The notes under the pieces were generated by a model that was not told the origin of the DNA, searched no databases, and saw only the letters and a list, made by a program, of their open reading frames with translations. A program made the translations under genes and the position numbers. Shown piece after piece: positions 1-64,000 of a stretch of 64,000 nt of DNA (position 1 is the first letter of the stretch; each line of letters begins with the position of its first letter). The stretch lies in contig NZ_CAAGSW010000003.1 of the NCBI RefSeq assembly GCF_900774055.1, forward strand, positions 62,001 through 126,000, read 5' to 3'. The stretch comes from Methanococcoides sp. AM1. GTDB lineage: Archaea; Halobacteriota; Methanosarcinia; Methanosarcinales; Methanosarcinaceae.

Positions 1-100
1 ATAGCAAGTTTTTACTATTACTTCAACATTAAATTTATACACATGCTCAAATATTATTGCCCTTTCAAAAGCCACAGTAATTAAGACCAGGAGAAATTAA

Positions 101-934
101 ATGATACCTAACTATAATTACAAACCCGGCATCTATTATCTTTCAACTTTTATCATAACCTATGCTCTCTGGTTTGCAGGAGCATATGTAAGCTTTCAGG
201 ATGGCGGGGACGGGTTATATATGCTGCTTATGCTGCCCGGGCTAATGGCACCATTTCTTATCTCAATTGTTATGATCATCGGGTCTAAAAATGTGGATCT
301 TAGAAGAGATTTTGTCAACAGGTTGATCAACATAAGACTTATACAGCCAAAAATTCTCCCTGTATTTATTCTGATAATGCCTCTCTCAGTGCTGGCATCG
401 ATCTTTATTTCCCTGTTGTTCGGAGGATCTACGTCACAGTTCCAGCTTGCTGAAGGCTTCTCCTTCTCTACCGGTTTTGTCCCTGTATTATTGTTGCTTT
501 TACTTGCAGCAGGCTTTGAAGAGCTGGGGTGGCGAGGTTATGCCTTTGACAGCTTGCAGAGCCGGCACACATACTTCAAGGCATCGCTTATTTTCAGCAT
601 ACTGTGGTCACTCTGGCACTTTCCGCTGATGTTTGTCAACAACTCCTATCAGTATGAGATATTCCATGAAAGTGTCTGGTATGGTGCGAACTTCTTTATC
701 AGCATCGTCCCCATGGGAATGATAATCAGCTGGATATGCATAAAGAACAGGAAAAGTATCATGGCTGCAATTGTTTTTCACTTTATAGTGAATATGTCGC
801 AGGAGATCCTGGATATATCCCAGACCACAAAGTGCATTGAAACCGTGGTTCTCATTATTGTGGCTGCTGCTATCATCGCATATGATCGGGAAATGTTCTT
901 TTCCAGAGAACATCTTGCAGAAGGAGCTGACTGA
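101..934 (+). CDS. CPBP family intramembrane metalloprotease
   Basis: Predicted polytopic membrane protein of 277 aa. It carries the three CPBP (CAAX protease/bacteriocin-processing) motifs: paired glutamates and arginine in EELGWRG (E140, E141, R145), a histidine in SLWHFP (H173), and HFIVN (H227, N231). In this family these residues lie in the membrane and form the metal-dependent peptidase site; the substrate cannot be told from sequence. The start follows a clear GGAG site at 91-94. It stands alone, with a methyltransferase gene 134 bases downstream. Family assignment is secure, function is not. Confidence 0.85.
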   Translation: MIPNYNYKPGIYYLSTFIITYALWFAGAYVSFQDGGDGLYMLLMLPGLMAPFLISIVMIIGSKNVDLRRDFVNRLINIRLIQPKILPVFILIMPLSVLASIFISLLFGGSTSQFQLAEGFSFSTGFVPVLLLLLLAAGFEELGWRGYAFDSLQSRHTYFKASLIFSILWSLWHFPLMFVNNSYQYEIFHESVWYGANFFISIVPMGMIISWICIKNRKSIMAAIVFHFIVNMSQEILDISQTTKCIETVVLIIVAAAIIAYDREMFFSREHLAEGAD

Positions 935-1068
935 GAGTTCCATGACATTTCATCAGATCAAAAATGGTAACATTCCTCCTTCAAAGTGAATTTTCAAAAG
1001 TCGAATCGACTTTTTTGTTCAAGGTAACTATATGTTTCATGTTAGATGATTATCTTTAAGGGGATATT

Positions 1069-1626
1069 GTGAACATTCGATACAATCGTGTGTGTCCGGC
1101 TGAGATAGCAGGCATCTTGGATAACAGAATAAGAAGATGGTTGCAGAAACCCCGGGCTATACTGGAGCCTTATGTCAAAGAAGGGATGACAGTTCTTGAT
1201 CTTGGATGTGGTCCTGGGTTTTTCTCAATAGAAATAGCCCGAATGGTCGGTAGTTCCGGTCTGGTCATAGCTTCTGACCTGCAGGAGGGGATGCTCCGCA
1301 AGCTCAGAAAAAAGATACAGGCTACGGAACTAGAGAAACGTGTAATTCTACACAAATGTGAAGAGGATTTAATTGGTATCTCGGAGAATGTCGATCTCGC
1401 AATAGCGTTCTATGTGCTTCATGAGGTTGTAAACCCGGAAAAGACTCTCAATGAGCTGGCTTCCATTGTAAAGACCAACGGGTTCCTGTTCATAGCAGAA
1501 CCATATATCCATGTTTCATCGAATGAATTTAAAAATACCGTCAGGATGGCTTTAGATAATGGTTTCACAATTGTGGAAAGGCCAAAGATATTTTTCAGTA
1601 GAGCAGTTGTTCTAAAAAAGGAATGA
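1069..1626 (+). CDS. Class I SAM-dependent methyltransferase
   Basis: 185 aa with the Rossmann-type motif I VLDLGCGPGFF (residues 42-52), an acidic residue at the end of strand 2 (ASDLQEGM) and a post-I segment AIAFYVLHEV, all typical of small class I methyltransferases. The start is GTG at 1069, preceded by AAGGGGA at about 1058-1064. Substrate is unknown; proteins of this size in archaea are annotated only as generic methyltransferases. It reads alone and ends just before a hairpin-containing spacer. Confidence 0.8.
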   Translation: MNIRYNRVCPAEIAGILDNRIRRWLQKPRAILEPYVKEGMTVLDLGCGPGFFSIEIARMVGSSGLVIASDLQEGMLRKLRKKIQATELEKRVILHKCEEDLIGISENVDLAIAFYVLHEVVNPEKTLNELASIVKTNGFLFIAEPYIHVSSNEFKNTVRMALDNGFTIVERPKIFFSRAVVLKKE

Positions 1627-1680
1627 TAACTATCATTCCCTGTTTTTCACAAGTCTCAGGACATCCGGATGCCGAATCAC

Positions 1681-1704
1681 CTCGCTTCGCACTCCAGAAG
1701 CGAG
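1681..1704. repeat. Inverted repeat after methyltransferase gene
   Basis: CTCGCTTC at 1681-1688 pairs perfectly with GAAGCGAG at 1697-1704 around an 8-nt loop; the GAAGCGAG unit recurs at 1738-1745. It lies between two convergent genes and could act as a bidirectional transcription end signal, although no strong T tract follows. Confidence 0.45.
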
Positions 1705-1759
1705 ATCTGGCGTGTGCAGAAACGTTATTAGTTTGCAGAAGCGAGGTTGAGCACCTTTA

Positions 1760-2071
1760 TCATTTCGGCAAGAACATCTTGATCATGTAAACCCCCATAA
1801 CCAGAACTATCAGGCTGAAGACTGCCTGCATAAGTGCCTGATACCTTGGATCGAAAAGGGCAACGATTGCCTCCTGCATACTAAAAAAGAAGGAGAACAG
1901 GGCGATGAAGATCAGAGCTACAAGAACGATCACCACTGCCACATTCACGAGTTTTTTGTAAGATTCGTCATTGTTGCTCTTTGCCGTTCTTCCTCTTGTA
2001 TCCAAGTCCTCCATTGAAGGGTCTTCATCTTCCCTGCTCTTTATGTTAAGCCTGTTTTCTTCCCCTGTCAT
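1760..2071 (-). CDS. Small membrane protein with two TM segments
   Basis: 103 aa. The first half is polar and charged (Glu/Asp/Arg rich); the second half has two hydrophobic stretches, about residues 42-65 and 80-100, ending in FLPK. I do not recognise a family. It is the last gene of a minus-strand run with two exported CARDB-type lipoproteins, 10 bases below the stop of the first, so it is probably cotranscribed and belongs to the same envelope function. Confidence 0.6.
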   Translation of the reverse strand: MTGEENRLNIKSREDEDPSMEDLDTRGRTAKSNNDESYKKLVNVAVVIVLVALIFIALFSFFFSMQEAIVALFDPRYQALMQAVFSLIVLVMGVYMIKMFLPK

Positions 2072-2081
2072 ATTATCCCCT

Positions 2082-3074
2082 TCATTTTCTATGCTTTTTG
2101 CTGCTTAGTATTCCTCTGTTAACGATTCCGGCAACCAGCAGGACAGCTGTGAGCGTCATCAGTATCTGGAATCCGGGCATCGCATCTTCACCTGGTTCCT
2201 CTGTTGCTTCATCCTCGACCACTGGTGTACCTTCTTCAACAAGCGGATACGTTTTGGTAACATCTATCTTATAGATCTCATCCAGTTTTATCGGCTCAGG
2301 GGTTTCAGACGTAGCAATTTCCCTTCCGTTCTCTTCCACAATTACTGTAAATGTGTACTCGTCGTTCCTTGGGAGAACAAAACGCACGTTTCCCCTGACC
2401 CGGCTCGAACTTTTGAGGATCCCGAGTTCGTCACTTTCGGTATATGCTTTGTAAGGGTCAACTCTTGCGGTAACGATCATATTCAGGGATTTTGAATCCC
2501 CTCCCTCGTTATAGATACCGGGAGAGATATCTACCACTGCCTCTCTATCCGAGTTCACGAATTTGGTGATCACAAGGTTCATGTCAGTAAGCTTAATGTT
2601 AGCCGGCTGGTCAGCAGAAGGCTTTTCTTTCACGGTAACGAACGTATTCCTTGCATCCAGAAGACTGTCATCCTCAAAAAGCTGAACTTCGATCATATAC
2701 TCCCCGGGCTCCGGAACTTCAAGAGATGCACTATTGTAAGCCATAGATTTGGCTTTGACATAGCCCATGTCCAGATTCTTTTCGGCAACTGTCAGCTGCG
2801 TGCTTTGGTCAATTACCTTGACCTTTACAGAAAGCATCGAACTGTCGGAACTCCGGTCATTTCTGATATATGGAGTTACTGTCATGAGAGAACCTTCTTC
2901 CTGGGGAGTGGACATCACATCGATGTCCTGGATGAATACCTCATCATACTCCCTATAAAGGTCTCCCGGAGTATCAATGCAGCCGGAAAACGATGTCAAG
3001 ATCAAGCTGATGCCAATAAAAAATAAAAAGAGAGATCTTTTCGATCCTAAAATCTCTAATCCCATGGCGATCAA
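2082..3074 (-). CDS. Exported CARDB-like lipoprotein with C-terminal membrane anchor
   Basis: 330 aa. An N-terminal hydrophobic segment ends in a lipobox-like SFSGC (Cys about residue 32). The body is beta-rich, with repeated N-E-E/D-G-type linkers as in CARDB/S-layer accessory domains, and a C-terminal TM segment (about 300-320) is followed by KKHRK, so the domain faces outward and the tail is cytoplasmic. Catalytic residues are not apparent. It sits seven bases after a second CARDB-like lipoprotein in the same direction. The role is probably in the cell envelope; the specific function is unknown. Confidence 0.65.
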   Translation of the reverse strand: MIAMGLEILGSKRSLFLFFIGISLILTSFSGCIDTPGDLYREYDEVFIQDIDVMSTPQEEGSLMTVTPYIRNDRSSDSSMLSVKVKVIDQSTQLTVAEKNLDMGYVKAKSMAYNSASLEVPEPGEYMIEVQLFEDDSLLDARNTFVTVKEKPSADQPANIKLTDMNLVITKFVNSDREAVVDISPGIYNEGGDSKSLNMIVTARVDPYKAYTESDELGILKSSSRVRGNVRFVLPRNDEYTFTVIVEENGREIATSETPEPIKLDEIYKIDVTKTYPLVEEGTPVVEDEATEEPGEDAMPGFQILMTLTAVLLVAGIVNRGILSSKKHRK

Positions 3075-3081
3075 ACCTGTT

Positions 3082-3873
3082 TTAAAGTTTTACTTTGAGT
3101 ACAAGGGACTGGGAATCAATAAGATAATCTCCCTGCATCAGCCTTATGTACACATCAGTTTCCCCGTTAGGAGCATCGTCAAGGACCGGGATCTCAACAC
3201 CACGGGTATAGGAGGTACCACCCCTTGCCATGGCCTGGGTTATGTTGAAACTTCCATTGCCTCCGATAAGCTCGTTCTCAATATCAACAAGTACAATCAG
3301 GCTATCTGCAGCGATCGTGGTCTGTCCGTTGTTTTTAACTGAGAACTTTATAGTAACATTTTCACCCTTTTCAGCTTCCCAGCTGGAAACCGGTGGAGTT
3401 GCAAGCAGATTATCTATATCTTCTACAAAACCCACGAATTGCAGTGATGCATCCGGAAGGACAACGGTCTGGACCGGAATGTTCTTTGTCTGGATCACTG
3501 GTTTTTCTTCTTCATCAAGACCTGATGCGTATGATATGGTCAACATCGTAGTATCTTCAACAGAATCAAATGCAGGAGCCTGGATCCTGGCACTAATAGT
3601 GGCTTTCTTAGTTGCAGGAATGTTTATGTCTGAGCTGTCTCCGAGGATCGTAAATGGCCCAAAAGAACTCACTCTTACGGAATCAATTGGCTGACTGGTA
3701 TTGTTGTTGAGCACCAGCACGGATATGTCCTGTTCCTGAAATTCCTTCATAACTATCGGTTTTGTACTCAGGATCAGATCTTCAGACCCTACAGGCGCAA
3801 TGGTTGCCGTAGATACACAACCAGACGCAAGGATCGCTAAAACGATTATTATAATACCTATATTTTTATTCAT
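3082..3873 (-). CDS. Exported CARDB-domain lipoprotein
   Basis: 263 aa from the ATG at 3873, chosen over an upstream in-frame codon because AGAGGATG lies just before it and because the resulting N-terminus (MNKN, a hydrophobic stretch, then ILASGC) is a textbook lipoprotein signal. The rest is beta-strand rich, with alternating hydrophobic residues and phrases such as VKNNGQTTI that are characteristic of CARDB (cell-adhesion related) domains. It is the first gene of a three-gene minus-strand run. Confidence 0.65.
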   Translation of the reverse strand: MNKNIGIIIIVLAILASGCVSTATIAPVGSEDLILSTKPIVMKEFQEQDISVLVLNNNTSQPIDSVRVSSFGPFTILGDSSDINIPATKKATISARIQAPAFDSVEDTTMLTISYASGLDEEEKPVIQTKNIPVQTVVLPDASLQFVGFVEDIDNLLATPPVSSWEAEKGENVTIKFSVKNNGQTTIAADSLIVLVDIENELIGGNGSFNITQAMARGGTSYTRGVEIPVLDDAPNGETDVYIRLMQGDYLIDSQSLVLKVKL

Positions 3874-3978
3874 AGTACATCCTCTTAGAAATTTATTATA
3901 TGTGAGGAAATTAATCTGCAATGTATATAAATGTTATCAGTTATCGACTGGTTTGGGTTTTGTACTACGTTTTAACAT

Positions 3979-3996
3979 TCCAGAAGCGTTATCTGG
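3979..3996. repeat. Short hairpin motif, second copy
   Basis: TCCAGAAGCG-N2-ATCTGG at 3979-3996 matches the motif at 1693-1710 except for the two central bases. Each copy contains CCAGA/TCTGG complementary arms. Both copies are intergenic. Too small to classify. Confidence 0.35.
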
Positions 3997-4179
3997 GGTT
4001 GATGGGATATCGGTTTTGAATATACTATTTTTATGTCACCAATGCGTTTGACTCAAACAAATTAATTTGAATTTCTATTTAAGGGGAGTTCAGTACTTTG
4101 GATCAACCTGAAATCTGAGCTATAAGAAATGATGTAAGTGGCTGTGGTATTTTTATATATGAAATTCTATTCAAATTTC

Positions 4180-5115
4180 ATGAAATTAAGAATTGATATA
4201 ATTCTGACGTTGATTCTCGTAACTCTTGTATTTTCTGGTTGCATTGGAATTGAGGGTGGTAGTTCAATTCAAGAATCTTCAGAAGTTTCGATCAATTCAT
4301 CATCCTTAGGTTCTTCATTATCTATTAACGATCCACTCCTGTTTGAGCACATATCAAACGAAGATAAGGTACATGGGAAAAACAGAACTTCTGATACTGC
4401 CGAGTTCTCGATCGTTGAAACTCCTGTAAAATATGCCTATGTTAATGGTATTGAAATTGGGTATCGGGAATTTGGCTCAGGGCAACCTCTCTTGATGATA
4501 ACGCCATTTGCTTCTACAATGGACATGTGTAATGCGACCTTTGTCGAGAAACTATCTGGAAGTTACAGGGTTATCATCTTTGATAATAGGGGAATGGGAT
4601 ATTCATCGGACAATAATGAACAATTCTCTATATCTCTGCTTGTCAACGATACTGCAGGCCTGATGGATGTGCTTGAACTGGATTCTGCACATATATTTGG
4701 TACTTCCATGGGAGCGGTGATCGCTCAGGAATTGGCTCTTGAACACTCTGGGAGGGTGGGCTGCTTGATCCTTTCATCGGCAACCTATAGTATCGATGTT
4801 CCTCAGACTGAGATACTGAGGGACAGACTTCAATATCGGGCTTTCGATCCTGAAACCGACCCAGTGCTCAGAAAGTACGCCGAAGGAAATCTGGAGTGGA
4901 ATGGTACATATGAGCGACTGCCTGAGATTCAAAACAAAATGATACTTCTCACAGGTAATGAAGACATTCTCACACCTCCGGGACTTTCCATTATGATCGC
5001 GGAACAGGTTCCTGATGCTAAGTTTGTCCTATTTGAAGACGTGGGGCATTTGGGAGAGCAATATCTTCCCGAAGAATACGCAGATACTATCCTGTGCTTC
5101 CTGGCATCAGAGTGA
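4180..5115 (+). CDS. Alpha/beta-hydrolase lipoprotein
   Basis: Lipoprotein signal MKLRIDIIL...VFSGC followed by a Ser/Glu-rich linker and an alpha/beta-hydrolase domain. The nucleophile elbow is GTSMGA, the acid is the Asp of NEDILTPPG and the catalytic His is in DVGHLGE; an oxyanion-region HG-type strand (LLMITPFAST) and DNRGMGYS are also present. The protein is therefore probably a membrane-anchored extracytoplasmic esterase or related hydrolase of unknown substrate. In-frame starts at 4138 (GTG) and 4159 (ATG) are also possible; none has a good ribosome site, and 4180 gives the cleanest signal peptide. Confidence 0.75.
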   Translation: MKLRIDIILTLILVTLVFSGCIGIEGGSSIQESSEVSINSSSLGSSLSINDPLLFEHISNEDKVHGKNRTSDTAEFSIVETPVKYAYVNGIEIGYREFGSGQPLLMITPFASTMDMCNATFVEKLSGSYRVIIFDNRGMGYSSDNNEQFSISLLVNDTAGLMDVLELDSAHIFGTSMGAVIAQELALEHSGRVGCLILSSATYSIDVPQTEILRDRLQYRAFDPETDPVLRKYAEGNLEWNGTYERLPEIQNKMILLTGNEDILTPPGLSIMIAEQVPDAKFVLFEDVGHLGEQYLPEEYADTILCFLASE

Positions 5116-5244
5116 TTGGGTAAAGTGCACAGTTTCGGGTCCAATGTTGATATTCTTTATCAGCACAAAGCTCTTTTCGGTGCACTCCGGAGCAAACTCG
5201 TCAATGCATTCTTTGCATACAAATCCTGAAAGCTCGTAAAGCAC
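5107..5244 (-). pseudogene. Possible small Cys-containing ORF or gene remnant
   Basis: Reading minus from GTG at 5244 gives 45 aa with FVCKECIDEF and PECTEK, protein-like in composition. The frame stays open to about 5274, where the peptide would start TNKGRKPN but only a CTG codon is available. It ends inside the 3' end of the alpha/beta-hydrolase gene on the other strand. No ribosome site is seen. It may be a small cysteine-containing protein or the tail of a decayed one. Confidence 0.25.
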
Positions 5245-5457
5245 CCTGTTCGGTTTCCTTCCTTTGTTTGTCAGATTTCATTCTATGCAAAGTGGTTTTT
5301 TGTAAGTAATTATTTTTTCGATTAGTTTCTTTTTTTCCAGCTGACTAATTTGTCTTACCTGATCTTACTACTGAGTATGGGATTTCTAAATCATCGAAGA
5401 AACAATATTATATAGTATTCAATGAACCTTTATTGTGTACTTAAAAGAGGTATCATA

Positions 5458-6117
5458 ATGCCATCAAAAGAGGATCTTCTTAGAGATGCATACGAATCAT
5501 TTGTGGAAATTGATGAAAAAGGGGTCATCGAGGTCATTGAAAAGTGGTTTGAAAGTGACTATGATGTGAAGGACCTTTTAGACAGTTTCGTTGAAGCTCT
5601 TACTGAAATTGGGAGAAGGTTTGATGAAAAAGAATATTTCCTTGCCCAATTGATGAATTCAACTTCTCTTCTTGACAAAGCAAACAAGATCATGGCTGAA
5701 AAGTTGGCTAAAAGTGGGATAAAAGTCGAAAGCAAGGGCATTGTTGTTATAGGCACTGTCAAGAATGATACGCATGATCTGGGGAAGAACATTGCATCGA
5801 GTATGCTACGAATTGCAGGTTTTAAGGTGATCGACCTTGGTAAGGACCGATATGCATCAGAGTTTGTCGATGCAGCAATTGAGAATAAAGCTACCATCAT
5901 TGCAGCATCCTCTATGACAAGCACGACAATGAACAATCTCAAAGATCTAATCGATCTATTAAAAGAAAAGGGAATTCGGGATGATATAAAAGTGATGATC
6001 AGTGGAGCTCCCGTTACACAGAATTATGCTGACAAGATCGGTGCTGATGCCTTTGTCAGGACTGCCACAGAGGCTGTGGAGGCTGCTGAAATTCTGATAA
6101 GATGTCATAAGAAATGA
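5458..6117 (+). CDS. Methyltransferase cognate corrinoid protein (MtmC/MtbC/MttC family)
   Basis: 219 aa from the ATG at 5458, preceded by AAAGAGG. The N-terminal helical cap domain (about 1-90) is followed by a B12-binding domain with the DTHDLG motif, whose His is the lower axial cobalt ligand, and by ASSMTSTTM and SGAPVTQ typical of methylamine/methanol corrinoid proteins. Such proteins receive a methyl group from a substrate-specific methyltransferase and pass it to a CoM methylase. No partner methyltransferase or activase is adjacent, so the substrate cannot be named. Confidence 0.85.
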   Translation: MPSKEDLLRDAYESFVEIDEKGVIEVIEKWFESDYDVKDLLDSFVEALTEIGRRFDEKEYFLAQLMNSTSLLDKANKIMAEKLAKSGIKVESKGIVVIGTVKNDTHDLGKNIASSMLRIAGFKVIDLGKDRYASEFVDAAIENKATIIAASSMTSTTMNNLKDLIDLLKEKGIRDDIKVMISGAPVTQNYADKIGADAFVRTATEAVEAAEILIRCHKK

Positions 6118-6285
6118 CCGATCACTGTATTTCGATAGCGTTTTCCGATCGGGTTGCAATTTGTATTTGTGGATGTGGAAATAGCAATCCTTGAAATTAA
6201 AAATGAGGTTTAGATCCATGCTTTTCTACTTTTAAGATCAATATTGCTAGCTTTGGATGCTAACGATCAGTAAAAGGTTAAAAGT

Positions 6286-7776
6286 TCAGACCGACCTCTG
6301 AACTTTCTCGAACTCATCCTGAATTTCCTGTTCCGGCTCCTCACCAAATCTGGTGACCAGCAAGATAGCAATGCTGGAAAGCACGAATCCCGGTACGATC
6401 TCATATAGGTCAAAGATACCACCTGAGAGCTGTTTCCAGACGATGACCGTGAACCCTCCAATGAGCATTCCTGCAAGGGCTGCATTCCTTGTCATTTTCT
6501 TTGAGAACAGGGAGAAGATGATGGCAGGTCCGAAAGCTGCACCGAATCCGGCCCATGCGTAGGCCACAAGATCAAGGACCGAGCTTTCCGGGTCTAGTGC
6601 GAAGTAGTAGGCGAGCAGGGAGATGCCGATAACCGTGAAACGCCCCATCCAGACAAGTTCCCTCTGGCTGGCATCTGACTTGAAGAGCAATGTGTAGATA
6701 TCCTCTGTAAAGGCAGAGGCTGCCACCAGCAACTGTGAGTCCGCTGTGCTCATTATGGCTGCCAGGATCGCTGCCAGCATTATTCCTGCAACTACCGGGT
6801 GGAAGAGGCTGTTGATCATAACCATGAAAACGGTCTCGCTTGTAGCTCCTGCAAGGAACTCGGGAACAAAGGCTCTTCCCACAAGACCTACGATCACTGC
6901 GAATGCGAGGGAGATGGTGACCCATGACATTGCGATTGCACGTGATTGCTTTATCTCCTCCGGGTTGCCGATCGCCATAAAACGTACAAGAATGTGTGGC
7001 TGTCCGAAATAGCCGAATCCCCATGCCATAAGGGAAACAACTGCCATCAGTGAGATCACACTTCCGTCTGAACCTGTAAAGGGACTCAGGAGACCTGGGT
7101 CGATGGTTCTTATTATGTCGGTGGTCGAAGAGATCCCTCCGAGTCCGTTCATGGCTGTAAGAGGTACCAGGGTAATGGCAAGGATCATAAGCAAGCCCTG
7201 GAAGAAGTCTGTCCAGCAGACTGCCATGAATCCTCCCATGAAAGTGTATGAGATGATAACAAGAACTCCGATGGTAAGTGCTGTGATATACTCGACCCCG
7301 AAGACCGTGCTGAAAAGCTTACCTCCTGCAACGAAACCGGAGGATGTGTAGAATAGGAAGAATATCAGGATGAACAGGGCTGAGATCGTTCTCAGGAGCT
7401 TGCTTTTATCCCGGAAACGATTCTCGAAATAAACCGGGAGCGTGAGGGCATCGCCTGCTTCCATTGTGTATTTACGAAGCCTCTTAGCAACGAACTTCCA
7501 GTTAAGATATGTTCCGATACCCAGACCAAGTGCGATCCATATTGCTTCCATTCCTGCAAGGTATGCATAACCGGGTAATCCCAGAAGCAGCCAGCCACTC
7601 ATATCTGATGCCTGAGAACTTAAAGCGGTTACCCATTTGTTCAGTTTTCTGCCACCAAGGATATAGTCAGACAGGTTCTCGGTCCTTCTGTAGTAGTAAA
7701 AACCGATCGTCAGCATAAAAAGCAGGTATAATATGATTATGATCGCAACACTCTGGTTTCCGGATATAATTTCCAT
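6286..7776 (-). CDS. putP: Sodium/proline symporter family (SSS) transporter
   Basis: About 496 aa with roughly 13 hydrophobic segments. Typical SSS features are SSQASDMSGWLLLGLPGYAY near the N-terminus, GGFMAVCWTDFFQG, and FGQPHILVRFMAI. Closest to PutP, the Na+/proline symporter; in a salt-adapted methanogen uptake of proline or a related osmolyte is plausible, but the substrate is inferred. The start at 7776 is chosen because GGAGAT lies about 9 bases upstream; a 10-residue longer reading has no such site. It is divergent from the SulP gene. Confidence 0.85.
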   Translation of the reverse strand: MEIISGNQSVAIIIILYLLFMLTIGFYYYRRTENLSDYILGGRKLNKWVTALSSQASDMSGWLLLGLPGYAYLAGMEAIWIALGLGIGTYLNWKFVAKRLRKYTMEAGDALTLPVYFENRFRDKSKLLRTISALFILIFFLFYTSSGFVAGGKLFSTVFGVEYITALTIGVLVIISYTFMGGFMAVCWTDFFQGLLMILAITLVPLTAMNGLGGISSTTDIIRTIDPGLLSPFTGSDGSVISLMAVVSLMAWGFGYFGQPHILVRFMAIGNPEEIKQSRAIAMSWVTISLAFAVIVGLVGRAFVPEFLAGATSETVFMVMINSLFHPVVAGIMLAAILAAIMSTADSQLLVAASAFTEDIYTLLFKSDASQRELVWMGRFTVIGISLLAYYFALDPESSVLDLVAYAWAGFGAAFGPAIIFSLFSKKMTRNAALAGMLIGGFTVIVWKQLSGGIFDLYEIVPGFVLSSIAILLVTRFGEEPEQEIQDEFEKVQRSV

Positions 7777-8178
7777 GAATATATGATCTCCTGTGGACAT
7801 TGTCAAATTAATTTGTTTTGGATACAGGGTTTTTAGTTATTAATGTTATGATTTTATACAAACCTTCAATATCTTTGAATAACCTCGTTTTTTTGGAAAT
7901 TACTATGCTGATTTCATAGATCAAAGAGTCATACCTATCCAAAAGCTATTTACACCAGTAGCATGTCTGACGCAATCAACCGGCTACATTTAAAAAATTG
8001 GTACCCGGTGATGGAGCCCGTGGAAATTAACGCATCAGTCATCTGATTTGCTGGATCTGGTCTTTGATAGCCACAGGTTTAGTCCATGTATCCTGAGTCA
8101 TTTCTATGTCTGTATGATGCTTTTTTCGATCTCGTGTTTCATAAATCAAAAAATGAATCGATTTAAAGACTTGATCTA
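7777..8178. other. Divergent intergenic region between putP and sulP
   Basis: About 400 bases without a supported gene. It must hold the promoters of both flanking genes. A segment at about 8008-8035 superficially resembles the 5' half of a fluoride riboswitch but lacks the pairing needed. Confidence 0.4.
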
Positions 8179-9837
8179 ATGACAACTGAACATAAAATAA
8201 AAAAATACTTTGAAGAATCGTTTTTGAGCGACCTTAAAGCAGGTTTCATTACTGCGGTCGTAGCACTTCCGCTTGCAATTGCATTTGCACTGGCATCCGG
8301 GGTAGAACCTGTAATGGGACTTTATACTGCAATAATTGCAGGTGCCCTTGTCTCCTCTTTTGGCGGTTCACGTTATTCCATATCAGGACCTACAGGCGCC
8401 ATGACCGTTATCATTCTCTCAACGGTCAATACTCATGGTGTGGAAGGTTTGTTGCTTGCAGGATGCTTAGCGGGTATCTTCCAGATACTGTTCGGTATAA
8501 TGAACCTGGGTAAAGTGGTGAAGTATATCCCATTGCCTGTGATCTCCGGTTTTACAAGTGGTATCGGTGTGATCATCCTGATCGGCCAGCTGTCCAATTC
8601 CTTTGGTCTTGTTCTGCCTGCACGTGAGCATGTCTGGGAAACCGTTTATGATGTATTTGCAGCTCTTGGAATGGCAAACACAACAGCCGTCCTCCTCTTT
8701 GGTGGGACCATTGTCCTGATGTTATTGCTTCCAAGGATACTGTCCGGGTCAAGATACCTGAACAACGTCCCGGCATCCATTGTGACTCTGATCATTTCTG
8801 TGGTTCTTACGTATTACTTCCATCTTGAGGTTCCCATAGTAGGAGACATTCCCGGGAATATTCCACAGTTTCACATGCTGAACTTTGATCTTGAGCTCCT
8901 ATATGCTGTTCTTCCTGCTGCCTTTACAATAGCTTTGCTGGGGACCATAGAATCGCTTCTATGCGCTGTGGTTTGCGATGCAATGACAACTACGAAGCAT
9001 AACAGTAACAGAGAACTCATCGGTCAGGGTATCGCAAACGTGCTTCTTCCTTTCTTTGCAGGCATTCCTGCAACAGCAGCAATCGCAAGAAGTGCAGTGA
9101 ATATCAGGGAAGGTGCCAGGACACGTATGTCCGGAATAATACACTCTCTTATATTATTTGCTATTCTCATATTCTTCGGACCAATTGCAAGGTACATACC
9201 AAAGGCATATCTTGCAGGTATCCTGATACTGGTCTCTATAAAAATGATCAACATCGAAGAGATCAGGACCACCATGAGGATCAGCAAGATGGATACCTTC
9301 GTCCTGCTTTCGACCTTTGCACTGACCGTGCTGACTGATCTTGTATTTGCCATTCAAGCTGGTATGTTCCTTTCCATAATCCTTCTGTTCATAAGGCTGA
9401 CAAATATGATCGATATTCATACAATGGAGAACTATGACCCATCAGAAGGTATCAATGCTACGATCCTTTCTGATCCATATCTCCACGATAACGTAGCCGT
9501 ATACACGATCAATGGTCCGTTCTTCTTTGGAGCGATGAACGTATTCGAGCACAAGGTCGATGAACAGATCAATATGAGAAAGAAGCATGTCGTGATAAGA
9601 ATGCGTTATGTTCCTTTTATCGATACCACGGGTATAGAAAGGCTGAAAAGCTTTATTCTAAACCGTAATAAGTTGGGGGACCATGTCTATCTCACAAGCG
9701 TTCAGCCGGAAGTAATGACTGCTATCAACTCTGATACGGCTCTTAGTGAAATGGTAAAGGAAAATGAGGTACTTATATTCCAGAGGACGCAGGAAGCTCT
9801 TGTTTATCTGAGTTCCTCCGGGGAAGGTGGAAGATAA
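8179..9837 (+). CDS. SulP family anion transporter with STAS domain
   Basis: 552 aa. The N-terminal 380 residues form the SulP membrane core, with ALPLAIAFALASGVEPVMGLYTA and the SGPTGAMTV motif; the C-terminal 140 residues form a cytoplasmic STAS domain (IDTTGIERLKSF). SulP proteins move sulfate, bicarbonate or other anions, often coupled to Na+ or H+; sequence alone does not choose. A stem-loop with a T tract follows 80 bases downstream. Divergent from putP. Confidence 0.88.
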   Translation: MTTEHKIKKYFEESFLSDLKAGFITAVVALPLAIAFALASGVEPVMGLYTAIIAGALVSSFGGSRYSISGPTGAMTVIILSTVNTHGVEGLLLAGCLAGIFQILFGIMNLGKVVKYIPLPVISGFTSGIGVIILIGQLSNSFGLVLPAREHVWETVYDVFAALGMANTTAVLLFGGTIVLMLLLPRILSGSRYLNNVPASIVTLIISVVLTYYFHLEVPIVGDIPGNIPQFHMLNFDLELLYAVLPAAFTIALLGTIESLLCAVVCDAMTTTKHNSNRELIGQGIANVLLPFFAGIPATAAIARSAVNIREGARTRMSGIIHSLILFAILIFFGPIARYIPKAYLAGILILVSIKMINIEEIRTTMRISKMDTFVLLSTFALTVLTDLVFAIQAGMFLSIILLFIRLTNMIDIHTMENYDPSEGINATILSDPYLHDNVAVYTINGPFFFGAMNVFEHKVDEQINMRKKHVVIRMRYVPFIDTTGIERLKSFILNRNKLGDHVYLTSVQPEVMTAINSDTALSEMVKENEVLIFQRTQEALVYLSSSGEGGR

Positions 9838-9919
9838 GCTTCCACCTGATCATTTGAAGATGATTATGACCTTGACATCCTGATTCAAATCCTCATCCAA
9901 TGTTAGGATATTATGGTGA

Positions 9920-9957
9920 AATAAGGAGTATGCTCTCCTTATTCTGCCTGTTTTTTT
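9920..9957 (+). terminator. Stem-loop plus T tract after sulP
   Basis: AATAAGGAG (9920-9928) pairs perfectly with CTCCTTATT (9935-9943) around a 6-nt loop, followed by a run of seven T at 9951-9957. Placement 80 bases after the sulP stop fits a terminator. Confidence 0.6.
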
Positions 9958-10111
9958 ATTGATCAGGCATTCTCGGATCTTCGAAAAGCTTTTACTTGTA
10001 ACTGTATTTATGCAGGGTCTTCAAGATCAATAGGTTCTTTTTCCGATTATTTAATAACTTTAATATAATATAATAACTAAAAATCTATACTTCCAAAAAA
10101 GGAGTATAGAA

Positions 10112-11158
10112 ATGTTACAAAAAACAATCCTGATCTTATTTTTAGCAATATTCCTGGTATCTTCCGGCTGTACGGATTCCACTGAAGACCTTGCAGGGTC
10201 TGTGGATGAGATCGCTACGGCTGCAGCAGAGGTATCAGGTGCAATAGAAGAGATAGAGGCCGAGTTGAACGATTTAGATGAAGTTAATGAACCTGTGGTA
10301 AGTGTTCCATCTGATATCGATGATACGGATCATGTGGATAATACTACAGCAACACCTGCACTTGAGGGTTCAGCATCCGATTCGGAAGATCTTCGGATAG
10401 GGGCTTTCAATATACAGGTTTTCGGTGTGACAAAGGCATCAAAACCTGATGTCATGATGGTGCTTGCAGATATCGTTCGCACATATGATATCATAGCTAT
10501 TCAGGAGATCCGTGATTCCTCGCAGACTGCGCTTCCTGAACTTGTGGATCTTGTGAACAGTGATGGAGCACAATACGATTATGTTGTAAGTGAGAGGCTT
10601 GGAAGAACTTCCAGTAAGGAGCAGTATGCCTATATCTATGACTCCACCACAGTTGCAGTAACAGGCACACCTGAAACATATCCTGAGCCTGATGGCACGG
10701 ATCCGTTCCACAGACAGCCTTATATCAGCTCTTTCAGTGCAGTGGATGGTGATTATGATGTGGTGCTCATGGTAATCCACACCGATCCGGACGAGGCTAC
10801 AGAAGAGATCAATGCTCTTGACGATGTCCTTGAATATGCACAGATGTCCTATCCTGATGAAGGGGACTTCGTTATTATGGGTGACTTCAACGCTGATGGT
10901 AACTACTTTGATGAGGACTCTACCAGTGATCTTGATAGCTACTTCTGGCTTATCGATGATAGCCTGGATACTACCACAAAGAGTACTGACTATACTTACG
11001 ATAGGATAGTTCTGACCGATGTTTCCGACCTTAGCGGTGAGAATGGAGTGTTCAGGTATGATCTTGAATACGGTCTCTCCGAAGAAATGACAGTTGCTGT
11101 GTCAGACCACTATCCGGTCTATATGGAGGTCAGCTGCTACGGTGATATCGATCTGTGA
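10112..11158 (+). CDS. Secreted endonuclease/exonuclease/phosphatase (DNase I-like) lipoprotein
   Basis: 348 aa with lipobox LVSSGC (Cys about 20), an acidic linker to about residue 90, then an EEP/DNase-I-like fold: FNIQVFG, IAIQEIRD with the metal-binding Glu, MGDFNADGNYF with catalytic Asp/Asn, and the terminal SDHYPVY with the catalytic His. It is probably a membrane-anchored extracellular nuclease that degrades DNA or another phosphodiester. The start is strongly supported by AAAGGAGTATAG just upstream. Domain content matches the secreted-nuclease branch rather than the APE/ExoIII repair branch. Confidence 0.8.
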   Translation: MLQKTILILFLAIFLVSSGCTDSTEDLAGSVDEIATAAAEVSGAIEEIEAELNDLDEVNEPVVSVPSDIDDTDHVDNTTATPALEGSASDSEDLRIGAFNIQVFGVTKASKPDVMMVLADIVRTYDIIAIQEIRDSSQTALPELVDLVNSDGAQYDYVVSERLGRTSSKEQYAYIYDSTTVAVTGTPETYPEPDGTDPFHRQPYISSFSAVDGDYDVVLMVIHTDPDEATEEINALDDVLEYAQMSYPDEGDFVIMGDFNADGNYFDEDSTSDLDSYFWLIDDSLDTTTKSTDYTYDRIVLTDVSDLSGENGVFRYDLEYGLSEEMTVAVSDHYPVYMEVSCYGDIDL

Positions 11159-11346
11159 GATCCAGTGCTAAAAACCACAGGCTGATGCTATGGGATATAC
11201 GATAAATGAAAATAGAAATACAAAAATAATAACTGATAAAAGCAGGCAAAAGGCTGGACCAATATCTTAAATGATATGCTTTACCATCCTTTTCTTTTTA
11301 ATTTTAATTCTATAATAAGCTCAAAAGATCCAGCTATAGGTCCAAT

Positions 11347-11377
11347 AAACTACCAATTCGGTATATATTGGTAGTTT
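11347..11377. terminator. Perfect 11-bp hairpin between convergent genes
   Basis: AAACTACCAAT (11347-11357) and ATTGGTAGTTT (11367-11377) are perfect inverted repeats with a 9-nt loop, followed by TTG and another partial GGTAGTT. The position between the 3' ends of two convergent genes suggests a bidirectional terminator. Confidence 0.55.
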
Positions 11378-11407
11378 TTGGTAGTTGATCTTCTTTGAAA
11401 GTTATTC

Positions 11408-12322
11408 TTACACAGTAAGGTAATTCATGATCATGCCTACGATGATCAGGACAACTGCACCCACGATCCAGAACTTGATGATCTCACCCATTGGTAATTT
11501 CATTGCTACTGGTTCCGGAATACTGCATTGTGGCATTGCCTGTGGAACCGCAGCCGGACTTGAAGTGACCGGTGTAGGTCTGGCAGCTGATGCTTGTGCA
11601 ACTGGCTGGCGTGCAGTCTGTTCTCTCACAGGTGTAGCTGCCTTCTGCTCAGTCTGTTTTTTAACAACAACTGGTTCAGGTTTTGTTCTTGTGGGAGCTT
11701 CTTCCGGAACACTGGCTGGTGTTGTTGGACTAGCTGGCTGATCTTCAGTTTCGTTTAGTTCTTCTACAACGACATTTGTTTCCTGCTGGGAGAATGATGC
11801 TGCATTTGTGGTGAAGTTCTCTTCTTCCTTTTTAGCTTCATTTTCTTTTGCTATCTCAAAAATAGCCCACTTCTCGTTGTTAGAACTGGGTATCTCAATA
11901 CCCTGGTCGTTTTCATTCAAAGAAGTATCAAAGCTCATACTTCCATTACTTTCAGGTGTTGAGAATGTGTTTTCCTCCACGAACTGTTCTTCCTCTTCTA
12001 GGGCCATAGTATCTGAGGTAAAACTACTGGAACCAAATGCATCGTTTTCGTTGTAGGTTCCGGGTTCTTGGGTGAACATACCGGTTGAGCCTTCAATGTC
12101 ATCTGCTCTTGCACGGCTTCCCATGGCAGCATCGATCATGCCAAGCTCTTCCTGTGCATTAGCCAGATGCCTTAATGCCTGTACGTTTTCCGGCTCTATT
12201 AAGAGGCATTTTGTAAAGTACTGCACTTTTTTATCCAGGCTTTTTGTTTGCAGACCAAGGTCGAACCAGTTCTTAGCGCTCTGGTCTTTTTGTTTATCCT
12301 TTAGCTTATCAATAAAATCCAT
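11408..12322 (-). CDS. Tail-anchored TPR-containing membrane protein
   Basis: 304 aa. Residues about 15-75 resemble one or two tetratricopeptide repeats (KNWFDLGLQTKSLDKKVQYF, IEPENVQALRHLANAQEELG). A long acidic, Ser/Asn-rich region and then a Pro/Ala/Thr/Glu-rich low-complexity linker follow to about 270, and a single TM segment ends the protein (FWIVGAVVLIIVGMIMNY). This architecture places the TPR part in the cytoplasm, tethered to the membrane. Partner and function are unknown; it is monocistronic. Confidence 0.6.
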   Translation of the reverse strand: MDFIDKLKDKQKDQSAKNWFDLGLQTKSLDKKVQYFTKCLLIEPENVQALRHLANAQEELGMIDAAMGSRARADDIEGSTGMFTQEPGTYNENDAFGSSSFTSDTMALEEEEQFVEENTFSTPESNGSMSFDTSLNENDQGIEIPSSNNEKWAIFEIAKENEAKKEEENFTTNAASFSQQETNVVVEELNETEDQPASPTTPASVPEEAPTRTKPEPVVVKKQTEQKAATPVREQTARQPVAQASAARPTPVTSSPAAVPQAMPQCSIPEPVAMKLPMGEIIKFWIVGAVVLIIVGMIMNYLTV

Positions 12323-12576
12323 CTGATTACCTCTATAAGAGCAGCCCTCATGTCATCTCCACAGTTCATCTGCGGAAAGACCTGCCCATTATAATAATAT
12401 TTGAAAGCTATAAATATATGTGCCTTAATGGAAGTTGATATTTGGTTCACTTTAGTCTAAAAATAAGATGAGTAGCCCAGTTTCAAAATAAATACAAGCA
12501 ATACAAACAAATATTAAGCCGAAGAAATTAATATAATATCCATAACAGGCACAGCACCTGTGTCGGGAGATCTCTT

Positions 12577-13746
12577 GTGTTCGAGTTAAGCATAGCAATG
12601 CGTCATATAAACTCACGCCGGCGGCATACTCTGTTCTCTCTTATCGCCGTTGCACTGGCAGTTGCTACTATAGTTGTCCTCATGTCAATGATGTCAGGGG
12701 TTCAGGAAGAACTTATCGAGATAACCATAGAGAATGCTCCGCATATTGTCGTTAGTTCGCAATCAGGTGCTGAAGATGATCTCCATTTGTATAATCATCT
12801 AATGTATCTCATTTTGCAGAAAGAGGGGGTCGTTGCAGTGTCGCCTTATCTTTCAGGTCAGGCGGCGTTGAAATATAAGGACAATGCAGAAGGTGTCTTG
12901 CTCAAAGGTATAGAACCACATGCTGAAGAGTTGGTAATGCGAGTGGGTGACGACATTGTCTCAGGCAGTTTTGCAGACCTTGCACTTACAGGACATGGCA
13001 TTGTCCTTGGTGATGAACTTGCAGACAACCTCGAAGTGCGTGTTGGTGACAACATCGAAGCTGTTTATCCGGGTTCATCTACAAGATCTTTCAAAGTTGT
13101 CGGCATTATCAACACAGGAACCGCCAGTGACGAAAGCTTAGCATATGCAAGGCTTGGAACGCTACAGGATCTCTTCCGAAAGAACGGGGTTGTTACCTCT
13201 ATAGGTGTAAGGGTGCTCGATCCTTATCAGGCAGAGGCTATAGCAACCTTGATCGAGGACGAAACCGGGGTCGATGCGGTTAGCTGGACAGAGGCTAACA
13301 AGGATATCCTTGATCTGCTTAATACTCAGATGGTGTTTGTGTGGATATTCTATGGTCTTATCTATGTGATCGCAGGTTTTGGTATTGCCAATACCCTTAT
13401 CACAGTAGTGATGGACAAGAAAAAAGAGATCGGTATGCTTAAAGCAATGGGTGTTTCCAGAAAAAGCATAACGTCTATCTTCCTTTTTGAGTCAGCTTTT
13501 CTTGGAGCATCCGGCGTAGTAGTGGGATGTGTAATTGGATATCTTGCATCTGTAGCAATTGGATCTTATGAGCTTGAGCTTCCAAGTGAGATGTATCTTG
13601 GCCTGACCACAATGCCAGTAAAAATAGAAGCTATCAATTTCGTTTATGCTGCAGGCTTTGCTTTTATCCTGAACCTCATTGCAGGAGTTTATCCTGCAAG
13701 ACGCGCTTCGAAACTTGATCCCGTGGAAGCAATTGAGAATGACTGA
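12577..13746 (+). CDS. ABC transporter permease, FtsX/LolE-like
   Basis: 389 aa. One N-terminal TM helix (about 20-40), a large extracytoplasmic MacB-PCD-like domain (to about 250), then three TM helices with the FtsX-type cytoplasmic sequence MDKKKEIGMLKAMG and the C-terminal AGVYPARRASKLDPVEAI. The start is GTG at 12577, behind GGGAGA. No ATP-binding subunit is adjacent, so it must pair with an ATPase encoded elsewhere. Such permeases usually drive efflux or lipoprotein/peptide handling by mechanotransmission rather than classic transport. Confidence 0.82.
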   Translation: MFELSIAMRHINSRRRHTLFSLIAVALAVATIVVLMSMMSGVQEELIEITIENAPHIVVSSQSGAEDDLHLYNHLMYLILQKEGVVAVSPYLSGQAALKYKDNAEGVLLKGIEPHAEELVMRVGDDIVSGSFADLALTGHGIVLGDELADNLEVRVGDNIEAVYPGSSTRSFKVVGIINTGTASDESLAYARLGTLQDLFRKNGVVTSIGVRVLDPYQAEAIATLIEDETGVDAVSWTEANKDILDLLNTQMVFVWIFYGLIYVIAGFGIANTLITVVMDKKKEIGMLKAMGVSRKSITSIFLFESAFLGASGVVVGCVIGYLASVAIGSYELELPSEMYLGLTTMPVKIEAINFVYAAGFAFILNLIAGVYPARRASKLDPVEAIEND

Positions 13747-13825
13747 CCTTGCTTGTTGAAGTTGCGATTACCTTATCGGAACATATATTTGGTGATCTGT
13801 TTTTTGTGTCACGGGTCAATGCTTC

Positions 13826-14761
13826 TCACAAGATGTTCGTGATACCTGATATGTAAGGGATCATGCGGAAGAACATTGAACCTGAAAATATCAGTATGAA
13901 CCAGATAAATGGTTCTCCGGCTGCAAAGAGGTAATTTTTGTGGTCATTTCTTGATTTGTTGACCTTTTGGAGATAGTTCTGGGAATAGAACATTACTGGT
14001 ACGATCATCAGTGCCACAGGTGGAAGAACCTGTATGTATGTTTCATAAATAAGCAATATAACTGTAATGAAATTAATGGCGATCAGTGTCAAAAGCCCTT
14101 TCTTATACCCATATATTGCAGGTAATGTCCGAAGTCCTTTCTTTTTATCTCCTTCGATGTCCCTTATATCAAAAAGGATCTGGATGCCGGTCATTCTCAG
14201 GAATACAAAAGCGGACATGATCAAAGCTTCTGTTGTTATGGGATATGAATAGTACATGAACATGACGTACACAAGTATTGCCCAGACCAGTGACACAAAG
14301 ATGTTCTTGAATGCTGTTATCTTTTTTGTAATGGCCTTAAAGTATGCCTGGTATGTCAATCCGAGGATCAGAATAGCAAATCCGATTAGCATATTCGGTA
14401 TGTCACTATATAGTACGTAAATGAAAGCTATGGAAATAATGGACCCATATAAAATTAAGGCTAGGGTTCTTGAATTATTTTCCCGGAAATATTCTGCACG
14501 TTTTGAATTTGTTTTATGGTCATCTTCTGTTCCATTAAAATAATCGTAGAGGTAGATTATGTAGAACATAAGATAGATTATGATCAGGAAATCCCATGTG
14601 ACAGGGATCACGAAAAGGATCGAACACATGAATGCTACACATATAGCACCAAAAGCAAAGATATGCCCTCCGTATATGAAGTCACGCCATAGTTCTCCTA
14701 TTATACTGAAAGTTCCGCTATAATATCTGTCACTCTCTGTTATACTATGTGAAATACTCAT
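13826..14761 (-). CDS. UbiA family prenyltransferase
   Basis: 311 aa from the ATG at 14761 (AGAGGAAAC precedes it). Polytopic, with the two Asp-rich motifs of UbiA enzymes: YDYFNGTEDD around residue 65-75 and DIRDIEGDKKKG around 200. These bind the Mg2+-prenyl diphosphate. Family members transfer prenyl chains to aromatic or glycerol acceptors; in methanogens that could mean archaeal lipid or methanophenazine synthesis, but the acceptor cannot be inferred. It is divergent from the phenylacetate-CoA ligase gene. Confidence 0.8.
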   Translation of the reverse strand: MSISHSITESDRYYSGTFSIIGELWRDFIYGGHIFAFGAICVAFMCSILFVIPVTWDFLIIIYLMFYIIYLYDYFNGTEDDHKTNSKRAEYFRENNSRTLALILYGSIISIAFIYVLYSDIPNMLIGFAILILGLTYQAYFKAITKKITAFKNIFVSLVWAILVYVMFMYYSYPITTEALIMSAFVFLRMTGIQILFDIRDIEGDKKKGLRTLPAIYGYKKGLLTLIAINFITVILLIYETYIQVLPPVALMIVPVMFYSQNYLQKVNKSRNDHKNYLFAAGEPFIWFILIFSGSMFFRMIPYISGITNIL

Positions 14762-14999
14762 GTTTCCTCTATAAAAAAATGATAAATGTTCATAGGACAA
14801 TATCCCATGTTCATCAGATAAGTTTTATGTTAACAAAAATATAATTCATGGCGTTATAATATGAAAAACATGGACTCACCATAAGCTTTTTATAAATATC
14901 TAAAAGCAGCACATTTCCAGTTTCATCTTTTTTATTGGGATGTTGATAGGAAATAATTTAAAGATTGAATTCAATCACACCTGAAAAGGTGATCATCTC

Positions 15000-16301
15000 A
15001 TGAAATACTGGCAGCCAAAATTTGAAACCATGAAGCACGATGAACTTCGGGAACTGCAATTGAATCGTTTGAAGAAAACGGCTGCAGCAGTCTATGATAA
15101 TGTTTCTTTCTACAGGGAGAAGTTCGATGCTTTGGGTATAACTCCTGATGATATCAAGTCCGTGGATGACATTAAAAAACTGCCTATGACCCGAAAAACG
15201 GATCTGCGTGACAATTATCCATTCGGTCTTTTTGCTGTCCCAAAGAAGGACATCGTTCGTATCCATGCATCATCCGGTACAAGCGGTAAACCTACTGTGG
15301 TCGGATATACTGCCAATGATATCAACATCTGGGCAGACATGATGGCACGCAACTTCACAATGGTTGGTCTTGATGCTACTGATACTTTCCAGAATGCTGT
15401 TAACTACGGTCTTTTCACCGGTGGTCTTGGCTTCCACTACGGTATTGAGAGACTGGGTGCCATGGCAGTTCCAAGCGGAACAGGAAACACTGTCCGCCAG
15501 ATCGAGATGATGGAGGATTTTGATGTTACTGCTATCCACTGTACCCCTTCCTATGGCCTTTACCTTGCGGAAACTGTCCGGGAAATGGGTGTCATTGACA
15601 AATTATCATTACGTGTTGGCTGTTTCGGTGCAGAACCGTGGTCTTCCAGCACAAGAAAAGAACTTGAATCTGCTTTTAACATAAAGGCATACGATTCTTA
15701 CGGTCTTTCTGAAATGATGGGGCCCGGCATCGGTTTTGAATGTCAGGAACAAGATGGTCTTCACATCTGGAGTGATCACTACATTGTAGAGATCCTTGAT
15801 GAGAATGGCGAAGAGGTTGCAGAAGGAGATAAAGGAGTTATTGTGCTTACCTCACTTACTAAGGAAGCGCTACCGGTTATCAGGTATTATACCGGAGATA
15901 TTGCCAGGCGTCTGAAAAGTGAGTGTGCCTGTGGACGTACCACTGATCGTATTTCAAGGATCCTTGGAAGAGCAGATGATATGCTCATTGTAAGAGGAAT
16001 CAATGTCTTTCCATCCCAGATAGAAGATGTACTTGTCAGGGTCGAAAAGATCACTGACCAGTTCGAGATATATCTTGACAGGAACAAGAAGAAGCTGGAT
16101 GAGATCACTGTAAGGGTCGAACTTGATGAAGATGCTTTCACCGGTGAGATCGGGGACCTTGCAATAGTAAAGAAGGTTGTTGAAGGCGAACTCAAGAGCG
16201 TCCTTAATATCAGGGCCAATGTGGAACTTGTGGAAAAGGGTACTATTCCCAGAAGCACAGGTAAAGCCAAGAGAGTCTTTGACAGAAGGGAAGCTATCTA
16301 A
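15000..16301 (+). CDS. paaK: Phenylacetate-CoA ligase (PaaK-like adenylate-forming enzyme)
   Basis: 433 aa, the usual length for PaaK. The P-loop-like SSGTSGKPTVVGYT (about 91-104), YDSYGLSEMMGPG and the C-terminal hinge GRADDMLIVRGINVFPSQIE identify the ANL-type ligase that activates arylacetates to CoA thioesters with ATP. Many methanogens carry paralogues thought to activate aromatic acids such as phenylacetate or indoleacetate for amino-acid synthesis. The next gene (marker 8) starts 38 bases downstream in the same direction, so the two may be cotranscribed. Confidence 0.88.
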   Translation: MKYWQPKFETMKHDELRELQLNRLKKTAAAVYDNVSFYREKFDALGITPDDIKSVDDIKKLPMTRKTDLRDNYPFGLFAVPKKDIVRIHASSGTSGKPTVVGYTANDINIWADMMARNFTMVGLDATDTFQNAVNYGLFTGGLGFHYGIERLGAMAVPSGTGNTVRQIEMMEDFDVTAIHCTPSYGLYLAETVREMGVIDKLSLRVGCFGAEPWSSSTRKELESAFNIKAYDSYGLSEMMGPGIGFECQEQDGLHIWSDHYIVEILDENGEEVAEGDKGVIVLTSLTKEALPVIRYYTGDIARRLKSECACGRTTDRISRILGRADDMLIVRGINVFPSQIEDVLVRVEKITDQFEIYLDRNKKKLDEITVRVELDEDAFTGEIGDLAIVKKVVEGELKSVLNIRANVELVEKGTIPRSTGKAKRVFDRREAI

Positions 16302-16339
16302 ATCCTTCATTTATTTCATATTATTTCAGAGGCTAAACT

Positions 16340-17188
16340 ATGCCACATGTTATGGAGATCCTTGGGAAAACAAGGGTTGTTGTTGAGGATGGAAAGGTTG
16401 TCGAGGTTGGCGAGCCACAGCTTAAGTGGTGTCCTCTTTTTGAAAAGGCAAGAGGTATCAAAGAGATCACGTGTGAGGCTGTAAAGGAGAACATGGAGTT
16501 TCGCATAAGGGACTTCGGTCTTTTCACTGAGGACCGTAAACTTGAGATGGATGTCTTTGTGGGATTCGGTGCTTCAGAAGTGATGATGACCGGCCTGAAC
16601 CGTGACATGCTGGATACTACAATAACCGTGTGCGATGGAGCAGGAACTGTAATTACGAACAATCCAACTCTTGTTCAGGGAATGGGTGCAAGGATATCAG
16701 GTCTTATAGAGACCGAACCCATTGACAAGGTGATCAACGGTATTGAGGAAAGGGGTGGCATCGTGCTCGATCCTTCAAGTGCAAAGATCGACCCTCTGGG
16801 TGGTGTTCTGAAAGCCAGTGATCTTGGCTTCAAGAGGATCGCAGTTACTGTGGTTGACCCTGCTACTGCAAGAGCCCTTCGTGAGATCGAGGAAGAAAAT
16901 GACCTTGAGCTTATGATAATCGGTGCACATACAACTGGCCTTGGCAGGGAAGAAGCTCTCGAGATCATCAAGTATCTCGATATTATAACTTCCTGTGCTT
17001 CAAAGAACATAAGGGATTCAATAAAACCTCTGGTACAGGTAGGAACTGCTGTGCCTTTATTTGGACTTACTCAAAAAGGAAAGGAACTGCTGCTTGAGCG
17101 TGCCAAGGAAGTTGAAAGTCCGATCCTTGTGAACACAATGCCATTACCAATGCTTCCTGAAAAGAAGCAGCCGAAAGATCTTGTCTGA
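16340..17188 (+). CDS. Methanogenesis marker protein 8 (DUF2099)
   Basis: 282 aa. Recognised from its overall sequence, e.g. CPLFEKARGIKEIT, FGASEVMMTGLNRDM, CDGAGTVITNNPTLVQGMG and TVVDPATARALREIE. The family is restricted to methanogens and close relatives and its biochemical function is not established. It follows paaK closely and converges on fwdD. The assignment rests on family recognition, not on a known active site. Confidence 0.82.
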   Translation: MPHVMEILGKTRVVVEDGKVVEVGEPQLKWCPLFEKARGIKEITCEAVKENMEFRIRDFGLFTEDRKLEMDVFVGFGASEVMMTGLNRDMLDTTITVCDGAGTVITNNPTLVQGMGARISGLIETEPIDKVINGIEERGGIVLDPSSAKIDPLGGVLKASDLGFKRIAVTVVDPATARALREIEEENDLELMIIGAHTTGLGREEALEIIKYLDIITSCASKNIRDSIKPLVQVGTAVPLFGLTQKGKELLLERAKEVESPILVNTMPLPMLPEKKQPKDLV

Positions 17189-17279
17189 TCTTCTCGGCAA
17201 AATATTTTTTATGATCCTTAACGACCACTTGTGAAACGAATGGCAAAAAAGGACAAATGTAAGATATCGGGTTTCGATA

Positions 17280-17675
17280 TCACATATCATAAGTTGTTAT
17301 TTTCTCTTCCTTTGCATCAGAGATCGTTGCAGTTATCATCTTGAACTTTGGTACTCCTGTACCATCGTCAGCGGATACAAGTGCATTTGACCATGGGCTG
17401 TTGGTCATGTAGGCAATGCCTTCATGTGCTTCTTCATATTCGGATAGCTGAACAGAAACCACGATCCTTGCAAAGCTGTTCTTCAGGATCACATGACCGT
17501 TCTCCTTGAATCCCATCTTCTTCATGTCATTTGCATCTATCTTTATGACTGCTGAACGGTTGAGGTATTCCTCTCCGCCTCTTGAGGACTCAAGGGCAGT
17601 GTTCTGGAATATATCCCTGTAGGTTATGATCTTGAGGTCATATTCAGGAGCTGCAAGAAATTGGCCAAATCCCAT
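17280..17675 (-). CDS. fwdD: Formylmethanofuran dehydrogenase subunit D
   Basis: 131 aa forming a molybdopterin-dinucleotide-binding beta-barrel domain (MGFKENGHVILKNSFARIVV and a late YMTNSPWSNALVSADDGTGVPKFK). With FwdB it holds the Mo/W-pterin where CO2 is reduced to formylmethanofuran in the first step of CO2 methanogenesis, or oxidised in reverse during methyl disproportionation. Its ATG overlaps the fwdB stop (TAATG), implying translational coupling. It is the last gene of the minus-strand redox operon. Confidence 0.88.
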   Translation of the reverse strand: MGFGQFLAAPEYDLKIITYRDIFQNTALESSRGGEEYLNRSAVIKIDANDMKKMGFKENGHVILKNSFARIVVSVQLSEYEEAHEGIAYMTNSPWSNALVSADDGTGVPKFKMITATISDAKEEKITTYDM

Positions 17676-18919
17676 TATAATGCCTCCATGATGCGGCTAA
17701 TTATCTCTTCATCACTCAAGTTGTCTGTATTTATCATCGGTTTGAACTCGACCTCAACACCGTCCATCCTTATGGCAGTGCCACCACATTCAGCACCACT
17801 GGTTACAGAGGCTATTGCTACCTTTGCTTTTTTAGACGTCATTGTCATGCAGGGATCTATCGTTATCACAGGGATGTCAAGAAGCTCTTTAGCAATACTT
17901 CCCGGCAGGCTTGACATTGGATCCGAACCTATTACAAGAGCTGCATCCACACTCTTTTTTCTCAATAGTTCAACAATTGAGCATTGCGGACCATGTTCGA
18001 CCCCGCTTTCCTGGAATCTTGCACGATTGATATATCCCGTTTCTTCATGCAGGTTGTGGTCAAATCCACGCATATTGTACTGGCCTACCATTGGTATGAG
18101 GTGGAAGTTCGATACCTCGTTGAGCTTGTTCATTAATCTGACAAGAGGTTCAATATCCGGAACGGAATAGATCAACCCAAGACCTACACAGACGACACCG
18201 AACTTTGCTTTCTTTAACAGGTTGGCAAGTTCCAGTATCTTCTTTGGTCCCATTCCAAAGGAGACCTTCGGGACCTTTCCTGACAGTGCACTGACGAGGG
18301 CATCGAGAAGCTCTTCATCTGCCTGTGGTGGTATCTGGTAGAACTTATCTCCGCATATTATGGCGGTATCAGACTTTCTCACATCGATGCAGATAGCGGT
18401 CCTGTCTTCTTCCCAGCCACGCTGTCTTTCTTTTCCGCGAGGGAAATATGTGTATTTTGAGAGATGACGTGGATGTGAGTTCGAAGGGTCTGCACCCCAA
18501 TAGACTATCACATCGGCATAGTCTTTCACTTCATCCAGCGTGCATGTCCTGATCCTGTCTCCAAGGATCGCTTCAATAACGGGTCCCTGGCAGAAAGAGG
18601 ATGTATCATCAATATATGCATTTGTCCTTTTTGCCAGCTCTATAGCTTTTTTCTGGGCACCGGTAGTGGAATTACCCATGCCGAATATCAAAGGATCAGT
18701 TGCATTTTTAAGTATTCTTGCTGCTTCATTTATAGCGTCATCGATGCTAACATTGCTTCCGTCAACTTTACATTCTGCAGGCTCAGCACACTCTTTGAGG
18801 CGGGCTACACCTTTTAAGCAGGCATTGTTGATCTTTGAGAGTTTGTTATCAGTTACTTCTATTTCGATATCATCACAAAGAAGTGCACAACCTGTACAAA
18901 CGTAATATTCCTGTTCCAC
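17675..18919 (-). CDS. fwdB: Formylmethanofuran dehydrogenase subunit B (catalytic)
   Basis: 414 aa, normal length. N-terminal 4Fe-4S motif C8-x2-C11-x3-C15-x18-C34, then DTSSFCQGP with Cys110 at the position of the Mo/W-ligating cysteine; a cysteine rather than selenocysteine is used. The start is GTG at 18919 behind GGTGAGATAA. It lies 16 bases after the polyferredoxin gene and overlaps fwdD by one base. Subunits A and C are not in the window, so this is a partial set. The tungsten versus molybdenum isoform cannot be decided from sequence alone. Confidence 0.9.
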   Translation of the reverse strand: MEQEYYVCTGCALLCDDIEIEVTDNKLSKINNACLKGVARLKECAEPAECKVDGSNVSIDDAINEAARILKNATDPLIFGMGNSTTGAQKKAIELAKRTNAYIDDTSSFCQGPVIEAILGDRIRTCTLDEVKDYADVIVYWGADPSNSHPRHLSKYTYFPRGKERQRGWEEDRTAICIDVRKSDTAIICGDKFYQIPPQADEELLDALVSALSGKVPKVSFGMGPKKILELANLLKKAKFGVVCVGLGLIYSVPDIEPLVRLMNKLNEVSNFHLIPMVGQYNMRGFDHNLHEETGYINRARFQESGVEHGPQCSIVELLRKKSVDAALVIGSDPMSSLPGSIAKELLDIPVITIDPCMTMTSKKAKVAIASVTSGAECGGTAIRMDGVEVEFKPMINTDNLSDEEIISRIMEAL

Positions 18920-18935
18920 TTATCTCACCACTACT

Positions 18936-19394
18936 TCAGACGAACTCTATTGCTTTTGTCGGACATGTTACTATGCAGCCGTTGCACATTATCTTATTTT
19001 TCCCAAAGCGACGGCATTGATTAACATTTGAGAGGCGTACAACACCATCCTCAACGCGCAGGATGACATTTTCATTTGTAGGAGCTTTTCCTGAACCTGC
19101 ACCATAAGGGTCTTCTGCTACGTTTACAGGACAGGCGACCACACAATTACCGCAGCCAATGCATTTTTCCGTGTGGACGATCATTCCGGATTCCGAGGCC
19201 TCGCCTGAGGGTGTGATCATCTTTGAGAGCTTCTCATAGTTTTCTTTGAACTTATCCTCTTTTAAGGGCGGGCAGTCATCGATGGTAACTTCCCTTGAAA
19301 GAAGAGCAGCTCCAAAAGCCATGCATGTGGCTTTTCCACATTGCTTACAGTTCGTTTTTGGGAGAAGCTGGTATATCTCCAATGCATTTGTCAT
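18936..19394 (-). CDS. Iron-sulfur electron carrier of the formylmethanofuran dehydrogenase operon
   Basis: 152 aa with two parts. The N-terminal domain has C16, C19, C24 and C41 (LLPKTNCKQCGKATCMAFG), the 4Fe-4S arrangement seen in corrinoid iron-sulfur proteins and related carriers. The C-terminal part has C78-x2-C81-x2-C84-x3-C88 plus C127, C137, C140 and C144, a two-cluster ferredoxin. It is therefore expected to carry up to three clusters and feed electrons to FwdB. The start is supported by GGTGA six bases upstream. It could be called FwdG-like, but the extra N-terminal domain makes a firm symbol unsafe. Confidence 0.8.
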   Translation of the reverse strand: MTNALEIYQLLPKTNCKQCGKATCMAFGAALLSREVTIDDCPPLKEDKFKENYEKLSKMITPSGEASESGMIVHTEKCIGCGNCVVACPVNVAEDPYGAGSGKAPTNENVILRVEDGVVRLSNVNQCRRFGKNKIMCNGCIVTCPTKAIEFV

Positions 19395-19450
19395 AGGTTC
19401 ACCTGATAAATTATCTCATATCAATAAAAGGTCAAAAAAGAGATTTGATC

Positions 19451-19747
19451 TTAATCATTATCTTCATCTTTCTTTTTGAAGAACAGGTCACAATGACAGG
19501 AACCATCGTTTTCGATCTCATCTTTATGGTATATGCAGGGACAAATTATCTTTTTGTCTTCGATCTCATCACCTGTAACTATCCTGCAGGGACAATAGTT
19601 CTTTCCGTGAGTATCCTTGTTCTTTGCTATTCCTTCCAGGACAAGGTCCCTCATTTCTTCATCAGGATTAAGCATATAGCCCGCTTTATCTGCGTATCTG
19701 GAAGTCCATGCATGAACTTCTTCTTTTTTAGTTTTGCCTTCGCTCAT
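19451..19747 (-). CDS. Ferredoxin:thioredoxin reductase catalytic subunit
   Basis: 98 aa from the ATG at 19747. The six signature cysteines are present: CPC (52, 54), CPC (69, 71) and CHC (84, 86), with H74 in CIYHKDEIE. In the family these hold a 4Fe-4S cluster next to a redox-active disulfide and pass electrons one at a time from ferredoxin to a disulfide partner. No separate variable subunit is needed in archaea. It sits directly after a thioredoxin-like gene and before the Fwd iron-sulfur protein, which suggests that thioredoxin is its partner. Confidence 0.88.
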   Translation of the reverse strand: MSEGKTKKEEVHAWTSRYADKAGYMLNPDEEMRDLVLEGIAKNKDTHGKNYCPCRIVTGDEIEDKKIICPCIYHKDEIENDGSCHCDLFFKKKDEDND

Positions 19748-19780
19748 AATTCTCACTCTGAATCAGTTATCCTTAATACA

Positions 19781-20188
19781 TCATTCCAAAAGACTGTCAA
19801 GTTTCTCTTTCAGTTTCTCTTCTTCAACAAATCCAACTACGTTCGTCACCATTTCCCCACTTTTGAAGAATAAAAATGTTGGTACTCCCAGGATCTTGAA
19901 CTGTTTAGCGATCTCTGGCGAGTTCTTGAGATCTACTTTTATGAACTTTATCTTCCCATCGTATTCCGCTGCTACCTTTTCAAACACGGGTGCCATTTTT
20001 CGGCATGGTGGGCAGGTCTTTGTAAAGCAGTCCACTACGACAGGTAAATGGGACTTTATTACTTCACTCTCGAATGCAACTGTGTTTATTTCGTAAAGGT
20101 TCGTACTGATCTCCTCTACTGCCGGTTCGTTGCTTACAGTTGCCTTTTCTTTTCCAAACAGGTTGCTGATAAAGTCTCCCAATCCCAT
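19781..20188 (-). CDS. Thioredoxin-like protein with CPPC active site
   Basis: 135 aa: an N-terminal extension (about 1-30, MGLGDFISNLFGKEK, possibly amphipathic) followed by a thioredoxin fold. The active site is T-C59-P-P-C62 in place of WCGPC, a nearby C54 is present, and the cis-proline loop is LGVPTFLFF. The first gene of the redox operon, with GAAGGTG before the ATG. It is probably the electron acceptor of the adjacent ferredoxin:thioredoxin reductase. The loss of the active-site Trp and the CPPC pair point to an atypical redox potential. Confidence 0.85.
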   Translation of the reverse strand: MGLGDFISNLFGKEKATVSNEPAVEEISTNLYEINTVAFESEVIKSHLPVVVDCFTKTCPPCRKMAPVFEKVAAEYDGKIKFIKVDLKNSPEIAKQFKILGVPTFLFFKSGEMVTNVVGFVEEEKLKEKLDSLLE

Positions 20189-20827
20189 ATATTACACCTT
20201 CTTGCTCCATGTTTAATTTTAAGCTAAAGTTATTACAAATAAATTTGTCTGCAATGCATGCTAGCAGCTCTAATATACATTGATATTTCAACACTTTCCT
20301 TTATAGAGCACAAATAAAGCATATCTGAAAGTACATATCTATTTCGATACTGATCTATGAAATTATATGGTGGCATTAAGTAGCAGGCTCTCAAAGGAAT
20401 TTCAAGAATTCTGTATTGTCAGTATATAGCTATTCTGACATAAACATAACTCCATGCAGACTGAACTTTTTCCGAATATGTAGCTCTTAAGGGCATCTGT
20501 GAGCTTTTATAATTCAGCAGGAGTTAGATTTCTGATCAAGTAATGATGGGATCGGATGCATAACATGCCTGATCATTGTATGGAATGTGTTTATCGGCAA
20601 AAAAATAATCTTCAGTTCATCCTGATAATATGTTTTCCTGGCAGATTCTCAAATTTTATAATTGTGAATCGATCTCTACTAAATATGACTAATCACAAGA
20701 TTTGCCATACACTAATAGATTTTTCTATTTGATTATGAAATATAATAGTAAAGTATATAGCATGTAATGCTATAATTAGCAAGGTCATCATCATAATGGA
20801 CTTTTAAAAATTGGAGAGAGATAAACG
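20189..20827. other. Long intergenic region between divergent operons
   Basis: About 640 A+T-rich bases. No convincing ORF, RNA gene or repeat was seen on either strand. Near the right end, AAGTATATAGC (about 20752-20762) could be the TATA box of the histidine kinase gene, and TTGGAGAGAG at 20811-20820 is its ribosome site. The left end must hold the promoter of the thioredoxin operon. Confidence 0.4.
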
Positions 20828-22813
20828 ATACACAATGAAGAAAAAATAGTTGATATTATTTTAGATTCAATAATATCAGGTGTTGTTATCATTGATAGCA
20901 ATGATCATGTTATAGTTGATCTGAACAAAACAGCTGCTAAGATGATCGGGCTGCCAAAAGAAGATATCATTGGTAACGTGTGTCATAAATTTATCTGCTC
21001 TGCTGAGATCGGACAATGTCCTGTTACTCATCCCGGGCAAAATTTAGATCGATCGGAACGTATACTTTTAAATTCTAAGGGTGAACAAATTCCAATTCTA
21101 AAAACGGTCAAGAAGTTTGAGAAAGGTGATCATCTATACTTGATCGAGAGTTTTATAGATATTTCAAACCTTAAGAAAACAGAAAAGGAACTTTTAGTAA
21201 AAGAAAAGGCTATCGATTCATCGCTGAATGCTATTTTTCTTGCTGATACTGAAGGAAATCTGACCTATGCCAATCCTTCTTTCCTGAAATTATGGGGTTA
21301 TGATGATGAAAAAGAGATCCTTGGGAGATCTTCTGTAGAATTGTGGCAGGATGAAAATATAGCAGAGCAAGTAAAAAACGAATTATTATCTGAAGGTAGC
21401 TGGACAGGGGAATTACTTGCCAGAAAAAAAGATGGTACTGATTTTTCAGTAAGTTTATCATCCAACGTTGTATTTAATGAACTCGGGGATCCGGTTTGTC
21501 TGATGGCTTCTTTTGTGGATATCACTGAGATCAAAAAAGCGAATCTTCTCATCAAACGAAAGCTCGAAATTCAAAGAACGATCTCATCTGTTTCTTCTAT
21601 GTTCGTGTCTCCTGAAAATATTGATGATGCTATCAATCTGGCTCTTCAAAAGATCTGTGACCTATGCGGGTGCAGCAGAAGTTACATTTTTAGATTCAGC
21701 AATGATGGGGAACGGATGAACAATACTCATGAGTACTGTCCTGAAGGTGTTACCCCACAAAAGGATAATCTTCAGGATCTTCCGGTAAGCATGTTTCCCT
21801 GGTGGATGGATAGACTCCATAAGGGTGAATCGATCCACATTACAGATGTTTCATCTTTGACAGAAGAAGCATCTGCAGAGAGATCTATCCTTGAAATGCA
21901 GGGTATTAGGTCCCTGATAGTTTTGCCTTTGTATATGAACAATGAGCTTATAGGTTACCTTGGTTTGGACAATATCCTGAATGACGGGGAATGGACAAAA
22001 GAAGATATCGACATCCTTAGTATGGTCTCTCAGATAATAGGAGCAGGGCTTGAATGCAAAAATGCTGAAGATTTGCTTATAGCTGCAAAAATATCTGCTG
22101 AAAATGCTAATCGGGCCAAGACCGAATTTATAGCAAATATGAATCATGAACTGAGAACTCCTCTCAATTCGATCATAGGATTCTCTGATGTTCTGTACAA
22201 TGAGAATTTCGGAACCTTGAGTGATATTCAAAAAAAGTATTTGTCAAATGTTATTAAAAATGGTAAGCATCTTTTAGAAATAGTTAATGATCTTCTCGAC
22301 ATTTCAAAGATCGAAGCTGGTAAGATGGAACTTTTCCGGGAAAAGTTTGTTATCCTTGATATCATCAATGGAATAAAAGCGACAATGATGCCTCTTGCAA
22401 AAAAGAAGGATATTGACCTGAAATGTAGTATAAATATGGATGATCCCCAGATAGTGGCGGATGCATTGAAGTTCAAACAGATCCTGTATAATCTTGTAAG
22501 CAATGCGATCAAGTTCACTGACCAGGGTGGCTCTGTGACAATAGGAGTGGAAAGGTCGGATGATCTCGTTTCTGTTTTTGTAGAAGATACCGGATTTGGC
22601 ATCTCACAAAAAGATCAGGATAAATTATTCTATCCTTTCATTCAGGTGGATTCATCAAACTCAAGAAAATATGGTGGCACCGGTCTTGGTCTTGCTCTGG
22701 TAAAAAATTTCGTCGAGATGCATGACGGGAATGTCTGGGTTGAAAGCGAAGTTGGAAAAGGTAGTAAGTTCACTTTTACAATACCTGTTCAAAATCAGAT
22801 CACTACAAAATGA
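20828..22813 (+). CDS. PAS-PAS-GAF sensor histidine kinase
   Basis: Soluble kinase of about 661 aa. PAS 1 (about 5-110), PAS 2 (about 120-240, [22 protein letters not shown]), GAF (about 250-415), HisKA with [14 protein letters not shown], and HATPase with [21 protein letters not shown] and GGTGLGLAL. No receiver domain. PAS 1 begins upstream of the first ATG (20942), and a ribosome site (GGAGAGAG, 20813-20820) also lies upstream; the only start-like codon at the right spacing is ATA at 20828. Alternatively, ATG at 20835 enters the frame if one A is missing from the A6 run. No response regulator is adjacent. Confidence 0.8.
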
Positions 22814-22919
22814 TCCAAGGTTGATCGATCTTTTAATTGTGTTCCATATTGATCGAGAAATTTTAACAAATACGTATCGATATTGCATCTGTTTCATTTA
22901 AATAATATCAGTATGTTAG

Positions 22920-23132
22920 ATGATGAATATCATGTCAATGAGCGATATTTCCAGAAGACAGGCACAATATGCCGGATACATCTTTTTCATTCTGGCCTTT
23001 ATAGCAGTTGCACTCCCATTGATGGTTCCACTTGGGTTTAAGGTGCTTATCCTTATACCAATAGCTTTTAGCATTGGAATGGTAGGTTTCTGGCTGGGTG
23101 GTTTTATGCACAAAAAAATGCAGGATAAGTAA
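22920..23132 (+). CDS. Small membrane protein, two TM segments
   Basis: 70 aa with two hydrophobic helices (about 17-38 and 42-63) and a basic C-terminus HKKMQDK; both ends probably cytoplasmic. No recognised family. Several in-frame ATGs lie within the first seven codons, so the exact start is uncertain. It lies between the histidine kinase and the convergent JAMM gene. Confidence 0.5.
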   Translation: MMNIMSMSDISRRQAQYAGYIFFILAFIAVALPLMVPLGFKVLILIPIAFSIGMVGFWLGGFMHKKMQDK

Positions 23133-23171
23133 TTTCAAACTGCAATATTATCATTTAATAATATCACAGTA

Positions 23172-23567
23172 TCAGATGAAATCAGGTTCCTCAAGCTCTA
23201 CATCCAGCACAGGAAGTTCAATGGGTTCCCCATCGGCATTGTAACACTGCCAGCTGTTCTCATCATAAGGCTCCCCTGCAATGATGTGATAGCTACCTGT
23301 TTTCCCGAAGAGCCGGAGATCGGCCTTTGAAGGGGTTATGTTAGGTCCGGGATGGCTATGTACAGATCCTACGGATGAGACGTTTGGCATCATGAATAAC
23401 CTGATCACAGCATTCTGGTCGCTGGATTCAGTGCCTGGAAGTATAAGGACCTCAGCGATCACACCCTTCTCTACCTGCAAGAGTCCGGCGAATTCATTTG
23501 GGGCCATGGACTTACTGACACTCAGGATGAACTCCAGCGTTTCACGTGCAATGCCATTTACTTTCAT
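23172..23567 (-). CDS. JAMM/MPN metallopeptidase-like protein
   Basis: 131 aa, the length of a minimal archaeal JAMM protein. The zinc motif is complete: E25, then H70-S-H72-x10-D83 (VHSHPGPNITPSKAD). In this family the enzyme hydrolyses isopeptide bonds, removing ubiquitin-like SAMP proteins in archaea, or processes small sulfur-carrier proteins. No SAMP or E1 gene is nearby. It is monocistronic, with the start at ATG 23567 and no obvious ribosome site. Confidence 0.82.
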   Translation of the reverse strand: MKVNGIARETLEFILSVSKSMAPNEFAGLLQVEKGVIAEVLILPGTESSDQNAVIRLFMMPNVSSVGSVHSHPGPNITPSKADLRLFGKTGSYHIIAGEPYDENSWQCYNADGEPIELPVLDVELEEPDFI

Positions 23568-23640
23568 GATAAGAAATTGTTTTCGAAGATGATATAGTTT
23601 TGCTGAAGTTCAATTCCGATATTAAATATATCTGCAAAGA

Positions 23641-25059
23641 TCAGAAAAACAGAAGGTAGAGCCCTGCAGAGATAATTGCACCTATGAAGGTGGCTACAAA
23701 ATTGACACCACTGTTGGACAACACTCCTCTGCTCTGGAGTGTAGCACCCAGAAGGCTGTCAACATTCGTGCCTAAGAAACCACCTACAATTGTTATTACA
23801 AGGGCTGCAGTAACATTGTCCACCATACCGAAAGCCACTGCCAGAATTGCGATGACCGCAGATCCACCTATGGAGGCCAGTTCTCCAAGCATGGTTACAC
23901 CCCCATCGACGCCTGTCCTTACAGGCTTCAGGTTCGTTATCATTCTTGGCTTCTGGTTGGAGGTCGTACCGATCTCACTGGCAAGAGTATCTCCTGCAGC
24001 TGTTGCTACGGTTCCCAGGTATGCAAAGATTATCAGTTCCCCATATTGCGGGTAGATCCCGTATGCTATTGCGAGCATGAGGGCTGCTGTACTGTTGCTG
24101 AAAACGTTCTCGTAGTTTCGCACACCGCCCTTTGCTTCTGCAATGCCCATGGATTCTTTCATCTTATACTTGTACTTGGTGAACACTCCTCCAAGTATGA
24201 AGAATGTCAACAGCAGGACGAACCAGTAGATATTGCTGAATGCAATGATGAGGACACCGATCAGGGTGGCACTCAGGGATGCGGATATGTCGGCTATCTT
24301 TGCGTAATATGCAAGGTATCCCAGGAACAGTGCGAACAGAAGTGCGAATATGATCTGTTGAGCTGGTATGGAATAGCCAAATGAGACGAAAAGCCACATT
24401 GCCATTCCGGCACCAAGCGGAATGGAAATATTCTCATTGATCTTAGAAGGTATTGATTCGAAAAGTGCGGCTGTTATTGAGCCTATTACCGCTACAAAGA
24501 ACACCAGATTGTAGGATATTCCGGAATCCTGCCAGTAGACTATCCAGGCACCGGCTATTGATGCAAAAATAATTCCTGTGACAAGCATTGAGATGCTTGA
24601 TGGAATAAGGTTCAGGCTGTTCTGGTCGTTCCTGTATTCCTTTGAAGGGTATTTATTCTTTGTAAGATATGCATACTTCGATTTCATGTGGCAGCGAACG
24701 ATGGTGGCAACACCAAGTCCGATGGTCGATATGGTTATTGTCTGTCCTATCACAAAGAGCGGATAGGTAGCAGAGAAGAAGTTCAGCACAAAACTTACCA
24801 GAAGCAGGATAAAGACCGATACTACCAGATACTGTGGCGATCTGATCTTCAGCATGGGCTCGAAACCTCCTAATGTGTGAGGTCTGTCCTCAAGGTACCT
24901 GAGTGCCAGAAGCAGACCGAAGAACAGGGCGATAAGAACCTCCCAGCTAACGAATGGGAACAGTAGGAATATGAACATGAAAGCAAAGGATAGTATCAAC
25001 TGTCCATGTGCATGAGGTTCAGTCTGAATAATGTGTTCCGGTATCAGTTTCATATTCAT
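23641..25059 (-). CDS. DUF92 family membrane protein with kinase-like N-terminal half
   Basis: 472 aa, nearly twice the usual DUF92 length, with a dozen or so TM segments. The C-terminal half (about 240-472) has the DUF92/VTE6 signature: TAAGDTLASEIG, LKPVRTGVDGGVT and GGFLGTNVDSLLGA. The N-terminal half contains AALFESIPSKINENISIPLGAG, which resembles the end of the CTP-dependent dolichol/phytol kinase family. Plant VTE5 and VTE6 are prenyl-alcohol and prenyl-phosphate kinases, so a role in polyprenol recycling is a reasonable inference but not shown. Confidence 0.72.
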   Translation of the reverse strand: MNMKLIPEHIIQTEPHAHGQLILSFAFMFIFLLFPFVSWEVLIALFFGLLLALRYLEDRPHTLGGFEPMLKIRSPQYLVVSVFILLLVSFVLNFFSATYPLFVIGQTITISTIGLGVATIVRCHMKSKYAYLTKNKYPSKEYRNDQNSLNLIPSSISMLVTGIIFASIAGAWIVYWQDSGISYNLVFFVAVIGSITAALFESIPSKINENISIPLGAGMAMWLFVSFGYSIPAQQIIFALLFALFLGYLAYYAKIADISASLSATLIGVLIIAFSNIYWFVLLLTFFILGGVFTKYKYKMKESMGIAEAKGGVRNYENVFSNSTAALMLAIAYGIYPQYGELIIFAYLGTVATAAGDTLASEIGTTSNQKPRMITNLKPVRTGVDGGVTMLGELASIGGSAVIAILAVAFGMVDNVTAALVITIVGGFLGTNVDSLLGATLQSRGVLSNSGVNFVATFIGAIISAGLYLLFF

Positions 25060-25103
25060 CGTTTTTAAATTATATATGTATCAGCTCTTTAAGCTGTATT
25101 CAT

Positions 25104-25853
25104 TTATATATGTTCTGAAATGTTAAGACCCATTACTTCATCCAGATAGCTGAAAACTTCCACCAGATCATTATATTTCCCGGTTGCATAATCATCCAGC
25201 GGAGTCGCCATATTATTAACGATCACAAGTTCCCCGCCGTTGTCAAGAGTATACAACGGAAGCGAAGCCGCCGGCTGGACCACCAGTGAAGACCCCAGCA
25301 CAATGATCAGGTCAGCCTTAGAGCTCTCCTCAATGGCCTTCTCGATCACATCATGCTCAAGCATCTCCCCATAGAACACAACATCCGGCTTGATCAGCCC
25401 CCCGCACTCATTGCACATGGGAACCTCCTCCTTCTCAAGAATCCCCACAACGTCCTCAAAGGAATACTTCTTACCGCACGCAAGACACGTATGCCTTACC
25501 GGAGACCCGTGAACCTCAATAACGTTCTCAGACCCCGCCCTCTGGTGCAACATGTCGATGTTCTGCGTGATCACAGCCTTAACGATCCCTCTCCTCTCAA
25601 GCTCTGCCAGGGCCTTATGAATGATGTTCGGCTCCTTCATCTCAAGATCATATATCAGTTCCCTGGAATGCGTGTAAAAATAAGACGGGTCCTCGTTGAA
25701 GTAGTCTATTGAGAAGATGAGGTCCGCATCGAACTTGTTGTAGATGCCGTCCTTCCCTCTGAAGTCCGGGATGCCTGAAAGGGTGGATATTCCTGCGCCG
25801 GTTAGGATGACGCAGTACTTTGAGTTTTGCAGGAGGGTGAGGAGTTCTTGCAT
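25104..25853 (-). CDS. cobB: Sir2 family NAD-dependent protein deacylase
   Basis: 249 aa, full length. GAGISTLSGIPDFRG (19-33) binds NAD; TQNIDMLHQRAG (97 onward) and catalytic H115 in EVHGS follow; the zinc site is C123, C126, C147 and C150; GSSLVVQPA completes the Rossmann domain. It removes acetyl or other acyl groups from lysines using NAD+. A TATA-like CTATAAATA on the minus strand (about 25877-25886) would place transcription start almost at the ATG, so the mRNA may be nearly leaderless. Confidence 0.9.
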   Translation of the reverse strand: MQELLTLLQNSKYCVILTGAGISTLSGIPDFRGKDGIYNKFDADLIFSIDYFNEDPSYFYTHSRELIYDLEMKEPNIIHKALAELERRGIVKAVITQNIDMLHQRAGSENVIEVHGSPVRHTCLACGKKYSFEDVVGILEKEEVPMCNECGGLIKPDVVFYGEMLEHDVIEKAIEESSKADLIIVLGSSLVVQPAASLPLYTLDNGGELVIVNNMATPLDDYATGKYNDLVEVFSYLDEVMGLNISEHI

Positions 25854-25921
25854 GAGTTATTTTGGGGCGGTTATGGTATTTATAGGGTGTGTGGGGGTTT
25901 AGTTCGATCTTACATTGCGAT

Positions 25922-25941
25922 GACATTGCAATAGCAATGTC
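25922..25941. terminator. Hairpin at the edge of the R-M operon
   Basis: GACATTGC (25922-25929) and GCAATGTC (25934-25941) form a perfect 8-bp stem with a 4-nt loop, 40 bases after the res stop codon. A further ACATTGC copy lies just to the left. It probably ends the res transcript and shields the sir2 promoter. Confidence 0.5.
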
Positions 25942-25978
25942 TCCGCTTGTTTTCCATTTTATGTTTCCATCTGTAGCT

Positions 25979-28900
25979 TCATTCTTTGCCAGCGACGATT
26001 TCCATCAGTTTGCCATAACTGCTCACAACATCGTACTTCACGTTGTCTGGAGCAATTTTACTGTTGATTTCGTCGAAGAATTTTCTGGCACATTCTATTT
26101 TTGTTTTTTCGATTTCCCTCAACTGCATCGAAGACATGGAACCTTTTGTTTCAGCTACAAAGTAGACATGCTTTACTGTTCCTTCTTTGAATGAAATTGC
26201 CCAGTCAGGATTGTAATTTCCAACTGGAGTAGGAATAGAGAATCCTTTTGGAAGTTTTGCATACACAACAACTTCGGAACTTGTATCCAGTTCTTTGACA
26301 AAAGTGCGTTCTATTTTGGAGTCCGTTATAACATAATCATAGATGTGTCTCTCGAGCGGTTCACCTGCTTTGCTGAAGTCCTGTTTAGTTTGAGCATTTG
26401 TAAATATATCGATATCGTGAGTTTCATTAATCGAATCATAGCTTAAATGTTCGATAATGACGGTCGCTTTCTGTTCATTTATTAAGCGAGTTGTTTCAGC
26501 AATGAAGCTTTCGGGATTGATCTTAAATTTTGCAAAAGTCTTTTCCTCAATACTGCCCAGAATATCTGTTACGGTTTTTCTGGTCAGTTGGACACTTTCT
26601 GCAACTTTTCCGATCAGATCATATTTAACAGCAGAATGAATTGAGTTGCTATCTTGTTCAGTTGAGGTTTCAATGATCCTAAAGCTGTCTCCTGATCTCA
26701 TCCGATCATAGCTAATTCCATCATCCTGTTCACCACGTTGCACAGTGTATTGAAGAGGAGCTACATGCAGCTCTTTGTTCAAAGTCTGCACGCATTTCTC
26801 TACCAGTTCAGAACTGTCGAAGTGCACACTGTAAACCGCTTTTCGATTGATCTTGTTCCAGAGCTCTTTGAATTCTTTTTTATCAAAGTTGGCGTTCAGA
26901 GCATTTGTTTTAGTACCACGGTCATTTTCAATTTGTGGTAAGTTGGCATCGCTATATACGCTATCAATTAGTTGAAAAACCTGCTCTTTGTAAGGCTGTA
27001 AGTCTTCCGGTAATGGGGCAAGCATCTCATTTTTGACAGCTTCGTGATATCCCTGAGCAATGTTGTCATTGTCATCGGTGTAGTCATTTTTTAGAAGGTA
27101 CTTATAGATCTTCTTGGCCATTTGAGGTGTCACTTCAACATTACCACCATCAATTGGCAGAGTCTTTCCAGTGAAATATGATTCATCTGCTACACGAGGT
27201 CTTTCTGAGAGGGATTCACTGATATCACGTTGCAAAGCGCCTACAAAATCTTTGTAACTTTCACTGGCAATAACCGTCAGCACATTGGTCTGATGAACAG
27301 TTGCAGGATCATCCTGTCGATCACCATGTTGGTTGACAGCAATACGAAGTCCACGTCCAACCTCTTGTCTTCGTGATATCGTGTTATCACTGTGTTTTAA
27401 TGTACAGATGACAAACACATTAGGGTTATCCCATCCTTCACGTAGTGCGGAATGAGAGAATATAAATCGAGTTTCTTCTTCAAAAGAAAGAAGTCGTTCC
27501 TTGTCTTTCAGAATTAAATCGTATGCATCGACATCATCCGTCTCTGATGACTTTTTTCCAGTAGCTGGATCAATCATACGCTTACTTTTCTTGTCGATAG
27601 AAAAGTATCCATTGTGGGTGAGGTTAACTGGTATGTTGTCTAAGTATTTTCTGTAATCTTTGTGAATAGACAAATCCTCTTTCAGCTCATTAAGAGCATT
27701 CTGATACTCTTCCTCAAATATCTGAGCATATTCTCCACCTTCTTCCCCAGCATCTGTATACATACGGTATTTTGCAACTTCATCGATAAAGAAGAGGCTC
27801 AGTACCTTTATGCCCTGGTGGAAAAGCACTTGTTCTTTTTCAAAATGTGCTTTGATAGCTTCACGTATCTGGATTCGTCTTAATGAGGCTGTGTTAACAT
27901 CACCTGTAGCTTCTCCAGCTTGTAATTGGTGTCCGTTTGTAAATTCAACGGTATCAGTCACTGCATTAATATCGGAGATCACAAACCCTTTATATTGATC
28001 CAACTCACCTGATAGATCGTAAAGATTGTCACCCTTGCCCAGTTTACGGATTATCCTTTTGATTCCAGTGTTCTGTTTAACTTCCAGTTCTAATCTAGCA
28101 ACAGGTGACTGTTTTGATATCTCGATAGATTCCAGATAGAGATAGGCATTGGTGCCGGATAGCCCTTTAACGGAAATGCCTCTTACTGAAATTTTCTTCA
28201 CAAGTTTCTGATTATAAGCATCTAATGCATCAAGTCGGTGTACTTTGTTATGTTGAGTTTTATGTGTTGCTGAGTATCGAAGAATGAAAAGGGGTTTGAA
28301 TTCTTTGAGTGAATCCAGCGTCTTTGCACCTTCCATTTTTTGTGGTTCATCAAGAATAAGTACTGGACGATTGGCTTTGATCACATCAATTGGACGACGG
28401 CTCTGGAAATCATCAAGCTCCTCATAGATACGGCGATTATCCTTACCTCGTGCGTTAAATGCCTGAACATTGATCACCATGATGTTTATCCCTGCATCCG
28501 AGGAAAAACTCTCAAGGTTGTGTAGTTGCTTGGAGTTGTAGATAAAGAACTTAGCTTTCTTGTTATAGGTTTCCTGAAAATGTTCCGCCGTGATCTCAAG
28601 TGACTTGTAAATACCTTCACGGATAGCGATACTCGGGACTACAACGATGAACTTTGACCACCCAAATTGCTTGTTCATCTCGAAAATGGTCTTGATATAA
28701 CAGTAAGTTTTACCTGTCCCGGTTTCCATCTCAACATCAAGATTCAGAGGCGAAACTTTGGTCTTAACGAGACTGCTCGACTGTGGAAGGTTTTGTAAAC
28801 GTTGAATTTCCTGTATGTTTTCAAGAACCTGCTGATCACTCAAGACAAGATCATGATTTTTAAATCCAGATTCTTCATCTACCAAGCCTATATCAATAAT

Positions 28901-29053
28901 AGTTTGCTGGTATGATCCGTCTGCATTTTTTATTCTAACGCCTGGATCAATACGATAGCTGATCCCCGCAGTATTTGGTTGCCCCTTAAAACAATCCACC
29001 ACAGCTTCCACTGCATGAGTCTGGTAAGCCTGATTTTTAAATTTGAGTTTCAT
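25979..29053 (-). CDS. res: Type III restriction enzyme Res subunit (helicase-nuclease)
   Basis: 1024 aa, a normal Res length. An SF2 helicase core begins with METGTGKT (about 108-116), has a DEPQ box II and [16 protein letters not shown], and ends in motif [13 protein letters not shown]. The C-terminal nuclease domain has the PD-(D/E)xK pattern NPDWAI...VAETKG (about 950-980). In type III systems Res needs Mod to find the site, translocates with ATP and cuts when two sites meet. The start at ATG 29053 is preceded by AAGGGGG. It lies 11 bases below the mod stop. Confidence 0.9.
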
Positions 29054-29064
29054 CAAAGGCCCCC

Positions 29065-31004
29065 TTAAATTGTCTTTATATCCGTGTGCGGACTCATGAG
29101 CTTGAATATCTGCTCAACATTGATCTTAACACTATCATCACCGAATCCTGAATCGCGGAATACCACTCGCAGAGGTTCACGCTTTGCTAGCTCTTTACAG
29201 AAATCTTCAGTAATCTGACCATCTTTCACAAAGCAGGCAGCAAGAGCATTGCCATCTACAAAAAAGACCTCAAGCTCCGCAATGGTTTCTTTTTTAATCG
29301 GAAGCGCTAAATCAACACCCCAATCCAGAAGCACCTGAAATAGCAGATCCTCAGAGGTTCGTTTCTCTTTTATGTTGTCGGTATTCTTGAAAAGTTCAGT
29401 CTGTTTTGTTTTATCAGGTGTGTAATAGACATCTGCCATATTGCTGCTGTCAACTTTAAGGACACGGAAGCCGGTATCAAAGTTTGGAGCAGTTGTAGCA
29501 TTCTCTTCTTTGATCTTCTTTCCGGCACGGCGAATGCGTTCTTTGCTAATTTCTGCAATCGTTTTGTAACCAGCTTTGGAAGCTTCCGATTTTTCATTCG
29601 TTTTTTCCGGTAATTGCACCATGATAAATTTTCGTTTACCACCATCTTCGGTATTGAGCTGCATAACGGCATGGGCTGTGGTGGCTGAACCGGCAAAGAA
29701 GTCGAAGATTATAGAATCTTTATTAGCAGCCATCAGTAATAGTTGTTTTATTGTGTCTACAGACTTAGGAGACTGAAAAATTTTATTCTTCGATTGGAAT
29801 AATTCATTAAAAGCGCTTGTCCTTTTTCCGTGTGAAACTGCTTTTCGGTCCAGATTGACTTAACCTGTTTTGTAGCTTCGCCATTATCACCCTCAGCATA
29901 ATTTTTCCTATATATTTTCCAACTGCCTTTGACTTCTTTGGCTACAATCTCATTAATTTGATTTCTTGCTTTGTCTACTCCCCAAGTCCAACACCCTTCA
30001 AACCCATCATCCCAAATAGGATAAATCGGTATAGAACCAGGAATTTCATCCAGTGAAACTTGCCCTGTGTTACTTACATAAAATGGGTAATAAAGATTCT
30101 TTCTATTGTGTTTTCCAAACTCTCTATGTGTATTGCGTAGTTCTAGCTCACGGTATCTACCTTTTTCATCCTTTAATTTGTAATTTTTTGCTATTTCTTC
30201 GTCACTTTTAGGGATGTTTAGATCTCCTTTGTTGAGTTGTTGCTTCGAATATCCCACCAAATACTCATGGGAATTGGCAACAAATTTATCTTGCGACCGT
30301 CCTTTAGGGTTACAAAGCAAAGTGATTTGGAATAGAAGATTTGTTTCCCCGAATACTTCATCAAATATTTTTCTAATATTAACGATTTCATTTTCATCAA
30401 TGGAAGCAATTATAACTCCATCGTCAGTTAACAAATTCCGGGCTAATCTTAAACGTGGATAAATCATATCTAGCCAATCTGAATGAAATCTGCCATTAGC
30501 CTCTGTATTAGCTATAAGTTTGTTTCCGCTTTCATCAACTTGATTTGATTTTTTAAGAAACTCATCTGTATTTTCTGAAAAATCATCTTCATAAACAAAA
30601 TCGTTACCAGTGTTATACGGCGGATCAATATAGATCATTTTCACCTTACCGAGATATGTTTCTTGCAAGAGCTTAAGAGCATCAAGGTTATCGCCTTCAA
30701 TGAAGAGGTTCTCGGTGGTGTCAAAGTCCACACTTTCTTCACGGCAAGGGCGGAGGGTCTTAGCGATAGGAGCATTGGCGGTTAACAGAGCATCTCTCTT
30801 ACCTGGCCAGTTGAGAGTATAGCGTTCCTGTGGTCCTTCTACGATGTGTGTAGAAAGTTCCTGCTTTAATTGATCAAAATCGATTGATTTTTTTAGATTT
30901 CCATCTTTGTCGTTTGATTCCGTGACACAATAAGGAAACAGTGCAGCAAGTGTTGAGATGTTCTCTTCAGTAAAATTTGGGCTGTGCATCTTTAATTTAT
31001 CCAT
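29065..31004 (-). pseudogene. mod: Type III DNA methyltransferase Mod, split by a frameshift
   Basis: Two reading frames together cover a whole beta-class N6-adenine methyltransferase. The N-terminal part (31004 to about 29825) has IEGDNLDAL and catalytic DPPYNTG (127-133); the C-terminal part (about 29825 to 29065) has AdoMet motif I FDFFAGSATTAHAV. Around 29816-29827 the frame breaks after HTEK; one extra base there restores KNKIFQSPKSVDTIKQLLLM and a protein of about 646 aa. As it stands the first frame ends at 29757 with an unrelated 20-residue tail. It may be a real inactivation, a phase switch, or a sequencing error in A5/G2. Inside the five-gene operon. Confidence 0.88.
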
Positions 31005-31036
31005 TGTTAAAATCCTCTATATTTCACTTGCAATGT

Positions 31037-31699
31037 TTAGCTTTTAAGTTCTTCAATTTCCTGTTTTAGTTCATTAAGTGAACCGTTCATCTCAACTCTG
31101 CGATTAAACTGCTTTTCTTTTTTCATGCGGTATTCTATTTTTGTTGCATTTCTTTCTTTGATACACACGTTATCTATTCTTGCAACAAGTTCATCTAAAG
31201 ATTCATTCTTCTTGAAAGGAAGTGGAATAATAGCTTTGAGAAATGATTGATAAAGTGCACCCATATTAAGGACTACTGGCAGTTTCACTTTGTCAGAACT
31301 GTCATTTATCCACTCGGTTTTAAAGTAACTACTGATAATCCATTTGTTCTTGTCAGCTTCACTTGGGCGCTTATATGCTGCTACATATTTGCTCTTATCC
31401 TTATAGCTGAGGTGGAATAAAATTGGGGATGGTATGGCTTTGTCGATAGTCTGCAAGACTTCTTCAGCTAATGTACCTGTTTTGAGAATGATCGTAATGA
31501 CCTGAATCTCATGCACTCCTTCACTAACTGGAAGGTTGAGTGTTGCTGGGGATAACTTATAGGCCCAGGTCATCTTCTCCACTTCCTTGGTAAACAATTC
31601 CTTTACTTTGGAGCTTGGAGTGGAATGCTCGTAAATCTTGGTTTTGGAAAGCATCCGTCCAAAGACAGCTCTTTTTGGGAAGTCATACAAAATACTCAT
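31037..31699 (-). CDS. DUF4391 domain protein
   Basis: 220 aa, recognised as DUF4391 from its length, its start (ILYDFPKRAVFGRMLSKTKIYE) and its position; such proteins occur beside type III-like mod/res genes. The biochemical role is not known. The last 30 residues (ELKQEIEELKS) are probably a coiled coil. The ATG overlaps the helicase stop as ATGA, so translation is coupled, and mod follows after 32 bases. Confidence 0.75.
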   Translation of the reverse strand: MSILYDFPKRAVFGRMLSKTKIYEHSTPSSKVKELFTKEVEKMTWAYKLSPATLNLPVSEGVHEIQVITIILKTGTLAEEVLQTIDKAIPSPILFHLSYKDKSKYVAAYKRPSEADKNKWIISSYFKTEWINDSSDKVKLPVVLNMGALYQSFLKAIIPLPFKKNESLDELVARIDNVCIKERNATKIEYRMKKEKQFNRRVEMNGSLNELKQEIEELKS

Positions 31700-34600
31700 A
31701 CCTGTTCCTCTTGAACTACAAGGAAGGAAATGAGCTCAAAATCATCCAACCCTTTAATCGTGTCAACTAAGGCCGTGGTGTTAGTTCCAGAGAATAGACT
31801 GTCAATATCGTTGTCTTCCTTTACCTCGATCATTGATCGAATAGCTTGCCCCAGCAGATCTGAATAATGGACCATTTCCCTACCGTCATTGGTATCATAA
31901 TTAAACCTTTTACAAACATCGTATATTGGACTGTCCTGTCCCTTGCAACTGCTTCTTGCCAGATCAAGCAACGGTTTTACCTGCGTGTGATCTGTGATAA
32001 CCTCTCCATCATTATCGATATAGACAAGATAGTAAGGGTGCAGGCGGTTATGCTGGTTAACATTGACGTCCGAATTGCGGTTACGAAGGGTAAAGATAAC
32101 TCCGGGGACCAAACCTATTTCCGGGTTTGATGGCACGACTGCGTGCAGCCCGCTTGGCAGGTGGCCTAAATCCCCATTTGTTTTAATATGGTTCAGCAGG
32201 TCCATGCGGAAATCATTCAGCCCCAGATCCGTGATATTTACCCCTGTTTTCAAGTCCTCCAGTTCTATGACTTCATCCTGCAGGCGGCGGAGCTGCTCTT
32301 TTCGATAGGAAACATCATTGGCCTGTGCGGAAAGCACATTATCATCACCTGTAGCAGTAACATCAGCAATGATCATTCGGTTCTCAACACGCTCTTTCAG
32401 ATTGATATATTCATCGAGAGAAATATCGGGCCAATAGTTGACCAGCTGGATCGATTCATTTTGAGAACCAATACGGTCTACACGTCCAAAGCGCTGGATA
32501 ATACGTACAGGATTCCAGTGGATATCATAGTTGATAAGGTAATCACAGTCCTGAAGATTCTGTCCTTCTGAAATACAGTCCGTACCAATCAATAAATCGA
32601 TTTCTCCTGGTTCATCAGGGAGGATAAGAGCTTTTTCTTTTGAGACCGGAGAGAACATCGTTAAAATAGACTGAAAATCATATCCTTTTTTCAGAGTAGT
32701 TTTCGGTGCATCTTTGCCTGTAACACGTCCGGAGTGCACATCAATTTTGAGCAACTCTTCAGACAAGTTTGCATAAAGGTAATTAGCTGTGTCTGCAAAG
32801 GCGGTGAAAATGACGACCTTTTTATTGCCCGGATTTATCGGGTTTTGAATTTTCTCCTGAATGTGTCTTTTAATGTGCTGCAGCTTTGAGTCATCCTGAG
32901 GGGTGACTTTGTTCATTTCAGAAAGGAGTTCTGTTATTACAACCAAGTCATTCTTCAGATCATATTCCCATGATGGCAGATCCATGTCTGCCAGACTTAC
33001 CTGTACCTTCCCTCCGATCATGAATTCACTCAATCCTGTAAGGTCATCATCTTCATCTTCAAGGTCTCCAAGAGAATCTGCCAGATCATGAATCGAAAGA
33101 TCCGAACCTGACCGCTTGAATTGCTCTATTTTGGCGAGCATATCCTTATGCTTTTCTTCCAGGACTCCAAGCGTCAGTCTGAAAGACTCAACCGAACTTT
33201 CAAGGCGCTTCAATAGATTAGTCGTCATCAGTGACTGAAGGCTTTTTTCACGATCAGCTTGACGAAGTTTACCCTTTCCACCTTCAACAGAGGTATCATA
33301 AAGTTCTTCATATTTTTTCAGTCTACTTGAAAGGATGTAGTTGATAGGTGCATAAACAGAAAGTTTCAGCAGAGAAAGCTGTGCATAAATCTCATTAAAG
33401 CTCATTACATCAGAACGGTCTGTTAAGGGGCAACGAAATGACAGGGGTTTTCGTCTTATCGGAAAATTCCCAATGTCGGTTGTATCGTAGAATGTCTCAA
33501 TATGCTTTCTGGAGCGGGCTATAGTAACACTGTCCAGCAGTTCGAAAAAATCAAATTCAAGAGCATCCAGAATTGATCTGGCTGTTCGCTCTTCAGGAGG
33601 CAATTTCGACCATTGATTAAAAACAGTTTGAGCGTGGCGGAATATCTCTTCAATACTTTTATCAGTTCTCAGCTTTTGGCTCAGATTCTCAGATTCTCCT
33701 TCATACGCAAGAGCAAGTTGATTGCGAAGGTCATTGAACTGATTGTTTACCGGCGTAGCGGAAAGCATCAACACTTTCGTTTTAACGCCGTCACGGACCA
33801 CTGAGTTCATCAGTTTCTGGTATCGTGTCTCTTTATCCTTGTAGGTATCGTTGTTACGGAAGTTATGAGACTCATCTATGACTACGAGGTCGTAGTTGCC
33901 CCAATTGATCTTATTCAGATCCAAGCCGGAAGATGTGCCTGTTCGGCGTGAAAGGTCCGTATGAAAAAGAACATCATAATTCAGACGGTCCTGTGCCAGT
34001 ATATTTGTTTTGTAATTACTTCGATAGGTTTGCCAGTTATCCTCAAGCTTCTTTGGGCAAAGCACAAGCACAGAACGATTTCTAAGTTCATAATATTTTA
34101 TGACTGCTAGTGCAGTAAATGTTTTGCCGAGGCCCACGCTATCAGCCAGAATGCATCCGTTGTAGCTTTCCAGTTTGTTGATAATGCCTGTAGCGGCATC
34201 CTGCTGAAAATTAAAGAGCTTATTCCATACAACAGTGTTCTTGTAGCCGGTCAGATCATTAGGAAGCACATCCTCGTTCAGATCTTCAAGAAATTCATTG
34301 AAGATGTTGTAAAGCATAAGGAAATAGATCTTTTCCGGTGAATTTTCTTTATAAACAGATTCAATGTGTGTACAGATACTGTCCGTCACATCCTGTAGCT
34401 TGGAATCGTCCTCCCAGATCATGTCAAAAAGATCCAGCCAGGTTTTAGTGGATATAGTATCATCAAACTTATTAATAAAATTAGAAACAGCGTCCCCTTG
34501 GCTGTACCCAAGGTCAACTGCAGTAAAACCGTGTAAGGGCATGTAAGATGTATCTTCATCATCCGTATTCAGACAGGCAAATTGCTGCATCGGAGCTTTT

Positions 34601-34968
34601 GTTGAATTCGAGCAAAACGTTGCTTTTCTTCGTATCCAGTCGGCACATTCTTTGGCTATTGCCCGTTGGGTAAGTTTGTTTTTGAGCTGAATTTCAAATT
34701 CACTTCCATATAGATTTTGTTCACGTTGTTTTTTAGGAATGTGAAATTCTCTACGCTCTCTAGATACTTTGTCTGTAACCTCGTTTGCTACAAAAGCTGG
34801 AGCAGTAAAGATGAACTCAAGAGACTCAATCTTTTCTAACTCTGTTTTTAAAGCTTCATAGGCATAAATGGAGAAACAAGAAGCAGCAATTTTTAGCTTC
34901 GTACCGGGCTCGAGAGTTTTTTTCAGATCATCTCCCCATAGGTCATTTATATTATCTAGTATTTGCAT
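31696..34968 (-). CDS. SNF2-family helicase with PLD-like N-terminal domain
   Basis: 1090 aa. Residues 1-130 resemble the degenerate phospholipase-D-like domain that precedes many bacterial SNF2 helicases (KLKIAASCFSIYAYEALK). Helicase motifs: DSVGLGKT (276-283), VIDESHNF (363-370), LSATPVNNQ, IGTDCISEGQNLQ, and QRFGRVDRIG near 850. An acidic, coiled insertion sits between the two helicase lobes. The start has GGTGA upstream. This type of ATPase remodels or translocates on double-stranded DNA. It is cotranscribed with DUF4391, mod and res, and its companion role in a type III system is an inference. Confidence 0.87.
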   Translation of the reverse strand: MQILDNINDLWGDDLKKTLEPGTKLKIAASCFSIYAYEALKTELEKIESLEFIFTAPAFVANEVTDKVSRERREFHIPKKQREQNLYGSEFEIQLKNKLTQRAIAKECADWIRRKATFCSNSTKAPMQQFACLNTDDEDTSYMPLHGFTAVDLGYSQGDAVSNFINKFDDTISTKTWLDLFDMIWEDDSKLQDVTDSICTHIESVYKENSPEKIYFLMLYNIFNEFLEDLNEDVLPNDLTGYKNTVVWNKLFNFQQDAATGIINKLESYNGCILADSVGLGKTFTALAVIKYYELRNRSVLVLCPKKLEDNWQTYRSNYKTNILAQDRLNYDVLFHTDLSRRTGTSSGLDLNKINWGNYDLVVIDESHNFRNNDTYKDKETRYQKLMNSVVRDGVKTKVLMLSATPVNNQFNDLRNQLALAYEGESENLSQKLRTDKSIEEIFRHAQTVFNQWSKLPPEERTARSILDALEFDFFELLDSVTIARSRKHIETFYDTTDIGNFPIRRKPLSFRCPLTDRSDVMSFNEIYAQLSLLKLSVYAPINYILSSRLKKYEELYDTSVEGGKGKLRQADREKSLQSLMTTNLLKRLESSVESFRLTLGVLEEKHKDMLAKIEQFKRSGSDLSIHDLADSLGDLEDEDDDLTGLSEFMIGGKVQVSLADMDLPSWEYDLKNDLVVITELLSEMNKVTPQDDSKLQHIKRHIQEKIQNPINPGNKKVVIFTAFADTANYLYANLSEELLKIDVHSGRVTGKDAPKTTLKKGYDFQSILTMFSPVSKEKALILPDEPGEIDLLIGTDCISEGQNLQDCDYLINYDIHWNPVRIIQRFGRVDRIGSQNESIQLVNYWPDISLDEYINLKERVENRMIIADVTATGDDNVLSAQANDVSYRKEQLRRLQDEVIELEDLKTGVNITDLGLNDFRMDLLNHIKTNGDLGHLPSGLHAVVPSNPEIGLVPGVIFTLRNRNSDVNVNQHNRLHPYYLVYIDNDGEVITDHTQVKPLLDLARSSCKGQDSPIYDVCKRFNYDTNDGREMVHYSDLLGQAIRSMIEVKEDNDIDSLFSGTNTTALVDTIKGLDDFELISFLVVQEEQV

Positions 34969-35000
34969 GCTTTTTCACCATCTATTTCTCCAAATATATT

Positions 35001-36035
35001 TCAGTACGTGACACACCATTTGCTTGCGATTTCATTTATAGACGTAGTTGTGAAAATCCTTTTACCTTTTTTGATATGGGATGAGACAACATTGCAATTG
35101 AGTACCCTCACAAAACGATGTTTTTCAAAAGGAATAGTAGAACCCGCTATTGCAAGTATTGATTTTACTTTTACTTCATCTTTTGCAAGGTTATAATAAA
35201 GTTTCTCTAATGAATTTCCATATTTGTAGTCGTTTAAATAGCGATATACAAGATAACCACTTCTCTGAATCTGGTCATATGGGGTATAAGATCCATCATT
35301 AAAGACATCTTGAGTATAATGATTACTCCAATTCTTTGTCTCAATTACGAATACTCCCGTAGGACCTACTACAAGGTGATCGATTTGGGCAGATTTCAAA
35401 GTTGAACCGTTAAACTTGATGTAGTCCTTCAATTCAATATACAAGTCGTTGAATAGATAATAATCATCGGAAAGTTTGCTTAAATTTTTAATAACAGCTA
35501 ACTCTCCTAAAGCCCCTTTATATTCATTCGATTTCTTTATTTCTTCTATTTTACTAATTTGAGATACTAAGTGGGATAACCTAGATTCTACTTCTGCATC
35601 AGTATTATTTTCGAGATGATTAAGTCTGCTTTTTAGTAGATTTAATGATGAAAACGAATTTTCAAGTCTTTTATTTATTTCAATCTGTGTATGCGTCTCA
35701 AGATATTGTAATCTCTTGTAATAACGACGTAATTTCAATTTACTGAAAAAATAATGGAACAGGATTTTTATGTTAAATTCAATTGTTTTTAACTCTTCTG
35801 CTTCTTCTTTTAATTTCTCAGATTCTAAATCTATTTCTTTCATTATCTGAGGTTTTCGTAATTCTATAGTATTTTCGGCATCTTCTAATTTTGTATGTAT
35901 GTCGTTTATTTCCAATTTAATTTGGTTAGAGATTATTGGTTTTTCTTCATTGTATTGTCTTTTAACATCTTTCGAGATAAAATCTATTTCAGTTAAATCC
36001 GATATTGGGAAACCCTTCTCTCTAGCAAGATTCAT
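35001..36035 (-). CDS. NERD-domain protein with coiled coil
   Basis: 344 aa. A long coiled-coil region (about 25-165, many Glu/Lys/Leu) precedes a NERD nuclease-related domain: KGALGELAVIKNLSKL, SAQIDHLVVGPTGVFVIETKNWS, with the D...E-x-K pattern of a PD-(D/E)xK fold. The gene ends 32 bases before the SNF2 helicase start on the same strand, so it is likely the first gene of the R-M operon. The true N-terminus is uncertain: nine further protein-like codons precede ATG 36035 in frame and then a TAG. Confidence 0.75.
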   Translation of the reverse strand: MNLAREKGFPISDLTEIDFISKDVKRQYNEEKPIISNQIKLEINDIHTKLEDAENTIELRKPQIMKEIDLESEKLKEEAEELKTIEFNIKILFHYFFSKLKLRRYYKRLQYLETHTQIEINKRLENSFSSLNLLKSRLNHLENNTDAEVESRLSHLVSQISKIEEIKKSNEYKGALGELAVIKNLSKLSDDYYLFNDLYIELKDYIKFNGSTLKSAQIDHLVVGPTGVFVIETKNWSNHYTQDVFNDGSYTPYDQIQRSGYLVYRYLNDYKYGNSLEKLYYNLAKDEVKVKSILAIAGSTIPFEKHRFVRVLNCNVVSSHIKKGKRIFTTTSINEIASKWCVTY

Positions 36036-36337
36036 TAAATCTTTTTCTGCCCCTGACCTTCCCTATTGAATTACCACTCTTAATACTTCCTGATTGAGCT
36101 ATAAATACAGAAATTAAATGCCAAATCATACATTTCTCAAATTTGAGGCTATTAATATATTTATTTTTATCTATTTTGTCATTGATTTTGAGTGTAACTT
36201 TAATTTTTGTTACAATTATGAAAATCACAGAATCAGGATAATGTCGATAAATCTTAATCAGGATTGGCATTACATCAAGAAAGATCTGTTAGAAATAATA
36301 GCATGAATATTTTAATCCCTCTCCAACCCGACTACAT
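36036..36337. other. Intergenic region, no gene seen
   Basis: About 300 very A+T-rich bases between two minus-strand genes. Short ORFs in it have no protein-like composition or ribosome site. It should contain the promoter of the NERD-led operon. Confidence 0.35.
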
Positions 36338-37141
36338 TCAATACCCCATCCTCTTACTTCTTGAAATCAATAGATAAACCACACTAAGAAGCAACAACAC
36401 AATACACCCAATCGTCGTACTGATAATCACTGGATACTGCCCCCCAAATCCTTCAGGGGAAGTGTGCTTTAGCAATATTCCCGAGTAAGCCCAGACAATA
36501 ACAAGTCCGTAGGCAACATCCCTGTTTTTCAGCATGGTCGCAAGGCCGATAACAAGTCCTAAAGCAATTACTATAACAGTCCAGGAAGCGTCACTCAAAA
36601 TAAAGTCTTTCCAGCCCCAGCTGACAAGAAGTATAGTGGCATTGGCAATGGTTGCTACGGTGATCCATCCGAAGTAAACGCTAAATGGAAGCCTGATAAA
36701 GAAATATTCGTCTTTTGAAAACTGTTCCCTTCTTGTAAGCTGATTTATCAGGATCAGGCAAGTGAGGATCACGACCATCAGCAACATGGACAATGGGATT
36801 ATTTCATAGTGCCATGCGAGGATCCAGGATGCATTGGCAATGGAAGATACAGAGAAGAGGATTCCAAGCTTATAGATGAGCTCGGTCCTGTCGGTGGCTG
36901 TATTTCCCTGAAAGATGCCGAGCTGGTAAAGGGTGTACCCTCCCAGTAACAGATATATGAGTCCCCAGATCGAAAAGGTTGCTCCTGCAGGGGCAAAGAG
37001 ATTGGGGTAGGCTTCTGAGAGCTGGCCGGTGGTGATGTCGTTGATGGGGAGGATGTTGGCCAGTGCATTGACGGTGATCATTATCAGGAACGTTACTGCT
37101 GTGACGATTTTGATTGTTTGTTTTCTTTGGTTTGTGTTCAT
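36338..37141 (-). CDS. TspO/MBR-like tryptophan-rich membrane protein
   Basis: About 267 aa from the ATG at 37141 (GGGGGT lies about 10 bases upstream). Seven or so TM segments with conserved-looking LFAPAGATFSIWGLIYLLLG and PFSVYFGWITVATIANATI. It resembles the extended TspO-related family often labelled tryptophan-rich sensory protein; ligand and role are unknown. It sits inside the defence island but shows no clear link to it. Confidence 0.65.
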   Translation of the reverse strand: MNTNQRKQTIKIVTAVTFLIMITVNALANILPINDITTGQLSEAYPNLFAPAGATFSIWGLIYLLLGGYTLYQLGIFQGNTATDRTELIYKLGILFSVSSIANASWILAWHYEIIPLSMLLMVVILTCLILINQLTRREQFSKDEYFFIRLPFSVYFGWITVATIANATILLVSWGWKDFILSDASWTVIVIALGLVIGLATMLKNRDVAYGLVIVWAYSGILLKHTSPEGFGGQYPVIISTTIGCIVLLLLSVVYLLISRSKRMGY

Positions 37142-37303
37142 GATAGATTTGACCCCCGTCAATGCGAATATTACTATTGATTTAATCTGTTAATATTTCT
37201 TTAAATAATTTTTTACAAAAGTCACAACTTGTTCTGCTGGAATTTCTGTTTTTCAAGATGATGGAAGTTTAAAATCAAAAAGTTGTAATTTTCAAATAAT
37301 AAG

Positions 37304-37338
37304 ATGTACAAATAGATAAATTTATATTTACTGTACAT
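37304..37338 (+). promoter_or_regulatory. Inverted repeat around a TATA box before the NERD-helicase gene
   Basis: ATGTACA (37304-37310) and TGTACAT (37332-37338) are perfect inverted half-sites 21 bases apart, flanking an A+T-rich TATA-like segment (37317-37329). A third TGTAC occurs at 37353-37357. The arrangement is what a dimeric repressor site over an archaeal promoter would look like. Confidence 0.4.
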
Positions 37339-37391
37339 TCTTACAATATATCTGTACTAATAATTTTATATGTTGGTAGAGGGGCACTAAA

Positions 37392-39413
37392 TTGGTTTTA
37401 AACATAATGCAGGTTGATCAATCCGAATTAACGGATGGAGAAAAAAGGATAGCTAACAAGATAAAACAAATCTATAAGGACGCAAAATGGAATGCTTATC
37501 TCTATTATCAACCTCGCATAAAAAAGTGGAATCCAGACTTCATTTTGATTGATGAATACAAAGGCGTTTCGATTATTGAAGTCAAAGATTGGAGTTTGGA
37601 TTATGTCGATGAGATGAATCCATTGAATGCAGTTGTTAATGGTAACACTAGACATAATCCCATCTACAAAGCAAATCTCTATTTCAACGCTGCAAAGAGT
37701 AGGTTACAAAACCAAGCTTCATTGCTTGATGAGAAACGCGAGTTGAAATATGGCTTATATTCAAATGTAATTCTTCCTAATATTAAGTCACAAGAACTCG
37801 AAGAATACGAGGAATGTCTATTCCAACCCCCTTCAAAGTGCATAACATCTGAAAATATAACCGATCTTACAATCAACGATCTCTTTTCTGAAGAGGTTCA
37901 GTATATTAATGAATATAATTTTTCAGTTATGAGAAGCACCTTTTTCCCAGAAATTAAAGTCAAAACTGTACAAAAGGAGCTTTGGGAATATGGCCGAAAA
38001 AATACAACTGAGAATAGTATTATCAAAACCTTGGATGTTGAACAGGAAAAATTCGCTAGAAGAATTCCATATGGACATTACATGGTTTCTGGAATTCCAG
38101 GAAGTGGGAAAACTGTTATTCTTTTGGCTAGAGCTGTACACCTTGCCAGAGAAAATCCAAATTGGAAAATTAAGATTTTAACTTACAATAATTCACTCGC
38201 AGATAAGCTGAAAAGTAAGCTAAAATCAATCCACGAAGATTTAGATCTTATGGGAGTGAAGTATCAGAATATCGAAATTTCAACATTCCACAGCCTTGCA
38301 AAGTCAATTGCAGATGTTAGCATCATACCAGATCCGCTTCCAGATAAATATTGGGAATTAATATTGCCATACAAAGCAATCGAAAAAGCGCAAAATGTCC
38401 AACCAGTTTGTGATGCAATCTTAATCGATGAATATCAAGATTTCCATGATGCATGGATGAAGCTTTGCTTGCTATTATGTGAAAAACATGATTACAATGG
38501 TCAAAAAACTGAAAACATATTTTTAGCAGGCGACAGGCTGCAGAGTATCTACAATCCCTCAACTCATAACTGGAAGAGTTTGGGAATCAATATTGTAGGA
38601 CGATCTAAACTTCTAAAAACATCATATCGTTCCGGAAGTACTCATGTGAATCTGGCTTTAGATTATTTAATGGAAAATCCATCAACAAAAAAGGAAGTAG
38701 AGAACTTCTATGAAGGAAGAGATGGAATTTGTTGTAATTTTGATATTGACAACAATATAGAATTTATCAAAGGCAATTCCAAAGTCATCAATAATCTATT
38801 AGAAGATTTATTGAAAAATCCACAATACAATCCTAGTGATATTCTAGTATTGCTTCCGAACAATAATCTTCGCAACAAACTGTATCGAATGATGAATGAG
38901 AATATACAATCAAATTCTATAGCTTCAAAACATCTTGACGAAAATAAAATGAATTTTGTCACATACCACTCTGCTAAAGGTATTGAAGCTAAAGTTTGCA
39001 TCCTTGTCGATGTCGATAAAGTCAAAGACAAGAAACTTTTATACGTAGGAATGACTCGTGCTTCTGAAAAATTGATAATTCACTCTCCTGATTCAGAAGG
39101 TGGACCCGTTTTTAATGAGCTGATAGAATGCTACAACCAAGTGTCGTTTGATTCATCTTTATCCTTTGAAGATGAGAAAGCATTCGAATCTGCAAAACCA
39201 GTTAACAAATTAGAAGAAAATGATAAAAAATTCAATCTCAATATGATCAGAAAAGTTTACAAAAATGCATATCAGAAATGGACTCCTGATGAAGAATCAA
39301 AATTAACCAAAATGTACACTTCTGGGAAGAAAGTTAGTGAAATTGCTTCTGAGTTGGGAAGACAGAATGGTGGAATCAAAGCAAGACTCGAGAAGTTAGG
39401 TTTAATCAAATAA
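37392..39413 (+). CDS. NERD-UvrD-like DNA helicase with C-terminal HTH
   Basis: 673 aa. N-terminal NERD nuclease-like domain (about 10-130: NPDFILIDEYKGVSIIEVKDW), SF1 helicase with GIPGSGKT (234-241), DEYQD (346-350), FVTYHSAKGIEAK and YVGMTRASEKL, and a C-terminal SANT/HTH-like tail (about 628-673: WTPDEESKLTKMY...VSEIASELGR). The start is probably TTG at 37392 because GAGGGG lies 7 bases upstream; ATG 37407 is the alternative. A DNA-unwinding and cutting enzyme placed between two anti-phage-type loci; it may be a stand-alone defence gene. Confidence 0.85.
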   Translation: MVLNIMQVDQSELTDGEKRIANKIKQIYKDAKWNAYLYYQPRIKKWNPDFILIDEYKGVSIIEVKDWSLDYVDEMNPLNAVVNGNTRHNPIYKANLYFNAAKSRLQNQASLLDEKRELKYGLYSNVILPNIKSQELEEYEECLFQPPSKCITSENITDLTINDLFSEEVQYINEYNFSVMRSTFFPEIKVKTVQKELWEYGRKNTTENSIIKTLDVEQEKFARRIPYGHYMVSGIPGSGKTVILLARAVHLARENPNWKIKILTYNNSLADKLKSKLKSIHEDLDLMGVKYQNIEISTFHSLAKSIADVSIIPDPLPDKYWELILPYKAIEKAQNVQPVCDAILIDEYQDFHDAWMKLCLLLCEKHDYNGQKTENIFLAGDRLQSIYNPSTHNWKSLGINIVGRSKLLKTSYRSGSTHVNLALDYLMENPSTKKEVENFYEGRDGICCNFDIDNNIEFIKGNSKVINNLLEDLLKNPQYNPSDILVLLPNNNLRNKLYRMMNENIQSNSIASKHLDENKMNFVTYHSAKGIEAKVCILVDVDKVKDKKLLYVGMTRASEKLIIHSPDSEGGPVFNELIECYNQVSFDSSLSFEDEKAFESAKPVNKLEENDKKFNLNMIRKVYKNAYQKWTPDEESKLTKMYTSGKKVSEIASELGRQNGGIKARLEKLGLIK

Positions 39414-39742
39414 AAAATGTGGATTTTAAAACGCATCTTTGATTTTCGCTTAAGTTCCACTATAAAGTGGGATGAGGATTATCTCCGAAAGATGAAGTAG
39501 CAAATCTTTTACTTGTCCTATATAAGGGTGGACAATCTGAAATGAAATAATCAGGATATTTTTACAAGAGCTACTTTTGAAAAATTATCTTCAAAACAAG
39601 ACAAATTGAACCGAATATTCATTTCTCTCTTCTTCAATTACTGATACATCTCCTTCAAAGAAAATATACATCACTAACAAAAATCTATTTATTGCATAAC
39701 CAGAGAGTGATATGTAGAGTTTTATTCGAGGGGGTTCTTTTT
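39414..39742. other. Intergenic region before the CHAT gene
   Basis: About 330 bases with no supported gene. CTATATAAG at about 39518-39526 is a good TATA-box candidate, but lies 215 bases before the coding start, so any transcript would have a long leader. A second promoter nearer the gene is possible. Confidence 0.35.
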
Positions 39743-42097
39743 GTGGAGTGGGACAACAATGAGTTAGAAAAAGATGCTGAATTGCTTATAAATTTACTGA
39801 ATGATGAAAGCAAGAATATTCGAAGGAGTGCAGCAAAGGCTCTTGGTGAAATTGGAGATGTAAATGCAGTAGAACCTCTTATAAATTTACTGAATTATGA
39901 AAGCAAGGGAGTTCGGATTAGTGCAGCAAAGGCTCTTGGAATAATTGGAGATGAAAGAGCAGTAGAACCTCTTAATAATGCGCTGAAGGATGAAAGCAAG
40001 GGAGTTCGAATTAGTGCAGCAAAGGCTCTTCGTGAAATTGAAAGTGTAAGAGAATCCGAAACTTTTATTCAAACTATGAAAGTTTCTCCATCGATAGCTC
40101 GTCGCGCTCAACCAAAAGCATTCAAAATGTTTTCTCTCCCAGAAGAGGAATTCGAAGCAAATAAACCTAGAATAAAAGTAGTGGAATTTGATAAAGCAAG
40201 ATTCGAAGAGGTAATTGCGCACAAAGAGATTCCGAAACCTGAGATTAGACTTGTTGAGAAAGAAACTAGAAACCCTACTCCTCGATATGCTGATCTTACC
40301 TTTTTCCATTATAAAGGGAAAGTTCTTGGAGAAAAAATAGAAAAGGGCTATCCTCTACAAGCGGAAAAATGGCATTGTCTACAAGTTGCCGTGCGGGAAA
40401 AGCCTACTGGGATTTCATTTTTGGGAAAAAGGCAGGGAAGTATCAGGGAACCGAAACAGAAGCAAGATGTGACGGTTATGGTGACTGCGGAGGCAGAGGA
40501 TGAAAATGTTATTAGAATTGAGGAACCAGTGCAATACTTGAGGCTTCCTCCTCAGGGAGATTCTACGAAGAATGCTTACTTCAAAATAAAGCCTCTCTGC
40601 AAGACTTCAAGTTCTAATAATTTAGCCAAAATTAGAGTGCGTCTGTATTATGAGTTCAACATGCTCGAGGTTGATGTAATCAGTGCCGAAGTCGTAGGGA
40701 AAATGGATGACCCTACATGCTCCCAGCTGGAGCTGGAAAATCCTGTATCTTTCAAGCAAGAAAGGCTGGAGCGGGAATACGTGGATTTTGACTCTGTCCG
40801 GCCCAGGGTCATGCATATTGACATCAGCAGACGAAGGGAAAACTACTATTTTACATTCGCTTTTTACAAAGCCTTGAAACGAAAGGTCGAATTTTCAGCC
40901 CCTGTTCCCCTCTCTGAAAATGATTTGGAATCTGATCTGGTTTGCATCAGGAAGCTCTGGTATGACATCGCGCTGAGTGATACATTTTCTAATCAGGTTG
41001 AGGGGAATAAATTTGAATTTTACAAAAACATGCAGAAGCTTGCAAAGGAAGGGCGTGGTCTCTGGACAAAGCTTTTCCGGCAGGAAACAAACAGTGCCAT
41101 GTATAAAATAGGTAAGTGGCTGGAGAAACATCCCCTGGAAGAAGGGGGGATCATCCAAATTTCCATCCAGGAAGAAGCCTCTAATTTCGTCTTCCCTTGG
41201 GCTCTGCTCTATGACAGAGATGTGGCTAAGCGTGCATCCGAACTGGAATATGAAGGTTTCTGGGGTCTGCGATACTGCATCGAACAACAACCACCTGGAT
41301 ATTTCAGGTCTCCTATTGATGCCGAAAATCCTGTGCCTCTCAGGAAGCCTGATGAGCCTCATTCCTTCCAGAGCAGTCTTAAAATGGCTTTCATGCTATG
41401 GGAGAAGTTCAGGAATGCGAAAGAGCAAAAAACCCTTATGAAAAAGCTGGCCAAAGAAAGCAAGGGGACTTTTGAAGTTACTGGCCCTATTACAGATGAA
41501 GATAGCTGCTACGAACTCTTGGAAAACTGCAATTCCGATATACTATACTTCTACACTCATGGCTACACCCGACACAGAATGGCGGATGTAGGGGTGGGAC
41601 CGAATCTGGATTTTTTTGTGAAACAATATGAAAAGCTGGATCAAGATTCACCTCTGCGCAAAACCTATAAGCTGCTCTATGATAGCATAAAAAAAGGCAG
41701 TTTTGAACCTGAACGCTCCTGGATAGGGCTAAGCTATGGGAAACTCTACCTCCGTGAACTCTATGAACATGTGAGCAATTTTTACGCCAGTCCTCTAGTA
41801 ATCTTGAACATGTGTGAATCTGCCCAGGTAACACCTTCACTTTCTGATAGCTTTATCCATTTCTTCTTGGACCGGGGTGCCTGTGCAGTCTTAGGGACCG
41901 AATGTCCGATGACCGTTGAGTTTGCTCATCCATTTGCAGAAAAGTTCTTGGAAGACATACTTTCTGGAGAAGAGGTGGGCAAGGTCCTCCTTGAAGCAAG
42001 ATGGCATTTTGTAAAGCTTCACAATCCGCTAGGACTTGCTTACACACTTTTCGGCCCTGCTACAGTCTGCTTTAGTCCTCCTGTGCTATTGAAATGA
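39743..42097 (+). CDS. HEAT-repeat protein with C-terminal CHAT (caspase-like) protease domain
   Basis: 784 aa from GTG 39743, chosen because GAGGGGG ends 8 bases upstream. Residues about 10-115 form three HEAT/PBS-type repeats (IRRSAAKALGEIGD, VRISAAKALGIIGD, VRISAAKALREIE). The middle, about 150-360, is beta-rich and unassigned. The C-terminus is a CHAT protease with the dyad H606 in YTHGY and C691 in ILNMCESAQ, followed by GACAVLGTECP. CHAT enzymes act in bacterial cell-suicide and type III-E CRISPR (Csx29). The small gene 58 bases downstream is the likely partner. Confidence 0.85.
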   Translation: MEWDNNELEKDAELLINLLNDESKNIRRSAAKALGEIGDVNAVEPLINLLNYESKGVRISAAKALGIIGDERAVEPLNNALKDESKGVRISAAKALREIESVRESETFIQTMKVSPSIARRAQPKAFKMFSLPEEEFEANKPRIKVVEFDKARFEEVIAHKEIPKPEIRLVEKETRNPTPRYADLTFFHYKGKVLGEKIEKGYPLQAEKWHCLQVAVREKPTGISFLGKRQGSIREPKQKQDVTVMVTAEAEDENVIRIEEPVQYLRLPPQGDSTKNAYFKIKPLCKTSSSNNLAKIRVRLYYEFNMLEVDVISAEVVGKMDDPTCSQLELENPVSFKQERLEREYVDFDSVRPRVMHIDISRRRENYYFTFAFYKALKRKVEFSAPVPLSENDLESDLVCIRKLWYDIALSDTFSNQVEGNKFEFYKNMQKLAKEGRGLWTKLFRQETNSAMYKIGKWLEKHPLEEGGIIQISIQEEASNFVFPWALLYDRDVAKRASELEYEGFWGLRYCIEQQPPGYFRSPIDAENPVPLRKPDEPHSFQSSLKMAFMLWEKFRNAKEQKTLMKKLAKESKGTFEVTGPITDEDSCYELLENCNSDILYFYTHGYTRHRMADVGVGPNLDFFVKQYEKLDQDSPLRKTYKLLYDSIKKGSFEPERSWIGLSYGKLYLRELYEHVSNFYASPLVILNMCESAQVTPSLSDSFIHFFLDRGACAVLGTECPMTVEFAHPFAEKFLEDILSGEEVGKVLLEARWHFVKLHNPLGLAYTLFGPATVCFSPPVLLK

Positions 42098-42155
42098 ACT
42101 GTTTCTATGTAATTAAAACCGGAAAATTGAGAGAAACAAGTAAAGGAGTAAGAAA

Positions 42156-42641
42156 ATGTCAGAAATGAGTGAACAGTCTGAATTGAACATAGAGGCCAGA
42201 TTGGCCGTGGAGAAACTATTGAAAGCCGATGAAAACCAGCTTTATGTGGAGCTTGGCATCCGCTCTCAAGCGATCGCAAAAGATTTTGCTGTGAGTAGCG
42301 CTTTCGAGCCGGAAGTTGTTTATGAGGAAGCTGAGATGGGGTTCATTGACGACTTGAAGGAATTCGGAAAGCGAATCTATAGGCGACTGGAGCAAGAGAT
42401 GTACAACCTATTTTGCAAATCTACTGCAGAGGATGAAGAAGACCTTAAAAAGTTTGCCAACGCTTTCAATATTGGAGAGACTGAGGTTGCGGCAGTCATG
42501 ACTGCCCTACTTGTCACCCAGTTCGGCATGGCCCCGGCAGTTGCACCTGTAATAGCAGCACTTGTTATCAAACGTTTCTTCGACCCAGTCTACGAAGAGT
42601 TCTGCATATTCTGGGGTGAAAAAATCTCAGAAATAGACTGA
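42156..42641 (+). CDS. Small CHAT-associated protein with hydrophobic C-terminal segment
   Basis: 161 aa; start supported by AAAGGAG seven bases upstream. The N-terminal half is acidic and helical (YVELGIRSQAIAKDF), the middle basic and amphipathic (FGKRIYRRLEQEMYNLFC), and residues about 110-140 are hydrophobic with small residues (AAVMTALLVTQFGMAPAVAP). I do not know the family's function. Its proximity to the CHAT gene suggests a substrate, inhibitor or effector; the hydrophobic run could insert in membranes once released. That is inference. Confidence 0.65.
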   Translation: MSEMSEQSELNIEARLAVEKLLKADENQLYVELGIRSQAIAKDFAVSSAFEPEVVYEEAEMGFIDDLKEFGKRIYRRLEQEMYNLFCKSTAEDEEDLKKFANAFNIGETEVAAVMTALLVTQFGMAPAVAPVIAALVIKRFFDPVYEEFCIFWGEKISEID

Positions 42642-42864
42642 AAAGGAAAAAAGAATGTCAGATTGTGGTGTTTTAAAAAGAATCATAAATTTAATTCACT
42701 ATCTTTTCCTTTTTCGTTTGTCTATCTGACCATTCTTAAAGTAATTTATATATTTTGATGATTTAATTAATTGCTGTAAAATGACAATCAATCAGTGGTA
42801 ATATGGGAACATGACAATTAAAAATCCAAATGGGCTTTTCCAGAGAACATTTCAAAAACAAACC

Positions 42865-45800
42865 TCACTCCCCTTCCCACCACTCACAGATCCCCTTAAA
42901 ATCACAATAATAACAATTTGGCTCCCCATCAACCTCGAAGTCATCCTTCAAGACCCTTGCAACCACAGCATTGATCCCGTCCACCACAGCATCAATCCTC
43001 TCCTCATCTACATCCATCATCCGGAGCTCCTGGACCTCGGGGTTGACGTAAAGGAGGCCTGCTTTTACCGGGAGCTTGCCGTACATCTCCTTCACGGCCA
43101 GGCAATAGAGGGCTATCTGGACATCGTCCTTCAGCTTGTTCTTTGAGAGGGTGGTTTTGCCGGTCTTGTAGTCGATGACGATGTATTCGCCTTCCGGTGT
43201 CCGGTCTACCCTGTCGATGACTCCTCCGAAATGGGCACCGTTCAGGTCGAGGTCGAACCATTCTTCCACTGCAACGGTCTCGTTGGGATTGTCGGCTTCG
43301 AAGCGGAACCAGAAGTCCAGCATCTGCTTCATCTTGCCGTGTTCCTGTTGTTCCTGGGTTCTGGAAGGGTAGGCTGCAGGGTCCCAGATGTCATCCAGCA
43401 GCTTGTTGGCTGTGGAGATGTCAATGGATTCTCCCTTCATGTCCATTTGGGACAGTTGTTCGTAGACGGAGTGGACGTCTGTACCGACCTGGAAATAGGC
43501 CTTCTGCGGAGTGGGTATGTTGAGGACTGTCCCGTACTTGAACTTCAGCGGGCAGTCCTGGTATGTCTTGATCTTGGAAGCCGAGAATCTCATGTTCGGG
43601 TCCACAAGTGGCGGGATGTTGTTATCGATGAGGTCCTCCAGTTCCTGCGGTCCTTTCGGGTTGACCTGCAGGAAATCCTTTGCATCAAAGGCAGACAGGT
43701 TGCCTTCATCCTCGATCTCCCTCAGCTGGGCGAGGACCACAAGGGATTTCAGGGCCTGCTTTAATTGGCCCTGCTTTGAATACATGCTGAGCATCCGGAG
43801 GAACTCGTCCTTTTTCTTCATCAGGGGTGAGACATCCTCCACCTCGCTCTTCCTTTCGAACTGCTCTGCTTCGATATACTCGACCAGCGGATTTGAGGTG
43901 TACTCAAGCTGTGTGAGGAACTCGCTCGCAGAGACCTTCCGTTTGTTGCCTTCATACTTCTCAGGGAACACCAGGAAAAGCTCTTCCTTTGCCCTTGTCA
44001 TGGCAACATAGGCCAGCCTTCTTTCCTCCTCAAGGTGCAGCACCTTTTCATCCACATCCCTCTGCCTGCCCTTTGAGAGCGCTTTTGGCACGGTGAAGGC
44101 CTTTCTCCTGTAGGTCAGAGGAAGATGCCTGGTGGCCATGTCGCATACGAACACCACCTTTGCTTCCTTGCCCTTGGACTGGTGGATCGTCATCACCTTA
44201 ACAGTATCTTCATTACTGGACACTCCCTCGTCCAGGTCAAGCCCGAACACCAGCTCCAGATCCTCAACCACGGTTTCCAGCTCACTGCCGCCATCCACAA
44301 GCTCGAGGTCTTCTACAGTGGTGACAAGGGAGTTCAGGATGGAAATGTTCCTTCTGGATACCTGCGTATCCTCCTGCAACTGTGTCCTGTAGAAGTCGGT
44401 CTTCTCGGACAGCAGATGCTTCACAGTATCCGATGGCAGGTGGCTCTTCTTGTATTCTATCAGGTCATTGAGCCGGGACACGATGGACCTGATCAGGTCC
44501 TTCTGGCTGATGTCAAGCTCGTCAAGGTGGTAGAGCAGCACGGAATATATCCCGTCGCCTGTATCGCTGTCATCCCTGCTTATCTTCAATGCCTGGAGGT
44601 TGATCTTCTGCAGGTTGTGCTCGCTCACACCTTCCCTTGACAGTATCTTTGCAAAGGCTATCCCGTTGTTGAAAGGATCAGCTACTACATGGAGGTATGC
44701 CATTGCTTCCCTCACCACCGGGAAACGGTTCAGCTGGAGGCTACCGACAAATTCCACAGGGACCATCCTCTGCTTCAATGATTCGCTGAACTTCTTGCCG
44801 TCAGCCCTTTTCCGGGTAAGTATGAAGATCTCCCCCGGCCGGACACCGTCATTGATCATGTCCGTGATCTCTTCAGCAACCCACTCTGCCTCGCTCACAT
44901 CATCAGGTGCCTTGACCACCTTTACCTCACTCTTTTCACCATTGTGGGCTGTGAGTTTCTTCTCCTGCCTCTGCGGGTTGTTCGCGATAAGCTGCTGGGA
45001 GAGCTGTACGATCTGGGAGCTTGACCTGTAGTTCTTCTCAAGCGGGATCTTCTCAAGGGAGTGGTAGTATTCCTGCAACTGCTCTATGTTGGCAAGATAT
45101 GCTCCCCTGAAACGGTATATGCACTGGTCATCGTCAGCCACGCAGGTCAGGTTATTGCCATCTGCGATCAGGTGCACCAGGAACAGCTGTGCAAAGTTGG
45201 TGTCCTGGAACTCATCCACGAGAACATAGTCATACCTGGATCTTACCATGTTCCTGACAACATCATTCGTCTCAAGGAGGTTGCAGGCCATGGTGATCAT
45301 ATCGTCATAGTCAAGGAAACCATTGTCACTCTTGTACTGCTGGTAATGCTCATAGAATCTTGCAAGGTCGCTCAGCTTTAACAGGACATCCCTTTCACCT
45401 TCGTCGATACTCTCATCTTCCAGTTTCCTGCCTGCATATTCAGCCAGTTCTTCCGGAGATACCAGATGGTCTTTCAGCTGGGATACTCCTTCCAGCAGGC
45501 TGGTTATGAGGTCGTATGGCTGTGTAGGGATGGCAAGGTTCTGGAAATCGAAGGAATCGATGTTCTTGATCCCCCAGACGTGGGAGTGTTCCTTTGAGAT
45601 CAGCTTTGCGTTCTGGTTTATGCCAAGGTACAGGGAGAACTCACGTATCAGGTCGTTGCAGAATGAGTGGAAAGTGGAGACTGTGATGCCAGATCCGACG
45701 CCTATCTTGTTCTCGATCCTCTCCTGCATCTCTCCGGCTGCTTTTTCGGAGAAGGTGAGTGCCAGTATCTTTTCCGGGGAGAGGTTGTTTTCGGTGAGAT

Positions 45801-45921
45801 CGACCACTTTCTCTGTGATTGTGAATGTCTTTCCTGAGCCGGGGCCGGCGAGGATCAGGAGTGGGCCTTCGGTATATGTGACTGCTTTGAGTTGGTCCGG
45901 GTTGAGTTTGGTGGATGGCAA
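42865..45921 (-). CDS. UvrD-family helicase fused to Cys-rich RecB-like nuclease
   Basis: 1018 aa. Q-motif Q10, Walker A GPGSGKT (26-32), DEFQD (236-240), DDDQCIYRFRGA, and TIHQSKGKEAKVVF make a complete SF1A helicase. The C-terminal PD-(D/E)xK domain has GVIDRVDRTPEG, VIDYKTGKT and YCLAVKEMYG. Four cysteines, one in TYQDCPLKF and three in NCYYCDFKGIC, match the iron-sulfur staple of AddB/Cas4-type nucleases. It resembles a one-polypeptide AddAB-like end-processing enzyme. Convergent with the CHAT pair and divergent from the next kinase. Confidence 0.87.
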   Translation of the reverse strand: MPSTKLNPDQLKAVTYTEGPLLILAGPGSGKTFTITEKVVDLTENNLSPEKILALTFSEKAAGEMQERIENKIGVGSGITVSTFHSFCNDLIREFSLYLGINQNAKLISKEHSHVWGIKNIDSFDFQNLAIPTQPYDLITSLLEGVSQLKDHLVSPEELAEYAGRKLEDESIDEGERDVLLKLSDLARFYEHYQQYKSDNGFLDYDDMITMACNLLETNDVVRNMVRSRYDYVLVDEFQDTNFAQLFLVHLIADGNNLTCVADDDQCIYRFRGAYLANIEQLQEYYHSLEKIPLEKNYRSSSQIVQLSQQLIANNPQRQEKKLTAHNGEKSEVKVVKAPDDVSEAEWVAEEITDMINDGVRPGEIFILTRKRADGKKFSESLKQRMVPVEFVGSLQLNRFPVVREAMAYLHVVADPFNNGIAFAKILSREGVSEHNLQKINLQALKISRDDSDTGDGIYSVLLYHLDELDISQKDLIRSIVSRLNDLIEYKKSHLPSDTVKHLLSEKTDFYRTQLQEDTQVSRRNISILNSLVTTVEDLELVDGGSELETVVEDLELVFGLDLDEGVSSNEDTVKVMTIHQSKGKEAKVVFVCDMATRHLPLTYRRKAFTVPKALSKGRQRDVDEKVLHLEEERRLAYVAMTRAKEELFLVFPEKYEGNKRKVSASEFLTQLEYTSNPLVEYIEAEQFERKSEVEDVSPLMKKKDEFLRMLSMYSKQGQLKQALKSLVVLAQLREIEDEGNLSAFDAKDFLQVNPKGPQELEDLIDNNIPPLVDPNMRFSASKIKTYQDCPLKFKYGTVLNIPTPQKAYFQVGTDVHSVYEQLSQMDMKGESIDISTANKLLDDIWDPAAYPSRTQEQQEHGKMKQMLDFWFRFEADNPNETVAVEEWFDLDLNGAHFGGVIDRVDRTPEGEYIVIDYKTGKTTLSKNKLKDDVQIALYCLAVKEMYGKLPVKAGLLYVNPEVQELRMMDVDEERIDAVVDGINAVVARVLKDDFEVDGEPNCYYCDFKGICEWWEGE

Positions 45922-46234
45922 GATCGGGTACCCCTTTGTAGTTCTGGTTTGGAAAATGTTCTATAAGGGGTTACAGATTTTAGGAGTGTTATAGTTTGCT
46001 ATTTTGTCTTGGGAGTTGAGTTTATTTCCAGCGTTTGATCTGTGTACCAGCTTTCATTAATATCCTCATATATGAAGCAAAATTCCAATAGTGACTACCC
46101 GTTCACTCCAAATTTACATATAAATGAAAAGTTTTAGGAAAGGCTAAATTATTACCAAAACACGTATATAAGTTAACACTGTTCATCCCGCATCTAATAC
46201 CTCAGGCAACAATATAATCCTACGAGTTTTTGAA
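45922..46234. other. Divergent promoter region
   Basis: About 310 bases between the helicase and the histidine kinase, transcribed away from each other. ACGTATATAAG at about 46163-46173 is a strong TATA box for the kinase, some 60 bases before its ATG. No ORF or repeat was seen. Confidence 0.45.
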
Positions 46235-48160
46235 ATGGAATCGAATAACATCTCCCTAAAAAATAAGATCCTTCTTTATGTCATCCTGGGTGCTTTTTTA
46301 GTGCTATCTGTATCTGCAATAGTTAGTATTTCTACAGTAATATCTCAGCAGGAGGAAATGGCATATCAGCAGTCCATAGAACTTACCAAGAACTACGCAA
46401 ATTATTTCGATGGTAATACAAGAACAAACCAGGGTATTGTTAAAACGATTTCAACAACAATGAGTAATTATGAGTCAGCTGATAGGGATGAGGTGAATTA
46501 TATACTAAAGGGCTTACTTTTGGAGAACCCTCAACTGGTTGGAGTTTATGTTGGCTATGAACCCAATGCTTTTGACGGGAAGGATGCTGAATTCATAGGA
46601 GCGGAAGGCCATGATGAGACCGGAAGGTTTGTACCATACTGGAACACGATAAACGGCCCGATAAGTGTTGAGCCTCTGGTAGATTATGAAACATCAGAAT
46701 ATTACCAGGGTCCAAAGAAACTCAAACAAAACGTGGTCACAGAACCTTACCTTTACCAGGGAATACTGATGGTAAGCTATGATTCTCCTATTCTCAGGAA
46801 TGGTGAGTTTGTTGGGGTCGGCGGGGTTGATGTGTCTCTCAATTATTTTGATGAGGTCGTTTCTGATGTTGCTGCTTTTGAGAGCGGTTATGCTTTTATT
46901 ACAAGTAATAGCGGAATGCTGTTGTCACATCCTGAGCATAAGGAGTGGATCGGGACAAAGACGTTAAATGACTTTGGTGTTCCGGAGTTCTCTGAGATGG
47001 CAACCGAGATCAGGGATGGTAAGAGAGGATACATCGAAACAATTGACCCTGACACAGGCAGAGAAGTTGTAATGTTCTATGAGCCTATAAATGAAGGAAC
47101 CTATAGTTTTGTGCTCTGTGCTCCAAAAGATGAGATGCTTGCTGGAGCAACGATCTTGCGGGATAGGCTGATATCTATGTCACTATTTTCAATTATTCTC
47201 GTGGGTGGGATTGCTTATATGGTTGCACGCTCGACAGACCAAACCATCAAAAAAATGCTAAACGATTTTAAATTGATATCCGACAATGCATTGACCGGAA
47301 ATTTTGATACAAGGGCTGATACCGATGTACAGGTCGATTTTAAGAAGATCCCTCTGAGCCTCAATCAAATACTGGACAATATGAGCAAGCTTACAAAGGA
47401 CAATGAAAAAGCAATGAATGCATTGTTGTATGCAAAAATTGAAGCTGAAAATGCAAATCGTACTAAGAGTGAATTCATCTCAAATATGAGCCATGAGCTA
47501 AGAACTCCTCTTACTTTGATCATTGGTTTTTCGGATATACTTGATAGTGAAAATTATGGCTCTTTGAACGAACATCAAAAGAAATATACATCTGATGTTC
47601 TTAGAAATGCAAATCATCTTTTGGAGCTGATCAGTGATCTTTTGGATTTCTCAAATATTGAACTCGGGACGATGGAACTTCATATTAATGAATTCGTTGC
47701 ACACGATGCTATTGATGAAATAGAAGCATTGATGATACCGATCGCATCAGAGAAGGATATTGACCTGAAATATAGCATCGATATTGAAGTGTCTACCATA
47801 AAAGCAGACATGATAAAATTCAAGCAGGTTCTTTACAACCTCGTGAACAATGCCATTAAGTTCACAGATCAAAGAGGAGAGGTTACTATTGGAGGAATAA
47901 TCTCAGAGGACCTTGTGCATATTTATGTAAAGGACAACGGCATCGGCATTTCACCAGAGAATCAGAATAAACTGTTCAACCCTTTCTATCAGGTTGATTC
48001 TTCAAATACCAGAGAGTATGGGGGCACCGGGCTTGGCCTTGCACTTGTCAGGAAATTTGTTGAAATGCACGGTGGTAAGGTATGGGTGGAGAGTAAATTA
48101 GGCGAAGGCAGTACGTTCACATTTACAATTCCAATAGGACAAATGGTTGATGAGGATTGA
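46235..48160 (+). CDS. Membrane-bound sensor histidine kinase with dCache domain
   Basis: 641 aa. TM1 (about 12-33), an extracytoplasmic double-Cache sensor (about 35-305; VGVYVGYEPNAFDG, YYQGPKK...VTEPYLYQG), TM2 (about 312-332), a linker, HisKA with SHELRTPLTLIIGF and HATPase with [21 protein letters not shown] and GGTGLGLAL. It senses a small extracellular molecule and autophosphorylates on the His of the H-box. The kinase core closely resembles that of the PAS-GAF kinase at 20828-22813. No response regulator is adjacent. Confidence 0.88.
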   Translation: MESNNISLKNKILLYVILGAFLVLSVSAIVSISTVISQQEEMAYQQSIELTKNYANYFDGNTRTNQGIVKTISTTMSNYESADRDEVNYILKGLLLENPQLVGVYVGYEPNAFDGKDAEFIGAEGHDETGRFVPYWNTINGPISVEPLVDYETSEYYQGPKKLKQNVVTEPYLYQGILMVSYDSPILRNGEFVGVGGVDVSLNYFDEVVSDVAAFESGYAFITSNSGMLLSHPEHKEWIGTKTLNDFGVPEFSEMATEIRDGKRGYIETIDPDTGREVVMFYEPINEGTYSFVLCAPKDEMLAGATILRDRLISMSLFSIILVGGIAYMVARSTDQTIKKMLNDFKLISDNALTGNFDTRADTDVQVDFKKIPLSLNQILDNMSKLTKDNEKAMNALLYAKIEAENANRTKSEFISNMSHELRTPLTLIIGFSDILDSENYGSLNEHQKKYTSDVLRNANHLLELISDLLDFSNIELGTMELHINEFVAHDAIDEIEALMIPIASEKDIDLKYSIDIEVSTIKADMIKFKQVLYNLVNNAIKFTDQRGEVTIGGIISEDLVHIYVKDNGIGISPENQNKLFNPFYQVDSSNTREYGGTGLGLALVRKFVEMHGGKVWVESKLGEGSTFTFTIPIGQMVDED

Positions 48161-48249
48161 TGGCACGTATACCGGGTAGTTCTCTGATTTCCACTCAATA
48201 TCACAAAACCCACAATTTACGCCAGGTTCATATCCTCCTGGTTTTACCT

Positions 48250-48336
48250 CTACAAAGTAACGGGTCGAACCGAGTTGTTCATAAAATTATGCAATTCAGA
48301 CCTTATTTGCTTTTCCAGTAGTGTTGAACGTTTCAT
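48250..48336 (-). pseudogene. Remnant of a small gene with intact ribosome site
   Basis: Minus strand: AAAGGAGATCAG then ATG at 48336 opens a 28-residue frame (MKRSTLLEKQ...) ending in TAG at 48250. A second minus frame over 48165-48290 reads protein-like (RYFVEVKPGGYEPG, NCGFCDIEWKSENY) and runs into the kinase 3' end. Together they look like a small gene broken by a frameshift. Confidence 0.3.
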
Positions 48337-48562
48337 AGTTCTGATCTCCTTTATTCATTTGATAGCGGTTTAGGCAGGATCTTTACAGTGGCAGTTTTAC
48401 ACTTTTATTCATATATGGGTCACACCTTTTATTGCATCATATTTTACAAAAACAGAATACAAAAAATGGTGTATGTATTAACCAAAGCGTTTAAACATCG
48501 CAAATAGTATTAACTTTGAAGTAACTACAGTACACCAGAACCCTAATTAGGAGAATTAAAAA

Positions 48563-49825
48563 ATGGTCTTAAAGACACTTCCATTCACAAAGGAACAGAT
48601 ACTGGAGATAAAAGGACAGTACCCGACCCCTTTCCACGTATATGACGAGAAAGCAATAAGGGAGAATGCAAGAAAGCTCAAGGATGCTTTCAGCATTCTC
48701 GAAGGATTCACAGAATTCTTTGCTGTCAAAGCATTACCAAACCCATATATTCTGAAGATACTGAAAAGCGAGGGCTTCGGTGCTGATTGCAGCTCATTAC
48801 CTGAATTACTTCTTTCTGAGATGTCCGGTATCGTTGGTGAGGACATAATGTTCAGCTCAAATGACACTCCTGCAGAAGAGTTCGTCAAGGCAAAAGAGCT
48901 CGGTGCTATCATCAACCTCGATGACATCAGCCACATCGATTTCCTTGAAGAGACGGCTGGACTTCCTGAACTTGTATGTTTCAGGTTCAACCCGGGTACT
49001 CTAAAGAAAGGCAATGCCATCATTGGAAATCCGGAAGAGGCAAAATACGGTTTTACAAGGGAACAGCTCTTTGAAGGATACAGGATGCTCAAAGAGAAAG
49101 GTGTCAAGCGCTTCGGACTGCACACAATGGTAGCATCTAATGAACTGGACCCATCTTACTTTGTCGAGACCGCAAGGTTGCTTTTCGAGACAATTGTCGA
49201 GATATCAAAGGAGCTTGACATCCGCTTCGATTTCGTGAACCTTGGTGGCGGTATTGGAATACCTTACATGCCGGATCAGGAAGCTGTTCCATACGATGTC
49301 ATTGCAAAGGGTGTCAAAGAGGAATATGATGCAAAGATCAAGGCCAATGGACTTGACCCGCTGAAGATCTACCTTGAGTGTGGTCGAACCATCACAGGTC
49401 CGTATGGCTACCTTGTTACTGAGGTAAGACATCTCAAGAACATCTACAAGGATTATGTAGGAACTGATGCCTGTATGGCAAACCTCATGAGGCCTGGTCT
49501 CTATGGTGCATATCATCACATAACAGTTCTTGGAAAGGAAGACCAGCCTGAAACACACAAGTATGATGTTACAGGTTCCCTTTGTGAGAACAATGATAAG
49601 TTTGCCATTGACAGGATGCTTCCCGAGATCGAGCGTGGTGACCTGCTTGCGATCCACGACACTGGTGCTCATGGTCATGCAATGGGATTCAATTACAACG
49701 GTAAGCTCCGCTCTGCTGAACTTCTGTTAAGGGAAGATGGCAGTTTTGCCCAGATAAGAAGGGCAGAAACGATCGAAGATCACTTTGTAACCCTTGACCT
49801 TGAGGGCCTCGGGGACTTCAGTTAA
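48563..49825 (+). CDS. lysA: Diaminopimelate decarboxylase
   Basis: 420 aa, normal length. Fold-III PLP enzyme: the PLP lysine is K56 in EFFAVKALPNP; NLGGGIGIPY binds the phosphate; ECGRTITGPYG and GSLCENND supply the active-site residues of the second subunit; MRPGLYGAYHHI follows. It converts meso-diaminopimelate to L-lysine in the cytoplasm. TAGGAGAATTA precedes the ATG. It is monocistronic; no other lysine gene is in the window. Confidence 0.92.
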   Translation: MVLKTLPFTKEQILEIKGQYPTPFHVYDEKAIRENARKLKDAFSILEGFTEFFAVKALPNPYILKILKSEGFGADCSSLPELLLSEMSGIVGEDIMFSSNDTPAEEFVKAKELGAIINLDDISHIDFLEETAGLPELVCFRFNPGTLKKGNAIIGNPEEAKYGFTREQLFEGYRMLKEKGVKRFGLHTMVASNELDPSYFVETARLLFETIVEISKELDIRFDFVNLGGGIGIPYMPDQEAVPYDVIAKGVKEEYDAKIKANGLDPLKIYLECGRTITGPYGYLVTEVRHLKNIYKDYVGTDACMANLMRPGLYGAYHHITVLGKEDQPETHKYDVTGSLCENNDKFAIDRMLPEIERGDLLAIHDTGAHGHAMGFNYNGKLRSAELLLREDGSFAQIRRAETIEDHFVTLDLEGLGDFS

Positions 49826-49967
49826 GAAAAGAACTTTAGTTCTGAAGCATATTTTGGAACGGAGATCTCCTTTCAAAATATGCTCTTCTTTTTTCTATAA
49901 ATTGCATTCATCTTATTGCATTCTGTAGTGAAACTCTTATTAAGTTCAAAGTCTCTTTTTATTATTG

Positions 49968-50357
49968 ATGACTGCTAAGGACGTTCCTATATTTGTGATA
50001 CAGAAGCATCATGCACGCAACCTTCACTATGACCTGCGTCTTGAGATGGATGGTGTTCTCAAAAGCTGGGCGATCCCTAAGGAACCTCCGACTGTAGAAG
50101 GGGTCAAGAGGCTTGCCATACAGACCGATGATCATGCAATTGAATATGCTGACTTTGAAGGCACGATACCCGAAGGCAACTATGGTGCCGGCAAGGTCGA
50201 GATATGGGATCACGGTATCCTTGAACCAGAGATAATCAAAGAAAAAGAGATCGTTTTCAGTTTGTCAGGTGAAAAAATGAAAGGTAAGTTCGTCCTGGTA
50301 AAGACGAACTTCGGGAAAGCTAAGAATAGCTGGCTCTTCTTTAAGAAAAAAGAATAA
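49968..50357 (+). CDS. Stand-alone 3'-phosphoesterase (LigD PE domain)
   Basis: 129 aa. Equivalent to the PE module of bacterial ligase D: H14, H15, H20 and D22 in IQKHHARNLHYDLRLEMDG, SWAIPKEPP, IEYADFEGTIPEGNYGAG and VEIWDHG. In the family it removes 3'-phosphates and 3'-terminal ribonucleotides from DNA ends during break repair. Stand-alone forms are known in archaea. Neither a polymerase, ligase nor Ku is adjacent. ATG 49968 is preferred over TTG 49965. Confidence 0.9.
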   Translation: MTAKDVPIFVIQKHHARNLHYDLRLEMDGVLKSWAIPKEPPTVEGVKRLAIQTDDHAIEYADFEGTIPEGNYGAGKVEIWDHGILEPEIIKEKEIVFSLSGEKMKGKFVLVKTNFGKAKNSWLFFKKKE

Positions 50358-50371
50358 ACCTTTTATTTTCA

Positions 50372-53300
50372 TTACTTGAGAGCTGCTTTTATACTGTTAT
50401 TCTCATTGGCATCATACCATCTGTCAGGAACCTTGTATGTAATACTGGGGTCGTATTCCTGAGGCAGGAAGAACTTTGTTCCCCTGTCATCAAGTGCCTC
50501 TACAAATCCCGGATCAATAGATTCCAGTTTATTTTTCTCATTTTCTGCTGATACTGATTCTCCGATCCTGTAGTGTGCAAATCTCTTGTTATAGAGCACA
50601 GAAGTTGATCTGGGATCTATCTCCAATGCTTTTTCATAGTATCCAATTGCTCCTTCCACATCTCCGAGAATATTGGCAATAAAGCCTCGATTGTACCATG
50701 CAGAGATCGAATTGGGTTGCAGTTCAAGTGCCTTAGCATAGAAGTCTGATGATGCAACGTAACTGCTTGTCAGGTAAGCAGCAGTTCCTTTATTGTACCA
50801 TGCAGCAGCATTATTTGGTTCGATCTCGAGAACCTTATCATAGTAGTACATTGCACCATTATAATCTCCGCTCATATAGAGGTCAAATCCCTTCATGCTA
50901 AGTGCTTTTGTGTCCGCAGGATCATTTGCAAGTATGCTGTCATAACAGTTGATAGCATTTCCATAAAGACCATTGTTCTCATATGCTTCCCCTAGTTTGT
51001 AAAGAGCAGCAGAGTCATTGATATTAATGGCAAGTATCAGATCATAGGATGCGATGGCATCCTCAACCTTTCCAGACTTTTCGAATGCAAGAGCCTGTGC
51101 AAATATTACTTCGACGTTCTGAGGATCGGTTTCCAGCACTTTTTCATAGGATAAGATCGCATCGTCGTAGTTCCCATTTTTATAGGATGTTTCTCCACGA
51201 TAGTACCAGCCTTCAAGGTTTTCGGGTTCTAACTTCAAAAGCTCATTATAATATGTCAATGAATTATCATAAAGCTCAAGATTTTCGTATGAACGTGCTA
51301 TCATGAACAATGAAGTTGCATCCTGTGGGTTGATCCTGAGAACATTATCATAGGACTCAATTGCATGGTAATGATCCCCGATGTTGCTATAATCCTGTGC
51401 AAGATAGAACCATGCATCACGGTTGTTAACATCAAGTTCAACTGCTATTCTGTAATTTTCAATAGCTTCAACTTGTCTTTTCAACATATCATATGTTCTT
51501 CCCCTCATGACCCACATATTGCTGGAATTGGGATCTATCAGGATAGCTTTATTGTATGAACTTAAAGCGGCTGAATAGTCACCGGTATTTAAAAGGGTAT
51601 TTCCCTGAGCAAACCATGCATCCTCTGCATGGGGTTCAACACCTATCATATCAACATCTGAAGACTCTATACTATTGGTATCGACTGGATCGTAGTAGCC
51701 GTTCCCATTATCAAGATCCACGACACTGAACATTTCCATCAAGCCTGGTCCGACAAAATAACTTCTGACGGATGGAATGCTTGAAGAACTGTTTATCCTC
51801 TCCATTTTGCTGGTAGTTACCTGCACCTGCGTGTTTAAGGCTGAATTTGATGGTTCAAGTGTCAAAGCTTCCTGATAAATATCAATAGCTTCCTGATAAT
51901 TACCATTTTTTGCCAGCACTCTTCCTTTTCTATAATAAGCATCAATAAAGTCGGGTTTCTGTTCGCTGACCATTTCATAAGCGATGATCGCTTGATCATA
52001 TTCTTCGAGATGATCAAGGTCAAGTCCAAGTGCATACCATGCAAGAGTTAACTCCGGTTCGATGTCAACAGCTTTTCTGTAGCAATAGACAGCTTCGTTA
52101 TACCTGTCGAGTTTATCAAGATCAAAACCCTTCTGGTACCATGCCTTTGAACACGAAGAGTCTTTTTTCAGAGCTGCAGTGTAGGATTCTATAGCTTCAT
52201 CATACATACCCAATTCGTCAAGAGCAACTGCTTTGTTATACCAGACAGTGGGATGTTTTGTTTCAAGTTCAAGTGCTTTGTCAAAACTTTCAACGGCCTT
52301 TTCATATTGTCCCTGTTTTAGGTAGATCGAACCCTTATCAAACCACAATTTTGTTGAATCCATACTAAAATCGGGTGTTTGATCATAGCAGTTTTCCTCT
52401 CTGCTGGTGTTCAATTGTGCAATAGCAGGATATTGTAAGTATATCTTTGCAATGGTGTCGGGATCATTACCCAAAGCTTTATCGTAGCTAATAATGGCTT
52501 CATCATATCTTCCAAGACTGTCAAGGACAATCCCTTTGTTTTGCCAGGCTTTTGTATTGTCAGGATCAAGCTGGATCACCTGCCCGTAACTTATTAATGC
52601 ATCCTGATATTTTCCAGTTGATTCGAATGCTTCACCGAGTTTTAACCATGCATCTATGTTGTAAGGGTCAAGTTCAACAACTTTCTGATACGCTTTTATT
52701 GACAGTTCAGTTTCACCAAGGATCGCATAGGCCTGTGAGGCGCTCCACCATGCATCACTGTTCTTCGGATCGAATTTACTGACCATACTATATGCTTCAA
52801 TTGCCTTTTCATATTCTCCAAGGCTGTCATATGCCTGACCTTTGTGGTACCATATGGTCGTATTATCCGGATCGATCGTCAAAGCTTCATCATATAGTTC
52901 GATAGATCTGGACATCTTTCCATCTTCTGCATAATCTATAGCTTTCATATAGATGTAGGACGAGCGCTCCATTTGCAGCTCAAGGAAACTTCCATAGATC
53001 TTCATTGCTTCATCGTGTTCACCGATGCTGTCCAATGCCTTTGCCTTGTGATAAAGTACAGTTGCTTCTTCTGAGCTCATATCTTCTGTTGTCTCAGATA
53101 TTGTCATGGAAGCATTTACTTTAGTGGAATTATTTGATCCACCTGGCTTTGTCAGGTATTTTTCGATCGAGACCAGTGCCTGATCATATATTGAAATAGC
53201 AGACTGGTAGTCCCCTTTTTCAGAAAATGCCATGCCTTTTTTGGTAAGCGTTGGTACATGATCAGGTTGAAGTTCCAGTATCATGTCATAATATTCTACT

Positions 53301-53551
53301 GCTTTATCGTACTCCCCAAGAAGGTAATATGTTGAGGCTTTATTATCAAGAGCTTCAACGTAATCAGGTTCAATCTCGAGGGCCATATCGTATTTGACCA
53401 GTGCTTCTTCATAGCTTCCGTTCAACGTTAAAGCAGATCCTTCTTCATTCAGCTCTCTGGCATCAAAGCTCAGACTTTGAGCCTGAAGGCCAAATCCTGA
53501 GATCAGAACGATAACAATTAGTACACTTAGAATGGATCCTTTGACCACCAT
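50372..53551 (-). CDS. Giant exported TPR-repeat protein
   Basis: 1059 aa. An N-terminal signal sequence (about 1-25, SILSVLIVIVLISGFGLQAQ) is followed by roughly two dozen 34-residue tetratricopeptide repeats, e.g. AWYNKGTAAYLTSSYVAS, with a short non-repeat linker around 590-640. No C-terminal membrane anchor is visible, so it is probably secreted or held at the envelope by protein contacts. TPR solenoids scaffold protein complexes; the partner is unknown. Its stop faces the stop of the phosphoesterase gene across a 14-base gap. Confidence 0.82.
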   Translation of the reverse strand: MVVKGSILSVLIVIVLISGFGLQAQSLSFDARELNEEGSALTLNGSYEEALVKYDMALEIEPDYVEALDNKASTYYLLGEYDKAVEYYDMILELQPDHVPTLTKKGMAFSEKGDYQSAISIYDQALVSIEKYLTKPGGSNNSTKVNASMTISETTEDMSSEEATVLYHKAKALDSIGEHDEAMKIYGSFLELQMERSSYIYMKAIDYAEDGKMSRSIELYDEALTIDPDNTTIWYHKGQAYDSLGEYEKAIEAYSMVSKFDPKNSDAWWSASQAYAILGETELSIKAYQKVVELDPYNIDAWLKLGEAFESTGKYQDALISYGQVIQLDPDNTKAWQNKGIVLDSLGRYDEAIISYDKALGNDPDTIAKIYLQYPAIAQLNTSREENCYDQTPDFSMDSTKLWFDKGSIYLKQGQYEKAVESFDKALELETKHPTVWYNKAVALDELGMYDEAIESYTAALKKDSSCSKAWYQKGFDLDKLDRYNEAVYCYRKAVDIEPELTLAWYALGLDLDHLEEYDQAIIAYEMVSEQKPDFIDAYYRKGRVLAKNGNYQEAIDIYQEALTLEPSNSALNTQVQVTTSKMERINSSSSIPSVRSYFVGPGLMEMFSVVDLDNGNGYYDPVDTNSIESSDVDMIGVEPHAEDAWFAQGNTLLNTGDYSAALSSYNKAILIDPNSSNMWVMRGRTYDMLKRQVEAIENYRIAVELDVNNRDAWFYLAQDYSNIGDHYHAIESYDNVLRINPQDATSLFMIARSYENLELYDNSLTYYNELLKLEPENLEGWYYRGETSYKNGNYDDAILSYEKVLETDPQNVEVIFAQALAFEKSGKVEDAIASYDLILAININDSAALYKLGEAYENNGLYGNAINCYDSILANDPADTKALSMKGFDLYMSGDYNGAMYYYDKVLEIEPNNAAAWYNKGTAAYLTSSYVASSDFYAKALELQPNSISAWYNRGFIANILGDVEGAIGYYEKALEIDPRSTSVLYNKRFAHYRIGESVSAENEKNKLESIDPGFVEALDDRGTKFFLPQEYDPSITYKVPDRWYDANENNSIKAALK

Positions 53552-53796
53552 ATTTTAACCCATTAAAATCATTTTTTAATTCAGAAACCAGATATTTTTT
53601 TTGTATCTAGTAAGTTAATAGCATCAATTTCGTTTTTATTAGTAAATTTTATCCATATCCTTTTAACTTGTCTTTTCTTTCAAGGTCTTATTTAGATTAG
53701 AGCTATTCACTAACTTTTATGATAACATGAAAATAGCTCTAACACAAATAAAGTTTTCCATTAATCAGATTTTCTTGTCTTCTTTTATATATTCAT

Positions 53797-54093
53797 TTAA
53801 TCATTTGATCCGTCAAAGATATCTTCATAAGCATCTGTCCAGTGCAACTGTGATCCACCTGCAATGAACATTGCTACTGCTATGGCTTCGGCGATCTCTT
53901 CCTCTGTTGCACCGTTTTCCTTTGCTCTTTCAGAATGTATCTTCACACATTTCTCACATCTCATAAGAACTGCAGATGCGACTGCTATAAGTTCCTTGAC
54001 TTTCAAGTCAAGTGAATTTTTCCTGAATATTGCTGAACGCATGTCTCCAAAAGCCTTAGAAGCTTCTGGTAAATTGTCATCTAAAAATGTCAT
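53797..54093 (-). CDS. AhpD-like carboxymuconolactone decarboxylase family protein
   Basis: 98 aa with the AhpD-type site E34 and C46-x2-C49-x3-H53 (MRCEKCVKIH). In this family the cysteine pair and His act in peroxide or disulfide chemistry; ring-opening decarboxylases lack the CxxC. An oxidative-stress or thiol-redox role is likely but the partner is unknown. It lies 42 bases below the RibD-like gene on the same strand, so they may share a transcript. Confidence 0.82.
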   Translation of the reverse strand: MTFLDDNLPEASKAFGDMRSAIFRKNSLDLKVKELIAVASAVLMRCEKCVKIHSERAKENGATEEEIAEAIAVAMFIAGGSQLHWTDAYEDIFDGSND

Positions 54094-54135
54094 TATCTCT
54101 CTCCCTGGTCAATTTTATCGAATACAATTGCATTA

Positions 54136-54813
54136 TCACTTATCAGAAGAACGGTTAATTTTGTAAACAAGCCATACATGGTCTTTCTCCAGTTCCTCAC
54201 ATTTTAACAGTTCTAGTTCGATAGGCTTTGTCTTCCTGATATTGGCAAACAAGGTATCGGTTCCTTTCCCTGTCAAAAGGGGCATCACGATCAGGCTGAT
54301 TTCGTCTACCAGATCCTCTTCGAGCAATGCTCCGTTAAGGCTGCTTCCGCTGTCGACCAGAACTTTTCCTGCCTTGTACTTTTTACTAAGCAGTTCGAGT
54401 GCTTCTTTAAGGTCAACGTGTTCTTTACCGGTTACAATGAAGTCGTAGTCTCTTTCTTTAAGATATTCCAGGTATTCCTCTGGCGTTGATCCTGATACAA
54501 GTACGATCACATCCCGGCACATATCGAATCTTCGGAACACATGTAGTGATCCTTTCAGAATACCCTTTGAGTCAATGATAGCCCATATTGGGATCGTGCT
54601 TTCTCTTTCAGTTTTCCTGAGATCGGCATCCTCTTCCGATGGAACCCCACCAAACATTTCGATCCCGGTCTTTGCAGTGTTTGCTCCTACAAGGTGAATG
54701 TCTTCTCCAAAGCTTACCGCTGTTCCATAATGGATTCCCATATCGACCTCGATGTCCTGAAATGAGCCATCAAGGCTAATGGAATTATGTATTATTACCT
54801 TTGGCTTTGCCAT
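54136..54813 (-). CDS. RibD C-terminal domain (DHFR-like) reductase
   Basis: 225 aa with the RibD-C/DHFR fold: SISLDGSFQDIEVDMG, LVGANTAKTGIEMFG, a glycine-rich LVDSGSSLNGALLEE and LIVMPLLTGKGTDTLF. Members reduce the diaminopyrimidine intermediate of riboflavin and F420 synthesis in archaea, but other members are uncharacterised. The N-terminus differs somewhat from the textbook archaeal RIB7 enzyme, so the specific step is not certain. It lies below the winged-helix gene in the same direction. Confidence 0.75.
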   Translation of the reverse strand: MAKPKVIIHNSISLDGSFQDIEVDMGIHYGTAVSFGEDIHLVGANTAKTGIEMFGGVPSEEDADLRKTERESTIPIWAIIDSKGILKGSLHVFRRFDMCRDVIVLVSGSTPEEYLEYLKERDYDFIVTGKEHVDLKEALELLSKKYKAGKVLVDSGSSLNGALLEEDLVDEISLIVMPLLTGKGTDTLFANIRKTKPIELELLKCEELEKDHVWLVYKINRSSDK

Positions 54814-54862
54814 GTAACCCCATAGTTACATTGTTCTCTTCAAAGAAAAAAGCTACCGTTGT

Positions 54863-55144
54863 TCAAAGGCCAAAGTCTGCAAGAAATGCTACGAAATCTT
54901 CGTATTTATCGAGGAAGTTCCTTCCCTTATCGGTCAGTGAATATATCTTGCGTTTTTCCTTGTATGGTCTGATTGCGATAAGGCCCTTTGATTCAAGGTC
55001 TCCGACATATTCTTCGAACATCTGGAAGGAAAGGTTCGATAACCTCTGAAGTTTTGTTGGACTGATCGTATTGTTGGACTCGCGGATAACTTTGAGTATA
55101 TCCCTTATGATCTCCAGACGGCTTCTTTTCTGGAAAGGCTTCAT
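54863..55144 (-). CDS. Winged-helix transcriptional regulator
   Basis: 93 aa from the ATG at 55144. Residues 8-80 form a wHTH: LEIIRDILKVIRES, SPTKLQRLSNLSFQMFEEYVGDLESKGLI, then the wing IRPYKEKRKIYSLTDKG. This is the typical archaeal small regulator. The ATG overlaps the stop of the upstream membrane gene (ATGA); an ATG 21 bases earlier is also possible. The gene pair is divergent from the ABC operon at 56031, which it may control. Confidence 0.8.
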   Translation of the reverse strand: MKPFQKRSRLEIIRDILKVIRESNNTISPTKLQRLSNLSFQMFEEYVGDLESKGLIAIRPYKEKRKIYSLTDKGRNFLDKYEDFVAFLADFGL

Positions 55145-55917
55145 ATTGTTAGAATGCGAGTCCATTTTCGAATTCCTTTAAGAATAATGAAATAAGCTAC
55201 GATCGTAAGTCCGTTTATGACATATCCTGCTATAGTATCTTCTGCTATCACATTACTGAAAGTACCAAGGAAGTTCAGTGTAAATATAATGATAAGCCCG
55301 AGATAGTAAGGGTGGTTTATTGAACCTATCCTTCCGGACGATCTGAGATTAGATCTTATTAACATGAGTATCAGTATAAATATACTTCCTTTGTAAATAA
55401 TTGTACTGGCAAGTCCATAATGTCCTGATATAAATCCGTATACCATTACATCCATCAGGACGAATACCATCAAACCCAGGAAAAATATTGATTTATATCT
55501 TCTTTTCGTGGAGATATTATCGAAAAGCCGCCATGTAATTGTATAAAGCAATTCTGTGTTTGCTATCCAGAAAGAACATCCTGCTAATATCAGTGCAGGA
55601 ATTCCTACTATCATAAAGAACAATGTTCCGGCTTCCAATGAAAATTTTGCCATTACCATTGAGATCAGCATTGTCAGAAGTGCAAGATTTCCAACACCGA
55701 AGAAAAAGAAGGTATTTTTGAAATGCTTAAGTCCCTCATACTGGCTAATTGAATAAAGTTTGGCTATTTCCAGATAGATCATCAATGCAAGAATGGCCAT
55801 GACAGGATATGCAATGAGGTCGAATACAACATCCGTTAATGTATACATGGATGTCATTTCTGTTGCCATCTCAAGTATCTTCGGTGTCAGTATTGCATCA
55901 ACAGCATCGATTGCCAT
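55141..55917 (-). CDS. Multi-pass membrane protein of unknown function
   Basis: About 258 aa from ATG 55917 with seven or eight TM segments. No motifs I recognise. The longer reading from 55989 would place the start upstream of the TATA box at 55941-55953, so 55917 is preferred; AGGA lies six bases before it. The coupled winged-helix gene suggests a membrane sensor plus regulator pair, an inference from the overlap only. Confidence 0.6.
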   Translation of the reverse strand: MAIDAVDAILTPKILEMATEMTSMYTLTDVVFDLIAYPVMAILALMIYLEIAKLYSISQYEGLKHFKNTFFFFGVGNLALLTMLISMVMAKFSLEAGTLFFMIVGIPALILAGCSFWIANTELLYTITWRLFDNISTKRRYKSIFFLGLMVFVLMDVMVYGFISGHYGLASTIIYKGSIFILILMLIRSNLRSSGRIGSINHPYYLGLIIIFTLNFLGTFSNVIAEDTIAGYVINGLTIVAYFIILKGIRKWTRILTI

Positions 55918-55940
55918 GTTCGGTCCTATGTAGGAGCTGG

Positions 55941-55953
55941 TATATATAAAAAA
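55941..55953 (-). promoter_or_regulatory. TATA box of the membrane protein/regulator operon
   Basis: On the minus strand this reads TTTTTTATATATA, about 25 bases before the predicted start at 55917. With the ABC operon beginning at 56031 on the other strand, the 110-base region is a compact divergent promoter. Confidence 0.5.
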
Positions 55954-56030
55954 TGTAGTTAAACTATGTTTTTCAACTATCTTTCTCAACTACTTCTCGT
56001 TTTTATAGATGTCAGTATTTACAACAGTTC

Positions 56031-56771
56031 ATGTCAGAACCACTGATCGCTTTCAGTAACGTCTGGAAGACCTACCAGATGGGAGAAGTGCAGGTAAATG
56101 CCCTCCGGAATGTAAGTGTTTCCATAGACCGTGGAGAGTTTGCTGCTATCATAGGCCCTTCAGGAAGTGGGAAATCCACAATGATGAATCTTGTAGGCTG
56201 CCTTGATGTCCCGTCTGAAGGCGAGATCTTCCTTAAGTCAAGGAATATATCTGAAATGACCGAATCAGACCTATCCACACTCAGAGGGAAGACCATTGGA
56301 TTCGTTTTTCAGCAGTATAACCTGATCCCGGGAATGTCCGCTCTTGAGAATGTTCTTCTTCCCCTTGAGATCCAGGAAGTTGAAGATAATGTTGCCATGG
56401 AAAGAGCAAAGGAATCCCTTGAAATGGTCGGCCTGTCAGACAAGCTGAACAACAGGCCCAGCCAGCTTTCCGGCGGGCAGCAGCAACGCGTTTCCATTGC
56501 AAGGTCACTGGCATGTGATCCCGAGCTTATTCTTGCAGATGAACCAACCGGTGCTCTGGACAGTAAGACCGGGCGTGAGGTAATGAACATTCTTCAAAGG
56601 CTCTGGAAAGAGAAGGGAAAGACCGTGGTGATGGTAACCCACGACATGGATCTTGCACAGTATGCTGCGAGGCACATAGTTCTAAAGGACGGTCAGATAG
56701 TTCGCGATGAGCTTAATGATAATTTGTCCGGGGATGGATCTCAGACAAACTTTGATGATCATAATATCTAA
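56031..56771 (+). CDS. ABC transporter ATP-binding protein (MacB/LolD type)
   Basis: 246 aa. Walker [10 protein letters not shown] (about 40-48), Q-loop in [10 protein letters not shown], signature LSGGQQQR, Walker [13 protein letters not shown] and switch His in MVTHDMD are all present. The MacB/LolD-like sequence fits the permease two genes downstream (58065). ATP hydrolysis drives mechanical work on extracytoplasmic substrates such as lipoproteins or peptides. First gene of a three-gene operon. Confidence 0.9.
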
Positions 56772-56786
56772 AAAAGGTGATCCGAT

Positions 56787-58037
56787 ATGAATTTTAAAAA
56801 GATTTCAACAATTTTAGTATTATTCCTTTTCATTTCAATGTTATTTGGACATACTGCAATGGGCATGACCAATTCTGACAGGGGATTGATCGTAGATCTA
56901 CTGAACCAGAAACCAGATCCTGTAAAACCTGGTGATGTTCTTGAAGTTAGATTTTCTATCCAGAACACCAGGTCAAGTGCAACAGATAACGTTATTGTTG
57001 AGGTAGTTCCAAAATACCCTTTCAACAAAGTTTCCGGGCAACCGTTGATCGAGAATCTCGGTAAGCTCGGAAAGCGGTATGAGGATGAGAACAGCAAAGT
57101 TGTAAAGTTCGAACTTCTAGTTGACAACAATGTCAACGCAGGTCAATATCCTCTTGAGGTATTGGTCTATGAGCAGGGTAACAGGGAGCATGTTTCCCTA
57201 AAACAGGATGTCATGATCGATGTTGACAGTGAATCCAATGCTGAGGTCGAGTCCATCAGCCTTGAGAAACTGGTTCCGGGAAAGAAGACCAACCTGTCCT
57301 TTGTCATAAAGAACGTTGGAAATTCTCCTTTGAAGAATGCTATGTTCTCATGGGATAGCACAGGTGACCTTATACTTCCTGTAGGTTCAAGCAACGTGAA
57401 GTACATCAATTTCATCGATATTGGTGAGAATGCGACCGTAGAGTACCAAGTATTGACAAATGTCAACACAAAACCCGGACTCTACAAGCTGGATATGACA
57501 CTTATTTATGATGATGTGGAGGAACTGCAAACCATCACACAGGCCGGAACACTGGAGAACCAGAAACGTAAGACCATTGAGAGTAAAGCAGGTATCTATA
57601 TCGGTGGTACAACTGATTTCGATATCGTTTTTGTCGAGCAGACCATAAGGGGTGATTATTCCTTCTCGGTTTCCAATATCGGAAACAACAAGGCAAGTTC
57701 AGTGACCATATCCATTCCTGACCAGGATGGCTGGAGTGCGAACGGTGGTTCAAATTCCGTTGTTCTTGGCAGTCTCCAAAAAGGCGACTACACGATAGCA
57801 GATTTTGGCATTACTCCTGACACTTATGGTGAGTTCCTTCCATTGAAGTTCCAGATCGCCTATACATCAAGTGATGGTGAGAGAGAAGTTCAGGACAAGG
57901 AATTGTCAGTACTTGCATCAAAACCGGTGATAATACAGGAATCAGCCAAAAGCAGCGGGTCAAACAGCTGGATAGTTCTTGCTTTCGCAGTTGCTTGTGT
58001 TGCAGGCTTTGTGTTCTATAAGAAGAAAAAGCTCTAA
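56787..58037 (+). CDS. Exported CARDB/S-layer-like accessory protein of the ABC operon
   Basis: 416 aa: signal sequence (about 1-30), several beta-sandwich domains of the COG1361/CARDB kind (VRFSIQNTRSS, LSFVIKNVGNSPLKN, FSVSNIGNNKAS) and a C-terminal TM segment with a KKKKL tail. The topology is that of an outward-facing protein held in the membrane. It sits between the ATPase and permease genes, so it is probably a subunit or the periplasm-equivalent adaptor that replaces MacA. Start preceded by AAAAAGGTGATC. Confidence 0.8.
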   Translation: MNFKKISTILVLFLFISMLFGHTAMGMTNSDRGLIVDLLNQKPDPVKPGDVLEVRFSIQNTRSSATDNVIVEVVPKYPFNKVSGQPLIENLGKLGKRYEDENSKVVKFELLVDNNVNAGQYPLEVLVYEQGNREHVSLKQDVMIDVDSESNAEVESISLEKLVPGKKTNLSFVIKNVGNSPLKNAMFSWDSTGDLILPVGSSNVKYINFIDIGENATVEYQVLTNVNTKPGLYKLDMTLIYDDVEELQTITQAGTLENQKRKTIESKAGIYIGGTTDFDIVFVEQTIRGDYSFSVSNIGNNKASSVTISIPDQDGWSANGGSNSVVLGSLQKGDYTIADFGITPDTYGEFLPLKFQIAYTSSDGEREVQDKELSVLASKPVIIQESAKSSGSNSWIVLAFAVACVAGFVFYKKKKL

Positions 58038-58064
58038 CATTTCTTCTTATTCGGGGTATTCAAC

Positions 58065-59372
58065 ATGAAACCGGCAAAGATATTCAAGATATCATTGAAC
58101 ATGGTCAAAGCCAATAAACTGCGAAGCTGGCTTACTATAATTGGAGTTATCATAGGGATAGCTTCTGTTATGACCGTGGTGACAACAGGTGAATTTTTCC
58201 AGGACCAGGTAACCAAGACACTGGAAGGATTTGGAGGTGATACTATCACCATAGTCGCTTCCACGCCTTTCCAGGTCATCGATGAAGAAGAAGTAGGTGT
58301 TGATCCTGTTAAAGATCAGGAGTACAATGAGTACCTTGAAGACCCTGATATGGATACACAGGCGAAGTTAACAAAGAAGGATGTGCTCACTCTTGAGAGG
58401 ATCCCTGAGGTCGAGTATATCAATGTAAAAGTTGAAAGCAGTGCATTACTGGCAATGGGTACAGAAGAGACATCCGTATGGATAAGCGGCGTGGACCCGA
58501 AGGTATGGGGGAAGATAACCACAGACAAGATCGCTGAAGGTCGGATGCTAAAACCCGGTGATCGGAATGTTGTGGTTATTTCCGATTCACTTGCAAACGA
58601 GGCGTTCAAAGATAAGAAGATAAGGCTTAACCAGATGATCGTCATGAATGAAAGATCATATCGCGTAGTCGGCATCCTTGCAAAAGGGGACGGCCTGCTT
58701 GGGGGCATAAGCAGTATGTTCGGCAGTAGTGTGTATATGTCATGCGATGATGTTTATGACCTTCAGGGTGAGGACGATGCCTTTGCAAAAGAGGAAGGCG
58801 TCTACGATTCAATTGAGGTGAAGCTTTACGAGGGTTCCGATGTGAATACTGTGCTCGATTACATGGACAATAAATTGCAGTTATCAAGACGCGTCGATGA
58901 GGATTCCAAGGATTTCTACATTTCCTCACAGAAGGAAATAATGGAAGGTACTAATAAGTTAATTACCGGTCTGACCGCATTCCTTGCTTTCATTGCAGGT
59001 ATCTCGCTGCTGGTAGGCTCAGTAGGTATTGCCAACACCATGTTCACTTCAGTGCTTGAGAAAACAAAGGAGATCGGTATCATGAAGGCGATCGGTGCCC
59101 GAAACGAGGACATCCTTCTGATATTCTTGTGCAATGCTGCCCTGATAGGTCTTGTAGGCGGTCTGCTTGGAATTCTTCTGGGAACAGCAATAGTGCAGGT
59201 TATAGTGTTCCTCATTTCGATGCAGCTGAAGATCGCATTTGCATTCACATTGAGCCTGAAGGCAACGGCAGTAGCAACGATCGTTTCAATTGGAGTTGGC
59301 CTGGTGGCAGGTCTCATGCCTGCAAAGAATGCTTCGAAGCTGAATCCTGTGGATGCTTTGAGGTATGAGTAA
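58065..59372 (+). CDS. ABC transporter permease, MacB/FtsX-like
   Basis: 435 aa. TM1 about 20-42 preceded by SLNMVKANKLRSWLTIIGVI, a large outer domain to about 295, then three TM segments with SVLEKTKEIGIMKAIGARN and the C-terminal PAKNASKLNPVDALRYE. These are family hallmarks of MacB_PCD plus FtsX. With the ATPase and accessory protein it forms one exporter or envelope-maintenance complex. The substrate is unknown. It is unrelated in detail to the permease at 12577 but has the same architecture. Confidence 0.88.
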   Translation: MKPAKIFKISLNMVKANKLRSWLTIIGVIIGIASVMTVVTTGEFFQDQVTKTLEGFGGDTITIVASTPFQVIDEEEVGVDPVKDQEYNEYLEDPDMDTQAKLTKKDVLTLERIPEVEYINVKVESSALLAMGTEETSVWISGVDPKVWGKITTDKIAEGRMLKPGDRNVVVISDSLANEAFKDKKIRLNQMIVMNERSYRVVGILAKGDGLLGGISSMFGSSVYMSCDDVYDLQGEDDAFAKEEGVYDSIEVKLYEGSDVNTVLDYMDNKLQLSRRVDEDSKDFYISSQKEIMEGTNKLITGLTAFLAFIAGISLLVGSVGIANTMFTSVLEKTKEIGIMKAIGARNEDILLIFLCNAALIGLVGGLLGILLGTAIVQVIVFLISMQLKIAFAFTLSLKATAVATIVSIGVGLVAGLMPAKNASKLNPVDALRYE

Positions 59373-59425
59373 ATTGAGAAGGGAATGGAGTACTGAGGAA
59401 CATTGATCCCGGTTCTCTGATCCTC

Positions 59426-59450
59426 TTTATTTATTTATTTATTTATTTAT
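59426..59450. repeat. (TTTA)6 simple repeat and T-rich tract
   Basis: Six tandem TTTA units 54 bases after the permease stop, followed by CTATTTATG and a run of T at 59460-59467. In archaea transcription can stop in T-rich DNA, so this is a likely terminator region of the ABC operon. No hairpin is needed. Confidence 0.5.
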
Positions 59451-59485
59451 CTATTTATGTTTTTTTTACTATCGGAATTGATCAA

Positions 59486-59640
59486 TTAAGGCACAATAAC
59501 AGTTGTTGCTTAGAAATACTTGAGTGGTGGGTCGAGAACTGTCCCTGATTTAACAGAAATGTCGAATTTTTTGAATTAATGAAATGTGGGTACTTCTTCG
59601 ATGTCTTGTTCTTAAGCTATTCGTCAGGTCATTATTTTTT
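59486..59640 (+). pseudogene. Decayed copy of a Cys-rich small protein (copy 1)
   Basis: In frame from about 59516 the translation reads ...LEWWVENCP, TGA at 59546-59548, then FNRNVEFFELMKCGYFF. It aligns codon by codon with the copy at 60137-60358 (LEGWIENCP, stop, LNRDIELLECMKCEHF). The remainder has degenerated. The next small gene on the opposite strand overlaps only its tail. Confidence 0.5.
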
Positions 59641-59775
59641 AAGATCGAAAAGAAGAGTAGTAACTCCAACTTCTTTACAAAAACAATTTTGGCAACTTTC
59701 CTCTAATATTTCCGGGCTTCTTTCATTAAAACAATTTCCACAATTTAGACACGTACAGATTCTCTGATCAGCCAT
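59632..59775 (-). CDS. Small zinc-ribbon-like protein
   Basis: 47 aa. Start ATG 59775, stop TAA at 59632. Cysteines occur as CTCLNCGNC and CQNCFC, i.e. C-x-C-x2-C-x2-C and C-x2-C-x-C, a pattern suited to zinc binding. GGGAAGGTTGAT lies 5 bases upstream, and AAATATATATG (minus, about 59804-59813) is a well placed TATA box. Function is unknown. The gene is below usual ORF-length cut-offs and would be missed in standard annotation. Confidence 0.6.
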   Translation of the reverse strand: MADQRICTCLNCGNCFNERSPEILEESCQNCFCKEVGVTTLLFDLKK

Positions 59776-59990
59776 TTTTATCAACCTTCCCCATTTCTTT
59801 TCAAATATATATGTTTCAACACTTATAAACTATATTATTTTTTATCATGCATTCCTCTAATATGTAGGAAAGTAAGACTCGAACATAAGTTCTCTATGAA
59901 ATGGAGATGCTATACATAAAGACCAGGAATATCAAGTTCAAAAGTGAAATGCAATTTTCTCTTATATATACTCTTCATTTAGTAACAACT

Positions 59991-60080
59991 TATTGTTGCT
60001 GAAGCAAAGGGGCTCTTCAGCAAAGAAAATATGAAATAAAGAAACAATCAATGTTTTATGAGATCTTGTTTCCTTTTATC
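59991..60080 (+). ncRNA. Possible small RNA with two hairpins
   Basis: A TATA-like CTTATATATA (59961-59970) is about 25 bases before a stem TTGCTGAAG (59996-60004)/CTTCAGCAA (60015-60023) with a 10-nt loop. A second stem, GAAACAA (60041-60047)/TTGTTTC (60066-60072), is followed by CTTTTATC. No ORF spans it. This fits a short untranslated transcript with a terminator. Confidence 0.35.
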
Positions 60081-60136
60081 ATAGTCTGGACAAAATATAT
60101 ATTTGTCTTTAATATCCCATATTATGGGGTGATACA

Positions 60137-60358
60137 ATAAAACTTCAAAACAAATTTCCAGTGCTTGAAGGATGGATCGAGAACTGCCCTTAGCTTAACA
60201 GGGATATCGAACTGCTGGAATGCATGAAATGTGAGCATTTCACAAAGATCGACTGCATCTTTATTGTCTGTGGCTACAAGGAGAAGTATTCCAAGCGGCG
60301 GAAGACTTATCGTGATGCAGAGACTGGTGAAGAGGCCATCAGGTGTGAGATTTCCTGA
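60137..60358 (+). pseudogene. Cys-rich small protein frame with internal TAG (copy 2)
   Basis: A 74-codon frame reading IKLQNKFPVLEGWIENCP, TAG at 60191-60193, then LNRDIELLECMKCEHF and KEKYSKRRKTYRDAETGEE. GGGGTGAT (60126-60133) and a TATA-like AAATATATATTTG (about 60093-60105) are intact, but the first codon is ATA, not ATG. Seven cysteines suggest metal binding. Either a decayed gene, or a gene with TAG decoded as pyrrolysine and an atypical start. Confidence 0.4.
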
Positions 60359-60478
60359 ATTGGGTCTTTTTTGATCAGTTCGATGACTAATTGATGTGCA
60401 GCAAATTGATCGTTAGAAGTCAGATCGGTCAATATCCCGATCGGGAAATCTATCTTTGTTTTTCTTGATTAGATCATT

Positions 60479-61348
60479 TCAGTTACGTTCGGAGAGGTAA
60501 ACTCCTGCAAGTACAAGCACTGCACCGATCACCACATAGATGTTCGGCACATTTCCGATTATTATGCTGTCCCCGATGATCGTTACAAGCGGGAGCAGGT
60601 AGATCCCGTTAGTGGTAGTGCCTGATCCTGCAAGGTGTATTGCTTTGTTCCAGAAAAGGAAACCAAATGCTGAGCAGAATACTCCCAGGTAGATGAGAGC
60701 AGCTATGACCACCAGCAGGTCATTTTGTGAGAATATGTCTATCCTCAGGTTCTGTGCTTCATAAAGTGCAAAGGGCAAAAGAAAGAGCGTGCCTGCTAAT
60801 GTGATGTCCCGGGAAACAATGAGCATGTTCCTTGAACCCATGCGGTCTATGATCAAAGTGTAGAACACCCAGGAGAATACCGATCCGAACATCAGGAAAT
60901 CTCCCAACGGGTTCAGGTTGAGATTGAACTTTCCGTTCAGTATTAATAGACCAACTCCGACAAAAGCAATGAAAGCTCCAAGATACTTTATTGGTTTTGA
61001 GAATTTCTTTCTGAGAGCATCTACGGTGAATAGGAAGAACACTGGCACTGTGGCACTTATGAGAGATGAGTTGGTGGCTGTTGTGAATGTCAGTGCTACG
61101 TTCTCGAACATATAGTAACAGGTAATTCCCAGAAAACCGGCGATTGCAACATACTTGATCTCATCTCTTGTGTAGTTCTCTTTTTTCCTGCAAATAGAGA
61201 ACAGGAGAACGGTAGCAATGAAAAAACGTGTAAATCCGATTGTTGCAGGGTCAAGATAGTCAAGCAACACTTTTGTGGCAACGAAGGAAAATCCCCAGAT
61301 GGCAACGACCATCAACATGTAGAGAATTCCTTTTGTACGATCTTCCAT
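60479..61348 (-). CDS. EamA/DMT family transporter
   Basis: 289 aa from the ATG at 61348 (GAGTGGTGAAA just upstream). Ten TM segments in two EamA repeats: WGFSFVATKVLLDYLDPATIG near the N-terminus and AFGFLFWNKAIHLAGSGTTT in the second repeat. DMT proteins usually export or import metabolites such as amino acids; the substrate is unknown. Monocistronic and divergent from pncB, with about 130 bases between the starts. Confidence 0.85.
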   Translation of the reverse strand: MEDRTKGILYMLMVVAIWGFSFVATKVLLDYLDPATIGFTRFFIATVLLFSICRKKENYTRDEIKYVAIAGFLGITCYYMFENVALTFTTATNSSLISATVPVFFLFTVDALRKKFSKPIKYLGAFIAFVGVGLLILNGKFNLNLNPLGDFLMFGSVFSWVFYTLIIDRMGSRNMLIVSRDITLAGTLFLLPFALYEAQNLRIDIFSQNDLLVVIAALIYLGVFCSAFGFLFWNKAIHLAGSGTTTNGIYLLPLVTIIGDSIIIGNVPNIYVVIGAVLVLAGVYLSERN

Positions 61349-61477
61349 TTTCACCACTCTTTATAAGATGTCAATATAAGGATTGCTTTTGTGAGCCTGT
61401 GTTTTTATATATTGGTTTCGATATGTACATTCATATAAGGTATGATATAACTCAATATCTAAAAAGGAAGACCTCAT

Positions 61478-62689
61478 GTGATCCGATCGATACTGGACAA
61501 TGACCTTTACAAGTTCACAATGCAGATGGCTGTACTGGAACTTTTCCCTGATGCACGGGCAGAATACCATTTCATAAACAGGGGAGAACAGCGCTTTACT
61601 GCTGAGTTTGTAGCAGAACTGCGACGAACTATTAATGAGGATCTCGTTGGACTGGCATTGACCGATGAGGAATACTCTTGGCTCAGAACGAATTGCCCTT
61701 TTTTCAAACCTTCTTATATTGAGTATCTTAAGAACTTCCGTTTCGATGCTTCGGAAGTGAACTTATCCCTTACTGATGATGGTGACCTTGACCTCTGTAT
61801 CGAAGGTCCCTGGCACAGTTCCATTCTCTGGGAAATTGTTCTCATGGCGACCATCTCAGAACTCTATTTCACCATTGTGGAAAATGAATGGTTGAACAGG
61901 TTCGCATCCAATGGAGACGATCCTGAGATCACTTTAATGAACGAGTATGGCAGCCTGATGAACGAGATGGGTGAAGAGCTCAATTCAAATGGTTGTATCT
62001 TCTCTGAATTCGGAACGCGCCGTCGCAGGGGATTCAAATTGCATGACAAGGTTGTTGACGTTCTGCACAGGCTGGACTCATTTGCCGGTACGAGCAATGT
62101 CTATCTTGCTAAAAAATACGGTGTCCGTCCGATAGGCACCATCGGCCATGAATGGATCATGGGTAACTCTGCTCTTGTGGGACTTCGAAATGCAAACCTG
62201 TTCGCGTTCGAGAACTGGGTCAGGGTCTACAAAGGGGATCTGGGTATTGCTCTAAGCGACACATTCGGATCAAAGCCTTTCTTCAGGAATTTCAGCCTTG
62301 AGCTTGCCAAGATCTATGATGGTGTCCGTCATGACAGCGGTGATCCCTTCAAATTCGCAGATGAGGTAATTGAGCATTACAAGAAGCTGGGTATCGACCC
62401 CATGAAGAAGTCACTCGTATTCAGTGACTCGCTTCATGTAAAGGATGCTGTCCGGTTAAAAGAGCATTGTGAAGGCCGCATCAATTGCAGTTTTGGTATC
62501 GGCACAAGCCTGACGAATAATTCGGATTTCTTCAGTTACAGTCCTCCGCTTAACATGGTTATCAAGCTTCACAAGATCGATGGCATACCTGTGGTCAAAC
62601 TGAGCGATTCTGAGGATAAGGCTACAGGAGATTGCGATGCATTGAGGGTTGCCAACTATATTTTCGGCAGGAAAGGGCTGGACGATTAA
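61478..62689 (+). CDS. pncB: Nicotinate phosphoribosyltransferase
   Basis: 403 aa. [17 protein letters not shown] is the hallmark N-terminus; [10 protein letters not shown] and the conserved His in TIGHEWIMG follow, then [15 protein letters not shown] and GIGTSLTNN. It makes nicotinate mononucleotide from nicotinate and PRPP with ATP, i.e. NAD salvage. The start is GTG at 61478, behind AAAAAGGAAG. It precedes acnB but is separated by 250 bases. Confidence 0.92.
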
Positions 62690-62700
62690 GTGTTATTTTT

Positions 62701-62774
62701 GAGCTGAATTTTTGGAATATTTATGGGGATAGCTGTAAGTCATGGAAGGTACACTCCCGTATTCGGTTCAGCTC
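62701..62774. repeat. Long-range stem in the pncB-acnB spacer
   Basis: GAGCTGAA (62701-62708) pairs perfectly with TTCAGCTC (62767-62774), with two further G-T pairs inside; a 58-nt loop separates them. It starts 11 bases after the pncB stop. It may be a 3' end structure. No known RNA motif was recognised. Confidence 0.35.
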
Positions 62775-62939
62775 CTTTACTAAATACATTCATTTGTTGC
62801 CCCGTTAATGTCATATACAGAAAACACGATTATCAGCATCATATATCATAATTAATGCTTTTTTTCAAGGAAACAATACAGGAAAAAGCTACTCAGCTGC
62901 CAATGCAGCGAAAACGCAATTTTTCATGGAGGATAAAAG

Positions 62940-64000
62940 ATGATCGAAGCTTATCTAAAACACGAAGAAGAGAGGAAAGCTCAGGGAATTCCCGCACTTC
63001 CTCTGAATCCGGAACAGACTTCTGAACTTTGTGAGTTATTACAAAATCCTCCTGCAGACAAGGAAGAGTTCCTGCTCAACCTGTTCACGGAACGGATCTC
63101 TCCTGGTGTGGACCCCGCTGCAAAGGTCAAGGCAGATTTCCTTGGCAAGATACTGTCAGGAGAAGTCTCTTCACCGCTTATTGACAAAAAGGAAGGCATC
63201 AGGATCCTGGGAACCATGATCGGCGGCTACAATGTCAAATACCTTATCGAAGCACTCGGGGATGCTGAAGTAGCAGATGAGGCTACCTGTGCGCTTTCAG
63301 GTATAACTCTTGTCTACGAAGCTTTTGACGATGTACTGGAACTATCAAAGACAAATGAAGCTGCCAAAAAGGTTCTTGAGAGCTGGGCTAACGCTGAGTG
63401 GTTCACAGGCAGACCAGGAATTCCTGAAACCGTTACTGTAAAGGTATTCAAGGTCGACGGCGAGATCAACACCGACGATTTCTCCCCTGCAAGTGCTGCA
63501 TGGAGCCGCCCGGACATACCTCTTCATGCACTGGAAATGGGCAATACCCGCTTCCCGGGAGGCATTGATGAGATGGCAAAATGGCGCGAGGAAGGAAACG
63601 AGGTTGCCTTTGTCGCTGATGTGGTAGGAACCGGTTCCTCCCGTAAATCCGCCTGCAACAGTGTGCTCTGGCACATCGGCAAGGACATACCATACGTTCC
63701 CAATAAACGCCGTGGCTGCGTGATCATTGGTACTGCCATAGCTCCTATCTTCTTTAACACAGCTGAGGACTCAGGTGCCCTGCCTCTGCAAATGGATATC
63801 AGCAAGCTCCAGCATGGCGACGTCATCACCATCAACACCGTAAAGGACGAAGTAACAGATGGGGAAGGTAATGTTATCTCCACTTTTGATCTCAAACCCA
63901 ACACCCTCGCGGATGAATATCGCGCTGGCGGTCGTATTCCTCTCATAATTGGTCGTTCGCTGACCACCCGGACTCGCGAGGCAATGGGTCTGCCTGAGAC
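62940..64000 (+). CDS. acnB: Aconitate hydratase B, N-terminal part (window edge)
   Basis: First 353 codons of a protein expected to be about 850-930 aa. Recognised by RKAQGIPALPLNPEQT, the helical HEAT-like N-terminal region (to about 160), then the swivel-like domain DDFSPASAAWSRPD, VVGTGSSRKSACNSV and PNKRRGCVIIGTAIAPIFFN. The iron-sulfur cysteines lie beyond the window. AcnB isomerises citrate and isocitrate; in methanogens this serves 2-oxoglutarate and glutamate synthesis. GGAGGATAAAAG precedes the ATG. Confidence 0.92.
   Translation, partial: MIEAYLKHEEERKAQGIPALPLNPEQTSELCELLQNPPADKEEFLLNLFTERISPGVDPAAKVKADFLGKILSGEVSSPLIDKKEGIRILGTMIGGYNVKYLIEALGDAEVADEATCALSGITLVYEAFDDVLELSKTNEAAKKVLESWANAEWFTGRPGIPETVTVKVFKVDGEINTDDFSPASAAWSRPDIPLHALEMGNTRFPGGIDEMAKWREEGNEVAFVADVVGTGSSRKSACNSVLWHIGKDIPYVPNKRRGCVIIGTAIAPIFFNTAEDSGALPLQMDISKLQHGDVITINTVKDEVTDGEGNVISTFDLKPNTLADEYRAGGRIPLIIGRSLTTRTREAMGLPE

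Follow-up and report, generated by a model that had tools for sequence, protein, structure and literature searches.

The mod gene of a type III restriction-modification island in this genome is divided between two reading frames by a single-base break, and the remainder of the gene is intact. Breaks of this kind are rare both in the assembly and in the gene family. We consider it probable, at roughly three chances in four, that a genuine and recent loss of one base has inactivated the methyltransferase/specificity subunit of this horizontally acquired island, and we infer that the cells carry this mutation and have a silent system.

Two halves of one Mod protein

The window (the whole stretch of DNA analysed, 64,000 nucleotides) belongs to the genome of a methanogen of the Methanosarcinaceae, 2.48 Mb in 46 contigs. 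On its minus strand it carries a four-gene island comprising a SNF2-type helicase, a DUF4391 gene, mod (31004-29065) and res (Table 1). The order helicase-DUF4391-mod-res was found in ~90 of the fetched loci, in bacteria as well as archaea, and the role of the SNF2/HKD helicase and of DUF4391 in these loci appears to be undescribed in the literature searched. The window shares its gene order with these islands, but nearly all of the others have an intact mod. Res contains the domains PF04851 and PF19778 and matched the model PDLC03647 with 1145.9 bits. In mod, FQSPKS and FDFFAGSATTAHAV lie in frame B, together with the C-terminal domain.

Table 1. Features of the type III island, in window coordinates.
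Feature	Position	Strand	Description
mod frame A	29757..31004	-	415 aa; N-terminal domain, methylase motifs IV-VIII with DPPY, target-recognition domain
mod frame break	29812..29816	-	5 bases between the Gln codon (frame A) and the Phe codon (frame B)
mod frame B	29065..29811 (stop-to-stop 29065-29859)	-	motifs X, I (FAGSATT), II-III, C-terminal domain
res	25979..29056	-	intact; ResIII/DEAD helicase and C-terminal endonuclease domain
DUF4391 gene	31037..31699	-	intact; conserved neighbour of mod in the family
SNF2-type helicase	31696..34968	-	intact; PADLOC candidate C3a139 (HKD+Snf2); first gene in the conserved order

The two mod halves matched the PADLOC type III methylase model PDLC03634 end to end (profile positions 2-387 and 406-620), and they matched 18-298 and 400-506, in order, of EcoP15I Mod, which is one chain (4zcf). 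Both halves also matched the same full-length ORFs in relatives and were collinear with ~130 intact relatives. Judged from these alignments, the joint match of both halves to one protein is far beyond chance, and the single-base frame break in mod that had been proposed on reading the sequence alone is therefore real. The beta-class motif order, with the target-recognition domain (TRD) between motifs VIII and X, appeared when both frames were combined and not otherwise; the continuous single frame of a Mod in a functional type III system is interrupted by the frame change at 29812-29816. As in the type III enzymes EcoP15I and EcoP1I (Mod2Res1), the combined Mod follows the order IV-VIII, TRD, X, I-III, C-terminal domain (CTD), and it adjoins a Res with helicase and endonuclease domains. 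Unlike those systems, the window has a mod split by a frameshift, and its island adds the SNF2 helicase and DUF4391 upstream. A mod ORF in a genome of the same family (G043) was the same as that of Methanomethylovorans contig JACIVZ010000041.1, which identifies the family as Methanosarcinaceae.

Relatives with the same type of recognition domain share the consensus (T)E(K/R)GQxxFNxLF, and loci L003, L032, L033, L037, L041, L043 and L058 all retain the Gly-Gln and, after two further residues, the Phe/Leu position. In the window, frame A retains the Gln codon (29817-29819) and frame B the Phe codon (29809-29811), and the interval between the two codons has 5 bases where relatives have 6. The gap in the alignment to the nearest relative, L032, falls in the same interval. 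We therefore place the break there and not in the adjoining A5/G2 run (29820-29827) just upstream, since a break in that run would lose the conserved Gln; the sequence-only reading, which had put the break near that run, was off by ~7 bases. On the map of EcoP15I, where the TRD spans 263-384 (PMC4490356), the break lies directly after the TRD, where the second half of the methylase domain begins.

The island is flanked by a Sir2-like gene on one side and a TspO-like gene on the other (window 25860-36340). In other genomes of the genus these flanks are less far apart or have other content between them, and comparison of the sequences suggests that the interval may be an insertion hotspot. A repeat of ~52 bases lies at the island border (25904-25957) and has many copies in genomes of the same genus.

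Sequence error and the age of the break

A difference of one base in a 46-contig draft, within a mod that is otherwise perfect, may indicate a sequencing or assembly error, mod being intact in the organism. Conserved ORFs of a complete genome of the same genus were compared with 646 kb of the present genome, using a method that picks up the mod break too. Among 398 orthologs, mostly core genes and covering 391,464 distinct bases, there was 1 frame change, and ~0.005 frame changes would be expected in the 1.94 kb of mod. This one change lies in a gene for a metallo-beta-lactamase/rhodanese, at a site without a homopolymer. The reverse test, on the complete reference genome, gave 3 frame changes, some of them doubtful. 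In addition, the break in mod is at a site without a long homopolymer (a run of four T), and the mod of the sister island in another species of the genus is broken as well, by a net 10-base deletion, which is not the usual type of base-calling error. Given how seldom base errors occur in the assembly, the most likely explanation is a loss-of-function mutation that is both genuine and recent. With so few frame changes in conserved genes, the possibility of an artefact, which had been raised from the sequence, is an unlikely one, though it deserves some weight. The metallo-beta-lactamase/rhodanese fusion, the second frameshifted gene of this genome, is broken at L164:480-520 (G000:C2, ~240.5 kb) and intact in genome G001.

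All 49 of the 49 columns that are at least 97% conserved among 115 homologs are unchanged in the window mod, and no second stop or indel was found in it. Under a simple neutral model, a further stop or indel would be expected in a gene of this length by roughly 1-3% divergence. The retained columns and the lack of a second stop or indel argue that the loss of mod is recent, in agreement with the sequence-only reading, which had called the break recent and the halves otherwise intact and conserved. Across the family, mod is intact in ~130 of ~134 checkable copies; the exceptions are the window, the sister island (G003/L212), L032, where a cut follows motif X close to the end of the contig, and L252, which has an internal TAA. 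Viral contigs, plasmids and E. coli genomes also yielded relatives, though none was near enough for the break to be dated. The nearest relative outside the genus is L032 (11100-11392), from a Nitrosospira MAG with 77% identity, in which unrelated sequence follows the cut in mod. This sequence was considered as the start of a transposase and set aside; it had no match in Pfam, and the contig ends 120 bases further on.

Phase variation, recoding and split enzymes

Among phase-variable methylase genes, type III mod is the classic example (PMC3874151), and a frame break between intact halves could mean that slipped-strand mispairing reversibly toggles mod, as in phasevarions. Phasevarion mod genes resemble the window in having a frameshifted mod beside res; unlike the window, they have a repeat tract at the break. 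No tandem repeats able to serve a switch were present in the mod region, the four T being the longest run at the break and no homopolymer in the break interval exceeding 4 bases, and the longer A6/A7 runs of mod lie elsewhere and are unbroken. Furthermore, the lesion in the mod of G003 lies elsewhere in the gene and is of a different type. That copy differs from the window mod in allele as well as in break site, and no genome of the same species was found for a sibling comparison. The idea of a switch, which had also been put forward from the sequence, finds no support in these results, and we regard reversible phase variation as very improbable. The break lacks every feature of a phase switch, and a candidate switch is thereby removed.

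Mod might alternatively still be read, by programmed -1 frameshifting, by polymerase slippage, or as two polypeptides that reassemble as in some split methylases. In favour of this are the good conservation of both halves, a frame change that goes in the -1 direction, and the known complementing fragments of a C5 methylase (PMC3404938). However, relatives are in one frame at the break site, where the window has no X XXY YYZ slippery site (the 0-frame reads CTT TTA after GCG), and the RNA downstream of the break folds no better than shuffled sequence (z = +1.0). The first ATG, GTG or TTG of frame B is at 29733, past motif X and inside the methylase core, and it is not preceded by a Shine-Dalgarno-like sequence. 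Continued reading of mod would seem hardly probable at all. As the site has neither a repeat tract nor a slippery site, and neither an RNA structure nor a second start, a phase switch, a programmed frameshift and a split enzyme are each unlikely. Pyrrolysine read-through of the frame-A TAG (29757-29759) was also considered and rejected, as an in-frame TAA follows a few codons on (29748-29750).

The sister island and predicted consequences

The only other copy of the island in the genus, in locus L212 of G003, is ~91% identical in DNA. Its helicase, DUF4391 and res genes are intact, with 95.5, 92 and 94% amino-acid identity to those of the window and a dS of ~0.3. For mod (window 29065-31004), dS against L212 is 1.2-1.6 over most of the gene and 0.37 in the last 150 codons. 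Because the values over most of mod are far above those of helicase and res, one of the two islands has replaced most of its mod. The alleles differ in the centre of mod, as those of EcoP1 and EcoP15 do (PMC3874151). The L212 gene (L212:8963-10851, G003:C2) is a different mod allele, separately broken by its net 10-base deletion, which precedes the part for the C-terminal domain. Raised dS between the window and L212 was also seen in helicase codons 900-1020 and in the res C-terminus from codon 720.

The broken mod in both genus copies (2/2) is suggestive of parallel loss, in a comparison of two cases that was made after the fact. It raises a testable question, whether the type III islands of the genus are repeatedly silenced via mod with the rest kept. 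Conceivably, the island loses its mod again and again, and purifying selection maintains helicase, DUF4391 and Res, whether because there is selection against Mod activity or because the other genes can act without it. Broken alleles would then later be replaced by recombination, which would make a slow switch without repeats; we hold this scenario to be quite unlikely. We favour an ordinary loss-of-function mutation, an ordinary kind of gene loss that is slightly more notable as the mod of a related species is broken differently.

If the single-base loss is genuine, translation of mod would stop at 29757, after 415 residues that comprise the N-terminal domain, motifs IV-VIII and the recognition domain. 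This fragment would lack the C-terminal domain and the half that binds AdoMet (X, I-III), and truncated Mod is predicted to yield no methylation. DNA recognition in type III systems is the task of Mod alone, and Res needs to be in complex with Mod to cleave (PMC10609329); Res is stabilised by Mod (PMC3874151), and the Mod-Res contacts of EcoP15I are made via the MTase domain and CTD of Mod (PMC4490356). Since a type III Res is active only when complexed with Mod, restriction would not be expected either, and the intact res would be tolerated. Res without Mod is likely to be harmless, which fits the literature (PMC3874151, PMC10609329). In gonococcal NgoAV, a frameshift is found in hsdS (PMC6789123). 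There, as in the window mod, one base gained or lost in the specificity subunit would be expected to shut down the entire system; NgoAV is of type I, whereas the window system is of type III, in an archaeal host of which one genome of the species has been seen. The strain is best annotated as Mod-deficient, and it may accept foreign DNA more readily as regards this system. The same genome keeps a second type III-like mod on contig C2; its frame is open over 1010 codons, and a helicase gene follows it.
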